DNA from: Herbiconiux sp.
Lineage (GTDB): Bacteria; Actinomycetota; Actinomycetes; Actinomycetales; Microbacteriaceae
Reading direction: 5' to 3'
Length of the DNA stretch: 64,000 nt
Assembly: GCF_023264855.1 (NCBI RefSeq)
Contig: NZ_JAHFUW010000016.1
Coordinates: 1 to 64,000, forward strand
Part shown: positions 1 to 64,000 of the stretch, piece after piece
How positions within the stretch are numbered: position 1 is the first letter of the stretch
Layout of the letters: each line of letters begins with the position of its first letter
Notes under the pieces: generated by a model
Told to the model about the DNA's origin: nothing
The model's database searches: none
Seen by the model: only the letters and a program-made list of their open reading frames with translations
Program-made: the position numbers and the translations under genes

Positions 1-432
1 TTGTCGGCGCGCACGATCATGGCGATGTTGCCCGAGGCGGGCGCCTCGTCGATGGCCACGATCGGCACGCTGGCGTCGTTGGCGTACTCGATCGCCGGCA
101 CGATGGCATCCGCGTCGCCCACCGAGATGACCAGGCCCTTGGCGCCCTTGTTGATGAGGGTCTGGATGTCGGTGAGCTGCTGGGCGGCGTCGCGGTCGGC
201 GTTGGTGGCCGGGATGGTGCCGTAGCCCTCTTCCGCGAAGCGCTCCATCGAGCCGACGTTCTCGGCGTTCTGGAACGGGTCGGTGTGCGGCTGGGAGTAG
301 CTGAGCAGGATTTCGCTCTTGGGGGGTGTCGGCGCTGATCGCGGTGGATCCCTCGCTCGAGCATCCGGCGAGCAGCAGGGCGCTCGCGGTCAGGCCGGCA
401 AGCACGACTCCCGTTTTCGCTGTGGTTCGCAT
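1..432 (-). pseudogene. Sugar ABC transporter substrate-binding lipoprotein, 5' part only, apparent frameshift
   Basis: The first 35 codons from ATG 432 encode a lipoprotein signal with the lipobox LLLAGC (Cys24). At a run of six G on the + strand (321-326) the frame is lost. From position 320 downward a frame one base off encodes a typical type I sugar-binding protein (KSEILLSYSQPHTDPFQN, then LINKGAKGLVISVGDADA and VPIVAIDEAP). Removing one base from the homopolymer joins the two parts perfectly. The gene continues beyond the left edge. Divergent placement beside a sugar aldolase and kinases suggests it bound the sugar of that pathway. It may be a real pseudogene, a phase-variable tract or a base-calling error. 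Confidence 0.8.
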
Positions 433-509
433 TGCGGACTTCCTCTCTGAAGTGGCAGGACTACGGATGCTCCGGCGGCACGCCGGGACTCCGAACAGGT
501 CGTACGGAT

Positions 510-573
510 TGTACGTACAGAACATACATCGCAGATCGCGACCTGCACGAGTCGTCTGTTCTGTACGTACAGA
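510..573. promoter_or_regulatory. Paired palindromic operators in the divergent sugar promoter region
   Basis: Two perfect palindromes TGTACGTACA lie at 510-519 and 562-571, the second extended to TCTGTACGTACAGA (560-573). Their centres are 52 bp apart, about five helical turns. A plausible rightward promoter follows: TCGACA at 575-580, an 18-bp spacer, and TACTGT at 599-604. The shared half-site GTACAGA also occurs upstream of the GntR gene (7820-7826), so that regulator is the likely ligand-responsive repressor. The assignment is inference. Confidence 0.55.
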
Positions 574-641
574 CTCGACAATACGGACTGTAGGACGCTA
601 CTGTGAAGGCCGAACCGCGATCCACCCCGGAAGGACTTGCA

Positions 642-1484
642 ATGGCATTGGTCAGTGGCCTGGAAGTAATCGACGAATGCGTGTCACGCGGCCTCGTGGC
701 CGGCGCCTTCAACACCACCAACCTCGAGACGACGATGGGGATCGTCGACGCCATCGAGCGGGTCGGGGTGCCCACCTTCATCCAGGTCGCCCCCACCAAC
801 GTGGCGCTCTCGGGCTACGAGTACATCTACGACATGGTGTCGCGCCGCCTGGCGGACACCTCGGTGCCCGTGGCCCTGCACCTGGACCACGGCAAGTCGC
901 TCGACGCGGTCGAATCGGCTCTCGCCGCCCGCTTCACCTCGATCATGATCGACGACTCCGAGGCCTCGTTCGATGACAACGTCGCCACCTCGGCCAAGGC
1001 CCGTGCGATGTGCGGCCCCGACATCGCCCTCGAGGCCGAACTCGGCAGCATCGGCGGCAAAGAGGACGACGTCGCCCCCGAGTACGCGAACACCACGAAC
1101 CCGGCCCAGGTCGCCCCGTTCATCGAGGCCGTCGGCGTCGACATGCTCGCTGTCTCGGTCGGCAACGTGCACGGCTTCGCGCCGAACGCCCGCATCGACT
1201 TCGACCTGCTCGCCCGGGTTCGTGAGGCGGCCGGCAGCGTGCCCCTCGTCGTGCACGGCGGATCGGGCCTGCCCGCCGAACAGCTCGGCCGGCTGAACGA
1301 GTTCGGTGTGGTGAAGGTCAACGTGGCCAGCGATCTGCGGAACGCGATGATCCGCAGCTACGGCGAGGCCTTCGTCGCCAACCCCGACGAGACCTCCCTG
1401 ATCCGGGTGGCGAAGGACTCCGTCATCGCCATCGCCGACGTCGTCGAGCGCCGCATCCGCATCCTGAACCCCTCGGTCGCCTAG
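642..1484 (+). CDS. Class II (zinc) ketose-bisphosphate aldolase family protein
   Basis: This 280-residue protein belongs to the FbaA/GatY/KbaY family, which cleaves a ketose (bis)phosphate into dihydroxyacetone phosphate and an aldehyde. Visible family signatures are AFNTTNLET near the N terminus, HLDHGKS (catalytic and zinc-site region), LEAELGSIGG, a zinc-site histidine in GNVHG, the phosphate-binding VHGGSGLP, and KVNVASDLR. The start at 642 is chosen because GGAAGGA (629-635) sits 6 nt before it; a GTG at 603 is in frame but lacks a ribosome site. It is the first gene of a rightward operon with FGGY kinases, so its substrate is probably a kinase product. Which sugar is involved cannot be read from sequence. 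Confidence 0.88.
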   Translation: MALVSGLEVIDECVSRGLVAGAFNTTNLETTMGIVDAIERVGVPTFIQVAPTNVALSGYEYIYDMVSRRLADTSVPVALHLDHGKSLDAVESALAARFTSIMIDDSEASFDDNVATSAKARAMCGPDIALEAELGSIGGKEDDVAPEYANTTNPAQVAPFIEAVGVDMLAVSVGNVHGFAPNARIDFDLLARVREAAGSVPLVVHGGSGLPAEQLGRLNEFGVVKVNVASDLRNAMIRSYGEAFVANPDETSLIRVAKDSVIAIADVVERRIRILNPSVA

Positions 1485-1531
1485 GCGGCGCGCCCGCGCC
1501 CGCACCCGCACCTGAAGCAAGGAAACCCCCA

Positions 1532-3004
1532 GTGCTACCTACGATCACCGTCGACGTGGGCACCACGAGCGTCAAGCTCTGCCTGTTCGATGCCGCCGGA
1601 ACCCTGCTCGCCTCGGCACGCCAGGCCACCCCGACGGTCGCGGATGCCTGGGGCGAGATCTACGACGTCGACGCGCTGTGGGCGGTCGTCTCCGGCTTCG
1701 CCGCCGGGCTCCCGGCCGGGCAGCGGGCGTCGACGCGGCGCATCGCGATCACCGGTGTGGGGGAGTCGGGCGGGCTCGTGCGGCCCGACGGCTCGCTCGC
1801 CTCGCCGATGATCTTGTGGCACGACCACCGCGGCGCCGAGTACCTGGCGCGGCTCTCGGCGGCCGACCGCTCGCGCATCTACCGTGTGACCGGGCTGCCG
1901 GTGAACGGCAACTACGGGTTGTCGAAGGTGGCGTGGGCGGCCGATCGGGTGACGGATGCCGCGGGCGCCGGTGCGGCATCCGGTGCTCTCGACGGGCTCC
2001 AGTGGCTGAACGTGTCGGAATACCTGGCGGCGCGGATGACCGGCCGGCGCTGGTCGGAGTACTCGCTGGCCAGCCGCACCATGGCGCTGGATCTGACGAC
2101 CCGCGGGTGGTCGGCGGAGGTGTGCGGGCTGCTCGGGTTGCCGGTCTCCCTGTTCCCGGAGCTGCGAGCCGCGACCTCGGGATCGGTGGTCACCGCGGAG
2201 TTCGCGCAGGCGGCCGGCCTGGCCGAGGACGTCGTGGTGCACGTCGCCGGGCACGACCACATCGTGGGTGCCGTGGGTGCGGGGCTCGCGCAGGGCGAGC
2301 TGCTGAACTCGACCGGCACCACCGAGGGGCTGCTGCTGCTCGGCACCGCGCCGGTGCTCGACGAGCACGCCGAGGCGTCCAAGCTCGCGAACGGTCTGGT
2401 GGGCGACGGCGCCGACTACGCCCTGTTCGCCTCGATTCCGACCGGCGGATCCGCGTTCCAGACGCTGCAGGGCCTTTTCGGTCAGTCGCCGGACGAGCTC
2501 ACCGCGACCGTCGCGCGCGTGCACGAGCGGTACCTCGCCGGGTCGCTCGACCCGCGCACCGCTCCGCTGGTGCTGCCGCAGTTCCGCGGCAGCCCGCCGC
2601 CCACGAAGAACGCACGGGCACGCGGCATCATCGCCGGACTGGCGACGGACGCGACGGCCGACGACATCGTGTTCGGCTGCTTCCTCGGCCTGGTTCTGCA
2701 GTTCCGCGACGTGCTGGCGCTGTTCCGCGCCGAGCCGGTGCTGGTGAAGGTGATCGGGCCCGCCGGCCGCAATCCGCTCTGGATGCAGCTCAAAGCCGAC
2801 CTGCTCGGGCGCCCGCTGAGCGTCTCGCAGTTTCCCGAAGTGGTGTCGCGGGGCGCGCAGGCGCTCGCATCCGGAACCGTCGCCTCGTGGGCGGACTGCT
2901 CGCCCGAAGAGGTGCGGCCCGACCCGGCGCGCACCGCCGTTCTGGCCGAGTGGGCCGATGGTGTCCGGGCGCAGTGGCAGTACCTGTTGGGGTTCCCCGC
3001 ATGA
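1532..3004 (+). CDS. FGGY-family carbohydrate kinase (first of three)
   Basis: The 490-residue protein has the two-lobed actin-like FGGY fold. The N-terminal phosphate loop is VDVGTTSVKLCLFD (residues 7-20), the sugar-binding centre is AGHDHIVGAVGAG, the ATP-site segment is LNSTGTTEGL, and the adenosine motif region is VIGPAGRNPLWMQ. It phosphorylates a sugar or polyol with ATP in the cytoplasm. The HDH centre differs from the GDN centre of xylulokinases, so the substrate is probably another ketose or polyol. The start at 1532 follows GCAAGGAAA. Its stop overlaps the next kinase start by 4 bp (ATGA), so the two are translationally coupled. Confidence 0.87.
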   Translation: MLPTITVDVGTTSVKLCLFDAAGTLLASARQATPTVADAWGEIYDVDALWAVVSGFAAGLPAGQRASTRRIAITGVGESGGLVRPDGSLASPMILWHDHRGAEYLARLSAADRSRIYRVTGLPVNGNYGLSKVAWAADRVTDAAGAGAASGALDGLQWLNVSEYLAARMTGRRWSEYSLASRTMALDLTTRGWSAEVCGLLGLPVSLFPELRAATSGSVVTAEFAQAAGLAEDVVVHVAGHDHIVGAVGAGLAQGELLNSTGTTEGLLLLGTAPVLDEHAEASKLANGLVGDGADYALFASIPTGGSAFQTLQGLFGQSPDELTATVARVHERYLAGSLDPRTAPLVLPQFRGSPPPTKNARARGIIAGLATDATADDIVFGCFLGLVLQFRDVLALFRAEPVLVKVIGPAGRNPLWMQLKADLLGRPLSVSQFPEVVSRGAQALASGTVASWADCSPEEVRPDPARTAVLAEWADGVRAQWQYLLGFPA

Positions 3005-4491
3005 CGACGCTGGTGGCCGGGATCGACTCGAGCACGCAGAGCTGCAAGGTGTCGGTGCGCGATCTGGAGACGGGGCGGATGGTGCGTGAGGGCAAGGCCG
3101 TGCATCCGGCGGCCACGATCCTCGACCCCGAGTGCTGGTGGGACGCCCTGCTGCTCGCCGTGAACCGCGCCGGCGGGCTGCAGGACGTCGCCGCGATCGC
3201 GGTGAGCGGGCAGCAGCACACGCCGATCTTCCTGGATGCGAGCGGGGCCGTGACGGCGCAGTCGCCGCTCTGGAACGACACCGGATCGCATCCGCAGATG
3301 GTGGCGCTGAACGAGGAGCTCGGGCGCGACGAGTGGATCCGGCGCACGGGACTGCCGCTCACGCTGTCGGACACCGTGGTGAAGCTGCGCTGGCTGCGGG
3401 ACGTCGATCCCGACGCCGCGCGCCGGACGGCCGCGGTCGCGGTGGTGCACGACTGGCTCACCTGGCGGCTGATGGGCTTCGGGGCCGGCTCGGGCGCCGC
3501 GGGGCTGGACCGGCTGACGACGGATCGCTCGGAGGCGAGCGGAACCGCCTACTGGTCGGGCGAGACCGAGCAGTACACGCCGGATCTCTTCGAGCACGCC
3601 TTCGGTCACGCGGCGGTGCTGCCGCGCATCCTGGGGCCCCTCGACACGGCGGGGCTGACCGGCGGCGGTCTTCCGGGCATCCCGGCGGGCATCCCGCTCG
3701 GGGTGGGCAGCGGTGACAACGCCGCCGCCTCGCTGGCGCTGGGGCTGGCAGAGGGTGACGTCGTGCTCTCGCTCGGCACCTCGGGGGTGGTCTACACCCG
3801 CACCGCTTCACCGGTTCACGACTATGCCGGGTACGTCTGCAGCTACGCGGATGCGACCGGAGACCACCTTCCGCTGGTGGCGACGCTGAATGCGGCCCGC
3901 AATTTCGACCTGGGCGCCGCACTGCTCGACTGTACGCACGCCGAACTCTCGGCGCTCGCCCTCGAGGCCGCGCCCGGGTCGGGCGGACTCACGCTGCTGC
4001 CGTACTTCGAGGGCGAGCGCACCCCCGACCTGCCGCATGAGCGCGGCTCGCTGCTCGGCGCCTCGCTGCTGAACTTCACCCGGCCGAACTTCGCCCGCGC
4101 GGTGATCGAGGGCACTCTGGCCAGCCAGACGGTGATGCTCGACGCGCTGCGCTCCTGCGGGATCTCGGTGTCGCGCCTGCTGCTGATCGGCGGTGCGGCG
4201 CAGAGTCCGGCCGTGCAGCAGATCCTGGCCCAGATGGTGGACGTGCCGGTCGCCCTGCCCGCCTTCGACGAGTACGTCACCAAGGGCGCGGCCCTGCAGG
4301 CGGCCTCCACCCTCACGGGTGCCTTCCCCTCGTGGCCGGTCTCCGTCACCACCCTGCCCCCGGCCTCCCCCGAGCCGCACATCGGAGCCCAGCACCGGGC
4401 GGCCCAGTCCGCCCTCGGCTATGCCTCCCTCTACCCGGATCCCGTCCGGCCAGGCTGCGATCAAAGTGAGGTACACTCAATAAACGAATGA
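3001..4491 (+). CDS. FGGY-family carbohydrate kinase, xylulokinase-like (second of three)
   Basis: This 496-residue kinase begins with AGIDSSTQSCKVSVRD and has SGQQHTPIFLD, WNDT, the xylulokinase-type centre GSGDNAAASLALG, the ATP segment LSLGTSGVVYT and the C-terminal LIGGAAQSPAVQQI. These fit XylB-type D-xylulokinases, which phosphorylate D-xylulose to xylulose 5-phosphate. The C terminus carries a proline-rich tail without an obvious domain. It is coupled to the preceding kinase by an ATGA overlap. In an aldolase and kinase operon it may act on a related ketopentose; the exact sugar is uncertain. Confidence 0.85.
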   Translation: MTTLVAGIDSSTQSCKVSVRDLETGRMVREGKAVHPAATILDPECWWDALLLAVNRAGGLQDVAAIAVSGQQHTPIFLDASGAVTAQSPLWNDTGSHPQMVALNEELGRDEWIRRTGLPLTLSDTVVKLRWLRDVDPDAARRTAAVAVVHDWLTWRLMGFGAGSGAAGLDRLTTDRSEASGTAYWSGETEQYTPDLFEHAFGHAAVLPRILGPLDTAGLTGGGLPGIPAGIPLGVGSGDNAAASLALGLAEGDVVLSLGTSGVVYTRTASPVHDYAGYVCSYADATGDHLPLVATLNAARNFDLGAALLDCTHAELSALALEAAPGSGGLTLLPYFEGERTPDLPHERGSLLGASLLNFTRPNFARAVIEGTLASQTVMLDALRSCGISVSRLLLIGGAAQSPAVQQILAQMVDVPVALPAFDEYVTKGAALQAASTLTGAFPSWPVSVTTLPPASPEPHIGAQHRAAQSALGYASLYPDPVRPGCDQSEVHSINE

Positions 4492-4505
4492 GGATCGAGG
4501 TCGGG

Positions 4506-5552
4506 ATGAAGAGTAAGTCAGTCCTGAGGGCCGCTCTCGCGGTCGTCGTGCTTGCATCGCTGAGTGGGGCGGCCGGGGCGGCCGGGGCGAGTCCGGCTCG
4601 AGCGGAGGGCGTCAAAGACTGCCCGATCGCTCCGCCCGACGAACCGGGGGTCTACCGTCTCGGCGGGTCCGATCGATACGCCGTCTCGGCCACGATCTCC
4701 CAGGCGGCGTTCGTCTCCACCGGCGGCACGGTCTACATCGCCTCGGGTGAGACTTTTCCGGATGCGTTGTCCGGTTCGGCGGCGGCGGGCCTCGACGGGG
4801 CACCGGTTCTGCTGGTCACGCGCACGGACGTGACGCCCGAGGTTCGCTCCGAACTGATCCGGCTGGCGCCGCGGAGGATCGTCGTGCTCGGCGGTACGGC
4901 CACGATCTCGACCGAGCTCGAGAGCTCGCTCGGCAGTTTCGCGCCGATCGTCGACCGAATCGCTGGGGCCGATCGTTTCGAGGTGTCGGCGAATATCGCC
5001 CGCAGCGCCTTTTCGCGATCCACTCGCACCGCCTATGTAGCCTCCGGGAGCGGCTTCGCCGACGCGCTCTCGGCCTCTGCCGCGGCGGGTGCCGAGGATG
5101 GGCCGGTACTGCTGGTCGAGAGAGACGAGGTGCCGGTCTCGATTGTGCGTGCTCTCGCGAGCTTCCCCGACCTGGAGCGGATCATCGTGGTGGGGGGACC
5201 GAGCTCCGTCAGCGATGCCGTCGTCGGCCGTCTGGCCGCCTTCGCGAGCACGACCCGCATCTCGGGTGTGGACCGGTTCGAGGTGTCAGTCAACACCTCA
5301 CGAGATGAGTTCTGCTCCAACCTCGATGCCGTCCTGATCGCATCCGGGGCAGTCTTTTCCGATGCCTTGGCGGGGTCGGCCGCCGCCACCGCCTTCGGTT
5401 CACCTGTTCTCCTGGTAGCCGGTGACGCGATCCCCGACGCGGTCGCACGGGAACTACGGCGATTGAACCCCGACCAGATCGGTGTGCTCGGTGGCCCCAA
5501 TACGATCTCGGACGGCGTCCTCGAGCAGTTGAAAGACTACGTGCGTTCCTGA
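4506..5552 (+). CDS. Secreted protein with three cell-wall-binding repeats (CWB2)
   Basis: A Sec signal peptide (positively charged start, hydrophobic stretch, Ala-rich cleavage region ending about residue 30) precedes three repeats of about 90 residues of the cell-wall-binding repeat 2 family. Each opens with a variant of the R-x-x-G-x-DR(Y/F)-x-V-S motif: YRLGGSDRYAVSA, DRIAGADRFEVSA, TRISGVDRFEVSV. Each also has an ASG..F.DALS.SAAA segment and a VVLGG or VVGG strand. No enzyme domain or sortase motif is present, so the protein is essentially all wall-binding module. An in-frame ATG at 4488 would overlap the kinase stop, but 4506 has a better purine-rich leader. Its position between kinases is unexplained. 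Confidence 0.83.
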   Translation: MKSKSVLRAALAVVVLASLSGAAGAAGASPARAEGVKDCPIAPPDEPGVYRLGGSDRYAVSATISQAAFVSTGGTVYIASGETFPDALSGSAAAGLDGAPVLLVTRTDVTPEVRSELIRLAPRRIVVLGGTATISTELESSLGSFAPIVDRIAGADRFEVSANIARSAFSRSTRTAYVASGSGFADALSASAAAGAEDGPVLLVERDEVPVSIVRALASFPDLERIIVVGGPSSVSDAVVGRLAAFASTTRISGVDRFEVSVNTSRDEFCSNLDAVLIASGAVFSDALAGSAAATAFGSPVLLVAGDAIPDAVARELRRLNPDQIGVLGGPNTISDGVLEQLKDYVRS

Positions 5553-5632
5553 CACTCCCCAGGCTGGGGCGCACCTCGCGCAATAGGATCGGTTCGGTCT
5601 TGGTGCCGGTTCGGTCTAGGGGAGGTGCGGTG

Positions 5633-6997
5633 GTGGGCAGTAGCAGTCGGCGGCCCGTCGCGTGCGGCGTCGACGTCGGAACCACCAACGCCAAGGTCGT
5701 GCTGATCGGGGAGGACGGCGCGGTGCTCGCGCGGGCCGGGCGGCCGACGCCCCGCGACGCCGAGGGACAGTGGGTCGACGCCGACGCGCTGTTCGCCGCC
5801 ATCGAGGAGATGGTGCTCGAGGCCTGCGGCGACGACTACGAGATCCACGCGATCTGCGCGGCGGGTGTGGGGGAGGACGGCGTGCTCGTCGACTCCGCAT
5901 CGCGGCCGCTCTCGAAGGCGCTGGCCTGGTTCGATCCGCGTCGGCACGGGGTCTTCCGCGCGCTTCGCGCCGATCTGCGCGACGACGAGGCCTTCGACGC
6001 CGAGACCGATCCGGTACGCACGCTCGTGGGCTGGGCCTGGTCGCGCGCCGAGCTCGAGGGTGCGGGTGCGGATGTCGCCTCAGCCCGCAGCTGGGTGGCG
6101 CTCGCCGACCTGGCAGGGGTGCGCTGGAGCGGCCGGGCCTTCCTCAGCGACACCCTCGCCTCGCGCACCGGCGCCTGGCGCGCCGCCGACCGGGAGTGGT
6201 CGGCCGAACGGGTCGCGCTGACGCTCGGCTCGGCCGACCTGCTGCCACCCGTGGTGCGGACCGGCGACGTCGTGGGCGCGGTGGACTCTCCGGCGCTTCG
6301 CGCGGCGGGAGTGCTGGCATCCGACGCCATCACCGTCGCGGGCGGCCACGATCACCCGATCGGCGGCTGGGGCGTCGACCAGCTGGTGCCCGGCGCGGTG
6401 CTCGACTCCATGGGCACGGCCGAGGTGATCGTGGCGCAGTCGCTCCGACCCGGGTTGCGGCGGCACGAGCACGTCGACGTGGCGCCCGGCATCCGCTCGG
6501 AGGGCAGCACGCTGCTGCGGGTCGAAGAGCTCGCCCGCAACGTGGAGTGGGCTTCGCAGGATCCGGAGGTGGCGGCCCGGATCCGACTCCTGTTGCAGGG
6601 CGGCGTCGAGCCCGAGCCGGTTCTGGATGCCGGCTACTTCGTGCCCGGTCCGCGCGGCGGCGGCCGCCCCTCGTACTCGCTCGACGCTCCGAGCGACCCG
6701 CTGGCCCGGGCCTCGGCGGTGCTCGGCGCGCTCGCCGCGGTCGGGCGGGATGCCGTGCTCGCGGTGGATCGCGTCGCCGAGTCTGCTCCGCACGACGATG
6801 CGGCCAGGCCCCGCGAGGTGCGGCTCGCCGGCGGCTGGGCCCGTTCGCCGGGCTGGCTCGAGATCAAGGCCGCCGTCACCGGCCGCCCGACCGCCGTCAT
6901 CGCCGAGCCCGAGGTCACCGCCGTCGGCGCTGCCCTACTCGCCGCCCGCGCCCGAGGCTGGGCGCCCGATCCGGCCGTCGCTCTCGGCCGGCTCTGA
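5633..6997 (+). CDS. FGGY-family carbohydrate kinase (third of three)
   Basis: About 454 residues. It opens with CGVDVGTTNAKVVLIGEDG, has CAAGVGEDGVLVD, the sugar-site motif AGGHDHPIGG, the ATP segment DSMGTAEVIV and a C-terminal VRLAGGWARSPGWLEIK. Like the first kinase it has an HDH centre rather than the xylulokinase GDN centre, and it is shorter than the roughly 490-500 residues of its neighbours. The start GTG 5633 lies 7 nt after GGGGAGG (5619-5625); GTG 5630 is also possible. It is separated from the first operon by the wall-binding gene and followed tail-to-tail by the GntR regulator. The substrate is unknown. Confidence 0.84.
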   Translation: MGSSSRRPVACGVDVGTTNAKVVLIGEDGAVLARAGRPTPRDAEGQWVDADALFAAIEEMVLEACGDDYEIHAICAAGVGEDGVLVDSASRPLSKALAWFDPRRHGVFRALRADLRDDEAFDAETDPVRTLVGWAWSRAELEGAGADVASARSWVALADLAGVRWSGRAFLSDTLASRTGAWRAADREWSAERVALTLGSADLLPPVVRTGDVVGAVDSPALRAAGVLASDAITVAGGHDHPIGGWGVDQLVPGAVLDSMGTAEVIVAQSLRPGLRRHEHVDVAPGIRSEGSTLLRVEELARNVEWASQDPEVAARIRLLLQGGVEPEPVLDAGYFVPGPRGGGRPSYSLDAPSDPLARASAVLGALAAVGRDAVLAVDRVAESAPHDDAARPREVRLAGGWARSPGWLEIKAAVTGRPTAVIAEPEVTAVGAALLAARARGWAPDPAVALGRL

Positions 6998-7008
6998 TCC
7001 TCGCGGGG

Positions 7009-7761
7009 TCAGCTCGCGGCGACGTTGACCTCGAGCGGCACCACATCGGTGCGCACCCAGGTCTCGTAGTAGTCGAAGCGCTGCTCGTCGTGGCCCCAGG
7101 AGAGCGACCCCACCTGCAGCACCGGGGCATCCGGGGGCAGTTGGAGGTGCGCCGCCACCGTCTCGGGCGCCGGCAGGGAGCGGATGACGCGGCGGGCGCT
7201 GCTGGTGATGAAACCGGCCTCGCGCAGGGTGACGTTCACCGATCCGGTGCCCGCGAGCACGTCGTCGGCGGCGGCGATGGTCTGCCCGGCGCCGCCCGGG
7301 AACCAGTTGGTGCTGAACATGCCCACCCGGCCGTCGAGCGAGCGCACGCGCTCCAGGGCGAACACCTCTTCGGTGGCATCCAGGCCGAGTGCCTCGCTGA
7401 CGTGGGCGGGCGGCACACGGAATCGCGCATCCACCACGGTCGTGGTGATGCCGGTCTGGCCGTGGCGCAGCTGCAGTTCGAGAAAGCCCTGGGCGTCTTG
7501 GATGATCCAGCCCGACGACTGCTCGGGCACGGCCGCGAACACGCCCCGGCGCGGCACGCGACGCGCGTAGCCCTCCGTCTCCAGCTTGGACAGGGTCTGG
7601 CGTACTGTTGCGCGGGAGAGGCCGAATTCGCGGCAGAGTTCGAGCTCGCTCGGCAGCCGCTCGTCGGTGGGGAAGTCGCCGCTGCGCACCCGGTCTCTCA
7701 GGATGTCGAACAACTGCTCGTAATAGGGGACCGGGGACTCCCGCTCGATCGTCTGCGACAC
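7009..7761 (-). CDS. GntR-family transcriptional regulator, HutC/UTRA type
   Basis: The 250-residue protein has an N-terminal winged helix (PVPYYEQLFDILRDRVRSG, then LPSELELCREFGLSRATVRQ, then a wing RRVPRRGVF) and a C-terminal UTRA ligand domain with VFALERVRSLDG and FDYYETWVRTDVVPLEV. UTRA regulators usually sense sugars, sugar phosphates or related metabolites. GTG 7761 is chosen because AGGAGAGG lies just upstream; 36 upstream in-frame codons lack family similarity. It is convergent with the third kinase. GTACAGA in its own leader region matches the operators at 510-573, which suggests autoregulation and control of the sugar operon. Confidence 0.86.
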   Translation of the reverse strand: MSQTIERESPVPYYEQLFDILRDRVRSGDFPTDERLPSELELCREFGLSRATVRQTLSKLETEGYARRVPRRGVFAAVPEQSSGWIIQDAQGFLELQLRHGQTGITTTVVDARFRVPPAHVSEALGLDATEEVFALERVRSLDGRVGMFSTNWFPGGAGQTIAAADDVLAGTGSVNVTLREAGFITSSARRVIRSLPAPETVAAHLQLPPDAPVLQVGSLSWGHDEQRFDYYETWVRTDVVPLEVNVAAS

Positions 7762-7818
7762 TGCACCTCTCCTTTGCCCGCCATCGTACTGTGTCTGGTC
7801 GGATTCGTCTGAGCTAAA

Positions 7819-7828
7819 TGTACAGACA
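7819..7828. promoter_or_regulatory. Candidate autoregulatory half-operator for the GntR regulator
   Basis: TGTACAGACA lies 58 bp upstream of the regulator start and shares GTACAGA with both palindromes in the divergent sugar promoter. It is not itself a full palindrome, so binding is inferred only from the shared half-site. Confidence 0.35.
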
Positions 7829-7872
7829 GCGCGGACAACAGCCGTGCAATGCCCGAGGGTGACCCGCACATG

Positions 7873-7913
7873 CCGAAGGCCCCCGCCGATCGGAGTCGTG
7901 CGGAGGCCTTCGG
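7873..7913 (-). terminator. Candidate terminator hairpin after the aquaporin gene
   Basis: CCGAAGGCC (7873-7881) and GGCCTTCGG (7905-7913) form a perfect 9-bp stem with a 23-nt loop, starting 11 bp past the aquaporin stop. No U tract follows in either direction, so termination is only suggested. Confidence 0.4.
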
Positions 7914-7924
7914 TGCGGCGCGGG

Positions 7925-8716
7925 TCAGTTCTGCGCGGGCAGCCTCTTCACCGAGTCGAAGAGGAACCGGTAGCTGAAGCCGGCGATCAGCGCGCCGACG
8001 ATCGGGAACACGATGAACACCCAGAGCTGCGCGAGCCAGTCGCCTCCGCCGAAGATTGCCGTGGCGATGGAGCGGGCCGGGTTCAGCGAGGCGTTGTCGA
8101 TCGGGATGGTGACCAGCAGCATGATCGTGAGCGTGAAGCCGATCGCGATCGGCGCGAAGCCGTAGACCGCACGGGCGTGCGTGACGCCGAGGATCACCAG
8201 CAGGAAGAGGAAGGTGATGATGATCTCGGCGGCGATCGCCGAGCCGATGCCGAAGCCGCCGGGGGAGAGCTCGCCGTAGCCGTTGGAGACGAAGCCGCCG
8301 GCGATCGCGTCGTCGAGGAAGCCCCCGGGGCCGCCCGAGGCGAGGGCGAAGATCGCGGTGGCGCCGACGATCGCACCGACCAGCTGCGCCACGATGTATC
8401 CGGGCGCATCCTTCCAGGCGAAGCGGCCGGCCGCGGCCAGGCCCAGGGTGACCGCCGGGTTGAAGTGACCGCCGGAGATCGGGCCGAAGGCGTAGGCGCC
8501 GATCATGACCGTGAGGCCGAGGGTGAGGGCGACGCCGAGGAAGCCGACGCCGAGCGGGGTGCCGTCGGCGAAGCCGAAGGTGGCCGAGAACGTGGCGGCG
8601 CCCACCAGGGCGAACACGAGCAGGAAGGTTCCCGCGACCTCGGCGATCAGCTTCGCGACGAGCGAGGGTTCGGAGGGTTCAGGAGCAGCGGGGTACGACA
8701 CGGTCGATCCAATCAT
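7925..8716 (-). CDS. aqpZ: Aquaporin, MIP family (AqpZ-like)
   Basis: This 263-residue membrane protein has six predicted transmembrane helices and the two half-helix NPA boxes of the major intrinsic protein family (SGGHFNPAVTLG and DNASLNPARSI). The conserved N-terminal AEVAGTFLLVFALVGAA is also present. It should conduct water, and possibly small neutral solutes, across the cytoplasmic membrane. The water-channel type is favoured because the second box is followed directly by ARS. The gene is monocistronic with no convincing ribosome site before ATG 8716. An acidic N-terminal extension of about 20 residues precedes helix 1. Confidence 0.88.
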   Translation of the reverse strand: MIGSTVSYPAAPEPSEPSLVAKLIAEVAGTFLLVFALVGAATFSATFGFADGTPLGVGFLGVALTLGLTVMIGAYAFGPISGGHFNPAVTLGLAAAGRFAWKDAPGYIVAQLVGAIVGATAIFALASGGPGGFLDDAIAGGFVSNGYGELSPGGFGIGSAIAAEIIITFLFLLVILGVTHARAVYGFAPIAIGFTLTIMLLVTIPIDNASLNPARSIATAIFGGGDWLAQLWVFIVFPIVGALIAGFSYRFLFDSVKRLPAQN

Positions 8717-8855
8717 CAGCGGCGAGGGGCGCGCACGAATGAAGACCCCCAGCGGGTCGACCCCCGAGGCGTCCCGATTCCCCCCTGAGTTCGGCGCGCC
8801 TCCTCAGGCTAGTGGCTGAGTGTTGCCTGTGTGAAACTGTGACGACGTGTGTCGT

Positions 8856-9173
8856 TCACCGCGTCACGGCGATGAGCACGAGCGCCGCCGTGCCGCCGAC
8901 GAGCAAGACCGCGCCGGCCAGCTGGGCGAGCAGGTGCCGGGAGAAGCGGAGCCGGGGGTGGTAGGTGCCCGGTCGGGGCTGTGTGGAACGGTAGGCCTGG
9001 GGTGCGGGCGTGGGTGTCGCTGCGGGTGTGGGTGCGGGTGCCGATACCGGTGCCGCTGGCCGAGTCGGCAGGGGCGCCGGATGCTCGGCCGGCGCTCGCC
9101 GTCGGGTGACGTCGACCTCCCAGAGGAAGTCCTCGAACGTCTCGTCGTCGGTGGCTTCGCGGTGGCGGGTCAT
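8856..9173 (-). CDS. Small proline-rich membrane-anchored protein, unknown function
   Basis: The 105-residue protein has a charged N-terminal part (DDETFEDFLWEVDVTRRR), a Pro/Ala/Thr-rich middle of about 35 residues and one C-terminal transmembrane helix (LAQLAGAVLLVGGTAALVLI) ending in VTR. This suggests a tail-anchored protein facing the cytoplasm. There is no ribosome site; instead TAGCCT (9180-9185 on the complementary strand) ends 6 nt before ATG 9173, so the mRNA is probably leaderless. No known family is recognised. An overlapping frame from 9333 has no membrane signature and is less likely. Confidence 0.6.
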   Translation of the reverse strand: MTRHREATDDETFEDFLWEVDVTRRRAPAEHPAPLPTRPAAPVSAPAPTPAATPTPAPQAYRSTQPRPGTYHPRLRFSRHLLAQLAGAVLLVGGTAALVLIAVTR

Positions 9174-9179
9174 CTTCCG

Positions 9180-9185
9180 AGGCTA
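9180..9185 (-). promoter_or_regulatory. -10 box of a leaderless promoter
   Basis: TAGCCT on the minus strand ends 6 nt before ATG 9173, the spacing expected when transcription starts at the start codon. Confidence 0.45.
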
Positions 9186-9331
9186 GGTGGGGGCATCGGG
9201 GGTGTCGATGGGGAGAAGTGCCCATCGGGAGGGTCGTCCCGGCAGCGCGGCTCGGGTCCTGCCACCCGGGAGTGCGGTCGGTGAACGGCGTGGCATCCGC
9301 CGATGTCGGTGGTGCGGCGCACAATGGGCGC

Positions 9332-9487
9332 ATGAACGATTTCGAGACATGCGAACGGTGTGACGGCTCGGGCGCCGACCCGCGCCAGGGCTTCGAGCTC
9401 GATCAGGTCGACCTCTGCATCGAGTGTCGCGGCGACGGTGTCGTCGTGACCGTCGAGCGCGAGTTCGTGCTGGCACGCGCCGCCTGA
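9332..9487 (+). CDS. 51-residue zinc-ribbon-like protein with two CxxCxGxG motifs
   Basis: The peptide is MNDFETCERCDGSG..., then CIECRGDG 27 residues further on. It has two CxxCxG(x)G units of the DnaJ zinc-finger type, which could bind one zinc ion. It is far too short to be a DnaJ, and nothing else is attached. CACAAT (9320-9325) ends 6 nt before ATG 9332 and no ribosome site is visible, which suggests a leaderless message. It lies divergently from the small membrane protein. Function is unknown; a role in protein or nucleic-acid contact would be inference. Confidence 0.6.
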   Translation: MNDFETCERCDGSGADPRQGFELDQVDLCIECRGDGVVVTVEREFVLARAA

Positions 9488-9663
9488 CCGCCGGAAGACG
9501 ATGGGTGAACCGCTCGAGAGAGCGGCCCGGTTCCGGCGAAGGCACGTTGCGTTGGAAACGAACGGGTAACGAATTCCGAAGGGGGATGCGCGGCATCCGC
9601 TCTCGGAGGACGATTCTGGATGTAAGGGCCTGAGTGGAAGGGCCTGGGTGAAAGGGGACGGCG

Positions 9664-9942
9664 ATGGGGCGACAGAACTATCGCCGGGCGAGCCCCGCGA
9701 TGAGCCCATCAGGCCTCTCCGCGCCGCACGGCGATCCCTACGCCGACTACCTCAAGTGGGTTTCGCAGGGCCGCCCCTCGCTCGGTGGCTCGGCGGCGGC
9801 GCGCCCCGAGGCCGGCACGGTTCTCATCAGCGAACACGTGCAGGTGCAAGAGCTCGGCGCCCTCCCCGAACTGCAGAACCTGCACGAGCCCGCCAAGCCC
9901 CCGCTCTGGCAGCGCATCACGGGAGCCCTCCGCCGCCGCTGA
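9664..9942 (+). CDS. Small basic hypothetical protein
   Basis: The product is 92 residues. The N terminus is basic (GRQNYRRASP), followed by YADYLKWVSQGRPSL, a variable linker, VLISEHVQVQELGALPELQNLHEP and a basic C terminus WQRITGALRRR. GAAAGGGGA lies 6 nt before ATG 9664, a good ribosome site, which supports a real gene. No known family, signal peptide or membrane segment is recognised. The neighbouring HipA gene ends 26 bp away on the opposite strand, and no terminator hairpin was found between them. Confidence 0.55.
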   Translation: MGRQNYRRASPAMSPSGLSAPHGDPYADYLKWVSQGRPSLGGSAAARPEAGTVLISEHVQVQELGALPELQNLHEPAKPPLWQRITGALRRR

Positions 9943-9967
9943 CCGCGCGCGGGGCTCGCGCACGGCT

Positions 9968-11296
9968 TCACGCGAAGCGGCCGCGATTTCCGCCCAGCCC
10001 CGCGTCGCCCCGGCGTCGACGAGGCGTTCCTGAGTTCTCGCTCGCCGGCGAGCCGCCGGGTTCCTTCTCGCCCATCGACAGGGCATGGTCGCGATTGCGG
10101 TTCTCGAACGCATGGCGCATGGCGTGCGCCGCCTCGGGCGAGATACCGCGGGCGATCGCGGCGCCGCGCCAGTCGGTCGTGCGTTCGGCGACGTCTCGGA
10201 TGATGCTCTCGGCAGCGTGACGGCTCAGCCGGAAGGCATCATGGGTGTCGCGGAGCTCGCGGATGTCGCGACCCATCCGCTCGCCGCCGTCGGTGATCGG
10301 AGTGGCCTCCACTCGATCGGGTTGGCGATTCGGTTCCAGGTCGAAGACCGGGGAGATGCTCCAGCCCTCGGCCACACGCAGGAAGCCGTGATTGCGCAGG
10401 TGGTCGTCGACGTTCCCGATCAGCAGGTTCAGTGCGATCCGCCGGAAGAGAGCGGCCTGATCGCGCGCCGGAGCAGAGCTGGACAGGGCGAGAGTGTCCG
10501 ACAGATGCGAGTACGACGACGGATCGCTGTCGACCTTCGTCACGAGCGAATGGGCACTGATGTAGCCGATGCGCCGGACGCCGTCACGGTCGAAGCGGCG
10601 AGTCAGGAGGATGGAGTTCGAATCCCGGATGCGGACGAGCTCGAACGGCGGGGTGTCGATGCCGGCGGCGCGAGCCAGATCGAGGGCAGCGGCCTCCCAC
10701 GCCATGGGATTGTTGAACTCGGTCTCGCGAGCGAACTTGGCGATCCAGAGCGTACCCTCCCGGCTCACGATCGCCTTGGGGCGTGCACCCCCGGCGCTCG
10801 TGCCGGCGTCGAGGAGGATTCGTAGTTCGTCGTCGGATTCGACGCCGTGCTCGAACGCGCGGGCGGCCGTGATGATGCGCTCGAGGTCGTGCACCTTCGC
10901 GACCGGGTGCGGATGTGCCCCGAGGTATCCCCGGTCGTCGCTGAGCCGGAGGGCTCCCTGGCGTGTCGCGTCGTTGACGTGCACCAGGTAGTCGAATGAC
11001 GTGACGGCCTTGGTGCCGGCGCGGATGATCCGCCTGCCCCAGTCATCCGGCATGGCGTCGCCCAGAGCGCCCAGCGCCGGCCGCCCGGCCCAGGTGCGCA
11101 GTGGGCCGAGGCTTCGAGGCAGGTCGGGCGAGAGGTCGTAACCGCGGCGCTCGGCGAGGTACTCGTCGGCGTAGCGGAAGACCAGCGATGGGGATGCGCT
11201 CCCGGGTGCGCCCTCACTGGTCACCGTTCCAGCGGTCACCTCGACGCCGTCGGGCAGGACGACGTGGACGGTCGCCCGAGTGGGGCGGTCGTTCAC
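9968..11296 (-). CDS. hipA: HipA-family toxin Ser/Thr kinase
   Basis: The 442-residue protein matches the length of HipA toxins, which phosphorylate glutamyl-tRNA synthetase or related targets and cause growth arrest. The N-terminal HipA_N-like part includes WAGRPALGALGDAMPDDWG. The kinase core shows the autophosphorylation loop GTSAGGARPKA (165-175), a likely ATP-site lysine in WIAKF (184-188), the catalytic loop GNVDDHLRNHGF (294-305) and the metal-binding SPVFDLEP (315-322). All key residues are present, so the kinase should be active. A basic low-complexity tail of about 40 residues is unusual. It overlaps the upstream antitoxin by 4 bp, the classic HipBA layout. Confidence 0.9.
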   Translation of the reverse strand: MNDRPTRATVHVVLPDGVEVTAGTVTSEGAPGSASPSLVFRYADEYLAERRGYDLSPDLPRSLGPLRTWAGRPALGALGDAMPDDWGRRIIRAGTKAVTSFDYLVHVNDATRQGALRLSDDRGYLGAHPHPVAKVHDLERIITAARAFEHGVESDDELRILLDAGTSAGGARPKAIVSREGTLWIAKFARETEFNNPMAWEAAALDLARAAGIDTPPFELVRIRDSNSILLTRRFDRDGVRRIGYISAHSLVTKVDSDPSSYSHLSDTLALSSSAPARDQAALFRRIALNLLIGNVDDHLRNHGFLRVAEGWSISPVFDLEPNRQPDRVEATPITDGGERMGRDIRELRDTHDAFRLSRHAAESIIRDVAERTTDWRGAAIARGISPEAAHAMRHAFENRNRDHALSMGEKEPGGSPASENSGTPRRRRGDAGLGGNRGRFA

Positions 11297-11625
11297 GAAT
11301 CCTCCTCGGTCCGTGATCTGCGACCGGGCACTCGCACACGCTCGACCGAGGCGCGCGCGAGGTTCTGCACGCCGAACTCGCTGTTGATCGGGTCTGTGGC
11401 CTCGATCACGGGCGCCAGGAGGCCCAGGATCCGGAGAACGGCGAGGAGGTTCTCGGTCGATGCGGAGCGACCGGTCTCGATCGCACGGAGGGTGTCGCGG
11501 GAGACGCCGGCGCGGTCAGCCACCATCTCGGCGGTCAGCCCGGCGATCTTCCGCCACGAACGCACATGGGCGCCGAGGCGCGCCAGCTCGCGGGAGACTG
11601 CCGGGCTTGTGGCCGCCACGATCAT
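11293..11625 (-). CDS. hipB: HipB-like XRE antitoxin
   Basis: A 110-residue protein with a helix-turn-helix (RSWRKIAGLTAEMVADRAGVSRDTLRAIETGR, residues 23-54) typical of XRE/HipB repressors, followed by a C-terminal extension that probably contacts the toxin. It should neutralise HipA and repress the operon. The toxin start overlaps its last codons (ATGA). The ribosome site before ATG 11625 is weak. A perfect -10 TATAAT lies 30 bp upstream inside an inverted repeat. The catabolic aldolase gene ends only 72 bp upstream on the same strand with no terminator between, so read-through transcription is possible. Confidence 0.87.
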   Translation of the reverse strand: MIVAATSPAVSRELARLGAHVRSWRKIAGLTAEMVADRAGVSRDTLRAIETGRSASTENLLAVLRILGLLAPVIEATDPINSEFGVQNLARASVERVRVPGRRSRTEEDS

Positions 11626-11651
11626 CCATTCTCATTAGCGCCGAATATTAT

Positions 11652-11674
11652 CGCCATTATAGCGCTTAATGGCG
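11652..11674 (-). promoter_or_regulatory. HipBA operator overlapping its -10 box
   Basis: CGCCATTA (11652-11659) and TAATGGCG (11667-11674) form a perfect 8-bp inverted repeat with a 7-bp spacer. The minus-strand -10 TATAAT (11661-11656) lies inside it. A bound HipB dimer would occlude the promoter. The region is strikingly AT-rich for this window. Confidence 0.65.
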
Positions 11675-11696
11675 GGATTTTGCGGCGGTAAACTCT

Positions 11697-12563
11697 TCAA
11701 TAGCTCGCGCGGCCGGGCTCTCCCGTGCTCGGCTGCGTTCCGGGTTGGCCCGGGGCCGGGATGTAGCGGTCGGCCAGCGCTTCGGATGCGCGGGCGAGCA
11801 GGGCGACATCCGCACCCACCAGGATGAACGCGGCGCCGGCGGCCAGGTAGCGGCGCGCGAGCGGCTCGGCGAAGGCGTTCACGCCGGCCGGCACTCCCGC
11901 GGCCACGGCCACGGCGATGCAGTGCTCGACCGCGGCGATCACCTCGGGGTGGTCCTGCAGGCCGAGGTGGCCCATCGAGGCCGCGAGGTCGGAGGGGCCG
12001 AGGAAGACGCCGGCCAGGCCGTCGACCGCCACGATCGACTCGATGTTCTCCACGGCCTCGGCCGACTCGATCTGCACGATCACCGAGATGCGCTCGGCTG
12101 CCGTGGCGAGGTACTCGGGGGTGCGGTTCCAGCGTGAGGCCCGCGCGAGCGCCGATCCGACGCCCCGGATGCCCCGGGGCGGGTAGTGCACGCTGCGCAC
12201 GGCGAGCTCGGCCAGCTCGGCCGTGTCGACCATGGGCACGAGCAGCGTCTGCGTTCCGAGATCGAGGTACTGCTTGATGATGACCGGGTCGAGCACCGGA
12301 GGCCGCACCACCGGCAGGATCGGGTAGCCGTGCACCGCCTGCAGCTGCGCGAGCAGCGACTCGAGGCCGTTGGGGGAGTGCTCGGCGTCGATCAGCAGCC
12401 AGTCCAGGCCCGAGCCCGCACAGAGCTCCGCGATCAGCGGGCTGCCGCTGCACACCCACATGCCGGCGAGTGGCCGGTCGTGGGCGGCGAGCGCGGCGGC
12501 GAAGCCGGCGTCCGGCTCGATGGGGGCGGGGACGGATGCACCGGATGCACCGGATGCACTCAC
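11697..12563 (-). CDS. hpaI: HpcH/HpaI aldolase: 4-hydroxy-2-oxoheptanedioate aldolase
   Basis: This 288-residue TIM-barrel aldolase cleaves 4-hydroxy-2-oxoheptane-1,7-dioate into pyruvate and succinic semialdehyde, the last carbon-carbon step of homoprotocatechuate meta-cleavage. Catalytic and metal residues of E. coli HpaI (His45, Arg70, Glu149, Asp175) fall at His62, Arg87, Glu166 and Asp192 with a constant offset of 17. The motifs are DAEHSPN, VVRPP, IQIESA and GPSDLAASMG. The start is GTG 12563, whose GTGA overlaps the hydratase stop. The first 17 residues include an ASGASGAS repeat from a 9-bp tandem repeat. It is the second gene of the leftward hpaHI operon. Confidence 0.92.
   Translation of the reverse strand: MSASGASGASVPAPIEPDAGFAAALAAHDRPLAGMWVCSGSPLIAELCAGSGLDWLLIDAEHSPNGLESLLAQLQAVHGYPILPVVRPPVLDPVIIKQYLDLGTQTLLVPMVDTAELAELAVRSVHYPPRGIRGVGSALARASRWNRTPEYLATAAERISVIVQIESAEAVENIESIVAVDGLAGVFLGPSDLAASMGHLGLQDHPEVIAAVEHCIAVAVAAGVPAGVNAFAEPLARRYLAAGAAFILVGADVALLARASEALADRYIPAPGQPGTQPSTGEPGRASY
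12533..12559. repeat. Three perfect 9-bp tandem repeats at the HpaI N terminus
   Basis: The unit CGGATGCAC occurs three times in a row (12533, 12542, 12551). It encodes the ASG repeats of the HpaI leader and contains the GGATGC hexamer common in this window. In-frame copy changes would only alter N-terminal length. Confidence 0.8.
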
Positions 12564-13345
12564 TGGAACGTGCACGTCACGACTCCCAACGGTCCGTAGT
12601 CGGCGAACACCGAGTCGCCCGCGAACACCCACATCGGCCGGGTGAACGACCCGGCGAGGATGAGTTCGCCCGCCTTCAACGTGTCGCCGTGCGGCGCGAT
12701 CTTGTTCGCCAGCCAGGCGACGCCGTTGGCGGGGTTGTTGAGCACGCCGCCCGCGAGACCGGTCTCCTCGATGCCCTCGTTGCGGTAGAGCATCGCGCCC
12801 ACCCACCGCAGGTCGAGCTCGTCGGGCCGCACGGGGCGCCCGCCGATCACCATCACGCCCATCGCCGCGTTGTCGCTGATGGTGTCGACGATGGTGCGCC
12901 CCTCCATCTCGATGCGCGAGTCGAGGATCTCCAGGGCCGGCACCACGTATTCGGTGGCCGCGAGCACGTCGAAGAGCGTGCATCCGGGGCCCGACAGGTC
13001 GGACTTGAGCCGGAAGGCGAGCTCCACCTCGACCCGCGGATGCGTGTAGACGCCCCAGTCGAGCACGGCGCCGCTCTCGAGCACCATGTCGTCGAAGATG
13101 ATGCCGAAGTCGGGCTCGGTGATGCCGGTCGCCGCCTGCATCGCCTTCGAGGTGAGGCCGATCTTGTGGCCGACGAGCGTGCGGCCGGCGGCTTCGTTGC
13201 GGGATCGCCAGAGCGACTGCACCCGGTACGAATCCTCGATGGTCATCTCCGGATGGCGTGCGGTGATCAGGGGAACCGGCGTGCGGCTGTGGGCCGCCTC
13301 CACCAATTCGTCCGCGATCGCGGTGATCGTCTCCTCGTCGAGCAT
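12560..13345 (-). CDS. hpaH: 2-oxohept-4-ene-1,7-dioate hydratase
   Basis: The 261-residue protein of the HpaH/MhpD hydratase family adds water to 2-oxohept-4-enedioate to give the HpaI substrate. The divalent-metal glutamates known for E. coli HpcG (Glu106, Glu108, Glu139) fall at exactly the same numbers here, in THPRVEVELAF and VPALEI. The other landmarks are VGHKIGLTSKAMQ and GGVLNNPANGVAWLANK. The start ATG 13345 follows GAGGA; 42 upstream in-frame codons have no family similarity. It is divergent from the fused HpaG-like gene and shares its control region. Confidence 0.92.
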   Translation of the reverse strand: MLDEETITAIADELVEAAHSRTPVPLITARHPEMTIEDSYRVQSLWRSRNEAAGRTLVGHKIGLTSKAMQAATGITEPDFGIIFDDMVLESGAVLDWGVYTHPRVEVELAFRLKSDLSGPGCTLFDVLAATEYVVPALEILDSRIEMEGRTIVDTISDNAAMGVMVIGGRPVRPDELDLRWVGAMLYRNEGIEETGLAGGVLNNPANGVAWLANKIAPHGDTLKAGELILAGSFTRPMWVFAGDSVFADYGPLGVVTCTFQ

Positions 13346-13409
13346 GACGTCCTCGTCTCTTCTCGCTCCGTGCCGGAGGGTCGTTTCATGCTGGCACGAA
13401 AATGATTGC

Positions 13410-13437
13410 TTGCATCGTCGATCATATCGTATATCAT
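13410..13437 (+). promoter_or_regulatory. hpaG leaderless promoter with overlapping dyad operator
   Basis: TTGCAT (13410-13415), a 16-bp spacer and TATCAT (13432-13437) end 6 nt before ATG 13444, where no ribosome site exists. The degenerate dyad ATCATATCGTATATCAT (13421-13437; 12 of 17 positions symmetric) covers the -10 box. It lies midway between the divergent hpaH and hpaG genes, so the downstream GntR regulator probably represses here. Confidence 0.55.
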
Positions 13438-13443
13438 TTGTGC

Positions 13444-14979
13444 ATGACCTACGAAGAAGTCCGGTCCCCATTCGACCCGGCCGGCGCCGACCGCCCCGGC
13501 AAGGTGATCGCCCTGCACCTGAACTACCCCAGCCGCATCGCGCAGCGCGGCCGCACGCCCGCCCAGCCCTCCTACTTCGTCAAGCCCAGCACCTCGGTGT
13601 CCGCCAGCGGCACGCCGATCGAGCGCCCGGCCGGCACCGAGCTGCTGGCCTTCGAGGGCGAGATCGCCCTGGTGATCGGCCAGACCGCCCGCGGCGTCGC
13701 CCAGGACGGCGCCTGGGCCTACGTGCGATCCGTCACCGCGGCGAACGACTTCGGCGTCTACGACCTGCGCTACGCCGACAAGGGCTCGAACCTGCGCTCG
13801 AAGGGCGGCGACGGCTTCACCCCGCTCGGCCCGGCCCTGATCGACGCCCGCACGGTCGATCCGGCCGCCCTGCGCATCCGCACCTGGGTCGACGGCGAGC
13901 TCGTGCAAGACGACACCACCGGCACGCTCGTGTTCCCGTTCGAGCAGCTCGTCGCCGACCTCTCGCAGCTGATCACGCTCGAGCCGGGCGACGTCATCCT
14001 CACCGGAACCCCCGCCGGGTCGAGCGTGGTGCTGCCGGGGCAGACCGTCGAGGTGGAGGTCGACGCTCCGGATGCTGCGGGCACGCCGTCGACCGGCCGT
14101 CTCGTCACGCACGTGGTCGAGGGCGCGTCACGCCCGGGAGCCTTCGGCGCCGGTCCGAAGATCGACGACCTGCAGCGCGCCGAGGCCTGGGGCAGCCCCG
14201 AGGCCGCGGGCCTCGAACCCGCCTGGCAGCTCACCGAGGAGCGTCGCACGAAGCTCGCTTCGGTCGCCACCGCCACCCTCAGCTCGCAGCTGCGCAAGCT
14301 CGGCTTCGACGACGTGAGCATCGACGGCGTGCGGCCCACGCATCCGGGCGAGAAGATGATCGGCCGTGCCCGCACGCTGCGCTTCATCCCCGCCCGCTCC
14401 GACCTGTTCGCCTCCCACGGCGGCGGCTACAACGCCCAGAAGCGCGCCTTCGACGGGCTGAATCCCGGCGACGTCCTCGTGATCGAGGCCCGCGGCGAAT
14501 CCGGAACCGGAACCGTCGGCGACATCCTCGCCCTTCGCGCCCAGGTGCGGGGCGCGGCCGGGATCGTGACCGACGGCGGCATCCGCGACATCGCCGCGGT
14601 CTCGGCGCTCGGCATCCCGGCCTACTCGCAGGGCGGGCACCCCGCCGTACTCGGGCGCCGGCACGTGCCGTGGGACGTCGACGTGACGATCGCCTGCGGC
14701 GGCGCCGCGGTGCAGCCCGGCGACGTGATCGTGGGCGACGACGACGGGGTGCTCGTCATTCCGCCGCACCTGGTCGACGAGGTGGTTGACGCCGCGATCG
14801 TGCAGGAGCGCGAGGAGGAGTTCATCGCCGCCCGGGTCGCCGAGGGCGAGTCGGTCGACGGGCTCTACCCAATGAACGCGGCCTGGAAGGCGCGGTTCGC
14901 CGAGCAGGCCGCGAACGAGCAGCCCACGAACGAGCAGGCCACGAACGACCAGACGGAGGCCACCCGCGATGGCGAATGA
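13444..14979 (+). CDS. Fused fumarylacetoacetate hydrolase-family and RraA-like protein, HpaG position
   Basis: The 511-residue protein has two unlike domains. Residues about 18-225 form an FAH-family domain with metal ligands Glu71 and Glu73 (FEGEIALVIG), Asp102 and the SKGGDGFTPLGPAL segment. This is the fold of HpaG, which decarboxylates the HpaE product. Residues about 260-470 are an RraA/HMG-aldolase-like domain with VTDGGIRD (Arg381, Asp382) and IPAYSQGGHP, a family that includes metal-dependent aldolases and oxaloacetate decarboxylases. In E. coli HpaG the second half is another FAH domain, so the RraA domain here looks like a replacement. The C-terminal tail is a 15-bp repeat product. 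It is the first gene of the rightward hpa operon. Confidence 0.88.
   Translation: MTYEEVRSPFDPAGADRPGKVIALHLNYPSRIAQRGRTPAQPSYFVKPSTSVSASGTPIERPAGTELLAFEGEIALVIGQTARGVAQDGAWAYVRSVTAANDFGVYDLRYADKGSNLRSKGGDGFTPLGPALIDARTVDPAALRIRTWVDGELVQDDTTGTLVFPFEQLVADLSQLITLEPGDVILTGTPAGSSVVLPGQTVEVEVDAPDAAGTPSTGRLVTHVVEGASRPGAFGAGPKIDDLQRAEAWGSPEAAGLEPAWQLTEERRTKLASVATATLSSQLRKLGFDDVSIDGVRPTHPGEKMIGRARTLRFIPARSDLFASHGGGYNAQKRAFDGLNPGDVLVIEARGESGTGTVGDILALRAQVRGAAGIVTDGGIRDIAAVSALGIPAYSQGGHPAVLGRRHVPWDVDVTIACGGAAVQPGDVIVGDDDGVLVIPPHLVDEVVDAAIVQEREEEFIAARVAEGESVDGLYPMNAAWKARFAEQAANEQPTNEQATNDQTEATRDGE
14911..14955. repeat. Three 15-bp degenerate tandem repeats at the end of the HpaG-like gene
   Basis: Units start at 14911, 14926 and 14941 and share the pattern CGAACGASCAG. 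They encode NEQPT, NEQAT and NDQTE, a low-complexity tail. The repeats end 13 bp before the GntR start. Confidence 0.7.
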
Positions 14980-15694
14980 GATCCCCGAGACCGAGACCGT
15001 GACGCAGGCCCAGTCGGCGCAGAGCAAGTCCGAGCGCGCCTACTCCTACATCAAGGAGCGCATCGAGAACGGCAGCTACACACCCGGCTACCGCCTCGTG
15101 CTCGGCCAGATCGCGAAGCAGCTGGAGATCAGCGTGGTGCCCGTGCGCGAAGCCATCCGCCGCCTCGAGGCCGAGGGTGCCGTCACGTTCGAGCGCAACA
15201 TCGGCGCGCAGGTCGCGATGGTCGACGAGCGCGAGTACTTCTACACGATGGAGACGCTGAGCCTCGTGGAGGGGATGGCGACCTCGCTGTCGGCCCCCTT
15301 CGTGACGCCGCTCGACCTCGTCGAAGCGCGCGACATCAATGCGGCGATGCGCGACTGCCTCGACCACTTCGATCCGCACCGCTTCACCGAGCTGAACCGC
15401 GAGTTCCACGCCGTGATCTTCGAGCACTGCCCGAACCCGCACATCCTCGACCTCGTGCACCGCGGCTGGAAGCGCCTCGCCGTGCTGCGCGACTCGGTCT
15501 TCGGCTTCGTGCCCGGCCGCGCCCGCGAGTCGGTGGAGGAACACGAACGCCTGCTGCAGCTGATCGAGAGCGGTGCACCCGCCCTCGACATCGAGCTCGC
15601 CGCTCGCGCCCACCGCACCGGAACGCTCGACGCCCTCCTCCATCACCAGGCCAATCAGGCTCACCACTCCCATCCCGTGAATCAAGGACGATGA
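14969..15694 (+). CDS. GntR-family regulator, FCD type, probable hpa repressor
   Basis: The 241-residue protein has a winged helix (AYSYIKERIENGSYTPGYRL, then QIAKQLEISVVPVREAIRRL) and an all-helical C-terminal FCD domain with conserved histidines in LNREFHAVIFEHCPN and SVEEHERLL that normally bind a metal near the effector. The start ATG 14969 overlaps the fusion gene by 11 bp and its stop overlaps hpaE by 4 bp, so it is embedded in the operon it probably controls. The dyad at 13421-13437 is its best candidate operator. The effector is likely homoprotocatechuate or a ring-cleavage product; this is inference. Confidence 0.87.
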   Translation: MANEIPETETVTQAQSAQSKSERAYSYIKERIENGSYTPGYRLVLGQIAKQLEISVVPVREAIRRLEAEGAVTFERNIGAQVAMVDEREYFYTMETLSLVEGMATSLSAPFVTPLDLVEARDINAAMRDCLDHFDPHRFTELNREFHAVIFEHCPNPHILDLVHRGWKRLAVLRDSVFGFVPGRARESVEEHERLLQLIESGAPALDIELAARAHRTGTLDALLHHQANQAHHSHPVNQGR

Positions 15695-17253
15695 CCATGA
15701 CCACCCAGGAAACCCCCACCACCCAGGCGACTCAGCCCGCCACCCCCATCCCGCACATCCCCGAGGGTCTGCCGGAGCGCATCCAGCACTACATCGGCGG
15801 AGCCTTCGTCGACAGCGTCGGCGGCGAGACCTTCGACGTGCTCGACCCGGTGTCGAACGAGACCTACGTGCAGGCCGCGGCCGGCCAGAAAGCCGACATC
15901 GACCTCGCCGTCGCCGCCGCCCGCAAGGCCTTCGACGAGGGCCCCTGGCCCCGGATGCTGCCGCGGGCCCGCTCGCGCATCCTGAACAAGATCGCCGACA
16001 TCGTGGAGTCGCGAGACGCCCGCCTCGCCGAGCTGGAGTCGTTCGACTCGGGGCTGCCGATCACGCAGGCGCTCGGCCAGGCGCAGCGCGCGGCCGAGAA
16101 TTTCCGCTTCTTCGCCGACCTGATCGTGGCGCAGGCCGACGACACCTACAAGGTGCCCGGCCGTCAGCTCAACTACGTCAACCGCAAGCCGAAGGGCGTC
16201 GCGGGCCTGATCACGCCCTGGAACACCCCGTTCATGCTCGAGAGCTGGAAGCTCGCCCCGGCCCTGGCGTCCGGATGCACCGTGGTGCTGAAGCCGGCCG
16301 AGTTCACGCCGCTCTCGGCGAGCCTGTGGGCCGACATCTTCCGCGAGGCGGGCGTGCCCGACGGCGTGTTCAACCTCGTGAACGGTCTCGGTGAGGAGGC
16401 CGGCGACGCACTGGTGAAGCACACCGACGTGCAGCTGATCTCGTTCACCGGCGAGAGCTCGACCGGGCAGCTGATCTTCGCGAACTGCGCGCCCACCCTC
16501 AAGGGCATGTCGATGGAGCTCGGCGGCAAGTCGCCGGCCGTGATCTTCGCCGACGCCGATCTGGATGCCGCTCTCGACTCGACCCTGTTCGGCGTGTTCT
16601 CGCTGAACGGCGAGCGCTGCACGGCCGGCTCGCGCATCCTGGTCGAGCGCCCCGTCTACGAGCAGTTCATCGAGCGCTACGCCGCCCGCGCCAAGAACAT
16701 CGTGGTGGGCGACCCGCACGATCCGAAGACCGAGGTGGGCGCCCTCGTGCACCCCGAGCACTTCGCCAAGGTGATGAGCTACGTCGAGATCGGCAAGAGC
16801 GAGGGCCGCCTGCTCGCCGGTGGCGGACGCCCGGCGCACCTGCCGACCGGCAACTACGTCGAGCCGACGGTGTTCGCCGACGTGGCTCCGGATGCGCGCA
16901 TCTTCCAGGAGGAGATCTTCGGCCCGGTCGTGGCGATCACGCCCTTCGACACCGAGGAGGAGGCGCTGGAGCTGGCCAACGGTGTGAAGTACGGCCTCGC
17001 CGCCTACATCTGGACCTCGAACCTCGAGCGCGCGCACACCTTCGCGCAGGCCGTGGACTCGGGCATGGTGTGGCTCAACTCGCACAACGTGCGCGACCTG
17101 CGCACCCCCTTCGGCGGCGTCAAGGCGAGCGGCCTCGGCCACGAGGGCGGCTACCGCTCGCTCGACTTCTACAGCGACCAGCAGGCCGTGCACATCACCC
17201 TCGGCCCCGTGCACACCGCCCGCTTCGGCGCCAACGCCCCCGCCGCCCACTGA
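15691..17253 (+). CDS. hpaE: 5-carboxymethyl-2-hydroxymuconate semialdehyde dehydrogenase
   Basis: A 520-residue NAD-dependent aldehyde dehydrogenase. It has VAGLITPWNTPF, the general base Glu277 in MELGGKSP and the nucleophile Cys310 in NGERCTAGS. The C-terminal HNVRDLRTPFGGVKASGLG is characteristic of HpaE and HpcC enzymes. It oxidises the ring-fission semialdehyde made by HpaD to the dicarboxylate. ATG 15691 overlaps the regulator stop (ATGA); ATG 15697 is an alternative. The first 25 residues are Thr/Pro/Gln-rich and not conserved. The dioxygenase gene follows 29 bp downstream. Confidence 0.92.
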   Translation: MTMTTQETPTTQATQPATPIPHIPEGLPERIQHYIGGAFVDSVGGETFDVLDPVSNETYVQAAAGQKADIDLAVAAARKAFDEGPWPRMLPRARSRILNKIADIVESRDARLAELESFDSGLPITQALGQAQRAAENFRFFADLIVAQADDTYKVPGRQLNYVNRKPKGVAGLITPWNTPFMLESWKLAPALASGCTVVLKPAEFTPLSASLWADIFREAGVPDGVFNLVNGLGEEAGDALVKHTDVQLISFTGESSTGQLIFANCAPTLKGMSMELGGKSPAVIFADADLDAALDSTLFGVFSLNGERCTAGSRILVERPVYEQFIERYAARAKNIVVGDPHDPKTEVGALVHPEHFAKVMSYVEIGKSEGRLLAGGGRPAHLPTGNYVEPTVFADVAPDARIFQEEIFGPVVAITPFDTEEEALELANGVKYGLAAYIWTSNLERAHTFAQAVDSGMVWLNSHNVRDLRTPFGGVKASGLGHEGGYRSLDFYSDQQAVHITLGPVHTARFGANAPAAH

Positions 17254-17282
17254 CCCCTCACGACTTCGAGAAAGACAGTTCA

Positions 17283-18374
17283 ATGACGAATGACGACATC
17301 CTGACCGGACCCATCCCCACCCCCTCCGCGACGCCGCCGGACATCCTGCGCTGCGCGTACATGGAGATCGTGGTGACCGACCTCGCCAAGTCGCGCGAGT
17401 TCTACGTCGACATTCTCGGCCTCGTGGTGACCGAAGAAGACGAGAACGCGATCTACCTGCGCAGCTTCGAGGAGTTCATCCATCACAACCTCGTGCTGCG
17501 CCAGGGGCCGATCGCCGCGGTCGCCGCCTTCTCCTACCGGGTGCGCACGCCCGAAGACGTCGACCTCGCCGAGGCCTACTACAAGGAACTCGGCTGCCGC
17601 ACCGAGCGCCGCAGCGACGGTTTCGTGAACGGCATCGGCGACTCCGTGCGGGTCACCGATCCGCTGGGCTTCCCGTACGAGTTCTTCTACTCGGTCGAGC
17701 ACGTCGAACGCCTGGCCTGGCGCTACGACCTCTATGGCCCCGGCGCCCTCGTGCGCCTCGACCACTTCAACCAGGTGACCCCGGACGTGCCGCGCGGCCG
17801 CAAGTACCTCGAAGACCTCGGCTTCCGGGTGACCGAAGACATCCAGGACGAAGACGGCGTCACCTACGCCGCGTGGCTGCGCCGCAAGGACACCGTGCAC
17901 GACACCGCCCTCACCGGCGGCGACGGCCCGCGGATGCACCACATCGCGTTCTCGACGCACGAGAAGCACAACATCCTCTACATCTGCGACAAGCTCGGCG
18001 CGTTGCGCAAGAGCGACCTGATCGAGCGCGGCCCCGGCCGGCACGGCGTCTCGAACGCGTTCTACCTCTACATCACCGACCCCGACGGTCACCGCGTGGA
18101 GATCTACACGCAGGACTACTACACCGGAGACCCCGACAACCCCGTCGTCACCTGGGACGTGCACGACAACCAGCGCCGCGACTGGTGGGGCAACCCGGTG
18201 GTGCCGAGCTGGTACACCGAGGCCTCCTTGGTGCTCGACCTCGACGGCAACCCGCAGCCCGTGATCAAGCGCACCGATGCCAGCGAGATGGCGGTCACCG
18301 TCGGTGCCGACGGCTTCTCGTACACCCGCAAGGACGACACGGTCGAGGGCTTCAAGCTCGGGAACACGCTGTGA
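17283..18374 (+). CDS. hpaD: 3,4-dihydroxyphenylacetate 2,3-dioxygenase (extradiol, VOC type)
   Basis: The 363-residue protein opens the homoprotocatechuate ring between C2 and C3 using a mononuclear metal and O2. Against the Brevibacterium fuscum enzyme every active-site residue fits a constant offset of six: metal ligands His161, His220 and Glu273, and second-sphere Asn163, Trp198, His206, Arg249, His254, Tyr263 and Arg299. The sequence shows LVRLDHFNQV, MHHIAFST and HRVEIYTQDYY. Whether it uses Fe(II), as in Brevibacterium, or Mn(II), as in Arthrobacter MndD, cannot be told. The GTGA at its end couples it to the next gene. Confidence 0.95.
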   Translation: MTNDDILTGPIPTPSATPPDILRCAYMEIVVTDLAKSREFYVDILGLVVTEEDENAIYLRSFEEFIHHNLVLRQGPIAAVAAFSYRVRTPEDVDLAEAYYKELGCRTERRSDGFVNGIGDSVRVTDPLGFPYEFFYSVEHVERLAWRYDLYGPGALVRLDHFNQVTPDVPRGRKYLEDLGFRVTEDIQDEDGVTYAAWLRRKDTVHDTALTGGDGPRMHHIAFSTHEKHNILYICDKLGALRKSDLIERGPGRHGVSNAFYLYITDPDGHRVEIYTQDYYTGDPDNPVVTWDVHDNQRRDWWGNPVVPSWYTEASLVLDLDGNPQPVIKRTDASEMAVTVGADGFSYTRKDDTVEGFKLGNTL

Positions 18375-19861
18375 GCGCCGCCGGCACGGGCCTCGCTCCG
18401 GCCGAGCAGGCGCTGCTCGACGGCGTTCCCACGAGGCTCTTCATCGGCGGCGAGTGGATGGATGCGGCATCCGGAAAGACCCTCGACGTCTACGACCCCG
18501 CGACCGGCGAGGTCATCGCGAGCATCGCGGATGCCGGCGTCGACGACGGTGCCCGGGCCCTGGATGCGGCCGTCGCCGCGCAGGCCGACTGGGCCGCGAC
18601 CCCGCCCCGCGTACGCGGCGAGATCCTGCGCCGCACCTTCGACCTGCTGCAGGAGCGCAAAGAAGAAGCCGCGCTGCTGATGACCATCGAGATGGGCAAG
18701 CCGCTCGCCGAGGCGCGGGGAGAAGTCGCCTACGGCGGCGAGTTCCTGCGCTGGTTCAGCGAGGAGGCCGTGCGCATCTCGGGCCGCTACGGCTCGAACC
18801 CCGAGGGCACCGGCCGGATGATCGTCACCCAGCGCCCGGTCGGCCCGACCTTCCTCATCACCCCGTGGAACTTCCCGCTCGCGATGGCCACCCGCAAGCT
18901 CGCGCCCGCCATCGCGGCCGGCTGCACGAGCGTGATCAAGCCCGCCGCGCTCACCCCGCTGACGACGCTCTTCCTGGTGAAGCTGCTCGAAGAGGCCGGC
19001 CTACCCAAGGGTGTGGTCAACGTCGTCACCACGACCACGACCGGCCCGGTCTCCGGCGCGATCATCGCCGACCCGCGGCTGCGCAAGCTGTCGTTCACGG
19101 GTTCGACCCCGGTGGGCGTGCAGCTGCTCAAGCAGGCGGCCGACAACGTGCTGAAGACCTCGATGGAGCTCGGCGGCAACGCCCCGTTCGTGGTGTTCGA
19201 CGACGCCGACCTCGACAAGGCCGTGGAGGGCGCGCTGCTGGCGAAGTTCCGCAACATCGGCCAGGCCTGCACCGCGGCGAACCGCTTCATCGTGCACGAG
19301 AAGGTGGCCGACGAGTTCGGCCGTCGCCTGGCCGAGCGGGTCAAGGCGTTCCGGATCGGGCGCGGCACCGAAGAGGGCGTGACGATCGGGCCGCTGATCG
19401 ACGACAAGGCCGTGGCCAAGGTCGGCTCGCTCGTCGACGACGCCGTCGGGCGCGGGGCCACCCTGCTGACCGGCGGATCCGCCGTCGAGGGTCGCGGCTC
19501 GTTCTACGAGCCGACGGTGCTCGCCGACGTGCAGCAGGGCAGCGACATCCTGAGCGAGGAGATCTTCGGGCCGGTGGTGTCGATCATCCGCTTCACCGAC
19601 GAGGCCGACGCCGTGGCCAAGGCCAACGCCACCGAGTACGGCCTGGTGGGGTACGTGTTCACGAAGGATCTGGCCCGCGGCCAGCGCCTGATCGACTCGA
19701 TCGACACCGGCATGATGGGCCTCAACACGGGCGTGGTGTCGAACGCGGCGGCTCCCTTCGGCGGCGTGAAACAGTCGGGGCTAGGCCGCGAGGGCGGCTT
19801 CGAGGGCATCCACGAGTACCTCGAGACGAAGTACGTGCTGACACCCGATCCGTTCGCGTGA
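18371..19861 (+). CDS. gabD: Succinate-semialdehyde dehydrogenase [NAD(P)+]
   Basis: A 496-residue aldehyde dehydrogenase of the GabD type. It has [19 protein letters not shown], base Glu266 in [16 protein letters not shown], nucleophile Cys300 in [12 protein letters not shown] and the C-terminal [14 protein letters not shown]. It would oxidise the succinic semialdehyde released by HpaI to succinate and so link the pathway to the TCA cycle. The start GTG 18371 overlaps the hpaD stop by 4 bp. A strong hairpin begins 4 bp after its stop, so this is the last gene of the rightward operon. Other semialdehydes are possible substrates. Confidence 0.9.
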
Positions 19862-19864
19862 TCA

Positions 19865-19898
19865 CGATCCGGTGAACCTCCCGGGGTTCACCGGATCG
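19865..19898 (+). terminator. Terminator hairpin of the hpa operon
   Basis: A perfect 14-bp inverted repeat, CGATCCGGTGAACC (19865-19878) against 19885-19898 with a 6-nt loop, starts directly after the gabD stop. There is no U tract, as with the other strong hairpins in this window. Confidence 0.7.
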
Positions 19899-19982
19899 CC
19901 CCGACTCGCGGCGCGATAAAATCACAACCAGCCCGCCCTGAACCCCGGCGGGCGACGACTCGCTATTACAAGGTGGTAATAC

Positions 19983-20957
19983 GTGAACGAGATGGCTTCT
20001 CCCCGGCCGACCGGCCCCGTGCGTGCCACGGTGTCGAACGGATTCCGCGACTTCCGAGACGCCGTGGCGGGCTCGTTCGTGCCCTTGGAGGTCGGCAGCC
20101 TCGGCGCCGGCCCGTTCTGGGGCCGCCTGCGCACGGTCGACGTCGACGCCGTGCACGTCACCGAGGTGACGGCGACCCGGCACACCGTCGAGCGCACCCC
20201 GCTGCTGATCGAGGCGAACGATCCCCGGTACTACAAGGCGAGCCTGCAGGTCGCGGGCACCGGCCTCCTCATCCAGGACGGCCGGGAGGCGCTGCTGCAG
20301 CCCGGCGACCTGGCCATCTACGACACCGACCGGCCGTACTCGCTCGTCTTCGAAGACGACATCCGGATGCTCGTGCTGATGTTCCCGCGCGAGAGCATCG
20401 GCCTTCCGCCGGAGATGGTGGGGCAGCTCACCGCGCACCGCTTCTCCAGCGACGACGGGCTCGGCGGCATGATCATCCCGTTCCTGAACACGGTGTCGCA
20501 GAACATCGACCGGGTGGGCGGGCTCGCCGGGCCGCGGCTGGTGCAGACCGCGCTCGACCTGATCACCACGATGTTCGCCAGCGAGCTCGACCTGGAGGCG
20601 TCGTCCGGCGACTCGCACCAGCTGCTGATGCAGCAGATCCGGGGCTACATCGACGCGAACCTCGGCTCGCCCGAGCTGGGACCGGCGCAGATCGCCGCCG
20701 CGCACTTCATCTCCACCCGGCACCTGCACGGACTCTTCCGCGAGAAGGGCACGACGGTGTCGACCTGGGTCCGGGAACGTCGGCTCGACCGGTGCCGCCG
20801 CGATCTGGTCGACCCGCTGAACGCGCACCTCTCGGTGGGCGCGATCGCAGCGCGCTGGGGATTTCTGGACGCTGCGCACTTCTCGCGCGTGTTCAAGGCG
20901 GCGCACGGCGCCTCGCCGAGCGAGCTGAGGCTCGCCTCGCTGCGGCTCACGCCCTGA
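19983..20957 (+). CDS. AraC-family transcriptional regulator
   Basis: The 324-residue protein has an N-terminal effector domain of the AraC-binding-like type (AGTGLLIQDGREALLQPGDL, then YDTDRPYSLVFEDDIRMLVL). The C-terminal pair of helix-turn-helices (AAAHFISTRHLHGLFREKG and IAARWGFLDAAHFSRVFKAAHG) is the AraC signature. This effector type occurs in FeaR, the activator of the phenylethylamine genes in E. coli, which fits the aromatic setting. The start GTG 19983 follows AAGGTGG. It is convergent with the GMC oxidoreductase gene. Targets are unknown; the hpa genes and the oxidoreductase-MoaF pair are the nearest candidates. Confidence 0.86.
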   Translation: MNEMASPRPTGPVRATVSNGFRDFRDAVAGSFVPLEVGSLGAGPFWGRLRTVDVDAVHVTEVTATRHTVERTPLLIEANDPRYYKASLQVAGTGLLIQDGREALLQPGDLAIYDTDRPYSLVFEDDIRMLVLMFPRESIGLPPEMVGQLTAHRFSSDDGLGGMIIPFLNTVSQNIDRVGGLAGPRLVQTALDLITTMFASELDLEASSGDSHQLLMQQIRGYIDANLGSPELGPAQIAAAHFISTRHLHGLFREKGTTVSTWVRERRLDRCRRDLVDPLNAHLSVGAIAARWGFLDAAHFSRVFKAAHGASPSELRLASLRLTP

Positions 20958-21036
20958 GCTGCTGACGCCCTGAGCGGATACCCGGCCGCGCTCTCTGCGA
21001 GTCGGCCGAGCATCCGCACCGCCAGCCGCGCAGGAC

Positions 21037-22548
21037 TCAATCCAGCAGGAACTCCGCCGCCTTCTCGCCAATCAGCACGGCCGGGGCGTTGGTATTTCCG
21101 GTCGTGATCCGCGGCATGATCGAGGCGTCGGCCACGGTGAGGCCCGTCACCCCGCGCACCCGCAGACGCGGGTCGACCACGGCCAGCTCGTCGACGCCCA
21201 TCTTGCAGGTGCCGACCTGGTGGTGGTACGTGATGGCAGTGCGGCGCACGTAGTCGCGCAGGGCCTCGTCGTCGTCGACATCCGGGCCCGGGTAGAGCTC
21301 TGTCGCGCCCCAGCCCTCGGCCAGGGCGGCGGCCCGGCCGATCTCGCGCACCTGCCGCACGCTCCACACCAGCGCGGCGAGGTCGTCCTCGTGGCCGAGC
21401 GCGTCGATGTCGATCAGCACCTCGGCGTGCGGGTCGGAGCCCGCCAGGGTGAGGCGCCCGCGGGCCTTCGGCGCCACGATGCCGCCCATCAGGGTGAAGC
21501 CCCACTCGGGCCCGGTCATCCACGGCTCGTACATCGGCACGCTGAAGTGGATGGGCTGCGTGTCGGGCAGCTCGAGGTCGGGGCGGCTGCGGGCGAACAG
21601 GTGCGTCTCGGTGACGCCGTTGCCGGCGGCCGGCGGATCGATGCGCCGCTCGGTCGAGAAGATGACCGGGCTGAGCAGATGGTCGTGCAGATTCCGGCCC
21701 ACGCCGGGAGAGTCGACGACCACGTCGAAACCGAGCTCGCGCAGGTCGTCGGCCGGGCCGATTCCGCTGCGCAGCAGAACGCGCGGGGAGTCGATGGCGC
21801 CGGCCGAGAGCACGGTCTCGTCGGCGTACACCTGGTGCAGCGCGCCCTCCTGCTCGTACTCGACGCCGATCACGCGCGTGCCCTCGACGAGCACACGGTG
21901 CACCCAGGCGCCGGTGCGCACATCCAGCAGGGGGCTGTCGATGACGGGCTGCACGTAGGCGAGCCAGGTGTTCAGGCGCTTGCCGTCGCGCACCGTCACC
22001 TGCTCCTTCGAGACGCCGTCGAGGCGCTCGCCGTTGTAGTCGGGGTTCTCGGGAACGCCGCTCTGCACCGCAGCGTCGATGATCGACTGCTGGATGGGAG
22101 CGAGGTCGTAGGTGGTGACGTCGAGCGGGCCATCCGTGCCGCGGAGCTCGGAGGGGGTGCCGTGCCAGTTCTCGATGCTCTTGTAGACGGGCAGCACGTC
22201 GTCCCAGCCCCAGCCCTCGTTGCCGAGCGAGGCCCAGTGGTCGAAGTCCTGCGGGGCGCAGCGCACCCAGATCATGGCATTGAGGGCATGCGATCCGCCG
22301 AGCACCTTGCCGCGGGGCAGGTGCAGGCGGCGGTCGGCGGCGTGCGCCTGGGGAACGGTGAAGTAGTCCCAGTCGTCGGCACTGTGCCAGATCTCGCCCA
22401 GACGGGCCGGGTCGTGGATCGCAGGATTCGTGTCGTGCCCACCGGCCTCCAGCAGAACGACGCGGCGCCCGGCATCCACCAGGCGGCGCACCAGCACCGA
22501 CCCCGCCGACCCCGCACCGACCACGATCACATCCGGACGTTCGATCAT
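21037..22548 (-). CDS. GMC-family FAD-dependent oxidoreductase
   Basis: The 503-residue protein has the FAD dinucleotide fold (DVIVVGAGSAGSVLVRRL, residues 5-22), the GMC signature GGSHALNAMIWVR and the active-site pair YHHQVGTCKMG (His) and RITTGNTNAPAVLIGEKAA (Asn). It oxidises an alcohol to an aldehyde with FAD. Choline dehydrogenase and aryl-alcohol oxidases are relatives, and the substrate cannot be deduced. ATG 22548 is chosen because GGAGACGCAGG lies just upstream. The gene is divergent from a MoaF-family gene and may share its promoter region, so an alcohol related to the aromatic pathway is plausible. Confidence 0.87.
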   Translation of the reverse strand: MIERPDVIVVGAGSAGSVLVRRLVDAGRRVVLLEAGGHDTNPAIHDPARLGEIWHSADDWDYFTVPQAHAADRRLHLPRGKVLGGSHALNAMIWVRCAPQDFDHWASLGNEGWGWDDVLPVYKSIENWHGTPSELRGTDGPLDVTTYDLAPIQQSIIDAAVQSGVPENPDYNGERLDGVSKEQVTVRDGKRLNTWLAYVQPVIDSPLLDVRTGAWVHRVLVEGTRVIGVEYEQEGALHQVYADETVLSAGAIDSPRVLLRSGIGPADDLRELGFDVVVDSPGVGRNLHDHLLSPVIFSTERRIDPPAAGNGVTETHLFARSRPDLELPDTQPIHFSVPMYEPWMTGPEWGFTLMGGIVAPKARGRLTLAGSDPHAEVLIDIDALGHEDDLAALVWSVRQVREIGRAAALAEGWGATELYPGPDVDDDEALRDYVRRTAITYHHQVGTCKMGVDELAVVDPRLRVRGVTGLTVADASIMPRITTGNTNAPAVLIGEKAAEFLLD

Positions 22549-22725
22549 CCTGCGTCTCCTCTCTGATGACACTGCGACCACGGTGCCAGAGCGCGCCCGG
22601 CCGCGGGACCCCGGCGGAGCATCCGTTCGCTGAGAGTCAATCCCCGTGCCCGGCCCGACAACCTCGGCCCCCGGCTCTGCGGAAAAGCTGGCGGCATCCC
22701 CCCTCCGACGACGAAAGGGATCACC

Positions 22726-23574
22726 ATGGCCGACATCTCAGACCACCTTGAGGCCGCGGGCGACCAGTGGCGCAGCTACGACGAGTTCGCCGCCGGAATC
22801 GACACCTACCGCCTGCCCTCCGCCGACCTGACCGGCCGATGGGTCGAGCTCGACCTGGGTGGGGATCGGCTTCGCCTCGAGTTCCCGGATGCGGGGCTCG
22901 CGCGCTGGTCGTCGCCCGCGTTCGGTACGGGGCGGGCATCCGACGGCCCGGCATCCGTCGACCCCTACGACGCCGTGCAGGTGCGCCCCGGAGTCGTGTT
23001 CGTCAACCTCGAGCTCCGCAGCCGCGAGCGGGAGGCGATCACGGTGATCTGGTCGACGCGCACCGGGCGTGCCCTCGTGACGCACTCGCGCATCCGCAGT
23101 TCGGAGGAGGCCGCCGCCGACGGCGAGCCGCAGGTGACGCAGACCTTCCACCCCGGTGTGCTCACGGCCACCGAGGCGGGCCCGGCCGCTGCCCCCTCAG
23201 GGCCCGCGCCGGCTCCCTCGCGCGACCTGATCGGCAAGCGCAACGTCTACCGCTACAGCCCCGAGCACCTCTATGAGCACACCTACATGTCGTCGGAGCG
23301 CTACATGTGGCAGTGCCTGCAGGGTGTGCAGCGCGGGCACGGCGACGTCGACCGCTCCACCGTCTGGAAGTTCGACGACGGCCTCTACCTCTTCTGCTTC
23401 CGCGAGTTCAAGATCGCCGTGGCGAGCGTGTGGCTGCACGACCTCGGCTACGACCTGCGCACCACCGGCGTCTTCCTCGGTCTCACGGCCTCCGACGCCG
23501 CGGCCCACTCCCGCGCGGGCGGCCACATCTACCCCCTCGGTGCCGTTACCTACCCCGACGTGCAGCCCGTCTGA
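22726..23574 (+). CDS. moaF: MoaF-family protein (first of two)
   Basis: A 282-residue protein with an N-terminal beta-rich half (WVELDLGGDRLRLEF) and a C-terminal half carrying the family segment GKRNVYRYSPEHLYEHTYMS plus YMWQCLQGVQ, with a Pro/Ala linker at about 145-165. The fold is lipocalin-like in this family. Databases label it molybdenum cofactor biosynthesis protein F, but no cofactor gene is nearby. The moaF name also comes from the monoamine regulon of Klebsiella, which fits this catabolic setting better. AAAGGGA precedes ATG 22726. A paralogue lies at 35279-36142. The biochemical role is unknown. Confidence 0.8.
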   Translation: MADISDHLEAAGDQWRSYDEFAAGIDTYRLPSADLTGRWVELDLGGDRLRLEFPDAGLARWSSPAFGTGRASDGPASVDPYDAVQVRPGVVFVNLELRSREREAITVIWSTRTGRALVTHSRIRSSEEAAADGEPQVTQTFHPGVLTATEAGPAAAPSGPAPAPSRDLIGKRNVYRYSPEHLYEHTYMSSERYMWQCLQGVQRGHGDVDRSTVWKFDDGLYLFCFREFKIAVASVWLHDLGYDLRTTGVFLGLTASDAAAHSRAGGHIYPLGAVTYPDVQPV

Positions 23575-23725
23575 TCGGTCGGATGCGGGGGAGGGGGCGT
23601 GGCAGAGGTGTGAAGGTGTTACCGGCGTCTGGCGGCCTGGTCGGCTGGGTGGTTTCGGTGGGTTCCGGGGGCGATCGTGCGCCTATCCTCCGCAAATTAA
23701 TCGAGCTTTCATCAGGTGTTTCTGA

Positions 23726-23731
23726 TAGAAT
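23726..23731 (+). promoter_or_regulatory. Extended -10 box of a leaderless promoter
   Basis: TGATAGAAT (extended -10, TAGAAT at 23726-23731) ends 6 nt before ATG 23738 in a locally AT-rich stretch with no ribosome site. Confidence 0.6.
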
Positions 23732-23737
23732 CTCAGT

Positions 23738-25135
23738 ATGCAAATAGCCGCTCGATTCCAAGGGATCGCCGCCGATCTCCGTGGTGACGCGGGCGAGAAG
23801 GATGCCGCGATGGCGGGGCTCGGTGACGAGGATCTGCTCGAGGTCATGGCCGCAATTGAGGCGGCCGGGCGGGCGCTCTCGGCCTGGCAGATTCGGGTTG
23901 CCGGGGAGGTCGGGGTGCGGTCCCGTAGCGAGCTCGGTGATGAGGGGTTGAGCCGATCGCAGAACTTCACCAGCCCGGTCAAGCTCGTCTCGACCGTCAC
24001 CGGCACGTCGGCGCGGGAGAGCAAGTCACGCCTCGAGATCGGGCGCAGACTTCGCGGCACCGTACTTTTGGGTGGCGGCGAAGGTCCGGCCCCGTTCCCG
24101 GCCGTAGCCCAGGCCCTCGACGAAGGCTCCCTCGGGGCTGAGACGGCATCGATCATCGCCAGCCGCTGCGCCGAACTCGCAGAGCGCGGATGCGCCCCCG
24201 ATGTCGTGGCCAGCGCCGAGCAGACCCTCGTCGACGAAACCATCACGAACCATCTCACTGCCGATCAGACCTCCAGGCTCACCACCCATCTTCGTGAGGT
24301 CATCGACCCCGATGGGGCCGAGCCTCGGGATGAGCGGCTCCAGCAGCAGCGCTCGCTCACCATCGGCCAGGCCAGTGACGGCATGATCCGCGGCCGGTTC
24401 GCGCTAACGCCCGAGCAGGGCAGTGTGTGGTTGGCGAGCATCCAAGCGATGCAGAGCCCCCGCATCGCAGGTTCACCCTCTAGTGGGCCGCGGTTCCTGA
24501 CCGAAGACGAATACGTGGCGCAGACCGCCACCGCTGACATCCATTCGCAGGTGCAGAAGAACGCCGACACGATCACCGAACTCATCGCCCGCGCCGCCGG
24601 CGCCCCCGATATGCCCCGCCTCAACGGCGCCACCACCACCCTCAACGTCCACATCACCCTCGACAACCTCGAAACAGGGCGCGGCGTCGGGTGGATCGAC
24701 GGCATCAACGAACCCGTCCCCGCCTCCACGATCGCGCAGTTGCGCTGCAGCTCCCCCACCGCCGTAACACTCTTCAACGACCGCGGCGCGGTGCTCTACC
24801 ACGGCAAAACAGAACGGCTCTTCACTCCGGCCCAGAACCGGGCGCTCGCAGCGCGAGACGGCGGATGCGTCTGGCCCGACTGCGACCGACCACCGTCGTT
24901 TTGCGAAACACACCACGCCAACGAATGGGTTTCCGCCGATCATCCACCGGGTCGTACCGATATCGACAACGGCGTGCTGCTCTGTCACTTCCATCACTCG
25001 CACCTGCACAAGTCATCCTGGAAACTCACCATGCAATCGGGGGTGCCGCACCTCATCCCACCTCGCTGGATCGACATCGAGCAGACACCGATCCCGACCA
25101 CCCGCCGACGCACCACCCACCGCCCAGCCGCCTGA
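23738..25135 (+). CDS. DUF222 / 13E12-family protein with C-terminal HNH nuclease domain
   Basis: The 465-residue protein has a helical DUF222 region (about 40-330; ALSAWQIRVAGEVGVRS, LDEGSLGAETASIIASRCAEL) and a C-terminal HNH domain (about 385-435). The latter has CVWPDCDRPPSFCETHHA, DIDNGVLLC and HFHHSHLH, giving a complete Cys4 zinc site and the catalytic histidines. Such genes are multicopy in Actinobacteria and known as the 13E12 repeat family in Mycobacterium tuberculosis; their function is not settled. Expression appears leaderless. The gene is followed by a large perfect inverted repeat and decayed sequence, which suggests an association with mobile or repeated DNA. Confidence 0.88.
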   Translation: MQIAARFQGIAADLRGDAGEKDAAMAGLGDEDLLEVMAAIEAAGRALSAWQIRVAGEVGVRSRSELGDEGLSRSQNFTSPVKLVSTVTGTSARESKSRLEIGRRLRGTVLLGGGEGPAPFPAVAQALDEGSLGAETASIIASRCAELAERGCAPDVVASAEQTLVDETITNHLTADQTSRLTTHLREVIDPDGAEPRDERLQQQRSLTIGQASDGMIRGRFALTPEQGSVWLASIQAMQSPRIAGSPSSGPRFLTEDEYVAQTATADIHSQVQKNADTITELIARAAGAPDMPRLNGATTTLNVHITLDNLETGRGVGWIDGINEPVPASTIAQLRCSSPTAVTLFNDRGAVLYHGKTERLFTPAQNRALAARDGGCVWPDCDRPPSFCETHHANEWVSADHPPGRTDIDNGVLLCHFHHSHLHKSSWKLTMQSGVPHLIPPRWIDIEQTPIPTTRRRTTHRPAA

Positions 25136-25176
25136 TCACGCGCGCTCGCCTTTGAGAACCGGGCACGGTCATCGTG

Positions 25177-25264
25177 GGCAAGCGCGAAGCGCGCGGCAGC
25201 AACCTGCCAAGCCAAGCCTCCGGACACCGAACCGTACGAGGCTGCCGCGCGCTTCGCGCTTGCC
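25177..25264. repeat. 24-bp perfect inverted repeat with 40-nt loop
   Basis: Positions 25177-25200 (GGCAAGCGCGAAGCGCGCGG and CAGC) are the exact reverse complement of 25241-25264. With one mismatch the arms extend outward to about 25171 and 25270. The structure lies 41 bp after the DUF222-HNH stop. It could be a strong terminator, a palindromic repeat element or the end of a mobile unit. No U tract follows. Confidence 0.8.
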
Positions 25265-25705
25265 GACGATGGTCATGGCTGGGTCGACAAAAGCCTGCTC
25301 GCATCTGGGTCAGTTGAGATTCGCCAGAGTTCGATGAGGTCGGCTACTAAGCACGCAACGTCGTCGAACGGAACCTCGCCGCCGTGACGCAACAGCGGGC
25401 CATCGCGACCCGCTGGGCCAAACTCGCCTCCGCCCAACGTTGAGGCGCCATTTTCCGAGCCATCACCGTCTGCTCCCGAGCACCAGGGGACTCGCCTTCG
25501 GCCACCTCGGATCGCAAAATACGCACGACCTCACTCCGAGGCAGCCGCCTGGGGAGACTTCGCGGAGAGTCAAGACGTGTGCCGTCGGTGACAAGCAGGG
25601 GGCGCGAGGCCGTCCCTACTGTGAACCAGAACCACAGCTCCCGCAGCTGAGCAGTGCCGATGCGCGACACCGAGGTCGCGCACGGAATCCCGAGAGGTAA
25701 CGCAC
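25265..25705. other. Gene-poor decayed stretch
   Basis: Between the inverted repeat and the ABC transporter gene no intact gene is visible. The GC content and codon-phase pattern are weaker than in neighbouring genes. It holds a short transposase-like fragment (25351-25443) and, near its end, the ribosome site GAGAGG before ATG 25706. It is probably the scar of an old insertion. Confidence 0.5.
25351..25443 (+). pseudogene. Transposase C-terminal remnant (IS5-like)
   Basis: Thirty codons ending in TGA read ARNVVERNLAAVTQQRAI then ATRWAKLASAQR. This resembles the C-terminal E-motif region of IS5-family DDE transposases (NVVER...QWR.LATRYDK). The preceding codon is a stop and no other transposase part is recognisable. 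The call rests on a short motif only. Confidence 0.4.
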
Positions 25706-26914
25706 ATGCGAAACATGAAGCGCACTATCGTCTTCGCGGCGATCACCGCGAGCAGCGCCCTGGTGCTGGCCGGATGCTCCGGCAGCAACGCCGACGAATC
25801 CACCGCGACCGGCGACCCCATCGTCGTCGCCTCGGTCAACGCGCTGAGCGGCGCCGCGACCTTCCCCGAGGCCTCCGCCGCGGCGCAGGCCGTGTTCGAC
25901 GAGTTCAACGCGGCGGGCGGCCTGGACGGCCGGCCGATCGAGTACACCGCCCTCGACGACAAGGGCGACCCCTCGGCAGCGTCCTCCGCCGCTCGCGACG
26001 CGGTCGAGAGCACCAACGCCGTCGCCCTCGTGGGCTCGGCCAGCCTGCTCGACTGCGAGGTCAACGCCGACTACTACGAGCAGAGCGGCATCGTCTCGGT
26101 GCAGGGCACCGGCGTCGACCCGTTCTGCTTCAGCACCCCGAACATCTCGCCCACGAACGCGGGCCCCTACCTCGACACGCAGCTGACCCTGAGCTACGGA
26201 TCGGAGACGCTCGGCCTCAAGAAGATCTGCGGCCTGCTCGAGATCGCCGGCTCCACCCGGGCGGCCTACCAGGAGGCCTTCGACAACTGGACCGCGGCCA
26301 CCGGCAAGGACTTCGCGATGCTCGACGACACCGTGCCGTACGGCGGATCCGACTACACGCCCTACGTGATCAAGGCCAAGGAGGCCGGCTGCGACGCCAT
26401 CTACAGCAACGGCGTCGAGCCGGATGCCGCGGGCGTGCTGAAGGCGGCCGAGGCGCAGGGCATGACCGACATGACCTTCCTCTTCCTCACCTCGGCCTAC
26501 TCGGCGCAGTTCGCCGAGGCGGCGAGCTTCGTGGGCAAGGGCGTGTACGTTCCGGCCGAGTTCGCTCCGTACACCGACGAGTCGAACGAGGCGAACAGCG
26601 ACTGGCGGGCGCTGATGGAGAAGCACGACGTACCGCTGACCTCGTTCGCGCAGGGCGGCTACCTCGCGGCGAACAACTTCATCGAGATGCTCAAGAGCAT
26701 GGACGGCGACATCACCCGCGAGACCGTCACGGCGGCGTTCAAGGCCCAGACCGAAGGCTACGAGACCCCGATGGCGGGTACCCCGTGGCTGTTCGGTCCC
26801 GATGACGCGCACTCCTCCAACACGGCCGGCTGGCCCATCGTGATCGAGCCCGGAGCGACCACCTGGTCGAACGCGGCCGACACCTGGGTGACCGCCGAGT
26901 CGTTCGCGAAGTAA
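25706..26914 (+). CDS. livK: Branched-chain amino acid-type ABC transporter substrate-binding lipoprotein
   Basis: A 402-residue lipoprotein with the lipobox LVLAGC (Cys24) and a periplasmic-binding type I fold (PIVVASVNALSGAATFPEAS, FNAAGGLDGRPIEYTALDDKGDPS). It should deliver a ligand to the LivH/LivM permease encoded downstream. The family binds amino acids but in soil Actinobacteria often aromatic acids and amides, so an aromatic substrate is possible here. GAGAGG lies before ATG 25706. The permease gene begins 15 bp after its stop, giving the canonical order binding protein, permease, permease-ATPase, ATPase. Confidence 0.88.
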   Translation: MRNMKRTIVFAAITASSALVLAGCSGSNADESTATGDPIVVASVNALSGAATFPEASAAAQAVFDEFNAAGGLDGRPIEYTALDDKGDPSAASSAARDAVESTNAVALVGSASLLDCEVNADYYEQSGIVSVQGTGVDPFCFSTPNISPTNAGPYLDTQLTLSYGSETLGLKKICGLLEIAGSTRAAYQEAFDNWTAATGKDFAMLDDTVPYGGSDYTPYVIKAKEAGCDAIYSNGVEPDAAGVLKAAEAQGMTDMTFLFLTSAYSAQFAEAASFVGKGVYVPAEFAPYTDESNEANSDWRALMEKHDVPLTSFAQGGYLAANNFIEMLKSMDGDITRETVTAAFKAQTEGYETPMAGTPWLFGPDDAHSSNTAGWPIVIEPGATTWSNAADTWVTAESFAK

Positions 26915-26928
26915 GGCGTCGAGCTCAG

Positions 26929-27786
26929 ATGCTTCAGGGAGCACTGGCGGGGCTGGCGGCGGGCGGCGTGTATGCCGTGATCGCCGTCTGCCTCACCCTC
27001 ATGGCGCAGTTGGTGAAGGTCATCAACTTCTCGCAAGCCGCGATCGGCATGTTCGGCGCGTTCATCGCCGTGATGTTCGCCGAAGCGGATGTCCCGCAGG
27101 GGCTCGCCGTCTTCCTCGGCATCCTCTGCGGGGTGGTGCTCTCGGGGCTGATCGGCTGGATCATCGCCACCTGGCTGCCCGAGGCATCCATCAGCGCCCG
27201 CTCGGCGGTGACGGTGGCCTCGCTGCTGCTGCTGATCTCGATGTCGTACATCCTGTTCGGCACCAAGCCGAAGACCTTCCGGGCGATCTTCCCGGGCCCC
27301 GCCTTCGAGGTCGGCGGGGTGGTCGTCAGCCAGGTGACCGTCGTGATGGTGGCGCTGGCCATCGTGGTGGCGATCGCCGCGAAGGTGGTGCTCTCCAAGA
27401 CCGGAGTCGGCACGACCCTCCGGGCGATCGCCGACCGGCCGGTGGCCGCCGAGCTGATGGGCGTTCCGGTGAAGCCGTTCGCCATCGGCGTCTGGCTGGT
27501 CACCGGCCTGATCGTGGCGGTGGCCATCGCCATCGTCGCCCCCACCCAGACCAGCGACGCGGCCTCGCTCTCGCTGCTGGTCATCCCGGCCTCGGCCGCG
27601 GCCCTGGTCGGCGGCTTCCGCCGGCTCGACCTCGCCGTGATCGGCGGTCTCGGGCTCGGGATGCTGCAGGGGGCCACCGCCCAGTTCCCCGAGCTGTCGC
27701 TCGTGCGCGACTGGATCCCGCTCGTGCTCATCGTCGTCTTCCTTCTCTGGAACCAGCGCAAGGAGGTGTGGGATGCCGCTCGTTGA
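26929..27786 (+). CDS. livH: Branched-chain amino acid-type ABC permease, LivH
   Basis: This 285-residue inner-membrane protein has about eight transmembrane helices and the LivH features LAAGGVYAVIAVCLTLM at the N terminus, VINFSQAAIGMFGAF, and the coupling-helix region TTLRAIADRPVAAELMGV. It pairs with the LivM half encoded next, and its stop lies 14 bp inside that gene. No strong ribosome site precedes ATG 26929, so translation probably depends on coupling to the binding-protein gene. Confidence 0.88.
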   Translation: MLQGALAGLAAGGVYAVIAVCLTLMAQLVKVINFSQAAIGMFGAFIAVMFAEADVPQGLAVFLGILCGVVLSGLIGWIIATWLPEASISARSAVTVASLLLLISMSYILFGTKPKTFRAIFPGPAFEVGGVVVSQVTVVMVALAIVVAIAAKVVLSKTGVGTTLRAIADRPVAAELMGVPVKPFAIGVWLVTGLIVAVAIAIVAPTQTSDAASLSLLVIPASAAALVGGFRRLDLAVIGGLGLGMLQGATAQFPELSLVRDWIPLVLIVVFLLWNQRKEVWDAAR

Positions 27787-29530
27787 CACGCTCTTCCGCT
27801 CCCGCCGGATCTCGCCCCTCGTCTTCGGCGTCGTCGCCGTGCTGGTGGCGTTCGCGCTCAGCGCGCTGTTGCCGACCTACCTCGTGTATCTCGCGATCAC
27901 CGCCATCGTGGCGACGATCGCGCTGCTCGGCCTCGGCATCGTCACCGGCACCGCGGGCATGATCGCGCTCTGCCAGCTCACCTTCGCCGCCGTCGGCGCC
28001 TGGATCGTCTCGCTCTTCACCGTGCTCGACGTGCCGGGAGGCTACATCCTGTGGCTCGTCGCGGGCGGGGTCGTGGCCGGTCTCGCCGGTGTGGTGATCG
28101 GTCTGCCGGCGCTGCGGCTGCGGGGCGTGAACCTCGCCGTGGTGACGCTCGGCTTCGCGGCGGCGGCGGATGCGACCCTTCTGAAGACCCAGTTCCCCGG
28201 CGCTCCGCAGGGCACGAAGGTGCCGCGACCCGAGGGCTTTCTCGATGACCGCGGGTTCTTCTTCTTCTGCGCGATCGTGCTCGTGGTGATCGCGGTGGCG
28301 GTGCACTACCTGCAGCGCAGCCGGTTCGGCAGCGGATGGCGCTCGGTCGCGTTCTCCGAGCGCGGCACCGCCTCGGCGGGCACCAGCGTGCGGCTCGCCA
28401 AGCTCTCGGCCTTCGCCGTGAGCGCCGCGATCGCGGGCATCGCGGGCGGCCTGATCGCGGGCCAGGTGGGCACCGCGTACCCGGCCGGATTCAGCACCAT
28501 CCAGTCGCTCGCGCTCTACGTGCTGGCGATCGTCTCGGGCGCGTACCTGATCGAGATGGCGGTATTCGGCGGCATCCTCTGGGTGCTCATCCCGGAGCTG
28601 CTGAAGCGCTTCGGGATCCCTCAGGACTGGGGCTTCGTGGTGTTCGGCGCGCTCGGCATCCAGGCGCTCACCACCAACTCGAACCTGGGTCAGGATCTGC
28701 GCAACGCCCTCACGAAGCGGCGGCACCGGCGCGGTGCGGGCACCTCGACCGGGCTCGTGCCGCTGAGCGACGAGGCGTTCGAGGCGAGCCTCCAGGCGTC
28801 GGGGTCCGGCTCGGGGTCGGGCAAGCCGCTGCTGACGGTCACCGGCCTCTCGGTGTCGTTCGGGCAGGTGAAGGCGCTGCAGAACGTCGATCTCACGGTC
28901 GACGAGGGCGCGATCGTCGGACTGATCGGCCCGAACGGCGCCGGCAAGTCGACGTTCGTGGATGCGGTCGCCGGCTTCCTGCCCCAGCACGAGGGAACCG
29001 TGCGGCTGGGCGGCGATGCGCTCGACGGGCTGCCCCCACACAAGCGGGCGCGTCTCGGCCTTCGCCGCACCTTCCAGCAGGACCGCGTGCCGCCGAGCCT
29101 CACCGTGGGCGACTACGTGGCGTTCATCGCGCGCGGCGAGGCCGAGCCGGTGGCGATCGCCGAGGTGCTGGCGTTCATCGGCTGCCCGCCGGCCTCGACC
29201 CGCATCGTGAACGTCGACGTGGGCACGCGCAGGCTCGTGGAGGTGGCGGCGAACCTCGCCGCGAAGCCCCGGCTGCTCGTGCTCGACGAGCCCGCTGCGG
29301 GTCTCTCGCACGAGGAGCACGTGGCGTTCGGTCAGCGGCTGCGGATGATCCCGGCGCGCTACGGCACGAGCATCCTGATCATCGAGCACGACCTCGATCT
29401 GGTGCGCAGCGTCTGCTCGAGCATCACGGTGCTGAACTTCGGCGCGGTGCTCGCGAGCGGCTCGCAGGAGACGGTGATGAACGACCCCGAGGTACTGAAG
29501 GCCTACATGGGCGAGACGGAGATGCTGTGA
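27773..29530 (+). CDS. Fused LivM permease and LivG ATPase
   Basis: The 585-residue protein joins an N-terminal LivM-type permease (about 1-310, eight or nine helices, LGLGIVTGTAGMIALCQLTF) to a LivG-type ATPase (about 350-585) through a Ser/Gly linker. The ATPase has Walker A GLIGPNGAGKST (384-395), Walker B LLVLDEPAAGL and a switch histidine in IIEHDLDLV. Its signature loop reads VDVGTRRLVEV instead of LSGGQ, so one composite ATP site may be weak. Fusion fixes permease-ATPase stoichiometry. It overlaps livH by 14 bp and livF by 4 bp. Confidence 0.88.
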   Translation: MPLVDTLFRSRRISPLVFGVVAVLVAFALSALLPTYLVYLAITAIVATIALLGLGIVTGTAGMIALCQLTFAAVGAWIVSLFTVLDVPGGYILWLVAGGVVAGLAGVVIGLPALRLRGVNLAVVTLGFAAAADATLLKTQFPGAPQGTKVPRPEGFLDDRGFFFFCAIVLVVIAVAVHYLQRSRFGSGWRSVAFSERGTASAGTSVRLAKLSAFAVSAAIAGIAGGLIAGQVGTAYPAGFSTIQSLALYVLAIVSGAYLIEMAVFGGILWVLIPELLKRFGIPQDWGFVVFGALGIQALTTNSNLGQDLRNALTKRRHRRGAGTSTGLVPLSDEAFEASLQASGSGSGSGKPLLTVTGLSVSFGQVKALQNVDLTVDEGAIVGLIGPNGAGKSTFVDAVAGFLPQHEGTVRLGGDALDGLPPHKRARLGLRRTFQQDRVPPSLTVGDYVAFIARGEAEPVAIAEVLAFIGCPPASTRIVNVDVGTRRLVEVAANLAAKPRLLVLDEPAAGLSHEEHVAFGQRLRMIPARYGTSILIIEHDLDLVRSVCSSITVLNFGAVLASGSQETVMNDPEVLKAYMGETEML

Positions 29531-30255
29531 ACACGCACGCAGACGTGACCGCCGGGGCCGGAGCATCCGGAACCCTGGTGCTCGACGACCTCACGGTGAG
29601 CCGCGGCATCGGCCCCGTCATCTCGCATGTCTCGCTCGCGGTGGTGCCCGGCTCCATCACCGCGGTGGTGGGCCCGAACGGCGCCGGCAAGACGAGCCTG
29701 CTCGAGTCGATCTCGGGGGTGATCCAGGCGGGCTCCGGATCGGCCGTCTTCGACGGCGTCGACATCACCAAGCTCTCCCGGCGCCGCCGCGCGAAGCTCG
29801 GCATCGTGCACGTCGAGCAGGGGCGAGCGATCTTCCCCTCGCTCACCGTGCGCGAGAACCTGCAGCTGGCCTCGCGCGACGCATCCGTCGTTCAGAGCAC
29901 CCTGGAGTACTTCCCCGAGCTCGAGAAGCGCCTCGACTCGGCGACCGCGCTGCTCTCCGGTGGCGAGCAGCAGATGGTGGTGCTCGCCCGGGCGTTCGCC
30001 GCGCGCCCGAAGGTGCTGCTGATCGACGAGATGTCGCTCGGCCTCGCGCCCGTGGTGTTCCTCCGGCTGCTGCCGATCGTGCAGCAGTTCGCGGCCACCG
30101 GTGTGGGTGTGCTGCTGGTGGAGCAGTTCGCGCAGCTCGCGCTCGGCATCTCGACGGATGCCCTGGTCATCACGAGCGGCCGCGTCAGCTACGCGGGCCC
30201 CGCCTCCCGCCTGCTGGACGAGCCCGACACGCTCCGCAAGGCGTACCTGGGGTAG
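29527..30255 (+). CDS. livF: Branched-chain amino acid-type ABC ATPase, LivF
   Basis: A 242-residue ATP-binding subunit with Walker A VVGPNGAGKTSL, the canonical signature LLSGGEQQMVVLARA, Walker B VLLIDEMSLGLAP and a C-terminal VITSGRVSYAGPAS. In contrast to the fused LivG half, its signature motif is intact. The GTG start at 29527 overlaps the preceding stop (GTGA). It is the last gene of the transporter operon; an epoxide hydrolase gene with its own promoter follows 19 bp later. Confidence 0.9.
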   Translation: MNTHADVTAGAGASGTLVLDDLTVSRGIGPVISHVSLAVVPGSITAVVGPNGAGKTSLLESISGVIQAGSGSAVFDGVDITKLSRRRRAKLGIVHVEQGRAIFPSLTVRENLQLASRDASVVQSTLEYFPELEKRLDSATALLSGGEQQMVVLARAFAARPKVLLIDEMSLGLAPVVFLRLLPIVQQFAATGVGVLLVEQFAQLALGISTDALVITSGRVSYAGPASRLLDEPDTLRKAYLG

Positions 30256-30262
30256 CGGGGGT

Positions 30263-30268
30263 TAGGTT
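30263..30268 (+). promoter_or_regulatory. -10 box of a leaderless promoter
   Basis: TAGGTT ends 6 nt before ATG 30275. No ribosome site lies in between, which suggests the epoxide hydrolase message starts at its initiation codon. Confidence 0.45.
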
Positions 30269-30274
30269 GAGGGC

Positions 30275-31363
30275 ATGTCCACAGATGCCCCCGCCGCCGT
30301 GTCTCCCGAAGCGCTCGACGATCTCCGGCAGCGTCTGGAACGGTACCGCCCGGCCCCGGTGGCAGCTGCTCCGGGATGGTCGAGGGGCGTTCCGCCGGAG
30401 TACCTGGCCGAGCTCGTCGAGTACTGGTGCACCGAGTACGACTGGCGGGCGCATGAAGAGCGCATCCGCAGCTACCCCTGGGTCGTCGCCGGCCGGGAGC
30501 GGCCGCTGCGGGCCATCCATCAGCGGGTGGGTCCGGATGCCCCGACCGTGGTGCTGCTGCACGGCTGGCCCGACTCGATCCTGCGTTTCGAGCGGATCCT
30601 GCCGCAGCTGCAGGACGTGAACCTGGTGGTGCCCGCGCTGCCGGGCTTCCCGTTCGCCCATCCGGTGCCCGAGCGCGGCCTCGGGTCGGAGGCGATGGCC
30701 TCGGTCGTCGGAGAGGCGCTGGCCGACCTGGGGTACGACCGGTACATCCTGTCGGCCGGTGACATCGGCTGCGACGTGGCCGAGGCGCTCGCCGCCGAAC
30801 GGCGCGACGAGGTGGCCGCCCTGCACCTGACCGATGTGTCGCAGCTGCACTATCTGCAGAATCCGCCCACCGATCTCGACCCGGCCGAGCAGGCCTACGT
30901 GCAGCACGGTGCGCGCTGGCAGGCGGCCGAGGGCGGCTACATGCACGAGCAGTCCACCAAGCTGCAGACCCTCGCCGCCTCTCTCGGCGACTCGCCCGCG
31001 GGGCTGGCGGCCTGGATCCTGGAGAAGCTGCACGGCTGGACCGACTGCGACGGCGACGTGGAGTCGATCTTCCCGAAGGACGACCTGCTGACCTGGATCT
31101 CGTCGTACTGGTTCGAGAACTGCATCGGCACGTCGTTCTCGCCCTATGCCGAAGGCTCGGCGATGGCCTGGGAGCCGATCACCGCCCCGACGGCGTTCAC
31201 GGTCTTCCCGAAAGACCTGGTGAACGCCCCGCGTGCGTTCGCCGAGCGCTTCTTCGCGGTGCAGCACTGGCAGGAGTTCGAACGGGGAGGTCACTTTGCG
31301 GCCTTCGAACGCCCGGGCGACTACCTCACCGGGGTGCGCGCAGCCATCGGTCTCGCGGGCTGA
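30275..31363 (+). CDS. Epoxide hydrolase family protein (EHN plus alpha/beta hydrolase)
   Basis: The 362-residue protein has an N-terminal epoxide hydrolase cap (about 10-85, including GVPPEYLAELVEYW) and an alpha/beta hydrolase fold. It shows the oxyanion motif HGWPDS (96-101), the nucleophile Asp163 in SAGDIG and the C-terminal catalytic His in GGHFAAFE. Microsomal-type epoxide hydrolases use this Asp and His to add water to epoxides. The substrate may be an aromatic or terpenoid epoxide; context does not decide. It is followed tail-to-tail by a zinc dehydrogenase. Confidence 0.86.
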   Translation: MSTDAPAAVSPEALDDLRQRLERYRPAPVAAAPGWSRGVPPEYLAELVEYWCTEYDWRAHEERIRSYPWVVAGRERPLRAIHQRVGPDAPTVVLLHGWPDSILRFERILPQLQDVNLVVPALPGFPFAHPVPERGLGSEAMASVVGEALADLGYDRYILSAGDIGCDVAEALAAERRDEVAALHLTDVSQLHYLQNPPTDLDPAEQAYVQHGARWQAAEGGYMHEQSTKLQTLAASLGDSPAGLAAWILEKLHGWTDCDGDVESIFPKDDLLTWISSYWFENCIGTSFSPYAEGSAMAWEPITAPTAFTVFPKDLVNAPRAFAERFFAVQHWQEFERGGHFAAFERPGDYLTGVRAAIGLAG

Positions 31364-31367
31364 GGCA

Positions 31368-32384
31368 TCACGCCGACTGCGGGTCGACCAGCATTTTCGG
31401 GCCGGGGCCCGCGTCGGCTGGGCGCTCGCCGGACAGCACGGCACCGACCGCCGACAGGCCGACCGTCGCACCGATGAGCGGGCGCGGGTCGATGGCGCCG
31501 GCGGCGAAGAGGTCGATCGCGGCGCTCATACTCGGGGAACCGCTCAGCACGCCCACGGCCGTGACGTCCTTCAGGGTCAGGTTCCGGGTGTCGACGAGGC
31601 TCGGCGTGCTCGCGAGCCCGATGTAGACCACCCGGCCGGCGGGCTCCACGAGCTCGAGCGCCTTCGCCGGGAGCGCGGGGCCGTTCGAGGCGTCGATGAC
31701 CGCGCCGAACGGCAGATCCGGCAGCTCGTCGGCGGTCCAGACCCCGTCGAAACCGAGCGTGCGGGCGAACTCGAGGGATCGCTCCGAGCGGCCCATCAGG
31801 TGCACCTCGGCTCCCTGCGCCCGGGCGAACATCGCCGCGAGCAGGCCGATGGTGCCGGCGCCGAGCACGAGGGTGCGATCGCCCTCGGTGAGTGCCGCGC
31901 CCCAGACCGCGCGCAGGGCGTTGCCGCCGGGCTCGACGAGAGCGCCCAGGTCGGGGTCGAGCTCGTCGGGAAGCGGATGGATGGCCCGCGCGGGCATCGC
32001 GAGCTGCTCGGCGAGGGCACCCGGGAAGCCTCCGCGCACGCCCACCTCGAAGCGGAACTCGCACACGTGCTGGTGGCCGCCCAGGCAGCGGCGGCAGGTT
32101 CCGCAGCCGAGCATGGTGTCGCCGGTCACGCGGCGCCCGAGCAGCGCAGCATCCGCCCCCTCGCCGACGGCGGTGACCGTGCCGCTCCACTCGTGGCCGA
32201 GGCGCAGCGGATACTCCGCCAGCCCGTTGTGCAGGAACGGCATCTGCCCGCTGTAGAACGCGGCGTCGGTGCCGCAGACGCCCACCCGTTCGACGTCGAT
32301 CACGACGTTCCCGGCCGTCGCGGCCGGTGCCTCCACATCCTGCACGGCGCCCTCGCCGGGCCCGGTGATCACGTACGCCCTCAT
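31368..32384 (-). CDS. Zinc-dependent medium-chain alcohol dehydrogenase
   Basis: A protein of about 338 residues of the MDR superfamily. It has the catalytic zinc region VCGTDAAFYSG and LGHEWSGTV, the four structural-zinc cysteines in CGTCRRCLGGHQHVCEF and the NAD fold GAGTIGLLAAMFAR. It should oxidise a secondary alcohol or polyol with NAD(P). The start ATG 32384 is preferred over 32393 because TACGAT ends 7 nt before it, giving a leaderless message, and MRAYVITG is the usual MDR beginning. Substrate unknown. Confidence 0.85.
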   Translation of the reverse strand: MRAYVITGPGEGAVQDVEAPAATAGNVVIDVERVGVCGTDAAFYSGQMPFLHNGLAEYPLRLGHEWSGTVTAVGEGADAALLGRRVTGDTMLGCGTCRRCLGGHQHVCEFRFEVGVRGGFPGALAEQLAMPARAIHPLPDELDPDLGALVEPGGNALRAVWGAALTEGDRTLVLGAGTIGLLAAMFARAQGAEVHLMGRSERSLEFARTLGFDGVWTADELPDLPFGAVIDASNGPALPAKALELVEPAGRVVYIGLASTPSLVDTRNLTLKDVTAVGVLSGSPSMSAAIDLFAAGAIDPRPLIGATVGLSAVGAVLSGERPADAGPGPKMLVDPQSA

Positions 32385-32391
32385 GCTCCAC

Positions 32392-32397
32392 ATCGTA
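32392..32397 (-). promoter_or_regulatory. -10 box of a leaderless promoter
   Basis: TACGAT on the minus strand ends 7 nt before ATG 32384 and decides the start of the dehydrogenase. Confidence 0.4.
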
Positions 32398-32411
32398 GGG
32401 GCGGATGCCGG

Positions 32412-32912
32412 TCAGCGGGGGGTGTCGGCCCAGAAGCGCAGTTCGCCCTCGTGGTTGATGCCGTCGGCGACGCCGCCATTACGGCGCACGACCTCGAGCG
32501 AGGCGGCGTTGTCCGGCGCGACGGTAAGCAGCGCCCGCTCGATGCCCAGGTCGGCGCAGCGTGCGAGGGCGTCGTGCAGCATCCGTGTGGCGTGCCCCTG
32601 GCGCTGCCACGGGTAGACCACGTGGTATCCGATGTGCCCGCCGCCCTCGTCGTCGGTCAGCCGGTGCCGGATGACGAGCGAGCCGAGGTAGTACTCGCCC
32701 GAGGTGTACCAGAAGAGCTCCGACGGAACGCCCCACCGCTCCCGCACGCCGGTGCGCTCGGCCACGAACGCGTCGAAGTCGCGACTGGCCTCGCGCAGCC
32801 ACGCGGTGTCCTCCCCGCGGTGCAGCATGTCGGCCTGCTCGCCGACGAGGTAAGAGGTCTTCACCGAGGTCGACGGCGGAAGCAGTGCGGGCGGCAGCGT
32901 GAGTTCGATCAT
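32412..32912 (-). CDS. GNAT-family N-acetyltransferase
   Basis: A 166-residue acetyltransferase. The coenzyme A loop is VYPWQRQGHATRML (matching the Q/R-x-x-G-x-A/G motif), preceded by the beta strand YLGSLVIRH and followed by the family segment LEVVRRNGG. It transfers an acetyl group to an unknown amine acceptor. TAGCCT (complement of 32919-32924) ends 6 nt before ATG 32912 and no ribosome site is present, so the message is probably leaderless. It is divergent from the Phd/RelE module across 61 bp. Confidence 0.84.
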   Translation of the reverse strand: MIELTLPPALLPPSTSVKTSYLVGEQADMLHRGEDTAWLREASRDFDAFVAERTGVRERWGVPSELFWYTSGEYYLGSLVIRHRLTDDEGGGHIGYHVVYPWQRQGHATRMLHDALARCADLGIERALLTVAPDNAASLEVVRRNGGVADGINHEGELRFWADTPR

Positions 32913-32918
32913 GCGCAG

Positions 32919-32924
32919 AGGCTA
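32919..32924 (-). promoter_or_regulatory. -10 box of a leaderless promoter
   Basis: TAGCCT on the minus strand ends 6 nt before ATG 32912 of the acetyltransferase gene. Confidence 0.45.
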
Positions 32925-32937
32925 GCGGAGGTCGATG

Positions 32938-32974
32938 TGTGTACACAATAACGCTAAGTGCTACCATGTACACA
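32938..32974 (+). promoter_or_regulatory. Toxin-antitoxin operator and leaderless promoter
   Basis: The palindrome TGTGTACACA (32938-32947) and a second TGTACACA copy (32967-32974) lie 27 bp apart. TACCAT (32962-32967) ends 6 nt before ATG 32974 and no ribosome site exists. The operator copies flank and overlap the -10 box, as expected for autorepression by the antitoxin-toxin complex. Confidence 0.55.
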
Positions 32975-33237
32975 TGGACAGTGTGAAGAGCGAGATCACC
33001 ACGCGCGAGCTGCGCAGTCAGCTCTCTGACGTGCTCGGGCGCACGATGTACGCCGGGGAGCGCATCGGGGTGACTCGCAACGGCAAGCTCGCTGCGGTGC
33101 TCGTCAGCGTCGCCGATCTGGAGGCGCTGGAAGAATTCGAGATGGCGCAAGACGTCGCGGCCTATCGTGAGGCCAAGGCGACGGATGACGGCACTCGAGT
33201 GCCTCTAGCTGAACTGCGGGCCGACCTGGCTTCGTGA
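32974..33237 (+). CDS. Phd/YefM-family antitoxin
   Basis: An 87-residue protein with the Phd/YefM N-terminal DNA-binding pattern (ITTRELRSQLSDVLGRTMYAGERIGVTRNGKLAAVLVSVADLEALE) and an acidic C terminus (REAKATDDG...LAELRADLAS) that probably wraps the toxin. ATG 32974 is chosen over an upstream in-frame start because the -10 box lies 6 nt before it. The stop overlaps the toxin GTG by 4 bp. Confidence 0.86.
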   Translation: MDSVKSEITTRELRSQLSDVLGRTMYAGERIGVTRNGKLAAVLVSVADLEALEEFEMAQDVAAYREAKATDDGTRVPLAELRADLAS

Positions 33238-33494
33238 GCTACGAGGTCGAATTCACCGGAGCCGCCGCCCGGCAGATCAGAAAGCTTCCGCGTCCGGCTC
33301 GGGACCGCGTGCTCGATGCGATCGACGACCTGGGAGACGATCCGCGTCCTCACGGGGCCAAGAAGCTGGTCGGAGAACAGACGGCCTGGCGTATCCGCGT
33401 CGGTGACTACCGGGTCATCTACGACGTGCTCGATGACGAGTTGGTCGTCTCGGTCGTTCGGGCAGCCCACCGTCGTGAGGTCTACGACCGCTGA
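33234..33494 (+). CDS. RelE/ParE-family toxin
   Basis: The 86-residue protein has the RelE/YoeB-type fold signature: YEVEFTGAAARQIRKLP, then the C-terminal WRIRVGDYRVIYDVLDDELVVSVVRAAHRREVY, including the conserved RxGdYRviY segment and a terminal basic and Tyr-containing tail typical of ribosome-dependent mRNA interferases. It should cleave mRNA in the ribosome when freed from the antitoxin. A 22-bp hairpin follows 23 bp downstream. Confidence 0.88.
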   Translation: MSYEVEFTGAAARQIRKLPRPARDRVLDAIDDLGDDPRPHGAKKLVGEQTAWRIRVGDYRVIYDVLDDELVVSVVRAAHRREVYDR

Positions 33495-33517
33495 CAGGCG
33501 AGGCGCAACCGATGTCG

Positions 33518-33570
33518 ACCCGTCACGGTGTGCCGCTATTCGTGGGTCATAGCGGCACACCGTGACGGGT
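33518..33570. terminator. 22-bp perfect hairpin between convergent genes
   Basis: ACCCGTCACGGTGTGCCGCT plus AT (33518-33539) is perfectly complementary to 33549-33570, with a 9-nt loop. It lies between the toxin (+) and amidohydrolase (-) stops and can act in both directions. There is no U tract on either side. Confidence 0.7.
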
Positions 33571-33593
33571 GGGCGGCGCGGGGCGCGCGGGGG

Positions 33594-35282
33594 TCAGTGC
33601 ACGCGGCGGGCGGCGAAGTAGGTGCGGGCGACTCTGAGGGTGTGCAGGGCGGTGGGGGGCACCTCGAAGGGGTCGTGGTCGAGGGTGATGAGGTCGGCCG
33701 ACTTGCCGACCGCGAGCGAACCGGTCTCGGCGCCGAGGCCCATGGCCGTGGCGGCCGAGAGGGTGAACACCGCGAGGGCGTCCTCGAGCGAGATGGCCTG
33801 CTCGGGCCAGAGGGTTCCGGATGCGCGGCCCAGAGGGTCGGCGCGCGTCACCAGTCTCTCGATCCCCTCCCACGGGTTCGGCGACTCGCTCACCGGCCAG
33901 TCGGATCCGCCGGCCACCAGCGCTCCCGAGTCGAGCAGCGCGCGATTGGGCTGCATCCGCTCGGCCCGGCCGGCGGGCAGCACCGCGGCGATGGCATCCG
34001 GGATCACGCCCGGGAACCAGATGAACGGCGAGATGTCGGCGGCCACGTCGAGGGCGGCGAAGCGCGCGATGTCGGCGTCGGAGACGAACTGGCCGTGGGC
34101 GATCTGGTACCGCGCGGTCACGCCCTCCGCGCGCAGCCGCTCGACCACGTCGAGCACCTGCCGGGCCGAAGCGTCGCCCGTGCAGTGGATCTTCGCCGAG
34201 AGCCCGCGCGCGGCCGTGCGGCGCAGCCAGTCGTACAACTCGTCCGGATCCATCGTGCTGTGCCCGTGGAAGTGATCGCCGTGGGCGTCGTCGGGCAGGT
34301 ACGGCTCGAGGAAGGCGCCCGTGCGCGCCGGCGGCACCCCGTCGAGGAAGATCTTCACGAAGTCGGGGCGGTGGTGGGCGCTGCGGAAGGCCTCCGCGCG
34401 CTCGATCAGCTCGTCGCCGATGGGGGAGAAGCCGAAGATCTCGTCGTTCACGAGCACCGAGCTGACCACCCAGGCATCCAGCTCCCCGTCGTCGTCGAGA
34501 CCCTTGAGAGCGGCGAGGATGTCGAGCGAGGCCGCCGCATCCTGAAACGCCGTCACGCCGAAGCCCGACAGCATCTCGACGCCCTTCTTCGAGCTCGCGC
34601 GGTGCTGGGCGGCATCGAGGCCGCCGGCGCGGGCCTGCGCCTCGGCGACCGGGATGCCGGCCGCCTCGAGCAGCACGCCGGTGAGCGCGCCGGTCGACGG
34701 ATCGCGGAGCGCGACTCCGCCGCCCTCCGGCACGAAGTCGTCTCCGATGCCGGCCAGCGCCAGCGCGCGGGAGCTCACCCAGCGGTTGTGCCGGCTGTCG
34801 TCGGCGAGCATCACGGCCCGCCCGCCCGCGGCGTCGTCCAGGCGGCGGAGCGCATCTCGGGTCGCGAGCTCGTCGAGCAGGGTGCTGCCCCACGCGCCGC
34901 CCACGACCCAGTCGTCGGCCCCGAGGGTCGACGCGTGCCCGCGCACCGCGTCGAGCAACTCGTCGAGAGAGGCCGTCGGCGAGACCTCGAGCTCGAACAG
35001 GGCGCTGCGCCCGGCCAGGGCGTGGTGGTTGTGCACGTCGACGAAGCCGGGCATGGCGAACGCGCCCCCGAGGTCGACGAGCTCGATCTGCGGATCGGGC
35101 GCACCGGCATCCTGAACCCACGCGTCGACCGCCGCGCGCACCTCGGCCTCGCCGCCGAGCGCGAGGATGCGGCCGTCGGCCGTGCTCGCCGCCACGCACT
35201 CGACGAAGCGCTCGCCGCCCGGGTGCCCGGTGAAGATGCGTCCGTTCGTGAACAGGCGAACGGCGAGCACGGGCGCGCTCAC
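33594..35282 (-). CDS. YtcJ-type metal-dependent amidohydrolase
   Basis: A 562-residue amidohydrolase. The metal-site motifs are FVDVHNHHALAG (HxH), KIFLDGVPPARTG (with a conserved lysine), AKIHCTGDAS, IAHGQFVS and the catalytic Asp in AGGSDWPVSES. Members hydrolyse amide or related bonds and often act on N-acyl or formamide compounds. The start GTG 35282 overlaps the MoaF stop (GTGA), so it is the third gene of the aldehyde dehydrogenase-MoaF operon. That context suggests a role in amine or amide breakdown, but the substrate is unknown. Confidence 0.86.
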   Translation of the reverse strand: MSAPVLAVRLFTNGRIFTGHPGGERFVECVAASTADGRILALGGEAEVRAAVDAWVQDAGAPDPQIELVDLGGAFAMPGFVDVHNHHALAGRSALFELEVSPTASLDELLDAVRGHASTLGADDWVVGGAWGSTLLDELATRDALRRLDDAAGGRAVMLADDSRHNRWVSSRALALAGIGDDFVPEGGGVALRDPSTGALTGVLLEAAGIPVAEAQARAGGLDAAQHRASSKKGVEMLSGFGVTAFQDAAASLDILAALKGLDDDGELDAWVVSSVLVNDEIFGFSPIGDELIERAEAFRSAHHRPDFVKIFLDGVPPARTGAFLEPYLPDDAHGDHFHGHSTMDPDELYDWLRRTAARGLSAKIHCTGDASARQVLDVVERLRAEGVTARYQIAHGQFVSDADIARFAALDVAADISPFIWFPGVIPDAIAAVLPAGRAERMQPNRALLDSGALVAGGSDWPVSESPNPWEGIERLVTRADPLGRASGTLWPEQAISLEDALAVFTLSAATAMGLGAETGSLAVGKSADLITLDHDPFEVPPTALHTLRVARTYFAARRVH

Positions 35283-36142
35283 GACGCGGCCTCCACCCCG
35301 CCGAACTGCTCGGGCGAGAACCCCTCCGGATGCACGGTGGTGGACAGCAGCCGCCCGTGCGCCCCGAACGTGAAGTGCACGTACCCCGCGCCCGATCCGT
35401 CGAGCCCGAAGAGCGCACCGTGCGAGCGCAGGGCTTGCGCGCTGCGGTGGTCGGCGATCGTCACCGAGGCGCAGGGAATGACCTTCTCGCGCCACGCGAA
35501 CAGGTAGATACCGGGGCGGATCTGCCAGACCGTGTTGGCATCCGTATCGGCGAGTCCGCGCTCGGGGCCCGCCAGGCACTGCCAGGTGTACCACTCGGGC
35601 GAGAGGTAGAGGTGCTCGTAGGCGTGCTCGGGGCTGTAGACCCAGAAGGCGCGCCGGCCGATCAACTCGGTCGACGGATGCGGGGCCGCCGGGGTGGCCG
35701 GGCCGGCCGGCGACGCCACCTCCTCCAGGCGCCCGGGCGCGACGATCTGCTGCACCCGCGGCACCTGGCCCTCGGGCCCGACGATGCTGATCACCGTGAG
35801 CACCTCGCCCGAGCGCAGATCGAGCACCATCGACACCGCCTCCTCGGGCAGGTACTCGTGGTGGAACTGCACGTACACCAGCTCGTCGTCGACGTCGAAG
35901 GCCTCGTAGTCGTCGCTGTGGGCGGCGGCCGCGATGGGGTCGCCCTCGCCGGGCCGGTACTCCCAGTCGACACGGGAGTCGCCGAAGCGGTGCACGATCC
36001 GCGTGCCGCGCGGGTCGGTCACCGTGAGGGTGCGGCCGGCCAGAACCGACGACAGAGGCGCGCGGTTGGCGTCGAAGCCGGGCGCGAGCCCGTCCAGCGG
36101 CAACCAGGTGGAGGTGTCGGACGGGTTCAGTGCCGTGCTCAT
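35279..36142 (-). CDS. moaF: MoaF-family protein (second of two)
   Basis: This 287-residue paralogue of the protein at 22726-23574 shares the family core GRRAFWVYSPEHAYEHLYLS and WYTWQCLAG, plus IYLFAWREKVIPCASV (compare LYLFCFREFKIAVASV). The N-terminal half has VTDPRGTRIVHRFGDSRVDW. No molybdenum cofactor genes are near. ATG 36142 overlaps the stop of the aldehyde dehydrogenase (TGATG), and its own stop overlaps the amidohydrolase start, so all three are translationally coupled. The molecular role is unknown; a part in amine or aldehyde catabolism is inferred from both contexts. Confidence 0.8.
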   Translation of the reverse strand: MSTALNPSDTSTWLPLDGLAPGFDANRAPLSSVLAGRTLTVTDPRGTRIVHRFGDSRVDWEYRPGEGDPIAAAAHSDDYEAFDVDDELVYVQFHHEYLPEEAVSMVLDLRSGEVLTVISIVGPEGQVPRVQQIVAPGRLEEVASPAGPATPAAPHPSTELIGRRAFWVYSPEHAYEHLYLSPEWYTWQCLAGPERGLADTDANTVWQIRPGIYLFAWREKVIPCASVTIADHRSAQALRSHGALFGLDGSGAGYVHFTFGAHGRLLSTTVHPEGFSPEQFGGVEAAS

Positions 36143-37581
36143 CAGTAGTGCAGCCAGACCGACTTGACCTCGGTGTAGGCGTCGATCGCCCACGGCCCCA
36201 TCTCGCGGCCCCAGCCGGAGGCCTTGTACCCGCCCCAGGGAGCGGCCATGTCGGGGATGGGCGGCATGTTCACGAACACGGCGCCGGCCTTGATGCCGTT
36301 GGCCAGCCGCTGGGAGGTGGCGATGTCCTGCGTCCAGATGGTGGCGGCCAGGCCGTACTGCGAGTCGTTGGCACGGGCGATCAGCGCGTCGAGCTCGTCG
36401 GCGTCGTCGTAGGTGGTGACGGCCAGCACCGGGCCGAAGATCTCTTCGCGGATGATGGTCATCTCATCCGTCACCCCGGTGAACAGGGTGGGCTCGAAGA
36501 AGTAGCCGTTCTCGCCGGTGCGGTTGCCGCCCGTGACGAGGGAGGCGCCCTCGTCGACGCCGGTGCGCACGAGGCGCTCGACGTGGCCGATGTGCTTCTC
36601 GGAGACCAGCGGGCCGAGCTGGCTCGACTCGTCCAGGCCCGAACCGAGGGTGAGGCCGGAGAGGCCGCCGGACAGCTTGTCGACGAACTCCTGCTCGCGC
36701 TTCTTGTCGACGTAGAACCGGGTGTACGCGGCGCAGACCTGGCCGCTGTTGAGGGTGCCGCCCATCAGGTTGCCGCCCACGGCCGCGTCGATGTTCGCGT
36801 CGGCCGCGATGATGCTCGGCGCCTTGCCGCCGAGTTCGAGGGTGAGGCGTTTGAGGTTCGAGTCGGCGCTGGCCTTGGTGATGATGCGGCCGACGGCGGT
36901 CGACCCGGTGTACGAGAGGTGGTCGACGTCCATGTGGCTGGAGAGCAGGGCGCCCACATCGCCGCCACCGGTGACCAGGTTGATGACGCCGGCCGGGAAG
37001 CCAACCTCTTCGGCCAGCTGCACCAGACGGATGCTGGTGAGCGGCGTGACCTCGCTGGGCTTGATCACCACGGTGTTGCCGGTGGCCAGCGCGGGGGCGA
37101 GCTTCCAGGCGAGGATCATCAGCGGGAAGTTCCAGGGCGTGACCAGCGCGTTCACGCCCACCGGCTCGCGCCGCGTGTAGTGCAGGGTGTCGGGGAAGGA
37201 GACCGGGTTCGTGGTGCCCTGGATCTTCGTGACCCAGCCCGCGTAGTAGCGGAAGTGCTCGGCGGCGCCCGCCACGCTCACGCTGCGCGAGATGCCGAGC
37301 GGCTGACCCTGGTCGAGCGTCTCGAGGCGGGCGAGATCTTCGGCGTGGGCCTCGATGGCGTCGGCGAGCTTGAACAGCAGGTGCGCGCGCTGCACCGGCA
37401 GGAGGCCCGCCCACTCCTGCTTCGACAGAGCGGCCCGTGCTGCGGCGACGGCGGCGTCGACATCGGCCTCGGAGGCGTTGCCGACCTCCTCGATCGCGTT
37501 CGCGGTGGCCGGGTCGATCGTCTCGAAGCTCCCGCCGGTGGCGTCCTGCCAGCTTCCGTCGATGTACAGGCTCTTCGCCAT
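36142..37581 (-). CDS. NAD-dependent aldehyde dehydrogenase
   Basis: A 479-residue ALDH with LVTPWNFPLMILAWKLAPA, base Glu249 in LELGGKAPSII, nucleophile Cys283 in NSGQVCAAYTRF and the C-terminal PWGGYKASGWGREMG. This pattern fits phenylacetaldehyde, betaine-aldehyde and related dehydrogenases rather than the HpaE type. AAGGGAG precedes ATG 37581. As leader of an operon with moaF and an amidohydrolase, and with an aromatic amine oxidase 8.5 kb away, phenylacetaldehyde or 4-hydroxyphenylacetaldehyde is a plausible substrate. That link is inference. Confidence 0.88.
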   Translation of the reverse strand: MAKSLYIDGSWQDATGGSFETIDPATANAIEEVGNASEADVDAAVAAARAALSKQEWAGLLPVQRAHLLFKLADAIEAHAEDLARLETLDQGQPLGISRSVSVAGAAEHFRYYAGWVTKIQGTTNPVSFPDTLHYTRREPVGVNALVTPWNFPLMILAWKLAPALATGNTVVIKPSEVTPLTSIRLVQLAEEVGFPAGVINLVTGGGDVGALLSSHMDVDHLSYTGSTAVGRIITKASADSNLKRLTLELGGKAPSIIAADANIDAAVGGNLMGGTLNSGQVCAAYTRFYVDKKREQEFVDKLSGGLSGLTLGSGLDESSQLGPLVSEKHIGHVERLVRTGVDEGASLVTGGNRTGENGYFFEPTLFTGVTDEMTIIREEIFGPVLAVTTYDDADELDALIARANDSQYGLAATIWTQDIATSQRLANGIKAGAVFVNMPPIPDMAAPWGGYKASGWGREMGPWAIDAYTEVKSVWLHY

Positions 37582-37718
37582 GGTCTGCTCCCTTGCACGT
37601 GGTTCCGGGCGCTTCGGTGCGCCGTCGGTCCAGTGTCGGCGGGGAGGGCGGGCATCCGTTTGTCTCTGGAGGAACGGGGATTGTGCAGGAGCGCCCGGAT
37701 GCGCGGCTCGGCTCACGA

Positions 37719-37758
37719 CGAAGGGCCCGGCTCCTCGACGAGGAAGCCGGGCCCTTCG
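37719..37758 (-). terminator. Terminator hairpin after the MFS gene
   Basis: CGAAGGGCCCGGCT (37719-37732) pairs perfectly with 37745-37758, and the inner CCTC/GAGG extends the stem. It lies 13 bp past the MFS stop on the minus strand. The stem is very GC-rich and lacks a clear U tract. Confidence 0.65.
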
Positions 37759-37770
37759 GGGGTGGAGGTG

Positions 37771-40169
<2,399 letters not shown>

Positions 40170-40190
40170 AACTGCATTATTGCACGATCT

Positions 40191-40218
40191 GCAAGCTTGC
40201 GGACGCGCAAAGTTGCGC
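40191..40218. promoter_or_regulatory. Tandem palindromes in the TetR/IclR divergent region
   Basis: GCAAGCTTGC (40191-40200) is a perfect palindrome, and GCGCAA-AG-TTGCGC (40205-40218) is a 6-bp-arm repeat next to it. They lie just upstream of the TetR start, so TetR autorepression is the simplest reading. Confidence 0.45.
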
Positions 40219-40314
40219 TCTCTGCAGTAATTCACAGCGTCGCCGGCTGCCCAGCTCGTCGACTCCTCTGCGTCGTGATGATCCGCCCGCGCGTGATGCG
40301 CCAGGATGGTGGGC

Positions 40315-41040
40315 ATGGCCGCCGCATCGCAGACACTCTCGCGGGGCATCACCGCGCTCGAGCTGCTGGCCGATGCGGAGAAGCCGCTCTCGATCGGCGA
40401 GCTGAGCGAGCGGCTCGGGCTGCACCGCTCGATCACCTACCGGATCGTGCGCACGCTGGAGGAGCACGGGCTGGTGGTGCGGGATGCGGGGGGCCTGCTC
40501 GAACTCGGGCCGCGGCTCGCGGCGCTGGCCCGCTCGGTGGCTCGCGATCTGCAGAGCGCCGCGCTCCCCGAGCTGGGGGCGCTGGCGGCCGAGCTCGAGA
40601 TGACGGCGTTCCTCACCATCCTCGACGGCTCGGAGGTCGTGACGCTCTTCAGTGTCGAGCCGCGGCACGGCCGCGCCACCGTGGCGCAGCGCCCCGGCAC
40701 GCGGCACTCGCTGCTCGTGGGGGCGCCCGGTGCCGCCATCCAGTCGATCCTGACGGCGGCCGAGCGGAAGGCGCTCCGCGATGCGGCGGTGGCGGACGGT
40801 TCGGAGGCCTCACGGCTCGCGCAGCTCTCGGATCTCGCCACGGGCCCGCTCGAGGGCGGCTTCGCCACGAGCCACGACGAGGTCATCCCCGGTCTCTCGG
40901 CGATCGCCGTGCCGCTCCGCGTGCCCGGCCGTGCCGCCGCCGCCCTCGCTGTCGTCTACGTGCATCACGACGTCCCCGCCGCGGCGATCGCCGAACGCCT
41001 GCAGCAGTCCGCCGCCCGCATCGCCGCCGACGTCGCCTGA
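40315..41040 (+). CDS. IclR-family transcriptional regulator
   Basis: A protein of about 241 residues. The N-terminal winged helix is ITALELLADAEKPLSIGELSERLGLHRSITYRIVRTLEEHGLV, and the C-terminal effector domain includes GRATVAQRPGTRHSLLVGAPGAA and GGFATSHDEVIPGLSAIAVPL. IclR regulators commonly control aromatic acid pathways. ATG 40306 is an alternative start; 40315 is preferred because CAGGAT ends 7 nt before it and neither start has a ribosome site. It is a candidate for binding the IclR-type palindromes at 48181-48215, though these are 8 kb away. Confidence 0.84.
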   Translation: MAAASQTLSRGITALELLADAEKPLSIGELSERLGLHRSITYRIVRTLEEHGLVVRDAGGLLELGPRLAALARSVARDLQSAALPELGALAAELEMTAFLTILDGSEVVTLFSVEPRHGRATVAQRPGTRHSLLVGAPGAAIQSILTAAERKALRDAAVADGSEASRLAQLSDLATGPLEGGFATSHDEVIPGLSAIAVPLRVPGRAAAALAVVYVHHDVPAAAIAERLQQSAARIAADVA

Positions 41041-41221
41041 GGGCGGAGCGTCCGGGGCCGGAGCGCATGAGCCTGGAGCGCCCGGGGGCCGCACGCGCAC
41101 GCATCCGTTCGCTCTGAGTCAAGGGCCGAGCGCTCTGGGCTGATCCGTTTCTGAGCATCCGCTCGATAATGGCTTTCGGGATCGCGACGGGGCGGTACCG
41201 GAGAGTTGGAGGTGCGTCGCC

Positions 41222-42781
41222 ATGACGAGCACGGAATCTACCGCCGCCGGGGCGGCCACCACCGGGGCCGCAGCCACCACCGGGGCCGGAACCACCGGGG
41301 CCGGGGCGAGCCGGCGGCGCCTCGGTGTGCCGGCGGTCACCATCATGATCATCGCGGCCTCGGCGCCGCTGACCGTGCTCGCGGGCGGGGTGACGACCGC
41401 CTTCGCGGTCACCGGCGTGATCGGCGTCCCTCTCTCCTACCTGCTGCTCGGCCTCGTGCTGGCGGTGTTCGCGGTGGGGTATGCCGCGATGAGCCGCTAC
41501 GTGGTGAACGCCGGCGCCTTCTACGCCTACATCGCCCAGGGGCTCGGGCGTCCGCTCGGCGTCGGGTCGTCGCTCGTGGCGCTGGTGTCGTACAACGCGA
41601 TGCAGATCGGCATCTACGGGCTGTTCGGCTTCACCGTGTCGTCGCAGCTGGCCGTGTGGTTCGGCATCAGCGTGCCGTGGTGGGTGCCGGTGCTCGTGGG
41701 CATCGCCGTGGTGGGCGTGCTGGGCGTGAACCGGGTCGATCTCTCGGCCAAGGTGCTCGGCATCCTGGTGGTGCTGGAGTTCGTCGTGGTGATCGTGTTC
41801 GACGTGGCCTCGTTCGCCGTGGCACCCGAAGGCCCGAGCGTGGCCGCGCTCGACCCCGCGAACCTCTTCGTTCCGGGCATCGGCGCCGTGCTCGCGTTCG
41901 GCATCGCCGCGTTCATGGGCTTCGAATCGGCCGCCATCTACGGTGAGGAGTCGAAAGATCCCAAGCGCACCGTCGCCCGTGCCACCTATCTCGCCGTGGG
42001 CATCATCGCCCTCTTCTACATGGTGTCCGCCTGGGCGATGACGGTCGGCATCGGGCCGAGCGCCGTGATCGGCGAGTCGGCCACCCAGGGACCCGACCTC
42101 ATCTTCGATTTCATGGCGCTGCACCTCGGCCAGATCGTCGCCGACCTCGGCCATGTTCTCTTCATCACGAGCCTGTTCGCCGCGCTGGTGAGCTTCCACA
42201 ACGCGGTCGCCCGCTACTTCTTCTCGCTCGGCCGCGAGGGCGTGCTGCCCGCCGCGCTCGGCCGGGTGCGCGAACGCAGCGGGGCGCCGGCGGTCGGATC
42301 GCTCACCCAGACCGTGCTCGCCGTGGTGGTCGTCGCGGTCTTCGCGATCGCCGGTGCCTCGTGGGTGCCGCCGGAGGGCCTGCCCACCGAGCTCTTCCCG
42401 GTGCTGACGCTGTTCACGTGGCTCACCAACGCCGGAGCGCTCGGCCTGGTGCTGCTGATGACGGTGGTGTCGATCGCGGTGATCGGCTTCTTCCGGCGGC
42501 ATCGGGATGCGGATGCCGGCCCCTGGTCGCGGGTGATCGCGCCGGCCCTCGCGGCTGTGGCGCTCGCCACCGTGCTCGTGCTGATCATCGCGAACTTCAC
42601 CGTGCTGCTCACCAGCGACCCGACGGCTCCGGCGACCGCGACCACGTTCATCCTGCCGGCGATCGTCATCGTTCCGGGGTTGATCGGCATCGTCTGGGGC
42701 CTGGTGCTGCGCCGCCGCAACCCGCGGGTGTACGAGCAGATCGGCCATGGGGCCGAGGAGCACCCGAACGAGCTCGGCTGA
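41222..42781 (+). CDS. APC-family amino acid/amine permease
   Basis: The 519-residue protein has about 12 transmembrane helices and the APC signature (PAVTIMIIAASAPLTVLAGG in helix 1; FMGFESAAIYGEESKDPKRT in the helix 6-7 region). It imports an amino acid or amine using a proton or sodium gradient. The first 30 residues are an Ala/Thr/Gly low-complexity tail from an 18-bp repeat. GGAGG lies 9 nt before ATG 41222. With a copper amine oxidase nearby, an aromatic amine is a reasonable but unproven cargo. A TetR gene follows. Confidence 0.85.
   Translation: MTSTESTAAGAATTGAAATTGAGTTGAGASRRRLGVPAVTIMIIAASAPLTVLAGGVTTAFAVTGVIGVPLSYLLLGLVLAVFAVGYAAMSRYVVNAGAFYAYIAQGLGRPLGVGSSLVALVSYNAMQIGIYGLFGFTVSSQLAVWFGISVPWWVPVLVGIAVVGVLGVNRVDLSAKVLGILVVLEFVVVIVFDVASFAVAPEGPSVAALDPANLFVPGIGAVLAFGIAAFMGFESAAIYGEESKDPKRTVARATYLAVGIIALFYMVSAWAMTVGIGPSAVIGESATQGPDLIFDFMALHLGQIVADLGHVLFITSLFAALVSFHNAVARYFFSLGREGVLPAALGRVRERSGAPAVGSLTQTVLAVVVVAVFAIAGASWVPPEGLPTELFPVLTLFTWLTNAGALGLVLLMTVVSIAVIGFFRRHRDADAGPWSRVIAPALAAVALATVLVLIIANFTVLLTSDPTAPATATTFILPAIVIVPGLIGIVWGLVLRRRNPRVYEQIGHGAEEHPNELG
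41255..41305. repeat. 18-bp tandem repeat in the permease N terminus
   Basis: The unit GCCACCACCGGGGCCGCA (41255-41272) repeats at 41273-41290 with one change, followed by a shortened third copy. It encodes ATTGA-type repeats before the first helix, so length variation would change only the cytoplasmic tail. Confidence 0.65.
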
Positions 42782-42868
42782 GCGGACGGATGCGCCGCGC
42801 CCTCCTGAGACGGGTGGGGCGCGGCGGGCGGCGTCCGGCCGCGCGGCCGGATCCGGGAGAATGGCACC

Positions 42869-43462
42869 GTGCCCAAGATCGTCGACCGTGAGAAGCGCCG
42901 CACCGAGATCGTCGACGCCTACCTGCGGGTGCTCGCCCGCGATGGCGGCCGCGCCGGCACGAGCCGGGCGGTGGCGACGGAGCTCGGCGTGGCCACGGGC
43001 TCGCTCTGGCACTATTTCGACGACTTCGACGCGGTGATCGCGGCCGCCTTCCACCACATCTTCGAGAACACGACCGCCCGCATCCTGAACCGCACCGAGG
43101 GGCTGCGCGGCCTGCCCGCCCTCGAAGCGGCGGTGCGCGAGATGCTCCCGCTCGAGCAGGTCACCCAGGAGGAGGCCGCCGTGGTGGTGATCTTCTGGGG
43201 CCGCGTGGCCACCGAGCCGCAGATGGGTCACACGCAGATCGAGGTCGAGAACCGCTGGGGCGCCATCCTCACCGCCCACGCCGACGAGGCCGTGGTCGAC
43301 GGCGCCCTGCGCGCCGACACCCCCGTCGCCGACCTCGTCGACACCCTCCTCGTGCTCACCACCGGCCAGCAGGTGGAGTACGTGGTGCGCACCTCGATCG
43401 GTGTCGCGGCCCGCCAGTGGTCCCTGGTCGAGCACGCCCTCCGCCCCTGGCGTCGCCACTGA
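42869..43462 (+). CDS. TetR-family transcriptional regulator
   Basis: A 197-residue protein with the helix-turn-helix TSRAVATELGVATGSLWHYFDDFDAVI and a C-terminal helical domain of the BetI-like type (VDTLLVLTTGQQVEYVV). The start is GTG 42869; GAGAAT ends 6 nt before it and no ribosome site is visible. It lies 88 bp downstream of the permease gene on the same strand and could regulate it. Ligand unknown. Confidence 0.82.
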   Translation: MPKIVDREKRRTEIVDAYLRVLARDGGRAGTSRAVATELGVATGSLWHYFDDFDAVIAAAFHHIFENTTARILNRTEGLRGLPALEAAVREMLPLEQVTQEEAAVVVIFWGRVATEPQMGHTQIEVENRWGAILTAHADEAVVDGALRADTPVADLVDTLLVLTTGQQVEYVVRTSIGVAARQWSLVEHALRPWRRH

Positions 43463-43475
43463 GCGGCACTCAGGA

Positions 43476-43481
43476 TAGAGT
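43476..43481 (+). promoter_or_regulatory. -10 box of a leaderless promoter
   Basis: TAGAGT ends 6 nt before ATG 43488 of the lipid kinase gene; no ribosome site lies between. Confidence 0.45.
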
Positions 43482-43487
43482 CCGAGC

Positions 43488-44489
43488 ATGCCCACTGAAG
43501 CCGCTGAGCGCACCGTCGCCGTCGTGATCAACCCGTCCAAGTTCGCCGACGTCGACGCCGTGAAGGCGACCGTGGCCCAGGGCGCCGAGCGCGCCGGATG
43601 GAACGAGCCTCTCTGGTTCGAGACGACGGTCGAGGATTCCGGAACCGCCGCCGCCCACGAGGCTCTCGATGCGGGCGCCGACCTGGTGTGCGCGATGGGC
43701 GGCGACGGCACCGTGCGCGCGGTCGCCGCGGTGCTCCGCGGCACGAAGGTGCCGTACGGGCTGCTGCCGAGCGGTACCGGAAACCTGCTGGCGCGCAACC
43801 TCGGCCTGCCGCTCGGGTCTCTCGAAGACGCGGTCGAGATCGCCCTGCTCGGGCAGGACCGCGCGATCGACGTGGGCACCGCCACCTTCGACGACGGCGA
43901 GGAGCGCGTCTTCGTGGTGATGGGCGGCGTCGGTCTCGACGCGCAGATCATGGACAACACCGATGACGAGCTCAAGAAGAAGGTCGGCTGGGGCGCCTAC
44001 GTCGCCGCCGGCGCACCCGCACTGTTCAAGGGCGGCTTCGAGGCGACCATCACCGTCGACGGCAAGGCCGAGGAGCCCACCAACACCCTCATGGTGCTCG
44101 CCTGCAACTGCAGCTCGGTGGTGGCGAACATCGAGCTCGCCACCGGCGCCGTGCTCGACGACGGTGACCTCGAGCTCGTGATGCTGCAGCCCAACGCCGT
44201 GGCCGGCTGGCTCGGCGTGGCCATCGATGTGGCCACCCGCAACCGCAACGGCCTCGCCTCGATCAAGCAGTGGCCGGGCCGCGAGTTCGAGTTCGAGCTC
44301 GATCAGCCCGTGCTCGCCGAGCTCGACGGCGACCCGGTGGGGGAGACGACTCGCGGGCGCTTCGGCGTCGACCCGGGCTCGCTGATCGTGCGTCTGCCCG
44401 TTCCGGCCGGCAAGGCCATCGGCCTGACCCCGACCGCCACGGCCGAGACGGCCGAGACGATCGGCGCCGTGGACGACACCGCCTCGTGA
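43488..44489 (+). CDS. Diacylglycerol kinase-family lipid kinase
   Basis: The 333-residue protein has the DAGK catalytic domain (VVINPSKFADVDAVKATV, the nucleotide loop CAMGGDGTVRAVA, and LPSGTGNLLARNLGLP) and the C-terminal DAGK accessory part with GGVGLDAQIMDNT. It transfers phosphate from ATP to a lipid such as diacylglycerol. The message appears leaderless. A PAP2 phosphatase gene overlaps its end by 4 bp, so a kinase and a phosphatase with opposite reactions are co-translated. Confidence 0.87.
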   Translation: MPTEAAERTVAVVINPSKFADVDAVKATVAQGAERAGWNEPLWFETTVEDSGTAAAHEALDAGADLVCAMGGDGTVRAVAAVLRGTKVPYGLLPSGTGNLLARNLGLPLGSLEDAVEIALLGQDRAIDVGTATFDDGEERVFVVMGGVGLDAQIMDNTDDELKKKVGWGAYVAAGAPALFKGGFEATITVDGKAEEPTNTLMVLACNCSSVVANIELATGAVLDDGDLELVMLQPNAVAGWLGVAIDVATRNRNGLASIKQWPGREFEFELDQPVLAELDGDPVGETTRGRFGVDPGSLIVRLPVPAGKAIGLTPTATAETAETIGAVDDTAS

Positions 44490-45379
44490 GCCCCGACCTC
44501 CCCGAGAAGACCGCACACTCCGGCACGCCCGGCCTCCCGGAGCGGCCTCCCGTCGTCGGCCCCGATCCGGGCGTCGCGGGCGAGCTGCGGGTCGACCGCT
44601 ACCTGGGTGAGACCGACCTCACGCACTGGTACACCCCAGCCGGCCGCGTGCTGGCGGCGGGGTCGCGCCGCGTGTCGGACTTCTTCGGTCCGTACCTCAC
44701 CCTCGTCGTCACGATCGTCATCGGCGCCGGCATCGCCTTCGCGCTCAGCCTCCTGGCCGTGGCGGTGTACGACGCGGTGGCGGATGCCGACGGTGTCGCG
44801 GGCCTGGACCGTCCCCTGCTCGACTTCGCCCTCACCCTGCGAAGTCCGGTGGCGGATGCCGTGATCACCGGGTACACCGACATCGCCGGCACCATCGGGA
44901 TGCCGACCATCGCCGTGGTGAGCATGATCATCCTCGCGGTTCATCGGAAGTCGTGGACCCCGGTCGTGCTGATCGTCGCGGCCGGCGGCGGATCGCTGCT
45001 CATGACGGTCGCGGGCAAGGAGCTGATCAATCGCCAGCGCCCGCCGCTCTCGGATGCCGTGCCGCCGTTCGAGTACTCGCCCTCCTTCCCGAGCGGGCAC
45101 ACCCTCAACGCGGTCGTGGTGATCGGCATCATCGCGTATCTGCTCATCCTGCGCCGGCACACCAGGCGGGCCCGGGTGGCCCTCGCCGTGGGCGCGGCCG
45201 TGTTCGCGATCACGGTGGGGCTCAGCCGTGTCTTCCTCGGTCACCACTGGTTCACCGATGTGCTGGCCGGCTGGATCCTCGGCGCGGCCTGGCTCGCGAT
45301 CATCATCACCGCGCACCGCCTGTACCTCACCACGCGCAAACGCCGCGAAGAGGTGGCACCCGCGCCCGCGCACCCCTGA
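44486..45379 (+). CDS. PAP2-family membrane phosphatase
   Basis: A 297-residue integral membrane protein with about six helices and the three PAP2 motifs KELINRQRPP, PSFPSGHT and SRVFLGHHWFTDV, which hold the Lys/Arg phosphate-binding pair and the catalytic histidines. It removes phosphate from lipid substrates such as phosphatidate or undecaprenyl pyrophosphate. An acidic, proline-rich N-terminal tail of about 70 residues precedes helix 1. The GTG start overlaps the lipid kinase stop. Confidence 0.87.
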   Translation: MSPDLPEKTAHSGTPGLPERPPVVGPDPGVAGELRVDRYLGETDLTHWYTPAGRVLAAGSRRVSDFFGPYLTLVVTIVIGAGIAFALSLLAVAVYDAVADADGVAGLDRPLLDFALTLRSPVADAVITGYTDIAGTIGMPTIAVVSMIILAVHRKSWTPVVLIVAAGGGSLLMTVAGKELINRQRPPLSDAVPPFEYSPSFPSGHTLNAVVVIGIIAYLLILRRHTRRARVALAVGAAVFAITVGLSRVFLGHHWFTDVLAGWILGAAWLAIIITAHRLYLTTRKRREEVAPAPAHP

Positions 45380-45388
45380 CGGGCTCCT

Positions 45389-45442
45389 TTGGTCGCACTT
45401 TCGTGCGTTCGATCGCAAGTGAACGACCGAAAATGCGACCAA
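45389..45442. terminator. Imperfect hairpin between convergent genes
   Basis: TTGGTCGCA (45389-45397) pairs with 45434-45442. After one mismatch TTTCG/CGAAA continues the stem, and GTTC/GAAC closes an inner loop. It lies between the PAP2 (+) and membrane-protein (-) stops, so it may terminate both. Confidence 0.55.
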
Positions 45443-45461
45443 TGGATCGGGCGGAGGTCGA

Positions 45462-46106
45462 TCAGACCAGCGCCATGGCGCCCATGCCGGCCAGGCACAC
45501 CCCCATGCTGAGGCACTCGACACCGGTGCCGTAGCGGCGGGTGCGCAGCATCCGCACGCCGACCGCGGTCGCCGTGGCCAGGGCGAGAGCCCCGAGCAGC
45601 GCTGCGGTCAGGGCGGAACCCGAGCCGGCCCCCGCCGCCATCGCGGAGTGGTGCGTGGCGGAGGCGACCGCCCCGGTACCGGCGGTGGTGGCCGCGGCGG
45701 TGCCAGTGGTGAAGGCCCCGCCGGTGGGGTCTGCGGTGACGGGTGCGCCGACAGCGGCAGACGCCCCCGACGAACCGAGCGGGTCGGGGCCGGCGTACGA
45801 CGAGGTCGCCACCAGCAGGAACGCCATGGCGATGCCCATCACGGCTCGCGTGAGCGCCGCAGGCGAGCGGCGCGCACGTGCCAGACCTGCGAGCGAGCTC
45901 ACCACCAGCAGCGCGGCCACCGCGAACAGCCCGGTAACCCCGAGCACGGAGCCCGCGCCGAGCAGTCCCACGGCGTGCAGCAGCATCGCGCCGGTCGCGA
46001 TCACGGCCTGCGCGAGGGCGAGCGGATGCGGCCGCCGGCCCGCGGCGGCCGTCACGACCCCGACGCCCGCCGCAGCGACCATGACGACCGACAGCAGCAG
46101 GTGCAT
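45462..46106 (-). CDS. Multi-pass membrane protein, DUF5134-like
   Basis: The 214-residue protein has five or six hydrophobic segments: at the N terminus (HLLLSVVMVAAAGVGVV), ALAQAVIATGAMLLHAVGLL, LFAVAALLVVSSLAGL, one after ALTRAVMG, and two at the C terminus. A Gly/Ala/Thr-rich loop contains HHSA. It resembles small actinobacterial membrane proteins of the DUF5134 type; function unknown. It follows the amine oxidase gene by 7 bp on the same strand, so the two are probably co-transcribed. Confidence 0.7.
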   Translation of the reverse strand: MHLLLSVVMVAAAGVGVVTAAAGRRPHPLALAQAVIATGAMLLHAVGLLGAGSVLGVTGLFAVAALLVVSSLAGLARARRSPAALTRAVMGIAMAFLLVATSSYAGPDPLGSSGASAAVGAPVTADPTGGAFTTGTAAATTAGTGAVASATHHSAMAAGAGSGSALTAALLGALALATATAVGVRMLRTRRYGTGVECLSMGVCLAGMGAMALV

Positions 46107-46113
46107 CGGCAGA

Positions 46114-48078
46114 TCAGTGCTCGTCGTGCGCGTGCCCCGCGTGATGCCCCGGCGCGCAGTGCGCCGACTCGGTCGCGGGCACGTCGAGCGTGGGGTTGCG
46201 GTCGAAGAAGCCGTGCGGCTTGAGTGTGAATCCGGCGTAGTCGACCGGCATGATCGGCCAGTCCTCCAGCCGCGGGAAATGGGTCAGCCCGAAGGTGTGC
46301 CACACCACGAGATCCTGCCCGTCGATGTCGCGGTCGCCGGCGATGTAGTCCGGCAGGCCCGCGTGCCCGGGATGCTGGTTCACGGTGCGCCCCGCCGCCC
46401 AGAGCTGTTCGCGGTCGTACCGGCTCACCCAGAGATGGTGCGTGGCGAAGGCCGCACGCGCCCGGGCCGAGGAGTCGTCGCTGGAGAGCAGCGTCGGGGC
46501 GCCCTGCGGGAACAGCACGTACGAGGTCGGCTCGCCCAGCCGGTTCGTGGCTGTGGCCGAGCTGATCCGCCACACCCGGCCGGCCAGCGGATCCGCGTCG
46601 CGCACGGCGGCCTTCTCGGTGGCGAGCCGCGTCACCGTGCGGGTGAAGGCGTTGCCCCACGGGTTGCCGGGCCCCGACGCCACGCGCGCGACATCCAGCT
46701 CGTCGACCGCGTTCAGGTCACCGTCGACCGCCATGTCGAGCCGCGCGCTGAACAGGTGCTGATGCACCGGTGCGCCGAGGCCCGGCGCGAGCACGGTGGC
46801 GTACGGGTAGTCGCCCCCCGGATGCCCCGAGGTGAACACGATGCCCGTCGCCTTCGCCTCGAGCTCGATCGTGCCGTCGAGGTAGAGGTACCAGTAGAAG
46901 CCGTAGTCGTAGTTGCCGACGGTCACGAAGAACGAGATCACGATGCGGCGCTGGCGGCGGGTCTCCGAGGTGCCGGCGAAGTCGTCCTTGTGCTTCCAGA
47001 GGATCCCGTAGTCCTCCTCGTGGATGCAGACGGCGTTGCGGATGGTCGTCGGCGCACCGAAGTCGTCGGCCACCACGGCATCCAGGTAGGTGATCTCGCC
47101 CACGCAGTCGCAGCCGAGCTCGAGCGAGTTCGCGAGCCGCCCGAACTGGTACTCGCCCACGTCGAAGTAGTTCTGCCAGGCGTGCGTCGGGGTGGGGTCA
47201 CCGTAGTTCACCACCATCTCCGACACGGAGGCCCGGTTGATGATCGGCCGCATCCGCTCGCCGTCGCGGAACGCCAGCCCGTGCAGCGTGAGCCCCTCGC
47301 GCCCGTTGAAGCCGAGGCGCACCCGCCAGTTCTCCCACTCGAGCACGTCGTCGTCGAGGGTGAAAGAGACGCCCTCCGGCTGGGTGATCGAGATCGGCTT
47401 GAGCGTGCTGCGCAGCGGCCCGCGCACCTCGGGGTCGAGGTAGTCGCCCGACTCCTGCGGCACGTGCACCACGTCGGTCTCGATCAGGCGCAGGATGCTG
47501 CCGCTGGTCACGTCGACGTGGGCCACCACGCCGTCGATCGGATGCGCCCACGCCAGGTCGCGCGGATGCGCCTGCCAGAACGCCAGCGTGCGGAACACCC
47601 GGCGCCCCACCTCGTCGGCGTAGCCGAACACGCCCGCCGAGAGCGCCACGACGCGCACCTGGTCGAGGTCGGTGATGCCGCGGCGGGCGATGGCGTCGAC
47701 CCAGGCGGGGTCGGCCTTCACGACGGCTTCGGCGGTGGCGAAGTCCTCGTCGAAGGTGGGCCCCCAGCCCTCGCGGGCGGGGTCGACGTCGCGCACGGCG
47801 GTCACCGAGCCGACGCCGGTCGTCGCGTCGAGCGTCACGATCACGTCGCGCAGCACCGGGCCGCCCTCGGCCGTCAGATCGGTCAGCAGAGCGGATGCCT
47901 CGCGCGGCACCGCGCCGCCGGCACCCCCGGCCCGCACCAGCGCCTTGTCGGGTTCGCGCACGCCGACATAGGAGTAGCGCACGCCTGGTCCGCCCAGTCC
48001 GGCGGCTTCGACGGCGACGCGGAGGGCGCCGATCTCGTCGGCGGAGAGGGACGGGCGGAGCGGATCCGGAGCGGTCAT
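46114..48078 (-). CDS. Copper amine oxidase, phenylethylamine oxidase-like
   Basis: A 654-residue topaquinone enzyme that oxidises a primary amine to aldehyde, ammonia and hydrogen peroxide. Compared with Arthrobacter globiformis phenylethylamine oxidase all key residues fit an offset of eight: TPQ precursor Tyr390 in GNYDYGF, base Asp306 in YFDVGEYQFG, and copper ligands His439, His441 (HQH) and His600 (GLTHF). Phenylethylamine and tyramine are therefore likely substrates. No signal peptide is seen. The C-terminal tail HCAPGHHAGHAHDEH is unusually histidine-rich and may aid copper loading. AGAGGA precedes ATG 48078. It is divergent from the aromatic transporter operon. Confidence 0.92.
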   Translation of the reverse strand: MTAPDPLRPSLSADEIGALRVAVEAAGLGGPGVRYSYVGVREPDKALVRAGGAGGAVPREASALLTDLTAEGGPVLRDVIVTLDATTGVGSVTAVRDVDPAREGWGPTFDEDFATAEAVVKADPAWVDAIARRGITDLDQVRVVALSAGVFGYADEVGRRVFRTLAFWQAHPRDLAWAHPIDGVVAHVDVTSGSILRLIETDVVHVPQESGDYLDPEVRGPLRSTLKPISITQPEGVSFTLDDDVLEWENWRVRLGFNGREGLTLHGLAFRDGERMRPIINRASVSEMVVNYGDPTPTHAWQNYFDVGEYQFGRLANSLELGCDCVGEITYLDAVVADDFGAPTTIRNAVCIHEEDYGILWKHKDDFAGTSETRRQRRIVISFFVTVGNYDYGFYWYLYLDGTIELEAKATGIVFTSGHPGGDYPYATVLAPGLGAPVHQHLFSARLDMAVDGDLNAVDELDVARVASGPGNPWGNAFTRTVTRLATEKAAVRDADPLAGRVWRISSATATNRLGEPTSYVLFPQGAPTLLSSDDSSARARAAFATHHLWVSRYDREQLWAAGRTVNQHPGHAGLPDYIAGDRDIDGQDLVVWHTFGLTHFPRLEDWPIMPVDYAGFTLKPHGFFDRNPTLDVPATESAHCAPGHHAGHAHDEH

Positions 48079-48149
48079 GCGAGCATCCTCTGCTTTATTT
48101 AGCGATTGCTCGATAATAGGAGGCGGGCGCGACGGGGCGCAAGAGCCGG

Positions 48150-48215
48150 TTGCGCTGATCCGGAACCCGACTTAGCATGGGTTCGATAGTGGAATAGCGT
48201 GTTCGATAATCGAAC
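48150..48215 (+). promoter_or_regulatory. Promoter with tandem IclR-type operators before the MHS transporter operon
   Basis: TTGCGC (48150-48155), a 17-bp spacer and TAGCAT (48173-48178) form a promoter. Just downstream lie GTTCGATAGTGGAAT (48181-48195) and the perfect 7-bp-arm palindrome GTTCGATAATCGAAC (48201-48215), exactly 20 bp apart. TCGATAAT also occurs at 48110-48117, near the divergent amine oxidase. The pattern resembles operators of aromatic-pathway IclR regulators. Confidence 0.6.
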
Positions 48216-48299
48216 GAACCGAACGCCGCGACGCAGCCCACGAGGCGCAGCCACGAAGGCACTGACAACGACGACAGCCTGTACGAAGGAGTACATCCG

Positions 48300-49673
48300 A
48301 TGAGCTCAACGAGGTTCACCCCTACCGGATCCCTGGCCGCGGTCGGTGATCGCCGCCGCGTCGTGTTCGCCACGATCATCGGCACCACCGTGGAGTGGTA
48401 CGACTTCTTCGTCTACGCCTCGGCCGCCGCCCTGGTGTTCGGGCAGCTGTTCTTCCAGCCCGCCGGCGAGCAGGCCGCCATCCTGCTGTCGTTCGCGACC
48501 GTGGGCGTGAGCTTCCTGTTCCGGCCGCTCGGCGCCTTCCTGGCCGGCCACTTCGGCGACAAGTACGGGCGGCGTGTGGTGCTCGTGCTCACGCTGATCC
48601 TGATGGGCGCCGCCACCGCGCTGATCGGCCTGCTGCCGACGTTCGCGCAGATCGGCATCCTCGCGCCGATCCTGCTCATCCTGTTGCGCATCATCCAGGG
48701 CATCTCGGCCGGGGGCGAGTGGGGCGGCGCGGTGCTGATGGCCGTGGAGCACGCTCCCACGAAGAAGCGCGGCCTGTTCGGCGCCTCGCCGCAGCTCGGT
48801 GTGCCACTGGGTCTCCTGCTCGCCTCCGGCATCATGGCGCTGATGGCCGTGATCGCGCCCGGCGACGCCTTCCTCGAGTGGGGCTGGCGGGTGCCGTTCC
48901 TGCTCAGCGTGGTGCTCATCCTGATCGGCTACTGGGTGCGCCGCAAGGTCGAGGAGAGCCCGGTGTTCGAAGAGCTCGCCCTCCGCAAGGAGAAGGCGCG
49001 GATGCCGATCGTGCAGCTCTTCCGCAAGCACCTGCTGCTCGTCGTGATCGCCGCACTCGTGTTCGCGGGCAACAACGCCGTGGGCTACATGACCACGGGC
49101 GGCTACATCCAGAACTACGCCACCAACCCCGACGGCCCGATCGGCCTCGAGCGCGGCCCGGTGCTCTGGGCGGTGGCCGGCAGCGCGGTCACCTGGTTGC
49201 TGTCGACGCTCTTCGCCGGCTGGATCTCCGACCGGATCGGGCGCCGCACCACCTACATCCTCGGCTGGGTGCTGCAGCTGATCGGCGTCTTCGCGCTCTT
49301 CCCGCTCGTGAACACGGGCACGGTGGGCGGACTGTTCGGCGGTGTCGCCATCCTCACCATCGGGCTCGGCCTCACCTACGGGCCGCAGGCGGCGCTGTAT
49401 TCGGAGCTGTTCCCCGCCTCGATCCGCTTCTCGGGCGTCTCGATCTCGTACGCGATCGGCGCGATCCTCGGCGGCGCCTTCGCGCCCACCATCGCCACCG
49501 CGCTGGTGCAGGCGACGGGCACGACCATGTCGGTCACCTGGTACCTGGCCGGGATGACGGTGGTGGGTCTCGTCGCCACCCTGCTGCTGCGCGACCGCAG
49601 CGGCATCCCGCTCGGGCCCGACCACGAGGCCGAGCAGGCCGCCAGCCCGATCTACGGCGCCAAGCGCGCCTGA
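48300..49673 (+). CDS. MHS-family aromatic acid:H+ symporter
   Basis: A 457-residue major facilitator with 12 helices and the metabolite:H+ symporter hallmarks TTVEWYDFFVYA, GHFGDKYGRR (motif A), RIIQGISAGGEWGGAVLM and YSELFPASIRFSGVS. This family imports shikimate, dicarboxylates and aromatic acids; members next to 3-hydroxybenzoate genes transport that acid. It heads an operon with a MobA-like hydroxylase 75 bp downstream. The promoter carries tandem palindromic operators. Confidence 0.87.
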   Translation: MSSTRFTPTGSLAAVGDRRRVVFATIIGTTVEWYDFFVYASAAALVFGQLFFQPAGEQAAILLSFATVGVSFLFRPLGAFLAGHFGDKYGRRVVLVLTLILMGAATALIGLLPTFAQIGILAPILLILLRIIQGISAGGEWGGAVLMAVEHAPTKKRGLFGASPQLGVPLGLLLASGIMALMAVIAPGDAFLEWGWRVPFLLSVVLILIGYWVRRKVEESPVFEELALRKEKARMPIVQLFRKHLLLVVIAALVFAGNNAVGYMTTGGYIQNYATNPDGPIGLERGPVLWAVAGSAVTWLLSTLFAGWISDRIGRRTTYILGWVLQLIGVFALFPLVNTGTVGGLFGGVAILTIGLGLTYGPQAALYSELFPASIRFSGVSISYAIGAILGGAFAPTIATALVQATGTTMSVTWYLAGMTVVGLVATLLLRDRSGIPLGPDHEAEQAASPIYGAKRA

Positions 49674-49748
49674 GCCCGGCATCCGGCGCTCGCCCACCTC
49701 ACCCGCCCCCTCGACCGCAGCGTTCTGCACCGACCCGAAGGACATCCC

Positions 49749-51674
49749 ATGCAGTTCCACCACCACGGTTACGTCTCCGGAGACCCGCGGATCGCCCCGG
49801 CCGCCGGCGTCGGCATCGACCGCCCGGCCGAGCTCCCCGATCAGGTCGACGTGCTCATCGTCGGGGCGGGCCCGGCCGGCATGATCCTCGCCGCCCAGCT
49901 CGCTCAGTTCCCCGAGATCGACGCGCGACTGGTGGAGCGCCGGGCGGGGCGGCTGGAGATCGGCCAGGCCGACGGCATCCAGGCCCGCAGCAACGAGACC
50001 TTCCAGGCCTTCGGGTTCGCCGAGCGCATCATCAGCGAGGCGTACCAGATCAGCGAGATGGCGTTCTGGGCACCGGATCCGGCCGATCCGTCGAGCATCG
50101 TGCGCACCTCGCGCCCGGTCGACGACGAGCACGGCGTGAGCGAGTTCCCGCACATGATCGTGAACCAGGCGCGGGTGCTCGACTACTTCGCCGAGGCTGC
50201 GCGCAACGCACCGGCCCGCATGGAGGTCGACTACGGGTACGAGTTCCTGGGCCTCGAGATCGACGAGGCCGGCGCGAGCTCTTCGGGCGACTACCCCGTC
50301 GAGGTCTCCCTGCGGATGACGGCGGGCCCGGATGCCGGCCGCGAGCGCCGCGTGCGCGCCAAGTACGTGGTGGGCTGCGACGGCGCCCGCAGCGGTGTGC
50401 GCCAGTCGATCGGCCGCACGCTCGACGGGGATCAGGCCTTCCACGCCTGGGCCGTGATGGACGTGCTGGCGGTCTCCGACTTCCCCGACATCCGCCTGAA
50501 GTGCGCCATCCAGTCGAAAGCGGGCAGCATCCTGCACATCCCGCGCGAGGGCGGCTACCTCTTCCGCACCTACGTCGACCTGGGCGAGGTCGACCCGGCC
50601 GACAACGGTGCCGTGCGCAAGACCACGGTCGAGGCGGCGGTCGCCAAAGCGAACCAGATCATGCACCCGTACTCGCTCGACGTGAAGGATGTCGCCTGGT
50701 CGAGCGTCTACGAGGTGGGCCACCGCCTGACGGACAAGTTCGACGACGTGCCGCACGGCGACGAGCGCTGCCCGCGGGTGTTCATCGCGGGCGACGCCTG
50801 CCACACGCACAGCGCCAAGGCCGGCCAGGGCATGAACGTGTCGATGCAGGACGGCTTCAACCTCGGCTGGAAGCTGGCGCAGGTGCTGCTCGGAAAGAGT
50901 CCCGAGAGCCTGCTGAAGACCTACTCCGATGAACGGCAGGTGATCGCGAAGAATCTGATCGACTTCGACAAGGAGTGGTCGACCCTGATGGCCAGGAAGC
51001 CCGAGGAGTTCGACAGCCCCGAGGAGCTCGCCGAGTTCTACGTGCGCACGATCGAGTTCCCCGCCGGCTTCATGACGCAGTACCCGCCGTCGATGCTGAT
51101 CGGCGAGGCCGTGCACCAAGAACTGGCCGGCGGATTCCCCATCGGCAAGCGCTTCAAGTCGGTGCCCACCGTGCGGGTGGCCGACGGCAACCCGATCCAC
51201 CTCGGCCACCACGCGCGGGCCGACGGGCGCTGGCGGCTGTACGCCTTCGCCCCGGAGTCCGCGGGCAGCGGCGACCAGGGCGTCTTCGCCGAGTGGGCCG
51301 AGTGGCTCGCCACCGCGCCCGATTCGCCGGTGGTGGCCTACACGCCCGAGGGGGCCGCATCCGATGCGGTGTTCGACGTGAAGGCCGTCTTCCCGCAGCG
51401 GCACACCGAGGTCGACATCACGCGGGTGCCGAAGGTGTTCCTGCCGCGCACGGGGCCGTTCGACCTGATCGACTACGAGAAGGTCTACGCGGCCGCTCCG
51501 GGCGACGACATCTTCACGCTGCGCGAGATCGACCGGCAGAACGGATGCGTCGTGGTGGTGCGCCCGGATCAGTACGTCGCGCACGTGCTCCCGCTCACCG
51601 CCCGGGCCGAGCTGGCGGACTTCTTCGCCGGCAACCTGCTGCCGGCAAAGAAGCCCGCCGCCGTGCTCGCCTAG
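49749..51674 (+). CDS. mobA: FAD-dependent monooxygenase, 3-hydroxybenzoate 4-monooxygenase-like
   Basis: The 641-residue flavoprotein closely follows Comamonas MobA in length and sequence: DVLIVGAGPAGMILAAQL (FAD fold), GQADGIQARSNETFQAFGF, VVGCDGARSGVRQSIGR, VFIAGDACHTHSAKAGQGMN, and a C-terminal thioredoxin-like phenol-hydroxylase domain ending IDRQNGCVVVVRPDQYVA. MobA converts 3-hydroxybenzoate to protocatechuate with NADPH and O2. Similar flavoenzymes act on phenol or resorcinol, so the substrate is probable, not proven. It is co-transcribed with the MHS symporter and convergent with a ThDP enzyme. No protocatechuate ring-cleavage genes are in the window. Confidence 0.85.
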   Translation: MQFHHHGYVSGDPRIAPAAGVGIDRPAELPDQVDVLIVGAGPAGMILAAQLAQFPEIDARLVERRAGRLEIGQADGIQARSNETFQAFGFAERIISEAYQISEMAFWAPDPADPSSIVRTSRPVDDEHGVSEFPHMIVNQARVLDYFAEAARNAPARMEVDYGYEFLGLEIDEAGASSSGDYPVEVSLRMTAGPDAGRERRVRAKYVVGCDGARSGVRQSIGRTLDGDQAFHAWAVMDVLAVSDFPDIRLKCAIQSKAGSILHIPREGGYLFRTYVDLGEVDPADNGAVRKTTVEAAVAKANQIMHPYSLDVKDVAWSSVYEVGHRLTDKFDDVPHGDERCPRVFIAGDACHTHSAKAGQGMNVSMQDGFNLGWKLAQVLLGKSPESLLKTYSDERQVIAKNLIDFDKEWSTLMARKPEEFDSPEELAEFYVRTIEFPAGFMTQYPPSMLIGEAVHQELAGGFPIGKRFKSVPTVRVADGNPIHLGHHARADGRWRLYAFAPESAGSGDQGVFAEWAEWLATAPDSPVVAYTPEGAASDAVFDVKAVFPQRHTEVDITRVPKVFLPRTGPFDLIDYEKVYAAAPGDDIFTLREIDRQNGCVVVVRPDQYVAHVLPLTARAELADFFAGNLLPAKKPAAVLA

Positions 51675-51696
51675 ACCACCCGGGCGAGCCCGGTCG

Positions 51697-53388
51697 CTAC
51701 GAGTTCACGCGGATGATCTCCTCCTGGTGCGGCGACAGCACCGCACCCGAGATCCGCAGGTCGAGCAGCAGGAAGGGACGTTCGCCGGCCGATCTGGCGG
51801 CCCATTCGCCGAGAACGTCGAGGTCGTCGAGCGCGCGCACGACCACACCGTGCGCACCTACGGCCGAGGCCAACGCCGCGAAGTCCACCTCGGGGATGAG
51901 CATCGGTGCCTCTGCGAGGCCCTTGAGTCCGTAAAGGTTCACCTCCGCGCCGTAGGCGGCGTCGTTCCACACGACGGCGAGCCCGTGCCCGCCGGCGACC
52001 CGCACCGCGGTCTCGAGATCGGCGAGCGCCATCAGGCCGCCGCCGTCGCCCGTGGCCAGCACCACGGTGGCATCCGGCTTCGCGCGCACGGCACCGGGCA
52101 CACTCGCGAAGCCCAGACCGATCGATTGGAATGCGGTGCCGACCATGAGCATCCGGTCGGGGGCGGCGACCGGCCAGTACGCATTGGGCCAGCCCATGAA
52201 GTGGCCGCCGTCGCACACCACGACGCGATTCTGCGGCAGGAGCTCGGCGATACGCCGGGCTGCCGAGCGCGGGTCGAGCCGGCCGTCGGAGGCGAGGGCG
52301 TCGCCTGGATGACGTGCCTGCGCCCCGTCGAGAGCGCCCGCGAGGTCGGCGGTCTCGCGCCATCCGCTCGACGCCGTGCCACCCGTGCTGCTCGTGCCGC
52401 CCGTCCGGCCCGCCCGGAGCAGTTCGACCAGCTGCCCGGCCACCACGGCGGCATCGCCCCGGATGTACCCGCCCACGTTCGCGTGTGTGGCGGTCGGCGC
52501 CACGTCGACCTGCACCACCCGGGTGCCGGGCGCGAAGAGGGCGCCGAAGCGCATCGTGAACTGGTTCAGCGAGGCGCCGAACACCACGGCGACGTCGGAC
52601 TCGCGGATGAGCTCCATCGCGCGCTCGGCACCGAAACCGCCGGTGACCCCGAGGTCGAAGCGGGCGTCGGGGAAGAGGCCGCGGCCGAGCGCCGTGGAGG
52701 CGGTGAGGGCTCCGGTGATCTCGGCCAGCTCGCCGAGGGCGGGTCCGGCGCCGGCGAGCCAGGCGCCGCGGCCGGCCAGCAGCAGCGGCCGCTCCGCCCC
52801 GGCCAGCAGGGCCGCGAGGTCGTGGACGGCGCCTTCGGCGAAGGGGCCCGAGGGTGCCAGGGGCTGCGGCAGGCGGGGCTCGGGTGCAGCCGGCACCGGG
52901 CCCGCCTCGAGCGTGGCCACGTCGTACGGGATGGCCAGAACGGTGGGCACGCGGTAGGTGAGGGCGTGCTCGATGGCGATCACCGTGGTGGCCGCGGCAT
53001 CCGTTCGCCCCACGGTGTAGGTGCGGGCCCCGACCGCCGAGGCCAGGGCGATCTGATCGACGTCCCAGGCGCGCGGCCCCGAGGTCGGCCCGTCGCCCAC
53101 CACGAGCACCAGCGGCACCTGCGCCTGCACGGCCTCGGCCAGTGCGGTGAGCGTGTTGGTGAAACCGGCGCCGTAGGTGGCGGTGGCGGCTGCCAGACCG
53201 CCACCCGCACGGTAGTGTGCGTCGGCGGCCACGACCCCTCCGGCCTCGTGGCGCACCGCGGTGTACTGCACGGCGGTGTCGCGCTCGAGGGCGTCGAGGA
53301 AGTAGGCGTTGCCGTTGCCCATCACGCCGAAGACGTGGTCGACGAAGCGGGAGAGGGTGTGCGCGACGTGCGCGGAAACGGTGGGCAC
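51697..53388 (-). CDS. Thiamine-diphosphate-dependent enzyme (acetolactate synthase/decarboxylase superfamily)
   Basis: A 563-residue protein with the three-domain ThDP fold: a pyrimidine domain with the conserved Glu in VRHEAGGVVAADAHYR, a central domain (PLLLAGRGAWLAGAG), and a pyrophosphate domain with the GDG...N metal motif (GDGGGLMALADLETAV then NDAAYG). A His in DGGHFMGW is in the active-site region. Relatives include acetolactate synthase and benzoylformate, phenylpyruvate and indolepyruvate decarboxylases. Given the aromatic setting a 2-oxo-acid decarboxylase is plausible. The start is GTG 53388. It is convergent with mobA, 22 bp apart. Confidence 0.78.
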   Translation of the reverse strand: MPTVSAHVAHTLSRFVDHVFGVMGNGNAYFLDALERDTAVQYTAVRHEAGGVVAADAHYRAGGGLAAATATYGAGFTNTLTALAEAVQAQVPLVLVVGDGPTSGPRAWDVDQIALASAVGARTYTVGRTDAAATTVIAIEHALTYRVPTVLAIPYDVATLEAGPVPAAPEPRLPQPLAPSGPFAEGAVHDLAALLAGAERPLLLAGRGAWLAGAGPALGELAEITGALTASTALGRGLFPDARFDLGVTGGFGAERAMELIRESDVAVVFGASLNQFTMRFGALFAPGTRVVQVDVAPTATHANVGGYIRGDAAVVAGQLVELLRAGRTGGTSSTGGTASSGWRETADLAGALDGAQARHPGDALASDGRLDPRSAARRIAELLPQNRVVVCDGGHFMGWPNAYWPVAAPDRMLMVGTAFQSIGLGFASVPGAVRAKPDATVVLATGDGGGLMALADLETAVRVAGGHGLAVVWNDAAYGAEVNLYGLKGLAEAPMLIPEVDFAALASAVGAHGVVVRALDDLDVLGEWAARSAGERPFLLLDLRISGAVLSPHQEEIIRVNS

Positions 53389-53554
53389 GATGAACGGCCT
53401 TTCGAGACAGTGACGGGAGGAATCCGTATGTGTCTCGCGCGGCGCCTCACGGCTGCCCGGCTTCGTGCCCCTTTTTCAGGCACTGGTCGCTCGCCCGACC
53501 AGACCTGATCATCCTACGGGGATGAGGGGCGGGTTGCTCGGAGGGTCGCGCCTG

Positions 53555-53863
53555 CTAGCCCGCGTGCGCGAGCGAGAAGCGCACCGCGCCCTGCTCGTCG
53601 ACCTGGGCGTCGAGCACCTTGTCGTCGAGGGCGGTGGCGGCTACCGGCTCGAGATAGACGCGGGCTCCGGCCGTCTCCACCACGTGGTCGGAGGGTTCCG
53701 GACGCGGTGCGACGGCCACCTCGAAGTTGTCGCCGGCCGGGGTGCTGGCGATCCGCAGACCGCCCTGCTCGGGCGCGGTCTCGGCCGCGACGGGATCCTG
53801 TCCCAGGGTGCGCTGCGTGAGGTTGTTCACTACTACTGCGGCATTGTCGGTGAGGGTGAGCAT
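53555..53863 (-). CDS. HesB/IscA-like protein without cysteines
   Basis: The 102-residue protein aligns in pattern with HesB/IscA-type proteins (LTLTDNAAVVVNNLT, then GLRIASTPAGDNFEVAVAP, then ARVYLEPVAATALDDKVLDAQV), which carry iron or Fe-S clusters. It contains no cysteine at all, so the three cluster-ligating residues are missing. AAGGAG precedes ATG 53863, which fixes the start over upstream ATGs. The gene appears monocistronic. Function is unknown; it cannot be a classical cluster carrier. Confidence 0.72.
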   Translation of the reverse strand: MLTLTDNAAVVVNNLTQRTLGQDPVAAETAPEQGGLRIASTPAGDNFEVAVAPRPEPSDHVVETAGARVYLEPVAATALDDKVLDAQVDEQGAVRFSLAHAG

Positions 53864-53971
53864 GAGCTCTCCTTCCATCGTTGCGGTCAGAAGTCCTCCA
53901 CCCTTCCTGGTCTGCAGGATGCGCACAACCCGATCCCGGAAGGCTTTGCGAGGATACTCAGACTCGGCTGC

Positions 53972-54301
53972 TCACACCCTGACGCCGTCGATGCTCGAGC
54001 TGTGCCGCCCGATCAGGCGCCACACCGTGCGGGTGAGCTCGGGGTACTCCAGCGCGATCTGGCGCAGCACCCGGTAGTCGCGCGCGGCCGTCGGAGCCCG
54101 GCCGTTGTCGCCGGCGATGCTGTCGGCGCGCAGCAGGTAGACGACGATCTCGTCGACGCTCGGCAGCTCCTCCATGAACTCCCAGGGGTCTTCGCCGGCC
54201 AGCAGGCGCTCGTGCACCACGGTCTGCAACTCGTCGTTCGCCTCGGCGCGCAGCACTTCGAGGCTCGCGCGTCCGCGCGGTCGGGGCTCGTAACTGCTCA
54301 C
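53972..54301 (-). CDS. Hypothetical protein, 109 residues
   Basis: A small soluble protein rich in charged residues (LEVLRAEANDELQTVVHERLLAGEDPWEFMEELPSVDEIVVYLL, then RDYRVLRQIALEYPELTRTVWRLIG), mostly helical by pattern. No known family is recognised. TAGGCT (complement of 54308-54313) ends 6 nt before GTG 54301 and no ribosome site is present, supporting a leaderless start. It lies 37 bp after the zinc metallopeptidase gene on the opposite side of its stop. Confidence 0.6.
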   Translation of the reverse strand: MSSYEPRPRGRASLEVLRAEANDELQTVVHERLLAGEDPWEFMEELPSVDEIVVYLLRADSIAGDNGRAPTAARDYRVLRQIALEYPELTRTVWRLIGRHSSSIDGVRV

Positions 54302-54307
54302 CGTTCG

Positions 54308-54313
54308 AGCCTA
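54308..54313 (-). promoter_or_regulatory. -10 box of a leaderless promoter
   Basis: TAGGCT on the minus strand ends 6 nt before the GTG start at 54301. Confidence 0.4.
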
Positions 54314-54337
54314 AGCCGGTGCGCGCCCAGGACCGAA

Positions 54338-55240
54338 TCAGAGCTGCGAGGCGTCGACCGAGAAGGTGTCGCAGGCGGCCGGTCCGCTGTTGAGGCCGGT
54401 CTCGAACCACTTCTGCCGGGAGGCGCTGGAGCCGTGGGTCCAGCTCTCGGGATCGACCTGGCCGCCGCTCTGCTGCTGGATGCGGTCGTCGCCGATCACC
54501 GAGGCCGCGTTCAGCGCGTCGGCGATCTGCTCGGAGGTGACCGGTTCGAGAAAGACGACTCCGTTCGAGTCGGCGGTCGTCGAGGCCGCGCCCGTCCAGG
54601 CCCCGGCGAAGCAGTCGGCCTGCAGCTCGGTGCGCACCGAGTCGGAGGCCGGCCCGGTGACGGAGTGGTCGGTCGAGGAGAGCGTGCCGGTGAGCTGCTG
54701 GATGTGGTGGCCCCACTCGTGCGCCACCACGTACATCTCGGAGAGCGTGCCGCCGGAGGCGCCGAAGCGGGAGCGCAGCTCGCCGAAGAACGCGGTGTCG
54801 AGGTAGATGGTCTCGTCGGGCGGGCAGTAGAACGGGCCGGTCGCGCTCGAGGCCTGGCCGCATCCGGTGCTCGTCGCCTGCTCGAACAGCACGAAGTCGT
54901 CGGGGGAGTGGTAGTTCACACCGAGGGCCGGGGCGGTCGTGATCCAGTAGGTGTCGAGCGAGTTCGCGGCGCCCACCATCAGGCACTCGACGTTCGCGTT
55001 GGCGTCGGCCCCGGTCTGGCAGTCGAGGGCGGTCTCCGACTGGCTGCTCGACCCCGAGTCGCCGCCCCCGCCGACGAGCCCCGCGAAACCGGTGAGGTCG
55101 ACGCCCACGAGCTGCGACAGCAGCACCAGACCGACCACCACGATCGCCCCTCCGCCGCCGATCGCCGCGGTGCGGCCGCGGCCGCCGGTGCGCTTGGAGA
55201 CCTTGCTCGGGTCGAGTTTCGAATCGGGGTTGAAGCTCAT
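54338..55240 (-). CDS. Membrane-anchored neutral zinc metallopeptidase (YpfJ family)
   Basis: A 300-residue protein with one N-terminal transmembrane anchor (about 25-45) and an extracellular peptidase domain. The active site HEWGHH (His174, Glu175, His178) matches the HExxH zinc motif, and ELQADCFAGAW supplies a further acidic ligand. YpfJ-type proteins are putative cell-envelope proteases of unknown substrate. TAGTTT (complement of 55248-55253) ends 7 nt before ATG 55240, suggesting a leaderless message. Confidence 0.85.
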   Translation of the reverse strand: MSFNPDSKLDPSKVSKRTGGRGRTAAIGGGGAIVVVGLVLLSQLVGVDLTGFAGLVGGGGDSGSSSQSETALDCQTGADANANVECLMVGAANSLDTYWITTAPALGVNYHSPDDFVLFEQATSTGCGQASSATGPFYCPPDETIYLDTAFFGELRSRFGASGGTLSEMYVVAHEWGHHIQQLTGTLSSTDHSVTGPASDSVRTELQADCFAGAWTGAASTTADSNGVVFLEPVTSEQIADALNAASVIGDDRIQQQSGGQVDPESWTHGSSASRQKWFETGLNSGPAACDTFSVDASQL

Positions 55241-55247
55241 ACCGAGA

Positions 55248-55253
55248 AAACTA
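55248..55253 (-). promoter_or_regulatory. -10 box of a leaderless promoter
   Basis: TAGTTT on the minus strand ends 7 nt before ATG 55240 of the metallopeptidase gene. Confidence 0.35.
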
Positions 55254-55303
55254 CTGCGCTAGCGCCCCGACGGCTCGGCCCGTGCCGGTCTCCCGGAGGA
55301 TGG

Positions 55304-55906
55304 TCACGGCGCGGCCGGCTTGTTGTCGGTGCTGAGCACCACCCAGCCGCCGTCGACGCGTTCGAGCAGGTTCCAGCTGGCGGTGTCGACCACGAGATCG
55401 CCGAGCTCGGGATCGATCGCCTGCAGCAGAGGCCGGATGACGGCGTCGTGCGTGACCACGACCAGAGGCCCGTCGGCGATGACGTCGTCGAGCGCCGGCA
55501 GCACGCGCGCCAGCACCGCCTCGCGCGGCTCGACCCCCGGGGCGTCGTCGACGCTGCCGAACTCGGCCACCACGTCGTCCTTCGGATGCCCGGTCCACGG
55601 CCCGTAGTCGCGGTCGTTGAAGCGGTCGTCGGATGCGGCGGGCACCCCGGCGGCCCCGGCGATGATCGCCGCCGTGCTCACCGCCCGATCGAGCGGGCTG
55701 GACAGCACGCGCCCGAAGCGGAACCCGGCGAGGGCGGCGGCCAAGCGCTCGGCCTCGGCTGCACCCACCTCGTCGAGCGGCGGATTCGCGAGCCCCCGCA
55801 GCCGCCCTTCGGCGTTGAGGGCGGTGCGCCCGTGGCGGGCGAGCACGAGCAGCAGGGGTTCGTCGGGATGAGTCGGCGCAGGGCGGGGCGGGTCGTCGTG
55901 GAGCAC
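55304..55906 (-). CDS. Histidine phosphatase-family (phosphoglycerate mutase-like) protein
   Basis: The 200-residue protein has the branch-1 histidine phosphatase motif LVLARHGRTALN with the phospho-accepting His, the region VLSSPLDRAVSTA, and the second catalytic His in VVTHDAVIRPLL. It dephosphorylates an unknown small molecule or acts as a mutase; the length fits CobC/PhoE-type phosphatases. The start is probably GTG 55906, where GAGGAT ends 6 nt upstream. Confidence 0.85.
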   Translation of the reverse strand: MLHDDPPRPAPTHPDEPLLLVLARHGRTALNAEGRLRGLANPPLDEVGAAEAERLAAALAGFRFGRVLSSPLDRAVSTAAIIAGAAGVPAASDDRFNDRDYGPWTGHPKDDVVAEFGSVDDAPGVEPREAVLARVLPALDDVIADGPLVVVTHDAVIRPLLQAIDPELGDLVVDTASWNLLERVDGGWVVLSTDNKPAAP

Positions 55907-55941
55907 AGGGGCATCCTCCCACCTGTGGTGAAGGCGGGAGC

Positions 55942-55978
55942 AGCCCCCGAACGGGCCGTCGCGTTCGCCTGACGCGAC
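55942..55978. repeat. 25-nt direct repeat copy 1 with adjoining hairpin
   Basis: Positions 55942-55966 match 56582-56606 with one mismatch. The core is GCCCCCGAACGGG followed by C/T and CGTCGCGTTC. GTCGCGT/ACGCGAC (55958-55978) forms a 7-bp hairpin immediately after the phosphoesterase stop and may act as its terminator. Confidence 0.6.
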
Positions 55979-56506
55979 TCACCTGAGCAGATGCAGCTCC
56001 ACGTCCCGCAGCGCACCCGCGTCGGCGGTGGCGCTGAGGTAGCTGCGGTGCGGCTGCCGGCGGCGATCGGTGGGGGAACCGGGGTTCAGCAGGCGCATCC
56101 CGCCCGGCGTCACCGTGTCCCAGGGGATGTGGCTGTGCCCGAACACCAGCACCTGCGGCGGGGTGGATCCTCCCGCGGTGGCGTCGATGCCGAACTGCTC
56201 GTCCATCCGCCGCTCCCTGCCCGCGGCGGCCCCGGTCTCATGGACGACCGCGAAGCGCACCCCGTCGATCTCGGCGCGCGCCACTTCGGGCAGGCGCTCG
56301 CGCAGCGGGAGCCCGTCGTTGTTGCCCCACACCCCGATCAGGCGCCGGCTCGAGGCCTCGAGCAGCTCCAGCGTCGCGAGGTCGACCCAATCGCCCGCGT
56401 GTATCACGACGTCGGCCTCGGCCACCGCGGCGAGCACCTCGAGCGGGAGCACCTTGGCCCGCTTCGGCAGATGCGTATCGGCCAGGAACAGGATGCGGCT
56501 CGCCAT
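55979..56506 (-). CDS. YfcE/MJ0936-type metallophosphoesterase
   Basis: A 175-residue calcineurin-like phosphoesterase with all metal motifs in order: FLADTHLP (DxH), IHAGDWVD (GD), GVWGNNDG (GNxD), VVHE and VFGHSHIPWD (GHxH). It hydrolyses a phosphodiester, possibly a cyclic nucleotide or similar small substrate. CACGAT ends 6 nt before ATG 56506. The gene is bracketed by a 25-nt direct repeat. Confidence 0.87.
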   Translation of the reverse strand: MASRILFLADTHLPKRAKVLPLEVLAAVAEADVVIHAGDWVDLATLELLEASSRRLIGVWGNNDGLPLRERLPEVARAEIDGVRFAVVHETGAAAGRERRMDEQFGIDATAGGSTPPQVLVFGHSHIPWDTVTPGGMRLLNPGSPTDRRRQPHRSYLSATADAGALRDVELHLLR

Positions 56507-56581
56507 GGCTCCATCGTGGCACCGCCCCGACGGGGCGTCGTTGCACCCCGCTGATGCAGCATCCGGCCGCGCGGCCTGAGT

Positions 56582-56606
56582 AGCCCCCGAACGGGTCGTC
56601 GCGTTC
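56582..56606. repeat. 25-nt direct repeat copy 2
   Basis: Second copy of the repeat at 55942-55966, 640 bp away, with a single C/T difference. It lies just past the response regulator stop. Confidence 0.6.
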
Positions 56607-56613
56607 CGGCGCG

Positions 56614-57252
56614 TCAGCTGAGCAGACCGCGGCGGATCGCCTGGGCCACCGCAGAGGCGCGGTCGGAGACGCCGAGCTTCTCGTAGACGTGCTGCAGATG
56701 ACTCTTCACGGTGGCCAGCGACACGTGCAGCTCGCTCGCGATGCGCTGGGCCGAGTATCCGTCGGCTGCCAGCTTCACGATCTCGAGCTCGCGCACGGTG
56801 AGCGACGGTCGTTCCTCGTTGATCTGGCGGGCGCGGATCTCGTCGGCCAGCACCTCCTGTGCGAACGGCGAGATGACGGTTCCGCCCGCTCCGATCGTGA
56901 GCACGGCCGTGGTGATCTCGGCGAACGACGCCGACTTCTCCAGAAATCCCTTGGCGCCTTTCGCGAACGCGCGGTACACGGTGGCCGAATCCATGAAGGC
57001 GGTCAGGATGAGGATGCTCGTCGGCGCCTTCTCCGCGGTGAGCACCTCCACCACCTGCATGCCGTCGATCTCCGGCAGCCGCAGGTCGACCACCGCGACT
57101 TCGGGCCGTTCCTCACGGATGGCGGTGAGAGCGGCCACCCCGTCGGCGGCGACTCCGATCACGGTGATGCGGGGGTCGGCTTCCCAGTTGCGGGCGAGCC
57201 CCTCCCGGTAGACGGGGTGATCGTCGGCGATCACCACCCGCACGCTCCTCAT
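56614..57252 (-). CDS. NarL/FixJ-family response regulator
   Basis: The 212-residue protein has a receiver domain (acidic Asp10/Asp11, phospho-acceptor Asp56 in VAVVDLRLPE, Thr84, Lys106) and a C-terminal LuxR helix-turn-helix (SLTVRELEIVKLAADGYSAQRIASELHVSLATVKSHLQHVYEKLG). It is the DNA-binding output of the adjacent hybrid kinase and overlaps it by 4 bp. Targets are unknown. Confidence 0.9.
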   Translation of the reverse strand: MRSVRVVIADDHPVYREGLARNWEADPRITVIGVAADGVAALTAIREERPEVAVVDLRLPEIDGMQVVEVLTAEKAPTSILILTAFMDSATVYRAFAKGAKGFLEKSASFAEITTAVLTIGAGGTVISPFAQEVLADEIRARQINEERPSLTVRELEIVKLAADGYSAQRIASELHVSLATVKSHLQHVYEKLGVSDRASAVAQAIRRGLLS

Positions 57253-59165
57253 CGGCGGTCGAGCACGGAGCGCACCGCACCGAGGAACTGGTGGATGTCC
57301 AGCGGCTTCGTCAGGTAGTCGGCGATGCCCAGCGGCTTCAGGTGCGCGATCCGGGTGGGCGTCGCATCGGCCGAGAGCACGATCACGGGCACGCCCGCCA
57401 GCAGCGGGTCGGCGCGGAGGGCGGCGATCACATCGGCTCCCGTCATGTCGGACAGGTTGAGGTCAAGCAGCACGAGATCCAGATCCCGGCCGAGGGCGCG
57501 AGCGGCGTCGAGGCCGGCCGCGCCGCTCATCGCCGGAATGAGGTCCAGCTTCTCATACCGGCTCAGGATGTGTTCCACCAGCCGCAGGTTGGCATGGGTG
57601 TCTTCGACGTGCAGCACCGTGGCCACGAGGTCATCGGCCTCTGGCTGACCGGCCGCCACGGGTTCGGGCGGCACCAGCGGCAGCGCATCCGGTGCCAGCA
57701 CGAGCTCGACGAAGAAGGTCGTGCCCTCCCCGATGGCACTGTGCTCGATGCCGAGCTCGCCGCCCATCTCCTCCACCAGTCGGCGGGAGAGCGCCAGCCC
57801 CAGCCCGGTGCCCTCGATGTCGGCCGAGGAGGGCAGCCGCCCGAAGGCGGTGAACAGCAGTTCCCGCTCATCGTCGCGGATCCCGCGCCCGGTGTCGGTC
57901 ACCAGAAAGCGCAGTCGCTCGCCCTCGGCCTTGCAGGTGACCCGGATGGCGCCGTGCCGGCTGTTGAACTTCACCGCGTTGCTCAGCAGGTTGAGGAACA
58001 CCTGCCGCAACCGCTGCGCGTCGCCCATCACCGAGCGGAACAGGGCGTCGTGCAGGTCGCTGGCGATCTCGATGTCGTCGGTGCGGGCGATCGGCCGGAT
58101 CAGCTGCAGCGCCTCGTGGATCGGCTCGACCGCCGGGACGGTCGAGAGGGCGAGTCCGGGGGCTCCCGCGTCGATCCAGGTGATGTCGAGCACATCGTTC
58201 ACCAGCGAGAGCAGGTGGCGTCCGGCATCCAGGATGTGCTGCGAGCCCTCCAACTGGGAGGAGGTGACGGAGCCGTCGTGCATCAGCTGCGCGAAGCCGA
58301 GGATCGCGTTCAGCGGCGTGCGGAGTTCGTGGCTGATCCGGGAGAGGAACTCGCTCTTGGACTGGTTGGCCCGCTCGGCCTCGTGCATCGCGATCCGGGC
58401 GGCCGACTCGGCGCGCTTGCGGTCGGTGATGTCGGTGGAGATCGCGCCGAGGGCGTACGGCCTGCCGGAGGTGTCCAGAAGCGGGAACTTGATCGAGAGC
58501 CAGCGCCGGTCGTCGTCGCCGTCCGTCTCCCCGCCGATCGTCGCGAACGGCTCCTCCACCTCGACCGACACCCCCGACTCCACCACGTCGCGGTCGTGCC
58601 GGTTGTAGACCGAGGCGCTGGAGTGCGGGAAGAGGTCGTGGTCGGTCTTGCCGACGATCTCCGACGGCTGCACCCCGAAGCGGCGGGCGAAGTAGTCGTT
58701 GACGATCAGGTAGCGGCCGTCGAGGTCTTTCACGTACATCAGGGCGGTGGAGTTGTCGACCAGATCTTGCAGCTGATCGACCCGCGAGCGAAGCGCCAGT
58801 TCGTCGAAGAGCTGGCGTTCGGCGAACTCGGCCACCACCAGCAGGGGTGCGGATGCGCCGGCTTCCGCGCCCGCCGGGGCGGTCAGACGGCTCGCCCGCA
58901 GCCGCCCGCCGTACCCGGGCAGCGAGAGGTTGCGCCACTGGCCGTCGGCCAATGCGGAGTCGATCGCTCCGGAGAGCCGGCCGGCCGGCTCGGGCTCTCC
59001 TACGAGGAAGGCCAGGTCGACGTCGACGTGCTGCTCGAACGCGGCGTTGGTGGCCAGCAGCACCAACTCGCCGCGGAAGCGGTCGCGGGCGAAGAGGGCG
59101 CAGGCGGCGGGCAGGCTCTCGAACACCGTGAGATCCGGCACCTCGATCCGTCCGCCGCCCGCCAT
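57249..59165 (-). CDS. Soluble PAS hybrid histidine kinase
   Basis: A 638-residue kinase without transmembrane segments. A variable N-terminal region (1-125) precedes a PAS domain (about 130-250, YVKDLDGRYLIVNDYFARRFG), a HisKA domain with phospho-acceptor His279 (SRISHELRTPLNAILG), a HATPase domain (NLLSNAVKFN, DTGRGI, GTGLGLALSRRLVEEMGG) and a C-terminal receiver (Asp568 in VLLDLNLSDM, KPLDI). It senses a cytoplasmic signal. No Hpt domain is encoded nearby, although a full phosphorelay from a receiver to the partner regulator would need one. GGGAGGA lies 8 nt before ATG 59165. Confidence 0.9.
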   Translation of the reverse strand: MAGGGRIEVPDLTVFESLPAACALFARDRFRGELVLLATNAAFEQHVDVDLAFLVGEPEPAGRLSGAIDSALADGQWRNLSLPGYGGRLRASRLTAPAGAEAGASAPLLVVAEFAERQLFDELALRSRVDQLQDLVDNSTALMYVKDLDGRYLIVNDYFARRFGVQPSEIVGKTDHDLFPHSSASVYNRHDRDVVESGVSVEVEEPFATIGGETDGDDDRRWLSIKFPLLDTSGRPYALGAISTDITDRKRAESAARIAMHEAERANQSKSEFLSRISHELRTPLNAILGFAQLMHDGSVTSSQLEGSQHILDAGRHLLSLVNDVLDITWIDAGAPGLALSTVPAVEPIHEALQLIRPIARTDDIEIASDLHDALFRSVMGDAQRLRQVFLNLLSNAVKFNSRHGAIRVTCKAEGERLRFLVTDTGRGIRDDERELLFTAFGRLPSSADIEGTGLGLALSRRLVEEMGGELGIEHSAIGEGTTFFVELVLAPDALPLVPPEPVAAGQPEADDLVATVLHVEDTHANLRLVEHILSRYEKLDLIPAMSGAAGLDAARALGRDLDLVLLDLNLSDMTGADVIAALRADPLLAGVPVIVLSADATPTRIAHLKPLGIADYLTKPLDIHQFLGAVRSVLDRR

Positions 59166-59220
59166 CGACACATCCTCCCACGCCCGCCCCCGCAGGCGGC
59201 CGGTGACCACCGGTGCCCCG

Positions 59221-61029
59221 CTACCGGGAGGCCGAGCGCAACGCCGCGGTGCCGTCGGCGTCCACGGCGAGCGCGGCCGAGGGCCGGTCGCCGTCGAGGG
59301 CGACGCCGTAGACGTCACGGGCCCGCTCGATCGAGACGAATCCGAGTCGCACGTCCTGCAGCACGCGCTCGGGCTCGCGCTCGAACGGGTGCCCGTACCC
59401 GCCACCGCCCGTGGAGTGTTGGCCGATCCGCTCGCCGGGCTGCAGGGTGATCGCTCCGAGCGGGACGATCTCGCGCTCCGCATCCGCGGTATCGCGGGCG
59501 AACGCCACGTTGCGGGCGGCCGAACCTCCGCCCTGCGTGCCGCGCGGGGGGAACGAGACGCAGTCGGTGACGTAGGCGGCCTCCATCGGGTCCCATTTGG
59601 GACCGAAGGCCACTGTGGCGCCCGGCGCGCCCCGGCGGCGGCCGGCGCCCTCGGAGTCGGTTCGGATGCGCAGCTCCTCCACCCGGAACGGATACTTCAG
59701 CTCCGAGAGCTCGATGCTGTCGCGGAACATCAGCCCGGCGGCCACGGCGAGGCCGTAGGTGACCCAGCCGTCGATGTCCGGATGCGCCGGCCCGCCCTGC
59801 GAGCCGAGGAACACCTGGTTCACGTAGGGCTCGCCACCGGTGCGGCGGTCCACACCCGACACCACCGAGAAGCCGGGGCCGAGTCCCGTGGCGCCCTCGG
59901 CGGCACCGAAGCCGGCCCAGGCATCCGCCACCGCCTTCTGCGTGGTGACGGTGAGCCGGTCGCCCACGTTCGTGGTGGCCACCGAGGTGGAATGCGGGAA
60001 CCGGGGCTTGCCCACGATGCAGTTCTCGCGCAGCAGCAGTTCGATCCGCCGGAACGAGCCGGAGTTGGCCGGGATGCCGGTCTCGAGCGAGTTGAAGATG
60101 CCCGCCATCACATTGCTGACCGTGCAGGCCTCGGACTCGTTCACGCCGGCCGGGATGCAGTCGATGTTGTCGCGCAGGTCGACGGTGATGCGCCGCTCCT
60201 GGGTGTCGACATCGAGCTTGACCGTGATCTCGATGCCGTTCGGCAGCACGCCCGGGATCGGGTCGTGCCGGCCGGTGCCGACCGTGCTGCCACCCGGCAG
60301 CTTCGCGATGGCCTGCGCCATCCGGTCTTCGGAGTAGTCCATCCAGTCGCGGATGAAGGCCTTCAGCGTCGCGCGTCCGTACCGCTCACCGAGTTCTTTC
60401 AGGCGGGCTTCGGCGACGCGGGCGGCTCCCACCATCGCCAGGTAGTCGCCGTACCACTGTTCGGGCACGCGGATCCGGGCGCGGCACATCCGGATGATGT
60501 CGTCGACGTCGCTGTAGTCCTTCTGCACGCGCACGCAGGGGAAGATCAGGGCGCCCTCCTGGTAGACGTCCTTCGCGAACGGCATGTAGGTCGAGGGCTC
60601 GGAGTTGCCGATGTCGGCCTGGTGCGCCTTCGCCAGGGTGGTGAAGAGGTGCTCGCCCTCGAAGAACACCGGGATGAGGATGGTGTGGTCGGCCGCATGC
60701 GAGTTGCCCCGGTAGGGGTCGTTGTGCAGGAACGCGTCGCCCTCGGCGAGGTCGGGCTGCAGTTCGGTCATCGCCGCGGTCATCAGGTGCGCCCCGAAGA
60801 TGTGGCAGGGCAGTCCCTCGGCGGAGGAGAGCAGCTCGTTGTCTCCTGTGGTGATGGCGCAGGAGAAATCACGAGCCATGTTGAGCACACCGCTGCGACC
60901 GGTGCGCAGCAGGGTGTTCTCCATCTCGCGCACGATCGAGTCGAGACGGTTGGAGATGACGGCGAGCAGGATGGGATCGGTCTTGCCGGGCGAGGCGCTC
61001 GCCGGGACGGACTCGGTGACGGCGGTCAT
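59221..61029 (-). CDS. hyuB: Hydantoinase B / carboxylase alpha-type subunit (HyuB)
   Basis: The 602-residue protein belongs to the HyuB family found in N-methylhydantoinase, 5-oxoprolinase and acetone or acetophenone carboxylases. Family segments are LAVISNRLDSIVREMENTLLRTG, FHNDPYRGNSHAADH-type LHNDPYRG, HQADIG, VAGIFNSLETG-type VMAGIFNSLETGIPANSG and the C-terminal STGGGGYGHPFERE. With HyuA it performs an ATP-dependent hydrolysis or carboxylation. The start overlaps the hyuA stop by 4 bp. The substrate cannot be deduced. Confidence 0.87.
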   Translation of the reverse strand: MTAVTESVPASASPGKTDPILLAVISNRLDSIVREMENTLLRTGRSGVLNMARDFSCAITTGDNELLSSAEGLPCHIFGAHLMTAAMTELQPDLAEGDAFLHNDPYRGNSHAADHTILIPVFFEGEHLFTTLAKAHQADIGNSEPSTYMPFAKDVYQEGALIFPCVRVQKDYSDVDDIIRMCRARIRVPEQWYGDYLAMVGAARVAEARLKELGERYGRATLKAFIRDWMDYSEDRMAQAIAKLPGGSTVGTGRHDPIPGVLPNGIEITVKLDVDTQERRITVDLRDNIDCIPAGVNESEACTVSNVMAGIFNSLETGIPANSGSFRRIELLLRENCIVGKPRFPHSTSVATTNVGDRLTVTTQKAVADAWAGFGAAEGATGLGPGFSVVSGVDRRTGGEPYVNQVFLGSQGGPAHPDIDGWVTYGLAVAAGLMFRDSIELSELKYPFRVEELRIRTDSEGAGRRRGAPGATVAFGPKWDPMEAAYVTDCVSFPPRGTQGGGSAARNVAFARDTADAEREIVPLGAITLQPGERIGQHSTGGGGYGHPFEREPERVLQDVRLGFVSIERARDVYGVALDGDRPSAALAVDADGTAALRSASR

Positions 61030-63149
61030 GCCAGTGCTCCTTCGCGGGCCGCGAACGCTCCGAGGGAGTCGTTCGAACCGGTGGTGATGATGTAGTCGGA
61101 GGTGGGGGCGACGACGACCGTCGCACCCGGGTCGACGACCAGGGTGGTGGTCGCCTCGAGGATGATCGCCGGCCCGTGGATGGTGCTGCCGGCGCCGAGT
61201 GCGGCCCCGTCGTACACCGGTGTCTCCGGGGCATCCGCGAAGGCGAACAGCACCGGGCGCACGCGCACGGGCTCGGGATCGCCGGTCGCGGCCGGAGCCA
61301 CCCGCTGGGCGGGCTTGTCGAGCTCGGCGGTGACCCGCCGCTTCCAGATCAGGCACTCCACGTGCTGGCTCGGGTCGTTCACCTGGAACACCCGGAGGTG
61401 GTGGGCGTGGAAGGCGGCCTCGAGGGCTTCGAGATCGACCGATCCGTCGTCCTTCAGTGTGACCGGGGTCTCGAGCTCCCAGACCTGGCCCGGGTAGCGG
61501 GCGTCGACCGAGAGCTGGGTGTGCACGGCGACGGGGGCGAGCGAGTCGATCTCGTCGACGAACTGCTGCGCCTGCTCGGCGAGCGAGGCGAGAGCACCGG
61601 CCGCCGCCTCGGCGTCGAAGGAGCGAGTGGTGGTGAAGGCGCTCGCCGTGAAGTCGGAGATGAGATCGGCGTTGAGGGCGCCGGCTGCCGACAGGGCACC
61701 CGCCGTCTTGGGCAGCACGACGGTTCCGACGCCGAGTTCGCGGGCGATCTGCACGATGTTGACGCCGCTGGCGCCGCCGCCGGCGATGATCGAGAGATCG
61801 CGCGGGTCGACGCCCTGTGAGATGGTCATCTCGCGCACCGCCGAGACGATGTTCTGGCTGGCGATCACGAGGGCACCGCGGGCGGCGTGCTCCACGCTCG
61901 TGCCCAGGCGGTCGGCGATCGGCTGCAGGGCGGCCCGTGCGGCGTCGACGTCGAGGCTGAGGGTGCCGCCGATGAAGCCGATCGGATCGAAGTAGCCCAG
62001 CACGAGCGCGGCATCGGTGACCGTGGGGCGGATGCCGCCGCGGCCGTAGCAGGCCGGGCCGGGGTCGGCGCCTGCGCTCTCGGGGCCGACTCGCACGAGC
62101 CCCGAGGAGTCGACACTGATGATCGAGCCGCCGCCGGCGCCGATGGAGCGCACGTCCACCGACTTCGTGCCGGTGATGTGGCCCGTCCACTTCTGGCCCA
62201 GCCAGGTGTCGGCGCTGAAGTGGATGGTGCCGTCGCTGATCAGGCCCACGTCGAAGGTCGTGCCGCCGGTGTCGCACACCAGCACATTCGGGCGCTCTTC
62301 GGCGAGCGTGGTGCGGCCGGCATGCAGGGCGGCGATCGGCGCCATCGAGGGGCCGGAGCCGACGCTGTAGATCGGCCGGTCGGCCATCCGGCCCACCGGC
62401 CAGGAGCCGCCGTAGCTGGTGGAGATCAGCAGTCTGCCGGTGAAGCCGGCGGCCACGAGGTCGTCGGAGAGCTGCGCCAGGAAGCTCTGCATCAGCGGCT
62501 TCAGCGAGGCGTCGATGACGGTGGACGAGGTGCGGCGGTACTCGCGCAGCACCGGGTTCAGCCGGTGGCTGAGGGTGCGCGGCACCTCCGGCATGTGCTC
62601 GGCGAGCATCCGGTCGACGGCCAGCTCGTGCGCCGCGTTCACGGTCGACCAGAGCAGGCTCACACCGATCGCTTCGACGCCGTGGCGCCGGCACTCCCGG
62701 ATGGCGCTGATCACGGTGGACTCGTCGAGCTCCTGGTGAACGGTGCCGTCGGAGTCGATCCGCTCGCCGATCTCGAAGGTGAGGTAGCGGGGCACGTACG
62801 GCGGCTCGAACTCGCGCGGCGAGAACGCGCCGCCGAGCCGGCCGCCCTCGCGCAGCAGCAAGGTGTCGGGGAAGCCGGCGGTGGTGAAGAGCGCGGTCAC
62901 CGCGGTCTTCTTCTCCACGATCGCATTGGTGGAGCGGGTGGTGCCGTAGGCGAAGTGGGAGGTGTCGGCCAGCAGCTCGCGCACGCTCAGGCCGAGCCGG
63001 GAGGCCACCTGCTCGACCGCCGTCGAGACGCCGTCGAAGGCGCGCTGGTACGTGGTGAGCGCTTTGCCGATGTGGATGCCGCCGTCGGCGTCCGTGATGA
63101 CGACGTCGGTGAAGGTTCCACCGGTGTCGACCGAGATCCTGAAAGCCAT
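61026..63149 (-). CDS. hyuA: Hydantoinase A / oxoprolinase-type ATPase subunit (HyuA)
   Basis: A 707-residue ATPase subunit of the HyuA family with two nucleotide-binding motifs, SVDTGGTFTDVVITD (N-terminal) and VLVCDTGGTTFDVGLI (central). It also has FAYGTTRSTNAIVEKK, GAGGGSIISVDSSG, GPESAGADPGPACYGRGG and the C-terminal GPAIILEATTTLVVDPG. It activates a carbonyl substrate with ATP for its HyuB partner. CGGAGAACAG precedes ATG 63149. The pair is divergent from a sugar-type binding protein gene, so a shared promoter region and a nitrogen-containing or carbonyl nutrient are possible. Confidence 0.88.
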   Translation of the reverse strand: MAFRISVDTGGTFTDVVITDADGGIHIGKALTTYQRAFDGVSTAVEQVASRLGLSVRELLADTSHFAYGTTRSTNAIVEKKTAVTALFTTAGFPDTLLLREGGRLGGAFSPREFEPPYVPRYLTFEIGERIDSDGTVHQELDESTVISAIRECRRHGVEAIGVSLLWSTVNAAHELAVDRMLAEHMPEVPRTLSHRLNPVLREYRRTSSTVIDASLKPLMQSFLAQLSDDLVAAGFTGRLLISTSYGGSWPVGRMADRPIYSVGSGPSMAPIAALHAGRTTLAEERPNVLVCDTGGTTFDVGLISDGTIHFSADTWLGQKWTGHITGTKSVDVRSIGAGGGSIISVDSSGLVRVGPESAGADPGPACYGRGGIRPTVTDAALVLGYFDPIGFIGGTLSLDVDAARAALQPIADRLGTSVEHAARGALVIASQNIVSAVREMTISQGVDPRDLSIIAGGGASGVNIVQIARELGVGTVVLPKTAGALSAAGALNADLISDFTASAFTTTRSFDAEAAAGALASLAEQAQQFVDEIDSLAPVAVHTQLSVDARYPGQVWELETPVTLKDDGSVDLEALEAAFHAHHLRVFQVNDPSQHVECLIWKRRVTAELDKPAQRVAPAATGDPEPVRVRPVLFAFADAPETPVYDGAALGAGSTIHGPAIILEATTTLVVDPGATVVVAPTSDYIITTGSNDSLGAFAAREGALA

Positions 63150-63377
63150 CTGTTCTCCGATTTCGTGCGGGTGTGATTTCCTGCGGGATGGGCGAACCCC
63201 CAGTGTGCGGATCGGCGCCAGGCGGGCACATCGACCGATCGGATAGCCGAAAGGTCGAGATCCTCCTCTGCCGAAGGGATGATTTCCGGCCGTTATCGCC
63301 CGACGCGGGTGAACAGCATGTTTCCCGCCCTCATCCGGGCGCCGCGCTCGGCTACGTTTCGAGGCCATCAGCTCCAT

Positions 63378-63403
63378 GGATCACAAGCCCGGATCACAAG
63401 CCC
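63378..63403. repeat. 13-bp perfect tandem repeat before the binding-protein gene
   Basis: GGATCACAAGCCC occurs twice in a row (63378-63390, 63391-63403), ending just before the AGGAGG ribosome site. It lies in the 5' untranslated or operator region of the binding-protein gene. Confidence 0.7.
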
Positions 63404-63420
63404 GAACAGCAGGAGGAATC

Positions 63421-64000
63421 ATGAGAAAGACCACAGCGACCCTCGTCGGATTGGGGGTGCTCGCGTTCGCCCTGACCGGCTGCACCCCCGCCGTGTCGTC
63501 CGATGGCGGCACAGCCGCCTCGGCCCCGGTCGATGCCGCGAACGCCGACTGCGTCTCCGCCGTCACGCCCGACGTCGAAGCGGCCATGGAGCCCAGCGCG
63601 CTGGTCGCCCCCGAGGCGCCCCTGGATCTCGCCGGTCTCGCCGGCAAGAAGATCTGGTACATCACCAACAGCCAGAACCAGTTCTCGACCGAGATGTCCA
63701 CGGGCGTCGAGGAGGCCGGGAAGGCCGCCGGCGTGGACGTCACCGTCTTCGACGGCCAGAACTCCACCAGCCGCTACAGCGAGGGCATCAACCAGGCCAT
63801 CGCGCAAGGCGCCGACGGCATCATCCTGATGGCCGTTCAGCCCGCCGTGGTGAAGGAGGACCTCGCGGCCGCCGAAGCGGCAGGCATCAAGGTGCTCAGC
63901 ACCCTCAACGGTGACCCCGACGAGCCCGTGGCCGCCGGCACCTTCGGCAACCTCACCGCCGACTACACCGCCGACGGCGAGCTGATGGGCAAGTGGGCGC
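63421..64000 (+). CDS. Sugar-type ABC transporter substrate-binding lipoprotein, 5' part only
   Basis: The first 193 codons are visible. A lipoprotein signal ends in FALTGC (Cys21). The mature part has a linker with two cysteine-free Ala-rich stretches and then a type I periplasmic-binding fold: KKIWYITNSQNQFSTEMSTGV, GINQAIAQGADGIILMAVQP and AAEAAGIKVLSTLNGDPD. The gene runs off the right edge. AGGAGG lies 5-6 nt before ATG 63421. It is divergent from hyuAB and is the second sugar-type binding protein of the window. Confidence 0.88.
   Translation, partial: MRKTTATLVGLGVLAFALTGCTPAVSSDGGTAASAPVDAANADCVSAVTPDVEAAMEPSALVAPEAPLDLAGLAGKKIWYITNSQNQFSTEMSTGVEEAGKAAGVDVTVFDGQNSTSRYSEGINQAIAQGADGIILMAVQPAVVKEDLAAAEAAGIKVLSTLNGDPDEPVAAGTFGNLTADYTADGELMGKWA

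Follow-up and report, generated by a model that had tools for sequence, protein, structure and literature searches.

How does an actinobacterium that encodes the dioxygenase, dehydrogenase and hydratase of homoprotocatechuate meta-cleavage carry the ring-cleavage product through the middle of the pathway, and what part is played there by a protein that joins an FAH domain to an RraA-like domain? Both questions are raised by the window, i.e., the whole 64,000-nucleotide stretch of a Herbiconiux sp. contig (NZ_JAHFUW010000016.1) analyzed here. Homoprotocatechuate arises from tyrosine and related amines. In the described pathway, HpaD and HpaE form CHM, HpaF converts CHM to OPET, and HpaG decarboxylates OPET to HHDD and isomerizes this to OHED; CHM also isomerizes spontaneously (PMC12718150). 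HpaG/HpcE, the OPET decarboxylase/HHDD isomerase of E. coli (PDB 1gtt, 1i7o), consists of two FAH halves, whereas the protein of the window has one FAH and one RraA domain. A study of an Acinetobacter system called the way in which the two HpaG domains function ambiguous (PMC12718150). A natural substitute made of FAH and RraA would be a direct way to tell decarboxylation from isomerization.

The fusion gene and its cluster

The reading frame is free of stops and is translated into 511 residues. A Pfam search of this protein found both domains complete, PF01557 and PF03737 being the only families present and the CHMI/HpaF tautomerase domain (PF02962) giving no match (Table 1). The initial annotation's description of a single protein with an FAH and an RraA-type domain was therefore upheld, and the residues that it had singled out (Glu71, Glu73, Asp102, Arg381, and Asp382) occupy those positions and do not vary across 48 aligned sequences, one of them from the window. 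The architecture is already catalogued in databases, without function, as NF009399/PRK12764, to which the fusion belongs and aligns over model positions 19-496 of 501. The name of this model, "fumarylacetoacetate hydrolase family protein", is generic and mentions neither the RraA half nor a pathway, and the fusion gene on plasmid pTC2 of Paenarthrobacter aurescens is annotated as "putative Dimethylmenaquinone methyltransferase". No description of an FAH-RraA fusion was found in the titles and abstract openings searched, which are mostly of open-access papers, and no function was assigned to it in the sources searched. An assembly or chance product was ruled out, as a sample of 248 genomes from the window's order (hereafter, the order sample) contains 63 in which the fusion exceeds its cut-off. 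The predicted structure had a pTM of 0.59, and the mutual placement of the two domains was for that reason kept out of the evidence.

Table 1. Features of the homoprotocatechuate cluster in the window
Feature	Position	Strand	Basis
HpaI-like 4-hydroxy-2-oxoheptanedioate aldolase	11697..12575	-	TIGR02311, 309.2 bits, below cut-off 368.8
HpaH, 2-oxo-hept-4-ene-1,7-dioate hydratase	12560..13345	-	TIGR02312, 360.8 bits, cut-off 351.5; start read as ATG at 13345
Copy of conserved palindrome, consensus ATCGTATACGAT (by eye)	13421..13440		In 98-bp divergent promoter
FAH-RraA fusion protein	13444..14979	+	NCBIfam NF009399/PRK12764, residues 16-491, 825.3 bits, cut-off 444
FAH domain, residues 20-224	13501..14115	+	PF01557 FAA_hydrolase, 162.9 bits, profile 1-213/214
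RraA-like domain, residues 276-438, with D360-X20-R381-D382	14269..14757	+	PF03737, 118.5 bits, full profile
GntR/FCD transcriptional regulator	14969..15694	+	Pfam; 11-base overlap with fusion gene
HpaE	15691..17253	+	651.2 bits, cut-off 638.35
HpaD, homoprotocatechuate 2,3-dioxygenase (type I extradiol)	17283..18374	+	428.2 bits, cut-off 321.4
Succinate-semialdehyde dehydrogenase-like (SSADH), GTG start	18371..19861	+	TIGR01780, 570.5 bits, below cut-off 646.35
AraC-family regulator, best match FeaR	19983..20957	+	157.6 bits, below cut-off 199

The fusion gene opens a tight plus-strand series that continues with the genes for the GntR/FCD regulator, HpaE, HpaD, and SSADH and leaves no gap on that strand that could hold a separate gene of the size of hpaF; it is divergent from the hpaH and hpaI-like genes (11697-13345, minus strand), the start codon of the latter being either the GTG at 12575 or that at 12563. 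The homoprotocatechuate cluster postulated around the fusion was recovered, HpaH, HpaE, and HpaD exceeding their NCBIfam cut-offs, and TIGR02311 and TIGR01780 being the best-scoring models of the HpaI-like and SSADH genes despite scores below theirs. Membership of such a cluster is a feature that the fusion gene has in common with HpaG/HpcE. The window's HpaD matched PDB 1q0c, a homoprotocatechuate 2,3-dioxygenase that we take to be the enzyme of Brevibacterium fuscum, with 662 bits, and 13 PDB entries have the one sequence of this nearest dioxygenase in common. The dioxygenase has thus been much studied structurally, whereas the enzyme that follows HpaE in such bacteria is only generically named. 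A MoaF-domain protein (PF10703, PF17409; window positions 22726-23574), of a family presumably known from monoamine operons, lies near the cluster and the FeaR-like regulator, which hints at an amine as the upstream substrate.

Linkage to HpaD and searches for HpaF and HpaG

In the order sample, HpaD exceeded its cut-off in 67 genomes, 61 of which also had the fusion, and in every one of these 61 the two match positions lay on one contig, 2,482-4,788 bases apart (Fisher p = 3e-48 for co-occurrence, relatedness ignored). The two remaining fusion genomes look like broken ends: in G171 only 655 bases of contig remain beyond the fusion, and the cluster of G233 retains the first part of HpaE only. 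Conversely, six genomes had HpaD and no fusion; they belong to one genus, and all have a stand-alone RraA (L064-L069). Across L086-L132 and L147, which make up the 48 named fusion loci and include the likely chimera L129, counts taken from the locus table gave HpaD in 46, HpaE in 45, HpaH in 30, and HpaI in 28 within the fetched locus. HpaD was not seen in L126 and L129, nor HpaE in L097, L125, and L129, and the HpaE of L128 is a fragment. The expectation that the fusion would accompany hpaD in a neighborhood of hpaE, hpaH, and hpaI was thus borne out (61 of 63 fusion genomes have hpaD). In a sample of the phylum, 5 of 296 genomes had the fusion above cut-off, all from the window's order; among the matches listed, other carriers include at least Pseudonocardiaceae, Streptosporangiaceae, and Corynebacterium.

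Two compact clusters with the fusion are on plasmids (the L086/L087 set), one of Rhodococcus sp. NBC_00297, together with a primary-amine oxidase, and the other on pTC2 of P. aurescens TC1, which is typed as conjugative. The PLSDB gene table, itself incomplete, lists no other candidate for the HpaG and HpaF steps in these clusters. The Corynebacterium loci L119, L123, and L127 have the order fusion-GntR-HpaE-HpaD-HpaH-HpaI-SSADH. In C. aurimucosum, according to an excerpt of PMC2830990, a cluster hpaGLEDHI plus gabD2 has its HpaG assigned as OPET decarboxylase, and hpaF is placed outside it, at cauri_0890. Since the gene order is the same, we infer that the hpaG of that paper corresponds to the fusion. 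Growth of Arthrobacter Rue61a on 4-hydroxyphenylacetate, homoprotocatechuate, and tyrosine is described in an excerpt of PMC3534580.

HpaF was sought with PF02962 (Pfam cut-off 26.5), and the search covered this one tautomerase family. The window's genome (4.37 Mb, 95% complete) gave no match, the built-in controls being silent, and the same search was positive in the genomes behind loci with HpaG clusters (175.9 and 169.9 bits). Matches were likewise absent from all 29 fusion-bearing genomes drawn from the 46 named genome loci (control genome of L150, 175.9 bits), from both plasmids that carry the fusion with a whole cluster, and, within the order sample, from 61 of the 63 genomes with the fusion (built-in controls silent). 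Only 2 of the 248 order genomes, G065 and G121, exceeded the cut-off, with 34-50 bits; both have the fusion, and the matches are on other contigs. By tblastn against all loci then collected, E. coli HpaF matched itself, L150 and, weakly, L041. HpaF is therefore missing from nearly all fusion-bearing genomes checked, in agreement with its reported absence from the window.

The N-half of HpaG (TIGR02305) exceeded its cut-off in none of the 248 order genomes, and none of 14 control genomes passed either. For the C-half (TIGR02303), the window's genome gave 12 matches, all below cut-off, and three other FAH genes outscored the fusion (177.2, 157.6, and 147.7 vs. 144.6-145.9 bits); the 11 other FAH-domain matches could contribute to the steps in question. 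An intact HpaG plus HpaF elsewhere in the genome, which the initial annotation had named as a refuting case, was looked for in the window's genome (95% complete) and not found. What is new here is the tight linkage between the fusion and HpaD, together with the absence of HpaF from nearly all fusion genomes checked and of an above-cut-off HpaG N-half from the order sample.

Descent of the FAH domain

The initial annotation supposed that the second FAH half of HpaG had been replaced by RraA. The scores of the remaining FAH domain against the models of the HpaG halves were well below both cut-offs (144.6-145.9 vs. 276.4 bits for TIGR02303, C-half; 109.9 vs. 228.65 for TIGR02305, N-half). Its metal ligands E71, E73, and D102 and also K120 are kept, and R31-x-x-Q34 stands in place of His-x-x-Glu. 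FAHD1 uses the dyad His30-Glu33 to hold its reactive water (excerpt of PMC8398924); E. coli HpaG-C and Thermus HpcE carry the same His and Glu, and the FAH domain of the fusion does not. Among 91 distinct FAH domains at least 53% identical to the window's, the three metal ligands were present in all, and the two dyad sites were Arg-Gln in 85 and Arg-Glu in 6. The 70 other FAH domains of the loci had Arg at the first dyad site in 37 cases and His in 31.

In a midpoint-rooted tree with some long rows, the 22 fusion-type FAH rows, drawn at random and including one (L133) that is cut by a contig end so that the fusion is not visible there, formed one group (support 100/98) that was joined to 36 stand-alone Arg-type FAHs (100/96-98) and lay apart from both HpaG-C and HpaG-N. 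One Arg row (L007) fell among the His-type FAHs. Judged by this tree, the FAH domain represents a third lineage of FAHs, which has the stand-alone Arg-type FAHs as its sister group and derives from neither HpaG half. A remnant of HpaG was accordingly rejected, and the supposed replacement of one HpaG half is not supported; instead, since its FAH domain appears to come from neither half, the protein as a whole looks like a non-orthologous replacement for HpaG.

Stand-alone Arg-type FAHs adjoin HpaE-like dehydrogenases in L072, L138, L139, and L142, with an extradiol dioxygenase also at L072 and L142 and HpaH/HpaI-like genes at L138, L139, and L142. No CHMI match was found in four proteobacterial genomes with Arg-type FAHs (L138, L139, L142, and L143). 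Given these neighbors and the lack of CHMI matches in the four genomes, the Arg-type FAH seems to be a more general component of meta-cleavage routes, in their dehydrogenase branches.

Proposed role and division of labor

The pathway role of the fusion is well supported by its genome context. With a probability of about 0.72, we propose that it is the mid-pathway enzyme of actinobacterial homoprotocatechuate meta-cleavage, converting the tri-acid to the substrate of HpaH in place of HpaG and probably of HpaF. The steps from CHM to OHED have a 2-oxido-dienolate in common, which a divalent metal can hold. The fusion would take the tri-acid formed by HpaD and HpaE (CHM/OPET) to the di-acid OHED, which HpaH would then hydrate. 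Specifically, OPET would bind to the metal of the RraA domain by its 2-oxo-acid end and lose the carboxylate via a metal-bound dienolate, in a site that resembles that of a metal-dependent pyruvate aldolase also able to decarboxylate oxaloacetate. The FAH domain, with its metal ligands and Lys120 but without the His-Glu dyad, would carry out the keto-enol shifts that precede and follow the decarboxylation. We infer this assignment of decarboxylation to RraA and of proton shifts to FAH from the residues and relatives of the domains, and it could be reversed.

In the reversed arrangement, which we regard as possible at well under even odds, the FAH domain would be the OPET decarboxylase, like the metal-bearing C-half of HpaG, and RraA would be an isomerase replacing HpaG-N and/or HpaF. 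Indeed, the FAH domain scores higher against HpaG-C (144.6 bits) than against HpaG-N (109.9), it retains the Glu-x-Glu metal ligands that E. coli HpaG-N lacks, and FAHD1 is tautomerase and decarboxylase in one (excerpt of PMC12176266). However, HpaG-C has the His-Glu dyad where the fusion has Arg-Gln, the FAH domain groups with stand-alone Arg-type FAHs and not with HpaG-C, and oxaloacetate decarboxylase activity is known from an aldolase of the RraA fold (excerpt of PMC5065237).

The RraA half might instead be a regulator of the RNase ES inhibitor type, or a structural partner, leaving the chemistry to FAH alone, but this is unlikely, and a purely regulatory RraA is the less likely reading. 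D360, R381, and D382 align with PDB 3noj, and the D-X20-R-D signature, which we take to be the metal and substrate motif of HMG/CHA aldolase (LigK type), is invariant in 48 of 48 sequences. The regulator models were below cut-off (NF006875, 45.7 vs. 136; TIGR01935, 45.3 vs. 123.8), and the RraA-like subfamily PRK08245 was above it (242 vs. 208 bits). A close RraA also occurs alone beside hpaD in six genomes without an FAH in the cluster, in line with catalysis by RraA on products of ring cleavage. Streptomyces RraAS2 (PDB 5x15), titled an RNase ES inhibitor family member, differs in being a 270-residue chain without FAH. LigK, an HMG/CHA aldolase/oxaloacetate decarboxylase (PDB 3noj), differs from the fusion in other respects: the fusion is far below the cut-offs of the HMG/CHA aldolase models (TIGR02798, 93 vs. 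304.5; NF006731, 101 vs. 179), it is joined to FAH, and its cluster already has an HpaI-like aldolase.

It is unlikely that the fusion serves another reaction of the cluster, e.g., as a second aldolase, with the HpaG and HpaF steps spontaneous or left to other FAH paralogues: CHM does isomerize spontaneously and the tri-acid is decarboxylated without HpaF (PMC12718150), three of the 11 other FAH matches in the window's genome are nearer to HpaG-C, and aldolases occur among RraA-fold enzymes according to excerpted sources, but the HpaI-like aldolase is in place, no single Acinetobacter enzyme gave notable decarboxylation (PMC12718150), and all 61 genomes that have both the fusion and hpaD show the two genes linked.

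The Acinetobacter pair OPETD and HHDDI is a close parallel in that two partners are needed for efficient decarboxylation of the tri-acid, as a complex there and in a single chain here; without CHMI, that pair still forms the di-acid, more slowly (PMC12718150). Unlike the fusion, both Acinetobacter partners superpose on HpcE halves, and CHMI is present (PMC12718150). Many homoprotocatechuate-degrading actinobacteria carry the fusion, which probably substitutes for two mid-pathway enzymes of E. coli, and its recognition would correct pathway calls that list HpaF and HpaG as missing in actinobacteria.

Stand-alone relatives of the RraA domain

In the six genomes of one genus mentioned above (L064-L069), the stand-alone RraA has a divergent HpaD and an HpaI-like gene as neighbors, and five of the six also have HpaH; no FAH or HpaE match was found in these clusters. 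L064 has two syringate/vanillate O-demethylase-like genes nearby, and the clusters possibly represent an undescribed route for a methoxylated aromatic. An RraA tree drew on 35 of the 93 other rows, including L129 and also L170, a stand-alone RraA that was entered as a fusion. With moderate support, this tree nested the six within the RraA domains of fusions. An ancestral split form was dropped on account of this nesting, which makes the stand-alone RraA look like a later release from the fusion.

The fullest version of our proposal is tentative. In it, one polypeptide would perform all three CHM-to-OHED steps without HpaF or HpaG, its RraA fold acting as an OPET decarboxylase of the vinylogous beta-keto-acid type and its dyad-less FAH domain as a pure tautomerase, and the RraA module would later have become separate again and been paired with a divergent HpaD to act on a different aromatic, possibly an O-demethylated one. 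We know of no vinylogous beta-keto-acid decarboxylation by an RraA fold.

At L170, in a genome of another class, an RraA gene is followed by a dihydrodipicolinate-synthase-family-like aldolase gene (by eye) and an HpaD of the L064 type. On a contig labelled Stenotrophomonas maltophilia (L129), an ordinary His-type FAH is joined to a fusion-type RraA. This was set aside as a likely chimera, with actinobacterial DNA joined inside a shared FAH motif, because leuB/ilvE-like genes (by eye) precede the FAH and the switch falls at a shared GTPAGSSV stretch.

A palindrome in the divergent promoter

The copy of the palindrome (consensus ATCGTATACGAT) upstream of the fusion gene is the sole such site in the window. 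None of the stand-alone-RraA loci (L064-L069) has the corresponding 7-mer. Among 90 distinct fusion loci, a set that counts the likely chimera L129, 72 have TCGTATA or TATACGA between -250 and +60, vs. 0.023 expected. The palindrome is a probable operator of the GntR/FCD regulator.
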